From Rhizobiaceae bacterium (GTDB taxonomy: Bacteria; Pseudomonadota; Alphaproteobacteria; Rhizobiales; Rhizobiaceae): a stretch of DNA of 11,820 bases. Positions 1 to 11,820 of the stretch are shown one piece after another. Numbering within the stretch: the first letter of the stretch is position 1; every line of letters starts with the position of its first letter. The notes under the pieces are model-generated. The model ran no database searches. It had not been told where the DNA came from and saw only the letters and a program-made list of their open reading frames with translations. A program made the translations under genes and the position numbers. The DNA lies in assembly GCA_028865845.1 (NCBI GenBank), contig JAGWJK010000046.1, positions 1-11,820 on the forward strand. The letters are read 5' to 3'.

Positions 1-167
1 ACAACCTTGTCCGTCAGCGAGCGTGTCGCAGCCCGCGTGACCACGATCGCCGGCAGGTTCTGCTTGGGTGCAGAGACCACAGGTTCTTCCGCAAAGGCGG
101 CAGGCGCCGTCATCAGGGCGAACAGCATTGCGGTCGTGCTCAGAAGTCTATGCGGCGTGAAGGCCAT
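1..167 (-). CDS. RND efflux periplasmic adaptor (membrane-fusion) protein, N-terminal fragment
   Basis: The reading frame opens at the ATG at 167-165 and runs off the left edge, so only 55 residues are visible. Residues 1-26 form a typical signal peptide: a basic start (TPHR), a hydrophobic core (LLSTTAMLFALMTA) and a PAAFA cleavage site before EEP. The next visible stretch, QNLPAIVVTRAATRSLTDKV, matches in style the start of rhizobial HlyD/AcrA-type adaptors, where a short beta strand (xAIxVTxAxxRxLTDxV) precedes the barrel and biotinyl-lipoyl domains. In that family the protein bridges an inner-membrane RND pump and an outer-membrane channel. The SD is weak (GGAAC about 7 bases before the ATG). 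Signal peptide and frame are seen directly; the family is inferred from a short fragment. Another secreted protein is possible. The pump gene would be expected further left, outside the window. Confidence 0.55.
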   Translation of the reverse strand, partial: MAFTPHRLLSTTAMLFALMTAPAAFAEEPVVSAPKQNLPAIVVTRAATRSLTDKV

Positions 168-308
168 GCGTTCAGTTCCAGTTCGGCGTTTCGTGTCATG
201 GGATTTCGCGTTTTTCCGTCGCGAATACGGGGGATCGGTATATACGTGCCGGCTCTTTCCGGCGGATCAATGTCCGTCTGTCATGCCTGCAAGTCCCTCA
301 TCCTCAAT

Positions 309-351
309 TTACCCTTGTAGGTGGGAACGATTTCCAAAACCTGCAAGGTAA
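309..351. repeat. Long imperfect inverted repeat (hairpin or operator)
   Basis: The arms TTACCCTTGTAGGT (309-322) and ACCTGCAAGGTAA (339-351) pair over 13 bp with one bulged C (314) and one G-T pair. A second dyad, GGAA-CGAT-TTCC (324-335), is nested in the loop. Neither strand has a T-tract after it, so it does not look like an intrinsic terminator. It lies 142-184 bases upstream of the adaptor start. Confidence 0.5.
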
Positions 352-387
352 CGAGAAAATGCTTTCTACCGTCGGATAATTCTAATG

Positions 388-450
388 TGCGTCGCGTCGT
401 GAATCAATCACGGGACCGTGATGCTTGTATTACGATCCTTGATCGACGCA
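388..450. promoter_or_regulatory. Nested palindromes, possible operator cluster
   Basis: Three dyads are visible. ATCACGG-GA-CCGTGAT (407-422) has perfect 7-bp arms around 2 bases. CGATC-CTT-GATCG (433-445) has perfect 5-bp arms. TGCGTCG (388-394) pairs with CGACGCA (444-450) around them. The 16-bp ATCACGG/CCGTGAT palindrome is the size of a typical dimeric repressor site. No regulator can be assigned from the sequence. Confidence 0.35.
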
Positions 451-512
451 TGGCTTTTCAGGCAAACGAGGCGACAAAGCCAGCCTTTTATCGCTGCTGT
501 TACAAAATGAAA

Positions 513-543
513 AAAACGCGCAAGGCGGGGCCTCGCGCGTTTT
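513..543 (-). terminator. Rho-independent terminator of the ABC transporter operon
   Basis: On the minus strand a 9-bp perfect stem (AAAACGCGC with GCGCGTTTT) continues through one mismatch into a 4-bp inner stem (AGGC/GCCT) with a 3-base loop. It is followed by further T residues (T-rich to about 504). It starts 23 bases past the stop codon of the binding-protein gene, the expected place for operon termination. The T-richness on both sides means it may act in both directions. Confidence 0.85.
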
Positions 544-565
544 CCTGGATTTTTCGACTGCGATC

Positions 566-1534
566 CTACTTCAGGGCGGCGTCGGTGATCTCATGCGTAT
601 AGGCGCCGGTCGGCTTCTTGCTGATGATCTTCTGGTTGAGAAGCGCGTCGACCGTACGGTCGTAAAGCTTCGGATCGAGCTTGCCGTTACCGATCAGCTT
701 GGCGACTTCGCCCATCATCCGCTTCTGGTGGTTTTCGTCCTGGCCGCCATTGTCCATGACAATTTCGGCGGCCTCATCCGGATGTTCGGCGGCGTATTTC
801 CAGCCCTTCATCGAAGCGCGGACGAACTTGACCATGTCGGCCTTGAACTTCGGGTCCTTCAGCTTGGTCTCATTGACGTAGAGACCGTCTTCGAGCAGGT
901 CGTTGCCGAGCTTGGTGTAGTTGAAGACGATGAGGTCTTCCGGCTTGAAACCGGCATCGACTGCCTGCCAGTATTCGTTATAGGTCATGACGGAAATGCA
1001 GTCGGCCTGTTTCTGGACGAGCGGCTGAACGTCGAAGCTCTGCTTCAGGACGTTGACGCCATCCTTGCCGCCGTCGGTCTTGAGGCCGAGCTTGTGCATC
1101 CAGGCGAAGAACGGATATTCGTTGCCGTAGAACCAGACGCCGAGCGTGTGGCCCTTGAAGTCGGCTTCGGTCTTCACCGGGCCATCCTTCGGGCAGATCA
1201 TTTCCAGGCCCGACTTGTCGTAGGGCTGGGCGATGTTGATCAGCGGAACGCCCTTTTCGCGAGCGACCAGAGCGCCACCCATCCAGTCGACGATGACATC
1301 GGCGCCGCCGCCGGCGATCACCTGTTCCGGCGCGATATCCGGGCCGCCCGGCTTGATGTCGACGTCGAGCCCTTCATCCTTGTAGTAACCCTTGTCCTTG
1401 GCGACGTAGTAACCACCGAACTGGCCCTGCGCGACCCATTTCAGCTGCAGCGTCACCTTGTCGGCAGCCATGGCTGCCTGCGCGGCCGCCAGCGCAAATG
1501 CGCTTGCCATCAGTGTAACCATCAGTCTTTTCAT
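566..1534 (-). CDS. ABC transporter periplasmic substrate-binding protein, NMT1/THI5-like
   Basis: A 322-residue periplasmic binding protein. Residues 1-23 are a signal peptide (MKR, hydrophobic core, AMA cleavage before ADK). The mature protein begins with the family hallmark: a strand (VTLQLKW), then QGQFGGYYVAKDKGYY and EGLDVDI, as in NMT1/THI5-like, SsuA- and ThiY-type proteins. Many relatives bind aromatic ring compounds such as pyrimidine precursors, sulfonates or nitriles. It captures ligand in the periplasm and delivers it to the two permeases encoded upstream. The SD AAAGGA lies about 8 bases before the ATG. It is the last gene of the minus-strand operon, 56 bases after permease 2, and is followed by a strong terminator. 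The ligand is not readable from the sequence. The neighbouring pyrimidine catabolic genes suggest a pyrimidine, dihydropyrimidine, hydantoin or ureide (inference). Confidence 0.88.
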   Translation of the reverse strand: MKRLMVTLMASAFALAAAQAAMAADKVTLQLKWVAQGQFGGYYVAKDKGYYKDEGLDVDIKPGGPDIAPEQVIAGGGADVIVDWMGGALVAREKGVPLINIAQPYDKSGLEMICPKDGPVKTEADFKGHTLGVWFYGNEYPFFAWMHKLGLKTDGGKDGVNVLKQSFDVQPLVQKQADCISVMTYNEYWQAVDAGFKPEDLIVFNYTKLGNDLLEDGLYVNETKLKDPKFKADMVKFVRASMKGWKYAAEHPDEAAEIVMDNGGQDENHQKRMMGEVAKLIGNGKLDPKLYDRTVDALLNQKIISKKPTGAYTHEITDAALK

Positions 1535-1568
1535 GCTTTTTGTCCTTTTCCCTCTGAAGTTATGCCTT

Positions 1569-1585
1569 GATCCCTTGATGGGATC
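1569..1585 (-). other. Intercistronic stem-loop before the binding-protein gene
   Basis: GATCCC (1569-1574) and GGGATC (1580-1585) form a perfect 6-bp stem with a 5-base loop in the 56-base gap between permease 2 and the binding-protein gene. There is no T-tract. A stem here could shield a processed 5' end of the binding-protein message, as such hairpins do in some ABC operons (inference). Confidence 0.4.
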
Positions 1586-1590
1586 TTAGG

Positions 1591-2724
1591 CTACGCCTGT
1601 CCACCACGGATAGACGGATGCCAGAACGTCGTCATCCGCTCGATCACGGCGACGACACCATAGAAAACAGACCCGGCAACCGCGGCAACCGCGATTTCCG
1701 CCCAGACCAGATCGAGATTCATCTGGCCGTTTGCGACCGAGATGCGAAAGCCCATACCCGACATGGGGGTGCCGAAGAACTCCGCCACGATGGCACCGAT
1801 CAGCGCCAACGTCGAGTTGATCTTTAGCGCATTGAAAATAAACGGTGCGGCGGCGGGCAATCGAAGTTTGAACAGTGTCTGCGAGTAGCTCGATGCGTAG
1901 GTGCGCATCAGGTCCCGCTCCATATTGCCGGCGGCGGCGAGGCCCGCAACCGTGTTCACCAGCATCGGGAAGAAGGTCATGATGACGACTACGGCAGCCT
2001 TGGACTGCCAGTCGAAGCCGAACCACATGACCATGATCGGCGCAACGCCAATGATCGGCAGCGCCGAGACGAAATTGCCGATGGGCAGCAGTCCGCGGCG
2101 AAGAAAGGCGATGCGATCGGCAAGGATCGCGACCAAAAAGCCGCTGCCGCAGCCGAGGACATAGCCCGAAAGCACGGATTTGAAGATGGTCTGCTGGAGG
2201 TCGATCCACAGGGTCGGCACCGAGCCGGCGATCGTGGCGCCGATAGCGCTTGGTGGCGGCAACAGGATCGCGGAAACGCCGCCGCCGCGGACGGCGGCTT
2301 CCCATATGATGAGGATCCAGGCGCCGAAGATCGCGGGGATCAGCAGCCGCAGCCCATAATTGCCCGCAGCCGAGTCGGGCCGCACCGTCGAGAGCACGGT
2401 GACGCAACGCCAGGCAAGCAGCCAGGCTGCGGCGATGAGCAGGAAGAAGGAAAGGGTGGCAGTGCCCTCATTGCCGGTGATGCCCGACAGCAGCAGCCAT
2501 GCCGCGCCATGAGCGCCGACGAACAACACCACGGCCGCGATAAGGGCCGGCGCGCCGAGAAGCGAAATGACGCCGGCCGCGACGATCAGCAGAAAGATCA
2601 TGACGACGACGCCACTGCCGAACGGCGCCGCCGCGTCCGCCGTCGTCAGCGGCAGCATGATTGCCGCCACGAGACAGAGGAGAAGTGCAAGCACAACCTG
2701 CCAGGACAATCGGGTCGACCTCAT
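1591..2724 (-). CDS. ABC transporter permease with extended N-terminal membrane region
   Basis: A 377-residue inner-membrane permease of the binding-protein-dependent (SsuC/TauC/ThiX-like) type. The conserved core starts near residue 125: a helix at about 126-143, the LPPPSAI segment at 155-161 that precedes the transport domain, and then the core helices. The coupling loop (RTYASSYSQTLFKLRLP, 274-290) contacts the ATPase. Family members are usually 250-290 residues. Here about 110 extra N-terminal residues carry roughly four more hydrophobic segments (about 8-25, 38-55, 58-78, 90-107). The ATG overlaps the upstream permease stop (ATGA), with GGAGGG about 9 bases before the start, implying translational coupling and a heterodimeric channel. 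Function as permease is well supported; the role of the N-terminal part is unknown. Confidence 0.88.
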   Translation of the reverse strand: MRSTRLSWQVVLALLLCLVAAIMLPLTTADAAAPFGSGVVVMIFLLIVAAGVISLLGAPALIAAVVLFVGAHGAAWLLLSGITGNEGTATLSFFLLIAAAWLLAWRCVTVLSTVRPDSAAGNYGLRLLIPAIFGAWILIIWEAAVRGGGVSAILLPPPSAIGATIAGSVPTLWIDLQQTIFKSVLSGYVLGCGSGFLVAILADRIAFLRRGLLPIGNFVSALPIIGVAPIMVMWFGFDWQSKAAVVVIMTFFPMLVNTVAGLAAAGNMERDLMRTYASSYSQTLFKLRLPAAAPFIFNALKINSTLALIGAIVAEFFGTPMSGMGFRISVANGQMNLDLVWAEIAVAAVAGSVFYGVVAVIERMTTFWHPSIRGGQA

Positions 2725-3614
2725 GCCGCACGCCCTCCCATGGACCGGTCGACAAGGCGCGCGGCGATGCCGACGATCGTCACCAGCAGCGCGGCGAGGA
2801 TCGAGCCGGCAACGAGTGCGGCCCAGAGGTCGATCGTCTGGCTGTAGTAGGAGCCGGCAAGAAGCTTGTTGCCGATGCCGATGCCGTCGACGGCGCCGGT
2901 CGGCAGCTCGCCGATGATGGTACCGACCAGGCTCGCGGCAATCGCCACTTTCATCGAGGTAAAGAGGAAAGGGATCGATGCCGGCACGCGCAGTTTCCAG
3001 AAAGTCTGCGCGCTGCTGGCGTTATAGGTCCGCATCAGGTCGAGATGCATGACCTCGGGCGAGCGCAGCCCTTTGACCATGCCGACGGTGACCGGGAAGA
3101 AGGACAGATAGGTGGAGATCAGCGCCTTGGGTATCAGGCCCTGGATGCCGATCGCGCCGAGCACGACGATGATCGTCGGCGCGATGGCCAGGATCGGTAT
3201 GGTCTGCGACGCGATGACCCACGGCATCAGGCTGCGGTCGAGCGCCACCAGATGGACGATGCCGACCGCAATCAGCACGCCGAGGATGGTGCCGAAGGCG
3301 AAGCCGACGGCCGTTGGAAACAGGGTGACCCAGGCATTGTTGATCAGGCTGCGATTGCTGGTCGGTGCTCGAAGGAAGGTATTTTCAAACACGTTCTGCG
3401 CCACCTGATGTGGAGCCGGCAGGGTCGGCTTCGGCTGGGACAGTGTCTTGTCTATGAATTCCAGCGTGCCGGAGGTGACATTGCCGCGCCGGTCGATGTC
3501 GCGCTGGAATGGCGCGTTGAGAAGGATGGCGAAGATGTACCACAGGACGATGATCGCCAGCACGATCGTCGTCACCGGTATGAACTTGTGCTTGAAGAAC
3601 TGTTCCTTCTCCAT
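2721..3614 (-). CDS. ABC transporter permease
   Basis: A 297-residue permease paired with the overlapping downstream one. A first membrane helix spans about 12-32. A hydrophilic periplasmic stretch of about 60 residues follows (LPAPHQVAQNVFEN at 65-78 is the usual lead-in). The core helices run from about 93 to 285. The EAA-like coupling loop is RTYNASSAQTFWKLRVP (195-211). The frame stays open upstream for another 71 codons, but that part overlaps the preceding gene out of frame and is basic and non-membrane. The ATG at 3614, two bases after the upstream stop and preceded by GGAAGGGAAG, is therefore the start. With the ATPase and the other permease it should form the membrane channel of the importer. 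Specificity follows the binding protein and is not visible here. Confidence 0.88.
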   Translation of the reverse strand: MEKEQFFKHKFIPVTTIVLAIIVLWYIFAILLNAPFQRDIDRRGNVTSGTLEFIDKTLSQPKPTLPAPHQVAQNVFENTFLRAPTSNRSLINNAWVTLFPTAVGFAFGTILGVLIAVGIVHLVALDRSLMPWVIASQTIPILAIAPTIIVVLGAIGIQGLIPKALISTYLSFFPVTVGMVKGLRSPEVMHLDLMRTYNASSAQTFWKLRVPASIPFLFTSMKVAIAASLVGTIIGELPTGAVDGIGIGNKLLAGSYYSQTIDLWAALVAGSILAALLVTIVGIAARLVDRSMGGRAA

Positions 3615-3616
3615 CG

Positions 3617-3952
3617 TCACATCTTCCCTTCCACCGGAAACATCATCAAAGCCATGGCGACGACGCCGAAGCCGACGCCGGCAAGCTGCGTCATGCTCAG
3701 CCGTTCCCCGAAGACGACGAAGGCGATGATGTTGACGACGACGAGCTGGGCGATCGCCGAAGCGGAGATTGCCAGACCCAATCCGCCCTCGCGCATCAGA
3801 CGCACCATCATCAGATTGCCGATGCAATAGAGGAAAAGCGCTAACACAAGGGTGAGGATATTGTTGTTGCTGATATAGGCGCGGGAGGCAGTCGCGCCGC
3901 TGATGAAGATCGCCATGGCGCCGGCGAGCCAGAGGAGGAATTGCGCGTTCAT
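3617..3952 (-). CDS. Small four-helix membrane protein, EamA/DMT-like half transporter
   Basis: A 111-residue, very hydrophobic protein with four predicted helices (about 5-22, 32-50, 58-80, 87-105). The motif VVFGERLSMTQLAGVGFGVV (79-98) is the classic end of an EamA domain (GERLT..Q..G..LI..G). Length and topology resemble a single EamA repeat or an SMR protein. The membrane-embedded glutamate at position 14 of EmrE-type SMR pumps is absent (Ala14), so a multidrug pump is unlikely. It sits inside the ABC operon, 9 bases after the ATPase stop (SD AGGA in the junction) and 2 bases before permease 1, so it is almost certainly co-translated with them. It may act as an accessory exporter or exchanger, or as a subunit associated with the importer (inference). 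The domain assignment is fairly secure; the function is unknown. Confidence 0.75.
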   Translation of the reverse strand: MNAQFLLWLAGAMAIFISGATASRAYISNNNILTLVLALFLYCIGNLMMVRLMREGGLGLAISASAIAQLVVVNIIAFVVFGERLSMTQLAGVGFGVVAMALMMFPVEGKM

Positions 3953-3961
3953 GACGTGATC

Positions 3962-4753
3962 CTACTCCTCATAGCTGTGACCGGCATGCAGCCCTTCACG
4001 GACGCGATGGGCTATTTCCAGGAATTCGGGCGTTTCGCGAATACCGAGCGGGCGTTCGAGCGGCAGAGTGGATTCGATGATGTCGGTGACGCGGCCGGGG
4101 CGGGGCGACATGACCACGATCTTGGTGGAGAGATAGACCGCCTCGGGGATCGAGTGGGTGACGAAACAGATGGTCTTGTTCGTCCGCTTCCACAGTTTCA
4201 ACAGTTGCTCGTTGAGGTGATCGCGGACGATTTCGTCAAGCGCGCCGAAGGGCTCGTCCATCAGCAACAGGTCGGCATCGAAGGCAAGCGCACGGGCGAT
4301 CGAGGCTCGCTGCTGCATGCCGCCGGAAAGCTGCCAGGGGAATTTTCTCTCAAAGCCGGTGAGATTGACCAAATCGAGCGTCTGGGCAATGCGCTTGGCC
4401 TGCTCGGCCTTGGCGTAGCCCATGATTTCCAGCGGCAGGGCAATGTTCTTTTCGATGGTGCGCCAGGGATAAAGGGCCGGTGCCTGGAAGACATAGCCAT
4501 AGGCGCGAGCCTTGCGGGCTTCGTCCGGCGTCATGCCGTTGACCGTGACGTCGCCGGAGGTCTTGCGCTCGAGATCGGCGATCACGCGAAGGAAGGTGGT
4601 CTTGCCACAGCCGGATGGGCCGATGAAGGAGACGAAATCGCCTTTTTTCACGTCGAGATCGACATTGCTCAGCGCGTGCACCGGCCCGTCATTCGTCTCA
4701 TAGGTAAGGCAGAGGTCCCGCGCGGAGACGACAGAAGCGGCCGATGACGTCAT
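3962..4753 (-). CDS. ABC transporter ATP-binding protein
   Basis: The 263-residue cytoplasmic ATPase of the importer, SsuB/TauB/ThiZ-like. Visible motifs, numbered from the ATG: Walker A GPSGCGKT (45-52), Q-loop FQAPALYPWRT (Q90), signature LSGGMQQR (142-149), Walker B LLLMDE (162-167), D-loop GALD, and switch histidine in VTHS (H200). Length is normal for the family. A GTG two codons upstream (4759) is also open, but it would sit directly on the Shine-Dalgarno. The AGG at 5 bases before the ATG at 4753 fits that start better. It is the first gene of the five-gene minus-strand operon and faces the cupin gene across a 124-bp divergent region. Confidence 0.92.
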   Translation of the reverse strand: MTSSAASVVSARDLCLTYETNDGPVHALSNVDLDVKKGDFVSFIGPSGCGKTTFLRVIADLERKTSGDVTVNGMTPDEARKARAYGYVFQAPALYPWRTIEKNIALPLEIMGYAKAEQAKRIAQTLDLVNLTGFERKFPWQLSGGMQQRASIARALAFDADLLLMDEPFGALDEIVRDHLNEQLLKLWKRTNKTICFVTHSIPEAVYLSTKIVVMSPRPGRVTDIIESTLPLERPLGIRETPEFLEIAHRVREGLHAGHSYEE

Positions 4754-4877
4754 TAACACCTACCAGTTAGATTTTCGCCACGCGGTCGTGACGGATTGCG
4801 TGTTATTCTGAAAAATATTCTCGCGGCGTCGCTGCGCGTGCGTGGCGCAAAGCGGCTCGAGTCAAAGGAGGAACTAT
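4754..4877. promoter_or_regulatory. Divergent promoter region between the ABC operon and the cupin gene
   Basis: Both flanking genes read outward from this 124-bp gap, so it must hold at least one promoter. Its centre is AT-rich (about 4801-4823) in otherwise GC-rich DNA. No well-spaced -35/-10 pair stands out on either strand, and no good copy of the RutR-type dyad is present. An unusually strong Shine-Dalgarno, AAAGGAGGA (4864-4872), lies 5 bases before the cupin ATG and decides its start. Confidence 0.5.
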
Positions 4878-5291
4878 ATGAGTGTTTCATCGAAGCCCAC
4901 CTGCCGCATCGTGCGGCCCGGCCATACCTATGCCGGCAAACAGGGCCTCAACTACTTTGAGGGCATTGCCGCCGAGACAGTCGGCTCCACCGGCATCTGC
5001 ATGCATCTGCTGACGATTCCGCCGGGCGCCCGCGCCAAGGCGCACCTCCATGCCTCGCACGAGACAGCGATCTATGCGGTTTCGGGCGAAACGCATTGCT
5101 GGTTCGGGGACCAGCTGGAGGAACACGTCATCGTTCGCGAGGGCGAGATGTTCTACATCCCGGCCGGCGTTCCGCACCTGCCCGCCAACCTCAGCGACCG
5201 GCCTGCGACAGCGGTCATCGCCCGCACCGACCCGAACGAGCAGGAAAGCGTCGTTCTGCTGCCGGACCTCGAGAAATACGTCTCGTTGTGA
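4878..5291 (+). CDS. Single-domain cupin protein
   Basis: A 137-residue protein with one complete cupin beta-barrel. Motif 1 gives H56, H58 and E62 (PPGARAKAHLHASHE, with another His at 61). Motif 2 (GEMFYIPAGVPHLPAN, 89-104) gives the remaining metal ligand H100 and fits G-x5-P-x-G-x2-H-x3-N exactly. It is therefore expected to be a soluble metal-binding protein: an isomerase, dioxygenase, or small-molecule sensor or sequestering protein. An in-frame ATG 12 codons upstream was passed over because AAAGGAGGA sits immediately before this ATG. The gene is alone on its strand between the ABC operon and the pyrimidine catabolic genes. No step of reductive pyrimidine breakdown requires a cupin, so its substrate is open. 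A role in handling an unstable pathway intermediate is only a suggestion. Confidence 0.85.
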   Translation: MSVSSKPTCRIVRPGHTYAGKQGLNYFEGIAAETVGSTGICMHLLTIPPGARAKAHLHASHETAIYAVSGETHCWFGDQLEEHVIVREGEMFYIPAGVPHLPANLSDRPATAVIARTDPNEQESVVLLPDLEKYVSL

Positions 5292-5293
5292 GC

Positions 5294-5326
5294 TTTCACC
5301 TTCTCCCTTGTGGGGAGAAGATGAAA
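5294..5326. repeat. Rhizobial-type intergenic palindrome
   Basis: CTTCTCCC (5300-5307) and GGGAGAAG (5313-5320) flank a 5-base loop, and TTTCA/TGAAA extend the stem past one mismatch. The core CTTCTCCC...GGGAGAAG resembles a palindrome common between genes in rhizobia and relatives (from memory). It lies between the convergent cupin and hydantoinase genes. No T-tract follows on either strand, so it is a repeat, or at most an mRNA-end stabiliser, rather than a classic terminator. Confidence 0.6.
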
Positions 5327-5352
5327 AAACGCCCGATTTTCCGTCCTCCCGA

Positions 5353-5367
5353 TTGACCAAGCGTCAA
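5353..5367. promoter_or_regulatory. TTGACCA dyad overlapping the hydantoinase stop, possible RutR half-site
   Basis: TTGAC-CAAGC-GTCAA is a perfect 5-bp dyad. Its left side, TTGACCA, equals a full RutR half-site, but the right half is one base too close. It overlaps a stop codon between convergent genes, so a promoter function is unlikely. It may be chance. Confidence 0.15.
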
Positions 5368-6818
5368 ACTCCGCTGGCCGGGATGCCGCTGCGCTGCACC
5401 TTGCGCGGCGCGGTGACTTCTTTCCAGGTGGAGAGCGCCCGGTTGACGGCGGTGAAGGGCTCGCGCTTGACGAACTCGCCATGGCCTTCCCTGGTCTTGA
5501 TCGCGCCTTCCTCGATTGCGACCACGCCGCGCGTCAACGTGTAGCGCGGCAGGCCGGTGACTTCCTTGCCCTCGAAGACGTTGTAGTCGATCGCCGACTG
5601 CTGCGTCTTGGCGGCAATCGTCTTCGAGCGCTTCGGGTCCCAGACGACGATATCGGCATCGGCGCCAACCAGGATCGCGCCCTTCTTCGGATAGACGTTG
5701 AGAATCTTGGCGATATTGGTCGAGGTGACGGCGACGAATTCGTTCATCGTCAGGCGGCCGGTATTGACGCCATAGGTCCACAGCATCGGCATACGGTCCT
5801 CGAGGCCGCCGGTGCCGTTCGGGATCTTGGTGAAATCGTTGAGGCCGAAGCGCTTCTGTTCGGTGGTGAAGGCGCAATGGTCGGTCGCGACCACCTGCAG
5901 AGAGCCGGAGGCGAGGCCGGCCCAGAGGCTATCCTGGTGTTGCTTGTTGCGGAACGGCGGCGACATGACGCGACGGGCGGCATGATCCCAGTCGGCATTG
6001 GCATATTCGGTTTCGTCGAGCGTCAGGTGCTGGATCAGCGGCTCGCCATAGACGCGCATGCCCTTCTGGCGGGCGCGGCGAATGGCTTCGTGCGCCTGTT
6101 CGCAGGAGGTATGGACGATGTAGACCGGGCTGCCGGCCATGTCGGCGATCATGATCGCGCGGTTGGTCGCTTCGCCCTCGACTTCTGCGGGGCGGGAATA
6201 TGCATGGGCTTCCGGACCGTTATTGCCTTCGGCGAGCAGCTTTGCCTGCATCTGCGCGACGACGTCGCCATTTTCGGCGTGCACGAGCGGCAGTGCCCCG
6301 AGTTCGGCGCAACGCTGGAACGAGGAGAACATCTCGTCGTCATCCACCATCAGCGCGCCCTTGTAGGCCATGAAATGCTTGAAAGTGTTGATGCCCTTCT
6401 CGCGGACGACAGCCTCCATCTCGTTGAAGACCTGTTCACCCCACCAGGTGATCGCCATGTGGAAGGAAAAGTCGCAGCTGGCCCGGGTCGATTTGTTGTC
6501 CCACATGGTCAGAGCTTCAAGCAGCGACTGGCCGGGCGCGGGCAGGGCGAAATCCACCACCATCGTCGTGCCGCCGGCAAGGGCTGCCCGCGTGCCGCTC
6601 TCGAAATCATCCGAGGAATAGGTGCCCATGAACGGCATTTCGAGATGGGTGTGCGGATCGATGCCGCCGGGCATGACGTAACAGCCGGACGCATCGAGCA
6701 CTTCGTTGCCCGACAGGTTCTGTCCGATCTCGACAATCTTCCCACCGTCAATCTTGACGTCGGCCTTATAGGTCAGATCGGCCGTAACGATGGTTCCACC
6801 CTTGATGACTGTGGTCAT
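5364..6818 (-). CDS. hydA: Dihydropyrimidinase / hydantoinase
   Basis: A 484-residue amidohydrolase-superfamily enzyme, the usual length for the family. It hydrolyses 5,6-dihydrouracil or dihydrothymine to N-carbamoyl-beta-alanine or N-carbamoyl-beta-aminoisobutyrate; relatives also open hydantoins. The binuclear zinc site is complete: H56 and H58 (DPHTHLE), the carboxylated lysine K153 (FKHFMAYKGAL), H180 (LVHAEN), H236 (IVHTSC) and D313 (ATDHC). Substrate-loop segments MSPPFR (285-290) and NGTGGLEDRMP (334-344) are also typical. It acts in the cytoplasm as step two of the reductive pyrimidine pathway. It follows the amidohydrolase gene by 82 bases on the same strand, so the two are probably co-transcribed. 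The SD is AGGGA about 10 bases before the ATG. Whether the physiological substrate is dihydropyrimidine or hydantoin cannot be read from sequence; the linked preA favours dihydropyrimidine. Confidence 0.95.
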   Translation of the reverse strand: MTTVIKGGTIVTADLTYKADVKIDGGKIVEIGQNLSGNEVLDASGCYVMPGGIDPHTHLEMPFMGTYSSDDFESGTRAALAGGTTMVVDFALPAPGQSLLEALTMWDNKSTRASCDFSFHMAITWWGEQVFNEMEAVVREKGINTFKHFMAYKGALMVDDDEMFSSFQRCAELGALPLVHAENGDVVAQMQAKLLAEGNNGPEAHAYSRPAEVEGEATNRAIMIADMAGSPVYIVHTSCEQAHEAIRRARQKGMRVYGEPLIQHLTLDETEYANADWDHAARRVMSPPFRNKQHQDSLWAGLASGSLQVVATDHCAFTTEQKRFGLNDFTKIPNGTGGLEDRMPMLWTYGVNTGRLTMNEFVAVTSTNIAKILNVYPKKGAILVGADADIVVWDPKRSKTIAAKTQQSAIDYNVFEGKEVTGLPRYTLTRGVVAIEEGAIKTREGHGEFVKREPFTAVNRALSTWKEVTAPRKVQRSGIPASGV

Positions 6819-6878
6819 TGGATTTGTTCCCTATTTTCGGAATTATGGCATATGCGACGATCACGGAACATCGATGAG

Positions 6879-6893
6879 GCTCGCGGAGCGAGC
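6879..6893 (-). other. Short stem-loop between amidohydrolase and hydantoinase genes
   Basis: GCTCGC-GGA-GCGAGC forms a perfect 6-bp stem with a 3-base loop, 7 bases past the amidohydrolase stop. No T-tract follows, so it probably does not end transcription. It could lower read-through or stabilise the upstream message (inference). Confidence 0.35.
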
Positions 6894-6900
6894 GCCATCA

Positions 6901-8154
6901 TCAAGCCACGATCTCCGCCGTCTCGACGACCGCGTGGAACAGGACGTCCGCGCCGGCGGCGGCCCATTCCTTGGAGATCTCTTCCGCCTCGTTGTGCGAA
7001 AGGCCGCCGACGCAGGGGCACATGACCATGGTGGCGGGGGCGACCTTGGCGGCCCAGCAGGCGTCATGGCCGGCGCCGGAAATGATGTTCATGTGGCTGT
7101 AGCCAAGCCTCTCGGCGGCGTTGCGCACCGCGGTCACCAGCTTCGGATCGAAGGTTACCGGTTCGAAATGGCCGATCGCTTCGACGGAGCAGCCAACGCC
7201 GAGTTCGTCGCAGATTTTCGGCGCTTCGGCCTCGATCTTGGCGCGCATGCGATCGAGTTTTTCCTTATCGGGGGTCCGCAGGTCGACGGTGAAGACGACC
7301 TTGCCCGGCAGCACGTTGCGCGAGTTCGGCGAGAAGAAGACCTGACCGACGCCGGCAACGGCGCCCGGCTGGTTTTCCATCGCCACGGCCTGCACCATTT
7401 CCAGGATCCGCGACATCGCAAGTCCGGCATTGACGCGCATGTTCATCGGCGTCGAGCCGGTATGCGCTTCCTTGCCCGTCAGGGTGAATTCCAGCCACCA
7501 CAGACCCTGACAGTGTGTCACCACGCCGATCTGCTTGTCCTCGTTTTCGAGGATCGGGCCCTGCTCGATATGGTATTCGAAATAGGCGTGCATCTTGCGG
7601 GCGCCGACTTCCTCGTCGCCGAGCCAGCCGATGCGCTTCAGTTCCTCGCCATAGGTCTTGCCATCAGGGTCCTTGCGACCATAGGCGTATTCCAGCGAAT
7701 GGACGCCGGCAAAAACGCCCGATGCGAGCATGGCCGGCGCAAAACGCGCACCTTCTTCGTTCGCCCAGTTGGTCACGACGATAGGGTGCTTGGTCCTGAT
7801 GCCGAGATCGTTCATCGTGCGGACGACTTCGAGCGCTGCGAGCACGCCAAGCACGCCGTCATATTTGCCGCCGGTCGGCTGGGTGTCGAGATGCGAGCCG
7901 ACGTAGACCGGCAGGACCGAGGGATCGGTGCCGGCGCGGGTTGCGAACATCGTCCCCATCTTGTCGACGCCAACGGTCATGCCGGCGCTTTCGCACCACG
8001 TCTTGAAAAGGCTGCGGCCTTCGGCGTCGGAATCCGTCAAAGTCTGGCGGTTGTTGCCGCCGGCAATGCCGGGGCCGACCTTCGCCATATCCATAAGCGC
8101 ATCCCAAAGGCGGTCGCCGTTGATACGCATGTTTTCGCCTGGCGCTGCCACCAT
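6901..8154 (-). CDS. pydC: Zn-dependent N-carbamoyl-beta-alanine / N-carbamoyl-L-amino-acid amidohydrolase (M20 family)
   Basis: A 417-residue member of the M20-family amidases that includes bacterial beta-ureidopropionase and L-carbamoylase. It should cleave N-carbamoyl-beta-alanine to beta-alanine, CO2 and ammonia, the last ring-derived step. Visible metal and catalytic residues: H88 (GSHLDT), D99 (GGKYDGVLG), E133 and E134 (ANEEGARF), H194 (EYHIEQGP) and H387 (GLSHNEAEE). Substrate and dimer residues occur in KEAHTGSTP (H231) and SPNSRN (R279). The frame is open for 82 more codons upstream, but that part is unlike the family and contains the promoter and operator. The ATG at 8154 has GAGGA 7 bases before it. 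The gene is transcribed away from the RutR-like regulator and leads the pair with the hydantoinase. Agrobacterium members of this family accept both beta- and alpha-carbamoyl substrates, so range is uncertain. Confidence 0.92.
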   Translation of the reverse strand: MVAAPGENMRINGDRLWDALMDMAKVGPGIAGGNNRQTLTDSDAEGRSLFKTWCESAGMTVGVDKMGTMFATRAGTDPSVLPVYVGSHLDTQPTGGKYDGVLGVLAALEVVRTMNDLGIRTKHPIVVTNWANEEGARFAPAMLASGVFAGVHSLEYAYGRKDPDGKTYGEELKRIGWLGDEEVGARKMHAYFEYHIEQGPILENEDKQIGVVTHCQGLWWLEFTLTGKEAHTGSTPMNMRVNAGLAMSRILEMVQAVAMENQPGAVAGVGQVFFSPNSRNVLPGKVVFTVDLRTPDKEKLDRMRAKIEAEAPKICDELGVGCSVEAIGHFEPVTFDPKLVTAVRNAAERLGYSHMNIISGAGHDACWAAKVAPATMVMCPCVGGLSHNEAEEISKEWAAAGADVLFHAVVETAEIVA

Positions 8155-8170
8155 AATGCAATCCTCACCT

Positions 8171-8239
8171 GTTTGTCCTCGGTCATGCAAGGCGCATGCC
8201 CGTTTGTTCCCGTGGTCACTGATCGAGGCGCTTGTTTGT
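8171..8239. repeat. Three GTTTGT copies at about three-helical-turn spacing
   Basis: GTTTGT occurs at 8171-8176, 8202-8207 and 8234-8239, spaced 31 and 32 bases apart (close to three DNA turns). All lie in the predicted amidohydrolase leader. The copies may bind a regulator on one face of the helix, or may be chance in a short word. Confidence 0.2.
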
Positions 8240-8288
8240 TTTTGTCGCCCCGGAAAATCGTCGGTTGCCTTTGGAAGACAACTGTCGG

Positions 8289-8317
8289 ATAATTTGACCG
8301 ATTGGTAAACATTACAA
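8289..8317 (-). promoter_or_regulatory. Candidate sigma70-type promoter for the amidohydrolase-hydantoinase operon
   Basis: On the minus strand TTGTAA (8317-8312, 4 of 6 matches to TTGACA) and AATTAT (8294-8289, 4 of 6 to TATAAT) are separated by exactly 17 bp. Transcription would start near 8282, giving a leader of about 128 bases before the ATG at 8154. The RutR-like dyad fills most of the spacer, which supports both calls. Confidence 0.45.
8294..8309. promoter_or_regulatory. RutR-type operator
   Basis: TTGACCGATTGGTAAA matches 12 of 14 defined positions of the E. coli RutR palindrome (TTGACCA-NN-TGGTCAA) and keeps its 16-bp frame and centre. It lies in the gap between the RutR-like gene and its divergent target, 140-155 bases upstream of the amidohydrolase start and inside its candidate promoter. 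Binding there by the apo-regulator would block polymerase, and uracil or thymine would be expected to release it, by analogy with E. coli RutR. Confidence 0.6.
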
Positions 8318-8454
8318 CTTCCGTCGCGACGCTCAAGACGAAAAGCACGAAAATTCCCGATAAAATTAAAGGCAACTGCCCAAATTTGCAGCATGGGCAT
8401 GGCGAATGAGAGCTCGGCCGAAGGGCTTGGATTTCAAGGAGAAACAGAGCAGAC

Positions 8455-9099
8455 ATGGCCATCCCCAGAGCCGCGAAGACGCAGCGTCGCACGCGCATAC
8501 AGGAAGAGAAGGAAGAGCAGATACTCGAAGCCGCCCTGGATGTGTTCTCCGTGCACGGGTTTCGGGGTTCGACCATCGACCAGATTGCCGAGGTGGCGGG
8601 GATGTCGAAGCCAAACCTGCTCTACTATTTCCGCACCAAGGAAGCGATGCACCGGGCGCTTATCGACCGGGTGCTGTTCACGTGGCTGGAACCGTTGCGC
8701 GCTTTCAATGCCGGAGGCGATCCGGAGAGCGAGATCCGCTCCTATATCCGCCGCAAGCTGGAAATGGCCCGCGACTTTCCGCGCGAGAGCCGGCTCTTCG
8801 CCAATGAAATGCTGCAGGGGGCGCCGCATGTCGAAGAAGAGCTTCGCGGCCCCTTGAAAAGCCTTGTCGATGAGAAGGCCGAGGTGATTCGCGCCTGGGC
8901 GAAATCCGGCAAGATCGCCAAATGCGATCCCTATCACCTGATCTTCTCCATCTGGTCGACGACGCAGCACTATGCGGATTTCGATGTACAGGTCCGCGCC
9001 GTGCTCGGCCAGGAGCATTCGGGCGAGGGGCGCTTCGAGGATGCGGCCCGATATCTCGAAAAGCTCTTCGTCGACGGATTGAGCATCCGCCGGGTTTAG
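8455..9099 (+). CDS. rutR: TetR-family pyrimidine-responsive regulator, RutR-like
   Basis: A 214-residue TetR-family repressor. The N-terminal DNA-binding domain has its helix-turn-helix at about 38-60 (STIDQIAEVAGMSKPNLLYYF), almost the same as E. coli RutR (QIAELAGVSKTNLLYYF) as I recall it. The ligand domain also tracks RutR closely: KLEMARDFPRESRLFANEML (101-120), GAPHVEEEL, LVDEKAEVI and IWSTTQHYADF (166-176). RutR binds uracil or thymine, which weakens DNA binding. Conservation of the reading helix fits the RutR-type site at 8294-8309. In E. coli RutR controls the oxidative Rut pathway; here it sits beside the reductive pathway. AAGGAG ends 13 bases before the ATG, a longer gap than usual. 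It faces the amidohydrolase gene divergently, a common layout for a self-regulated local repressor. Confidence 0.92.
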   Translation: MAIPRAAKTQRRTRIQEEKEEQILEAALDVFSVHGFRGSTIDQIAEVAGMSKPNLLYYFRTKEAMHRALIDRVLFTWLEPLRAFNAGGDPESEIRSYIRRKLEMARDFPRESRLFANEMLQGAPHVEEELRGPLKSLVDEKAEVIRAWAKSGKIAKCDPYHLIFSIWSTTQHYADFDVQVRAVLGQEHSGEGRFEDAARYLEKLFVDGLSIRRV

Positions 9100-9192
9100 G
9101 TGACGACACACCGCATGTCCGATTTGGCGGCGCGGCATCAGGTTTTCCCGAATGCTGCTGGACCGACCCTAAGCGCTTTCGCGCCGTTCGCC

Positions 9193-10632
9193 TTAGTGAC
9201 CGCTCTTCGAAGCGTCTGCCTGCAAGGCCGTGAGGTTCTTTTCCGCCGCTGACAGTATATCGCGCGTAATGTTGGCATAGACCTTGGTGCCGGTCTTATC
9301 CATGAAGGGGATGATCTCGCGGGCGAGGGTGATCGATTCATTGAGCATCGCGACGCGATCGTCTTTGGTAAGCGAGAGATCGGGGGCCTGTTCGTAATGC
9401 AACAGCGTACGGGCGAGCTTCATCTTGGAGTAAACGATATCCTCCTGGTCGCCGATCTTCTGAGCCATGGCCAGTGCATCGCGGTGATGCTGGAGCGCCG
9501 TGCGGAAACCGGCCTCGTCATGATCGATCTCCGCCTTCAGCAATACCGAATCGCCGAGATTGGCGAGCGCCGCCCAGCCGTCGGTTTGGCTGATGCCCTG
9601 CTTCAGCTGGTAGGCCCAGCTATCGTACTTTACGGCTTTTTCGGCGTCCGCCTTGTCGTTGGTTCTGTCGGCGATGCGGCCGTATTGCGCGCCGAGGCTC
9701 GTCGTCGCGCGGGAGAGCATATAGTCGGTGGCGCCATGCTGGTTGGCCTCGAGCCATTGTGCCATGGGAGCAACGCCCCGGCGGAGATAAGCGATCGACT
9801 GGTCGCCGGTCACGATCTCGGCGGCGTAGCCGAGTGCGGCTGAAAAGTCTTCGGCAAAGCTCAGTTGCTGCTCGGTCGTCGCATCCTTTGTATTGGCGTT
9901 CCTTTGTTCGAGAAGATCGGCTGCGCGCACCAGCGGCGCGTCGTTCGATCGCCAGCGGCCGACTTCGGTCAGCGCGTCGATCAGGCCGGGCGGTATGTAG
10001 CCGGCACAATCATCACGGCCGACCAGGGGGCAGAGCGTCAGCTGCGCCTCGCCGGCCTCGATCGCGAAGGCGGAGCCGAACAGGAATGGCGGGTCATAGT
10101 GCGGGAAATGATCGCTGGTCAAACCGGCGAGCCAGTTGCTTTCCAACACCGCCGACGCCGTCGTGGCAGCATCAGGGGGAAGAACGTCGAGCGCCTCCTT
10201 GAGACTGGACAGCGCGAGCGCAATGTCGCCATCCTTCTCGTCTTCGCTTTGCTGCGGATTGGCGGAACTCAGCGTGTACAGTTGCTGCGCCAGCTTGGTC
10301 AGCCGGACGCTTTTATCGACCGAGGGCAGGGAGGAGAGATCGCCGCAATCGCCGACGTTTAGAACATCATAGGGGCCGAGCGCGGCCTTCAAGGTGTCGA
10401 ATCGTTCGCAGATGTCCCTGTCGCCCGGATAGTTGAACGCATCGAGCAGGGGCGTCGAGAATTGGGCTTCGTGACCGTGAGCATCGGAAAAGCTGCGAAG
10501 TTTTACCGGTGCTTCCGCTTGCGGCGGCGAAGGGTTCGTGTCGAGCGTCGGCGCAACGGATCTTTCGTAAAGAAAGAAAACGATAAATGCGATGGCGGCA
10601 AGAGTTATTGCGACCGCCACCCATTTTCTCAT
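9193..10632 (-). CDS. Membrane-anchored, probably periplasmic helical-repeat (TPR-like) protein of unknown function
   Basis: I do not recognise this 479-residue protein. An N-terminal anchor (MRKW, then hydrophobic to about residue 22) is followed by a Pro-rich linker (about 28-42) and a long soluble part, so it is most likely attached to the inner membrane and facing the periplasm. It has exactly four cysteines in two close pairs (C75/C96 and C201/C209), which suggests two disulfides. From about 230, and clearly from 305, it is built of Ala-rich amphipathic helices. ALANLGDSVLLKAEI and TALQHHRDALAMAQKIGDQED look like degenerate TPR pairs. A GTG at 10638 is open, but GAGGA sits 8 bases before the ATG at 10632, so the ATG is chosen. 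It follows preA by 79 bases on the same strand across a large hairpin. It converges on rutR with a 93-bp gap that contains no strong terminator. Confidence 0.75.
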   Translation of the reverse strand: MRKWVAVAITLAAIAFIVFFLYERSVAPTLDTNPSPPQAEAPVKLRSFSDAHGHEAQFSTPLLDAFNYPGDRDICERFDTLKAALGPYDVLNVGDCGDLSSLPSVDKSVRLTKLAQQLYTLSSANPQQSEDEKDGDIALALSSLKEALDVLPPDAATTASAVLESNWLAGLTSDHFPHYDPPFLFGSAFAIEAGEAQLTLCPLVGRDDCAGYIPPGLIDALTEVGRWRSNDAPLVRAADLLEQRNANTKDATTEQQLSFAEDFSAALGYAAEIVTGDQSIAYLRRGVAPMAQWLEANQHGATDYMLSRATTSLGAQYGRIADRTNDKADAEKAVKYDSWAYQLKQGISQTDGWAALANLGDSVLLKAEIDHDEAGFRTALQHHRDALAMAQKIGDQEDIVYSKMKLARTLLHYEQAPDLSLTKDDRVAMLNESITLAREIIPFMDKTGTKVYANITRDILSAAEKNLTALQADASKSGH

Positions 10633-10650
10633 CCGCACGATCCTCGATTT

Positions 10651-10684
10651 TCCGCACCTATGCTTTTTCTAACATAGGTGCGGA
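10651..10684. repeat. Perfect 12-bp inverted repeat between preA and the unknown gene
   Basis: TCCGCACCTATG (10651-10662) and CATAGGTGCGGA (10673-10684) are perfectly complementary around a 10-base T-rich loop. On the minus strand the hairpin begins 27 bases past the preA stop and lies just upstream of the next gene's SD. There is no T-tract after the stem on either strand. It could be an unconventional terminator, an mRNA-stabilising end, or an operator. Confidence 0.6.
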
Positions 10685-10711
10685 GGTCGATCTATCGAGA
10701 ACGGTCCGGCT

Positions 10712-11820
10712 TTATTCCGCTGCCTGACGTGCCATCGGATTGTTCGGATGCGTCGTCCAGTTGGCATAGTTCGGATCGACGATCTTGCCGGTGCGCTTGT
10801 CGAGGGCGCCGGCCGGCAGTTGCTCCATGGTGATGCAGTTTTCAACCGGGCAGACGCTGACGCAGAGATTGCAGCCGACGCATTCCTCGTCCATCACCTC
10901 GAAATGCCTGATGCCGTCCACCATGTTGGTGATCGCCTGGTGCGAGGTGTCCTCGCAGGCGATGTAGCAGCGGCCGCACTTGATGCAGGCGTCCTGGTCG
11001 ATCTTGGCCTTGGCGATGTAGTTCAGGTTGAGATACTGCCAGTCGGAGACGTTCGGGACGGCACGACCCATGATGTCGTCCAGATTGCGATGACCCTTCT
11101 CGTCCATCCAGTCTGACAGGCCTGAGATCATTTCCTGCACGATCTTGAAGCCGTAGGTCATGGCCGCCGTGCAGACCTGCACGTTGCCTGCGCCAAGCGC
11201 GATGAACTCGGCCGCATCGCGCCATGTGGTGATGCCGCCGATGCCGGAGATCGGCAGACCGTAGGTTTCCGGATCGCGGGCGATTTCGGCGACCATGTTG
11301 AGCGCGATCGGCTTGACCGCCGGGCCGCAATAACCGCCGTGGCTGCCCTTGCCACCGACCGTCGGATTCGGCGCGAAATTGTCGAGATCGACCGAAACGA
11401 TCGAGTTGATCGTGTTGATCAGCGACACGGCGTCCGTGCCCCCGGCCTTGGCGGCGCGGGCGGGCTTGCGGATGTCGGTGATGTTGGGCGTCAGCTTGGT
11501 GATAACGGGCATGCGCGTGTACTGCTTGCACCAGCGCACGACCATCTCGATATATTCCGGCACCTGCCCGACCGCGGAACCCATGCCGCGTTCGGACATG
11601 CCGTGGGGACAGCCGAAATTGAGTTCGATGCCGTCCGCTTCGGTTTCCTCGACCAGCGGCAGGATCGCCTTCCAGGCGTCTTCGACGCACGGGACCATGA
11701 TGGAGGCGATGAGCGCGCGATCCGGCCAGTTCTTCTTCACCTGCTTCATTTCGCGCAGGTTGGTGTAGAGGTCGCGATCGGTGATCAACTCGATGTTGTT
11801 GAGACCGAGCAGGCGGCGGT
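10712..11820 (-). CDS. preA: NAD-dependent dihydropyrimidine dehydrogenase, catalytic subunit PreA (N-terminus outside window)
   Basis: The frame is open to the right edge, so 368 C-terminal residues are visible; the family is usually about 420-440, leaving roughly 70 missing. The FMN TIM-barrel is clear: NNIELITDRD at the edge and ELNFGCPHGMSERGMG with the active-site cysteine (visible residue 70, codon 11611-11609). Further barrel motifs are ITKLTPNITDI, LINTINSI, SGIGGITTW and VQVCTAAM. Two [4Fe-4S] ferredoxin motifs follow: CIKCGRCYIAC (visible 278-288) and CVGCNLCVSVCP (313-324). The enzyme reduces uracil or thymine to the 5,6-dihydro form using NADH through a partner flavoprotein (PreT), which is not in the window and would be expected just to the right. 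This is step one of the pathway completed by the hydantoinase and amidohydrolase. Family and function are secure. Confidence 0.95.
   Translation of the reverse strand, partial: RRLLGLNNIELITDRDLYTNLREMKQVKKNWPDRALIASIMVPCVEDAWKAILPLVEETEADGIELNFGCPHGMSERGMGSAVGQVPEYIEMVVRWCKQYTRMPVITKLTPNITDIRKPARAAKAGGTDAVSLINTINSIVSVDLDNFAPNPTVGGKGSHGGYCGPAVKPIALNMVAEIARDPETYGLPISGIGGITTWRDAAEFIALGAGNVQVCTAAMTYGFKIVQEMISGLSDWMDEKGHRNLDDIMGRAVPNVSDWQYLNLNYIAKAKIDQDACIKCGRCYIACEDTSHQAITNMVDGIRHFEVMDEECVGCNLCVSVCPVENCITMEQLPAGALDKRTGKIVDPNYANWTTHPNNPMARQAAE

Follow-up and report, generated by a model that had tools for sequence, protein, structure and literature searches.

A predicted, deeply conserved RutR-type operator between predicted face-to-face promoters in a rhizobial reductive pyrimidine cluster, and its probable link to CycR of Sinorhizobium meliloti

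Which promoters would be controlled by a palindrome placed between an amidohydrolase gene and a divergent gene for a TetR-type regulator, and which protein would read it? The question arose from a stretch of 11,820 nucleotides of a Rhizobiaceae bacterium (assembly GCA_028865845.1, contig JAGWJK010000046.1), referred to below as the window, in which a first-pass annotation, made from the letters alone, had pointed to a RutR-like palindrome lying exactly in the 17-bp spacer of the amidohydrolase promoter. The window carries a rhizobial cluster of reductive pyrimidine genes, and the palindrome occupies part of the 300 bp that separate pydC from the regulator gene. The features concerned are:

5364 to 6818, minus strand: pydB, dihydropyrimidinase (TIGR02033, 608.6 bits against a cut-off of 393.25)
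6901 to 8154, minus strand: pydC, N-carbamoyl-beta-alanine amidohydrolase type, M20 family (8c46, E 5.7e-232)
8294 to 8309, no strand: RutR-like operator, TTGACCGATTGGTAAA, a dyad self-complementary at 6 of 8 base pairs
8455 to 9099, plus strand: RutR-type TetR regulator of 214 amino acids (PDB entries of RutR, E 1e-59 to 1e-61)
10712 to 11818, minus strand: preA, subunit of dihydropyrimidine dehydrogenase, truncated by the window end (NF006183, 624.3 bits against 335)

The first gene of the divergent operon is here pydC, which also scored above the cut-off for NF006769, a subfamily named allantoate amidohydrolase. No divergent rutABCDEFG operon was found beside the regulator gene, the neighbours being pydC and pydB. 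A class III aminotransferase gene stands between rutR and pydC in several other Rhizobiaceae (L180 13255-14601, for example) and is there the first gene of the divergent operon, which fits the use of beta-alanine. The window further contains NitT-type ABC transporter genes (566-4759) and, between rutR and preA, a reading frame of 481 amino acids (9193-10638) without any Pfam or NCBIfam match.

The protein encoded at 8455-9099 combines a TetR_N domain (PF00440, E 6.7e-13) with a YcdC-like C-terminal domain (PF08362, E 1.4e-50) and is identical to RutR of Escherichia coli at 100 of 203 aligned residues (49%). Since it remained below both NCBIfam cut-offs for RutR equivalogs, clearly for TIGR03613 (242.2 bits against 368) and narrowly for NF011584 (227.1 against 230), we name it RutR-type and not a RutR equivalog. 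No other gene of this type is present in the genome, where the next-best TetR protein is 26% identical. The five uracil contacts of RutR (W77, Y97, W167, Q171 and Q179, according to the portion of PMC10891134 available) are kept in 81 of 81 sequences in an ungapped alignment with the E. coli protein; protein family and pocket residues are thus read directly from the sequence, as are the site, its conservation and the second site treated below. The DNA-reading helix, described in the first-pass annotation as nearly that of RutR, proved to be so, with SKPNLLYYF here and SKTNLLYYF in E. coli, a single difference (T53P). That T53P causes an altered operator was considered and dropped, because every rhizobial RutR-type protein examined has proline, both with A and with G at position 7 of the site, so that the two do not covary.

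The palindrome at 8294-8309 agrees at 12 of 14 positions with the RutR consensus TTGACCANNTGGTCAA. This level was reached by 6 of 5000 dinucleotide shuffles of the gap (8155-8454), and the palindrome is the sole site with two mismatches in the window, where three sites with at most three mismatches were found against 0.32 expected. The earlier claim of a 12-of-14 RutR palindrome beside a RutR-like gene is confirmed. The site is a palindrome of about 16 bp, carries the TTGACC half-site and lies beside the gene of its own presumed regulator. When the motif was loosened and the whole 6.1-Mb genome searched, its matches did not exceed those of a reversed-pattern control (2 against 2, and 37 against 30 for a second form), so that the case is carried by place and conservation and not by the match alone. 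A third exact match to the loose pattern in this genome (C28:5381, corresponding to L225 1501-1516) falls in a gap between nadD-like and modA-like frames; it has no clear pyrimidine link and may be a chance match.

Conservation was followed in three samples. In the named set (80 named Rhizobiaceae loci from GTDB genomes), an operator at 12/14 was present upstream of the regulator gene in all 80 loci. In a second set of 95 further loci, several of them from the same genomes as named loci, all 74 loci with a RutR at least 65% identical had at least 10 of the 12 half-site positions (11 or 12 in 73 of them), and among the 21 loci with a more distant RutR a good site was found in 9 and none in 12. 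The Sinorhizobium group, sampled separately (33 genomes searched), showed the operator together with divergent pydC in 30 of 30 loci. The dyad is therefore kept in close relatives that retain both genes, where its loss had been named in advance as speaking against the regulatory model. Of 26 Rhizobiaceae genomes that have a close RutR, 22 contained a site with at most one mismatch, against 2 of 15 others (Fisher p 1e-5; the 41 genomes were counted by hand and the split was chosen after the data had been seen). The palindrome is a real, deeply conserved site, predicted to be a RutR-type operator, and it very probably controls genes of uracil breakdown.

The promoters around this predicted operator are arranged otherwise than had been proposed:

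8265 to 8270, plus strand: predicted rutR −35, TTGCCT, in a conserved island (9/12 with its −10)
8288 to 8293, plus strand: predicted rutR −10, GATAAT, adjoining the operator, start expected near 8300
8289 to 8317, minus strand: promoter of the first-pass annotation, TTGTAA-17-AATTAT (both hexamers in 4 of 52 representatives)
8309 to 8314, minus strand: predicted pydC −10, TAATGT, 16-bp spacer, overlapping the final base of the operator, with transcription expected to start near 8302
8331 to 8336, minus strand: predicted pydC −35, TTGAGC (CTCAAG present in all 80 named loci)

According to the original proposal, the operator fills the spacer of TTGTAA-17-AATTAT, transcription of pydC starts near 8282, and RutR blocks the polymerase there. 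Both hexamers are indeed present on the minus strand (TTGTAA at 8317-8312, AATTAT at 8294-8289) with a 17-bp spacer, and base 8294 is common to the −10 hexamer and the operator. The pair scores 8/12, under the 9/12 threshold of the promoter scan but one point above TTGAGC-TAATGT (7/12) when the window sequence is taken by itself; in this region the scan lists only the plus-strand pair TTGCCT-17-GATAAT (8265-8293, 9/12). Among the 80 named loci, 71 have the −35 (TTACAA in plus-strand reading); GATAAT, which overlaps the −10, is present in 72, the other 8 carrying a 1-base deletion (GATAT). As the hexamers are mostly kept there, close relatives do not decide, and the −10 is kept in part because its bases are shared with GATAAT, the likely −10 of rutR.

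For a wider comparison, 163 contexts were clustered at 80% identity into 52 representatives (12 of the 95 further loci, distant and without a good site, and 1 more without flank were left out). Both hexamers of the TTGTAA-17-AATTAT pair were recovered in only 4 of these, the −35 in 5 and the −10 in 12, against 32 with TAnnnT and CTTGA 24 bases apart on the minus strand beside the operator, at offsets 15 or 16 (the same pair was found once at offset 17 and once at one other place). A minus-strand TAnnnT at the place of the predicted pydC −10 was present in 40 of the 52. The place of TTGAGC-16-TAATGT was the best of 160 minus-strand offsets, with a mean score of 7.19 compared to 6.50 for the place of the originally drawn promoter, which ranked eighth. 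The latter, although its hexamers exist as described, is thus unlikely to provide the main start, and the spacer model as a whole appears improbable to us; the start of pydC is now predicted at about 8302 and no longer at about 8282, and the operator would lie over starts instead of filling a spacer. What stands of the earlier model is a RutR-type regulator with a conserved operator facing reductive-pathway genes, but not the promoter as drawn. It had also missed the predicted plus-strand promoter of rutR, of which TTGCCT together with GATAAT was found in 11 of the 52 representatives, all of the Rhizobium-like clade, and the second operator before preT.

This second operator, TTTACCGTTTGATAAA, lies in the window's own genome on a contig other than that of the window (contig C710, L176 2444-2459), 59 bases before the start of preT, the dihydropyrimidine dehydrogenase gene that is the partner of preA. 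An operator-type site was present upstream of preT in 41 of 41 named loci with preT in reach, scored as 12 of 12 positions of a pattern that had been loosened to admit the preT operator. The right half of the operator, TTGATA, is followed 16-17 bases later by a TAnnnT and may also serve as the −35 of the preT promoter, as read by eye without a statistic. The gap preceding the ABC transporter ATPase gene, taken as a negative control, gave a best score of 7-9/12 in all 80 loci; with sites present before preT and the transporter gap negative, the distribution is specific by place despite the genome-wide count of the loose motif. The ABC transporter was accordingly rejected as a third direct target, the site being absent in 80 of 80 loci, and uracil control of the uracil-induced transporter would need another route. 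The tolC effect came with lowered nitrogen-control genes and so may not be attributable to RutR.

The operator might instead serve mainly the autoregulation of rutR, with a pydC promoter located elsewhere or with activation of pydC by a different nitrogen regulator. The best-scoring promoter in the gap is in fact the plus-strand one, and SMc01814 of S. meliloti appears in a study of a nitrogen-stress regulator (PMC3596328, as far as its available text goes). The minus-strand pattern beside the operator is, however, deeply conserved (32 of 52), an operator of the same type precedes preT, and sigma-54 promoter matches in the window (11 against 12.9 expected) are not above chance, which led us to reject a sigma-54 promoter; we regard autoregulation as the chief role as quite improbable.

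We consider it likely that, taken as a whole, the palindrome is best explained as the operator of the neighbouring RutR-type repressor, through which pydC-pydB, rutR and preT-preA would be controlled. A single dimer-sized site would separate the −10 elements of two promoters that face each other, of which TTGCCT-17-GATAAT would read to the right into rutR and TTGAGC-16-TAATGT to the left into pydC-pydB. With the operator flanked by the two −10 elements, both starts are expected within it, near 8300 and 8302; a bound repressor would cover the two of them and so block rutR as well as pydC-pydB. The repressor would be released by uracil (perhaps also thymine) in the ligand pocket, upon which pydC-pydB, rutR and preT-preA would rise; through the second operator preT-preA, encoding the first enzyme of the reductive pathway, would come under the same control. 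Binding, repression, release by uracil and the start points are predictions from sequence. With two named operators and starts predicted to a few bases, they allow the control of uracil and thymine breakdown in rhizobia to be tested sharply and cheaply.

A regulator of this type has probably been studied already in S. meliloti under another name. CycR (TR01819, SMc01819), a TetR-type protein, has been reported to bind the adenylate cyclase CyaC, its targets being given as "unknown", and its gene follows SMc01817 (LysR) and SMc01818 (CyaC) (PMC10463352, available text); SMc01820 is listed as an N-carbamyl amino acid amidohydrolase in the accessible part of PMC2912261. By numbering, CycR thus stands between an adenylate cyclase and an amidohydrolase and is, like the window regulator, of TetR type. 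In the Sinorhizobium or Ensifer locus L106 an adenylate cyclase gene with a 2Fe-2S domain (8718-10457) converges on rutR and is followed by a LysR gene. The order pydC-like gene, TetR gene, 2Fe-2S adenylate cyclase gene, LysR gene was found in Sinorhizobium or Ensifer loci, and a cyclase converging on rutR was seen only in these and in L189; overall, cyaC adjoins rutR in 29 of the 30 Sinorhizobium-group loci and in 5 of the 80 named loci. The window does not have this order, as it lacks cyaC, and its own genus lacks cyaC beside rutR. Since gene order and numbering match SMc01817-SMc01820, CycR is probably the RutR-type regulator of S. meliloti, and the operators would supply candidate targets, plus a ligand, for a protein whose published partners are known. 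In a joint reading that we hold to be rather doubtful, the window's own genus keeps an older, CyaC-free form of the switch.

CycR differs from the window regulator in having been reported as a partner of CyaC and cAMP-Clr with targets unknown, in contrast to the genus of the window without an adjacent cyaC, and the main text of the CycR paper, where available, mentions neither RutR, uracil nor pyrimidine (PMC10463352). The Sinorhizobium regulator might then be chiefly a co-regulator with cAMP-Clr, its pyrimidine sites being a relic, as would suit its reported binding to CyaC and cAMP-Clr (PMC10463352, same portion) and the cyclase gene beside rutR in nearly all loci of that group. The operator is nevertheless kept in all 30 of those loci, the Clr core motif GTNNCNNNNGNNAC was found in none of 5 Sinorhizobium or Ensifer gaps and in 3 of 81 loci in all, and 75 of the 80 named loci have no cyaC next to rutR; we think it very improbable that the sites are relics. 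For the same counts, the single occurrence of the core in the window (8206-8219) was rejected as a Clr site.

The window regulator shares with RutR of E. coli the two domains, the pocket residues, the half-site TTGACC and a gene divergent from an operon of pyrimidine breakdown, and its operator is identical at 12 of 16 positions to the best RutR-like site in the E. coli rutA-rutR gap. It differs in sequence (49% identity, T53P in the recognition helix), in an operator that is symmetric, with TGGTAAA on one side, and placed at both predicted starts, and in its predicted targets, which are reductive (preTA, pydB, pydC), whereas those of E. coli RutR are the oxidative Rut genes. The reductive pathway would thus come under a regulator family that is known for its role in the oxidative Rut pathway. 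Leyn et al. (2016) predicted RutR as a regulator of pyrimidine catabolism in 68 genomes of 13 proteobacterial taxa, with a motif that changes taxon by taxon; the main text, in the portion available, does not name Rhizobiales for RutR and gives no promoter positions (PMC5343134). The window operator may already be listed in RegPrecise. In the literature on RutR (rhizobia, alphaproteobacteria, dihydropyrimidinase) and on CycR-CyaC, to the extent that its texts were accessible, no paper was found that describes the operator or equates CycR with RutR. For Azorhizobium, a RutR-like motif has been described in the promoters of a mobile element; judging by the available text, that setting is unrelated (PMC9601964). 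The predicted regulon is solid and mostly expected; the corrected promoter layout and the testable link to CycR are added to it.

A further element was seen in the pydC leader, where all 80 named loci retain GTTCCC (8206-8211 in the window); after it come a few variable bases and then, for the most part, GGTC. Rfam gave zero matches in 8100-8480. In the mRNA the element reads GGGAAC, about 52 bases before the start codon, and is perhaps an RNA or protein site.
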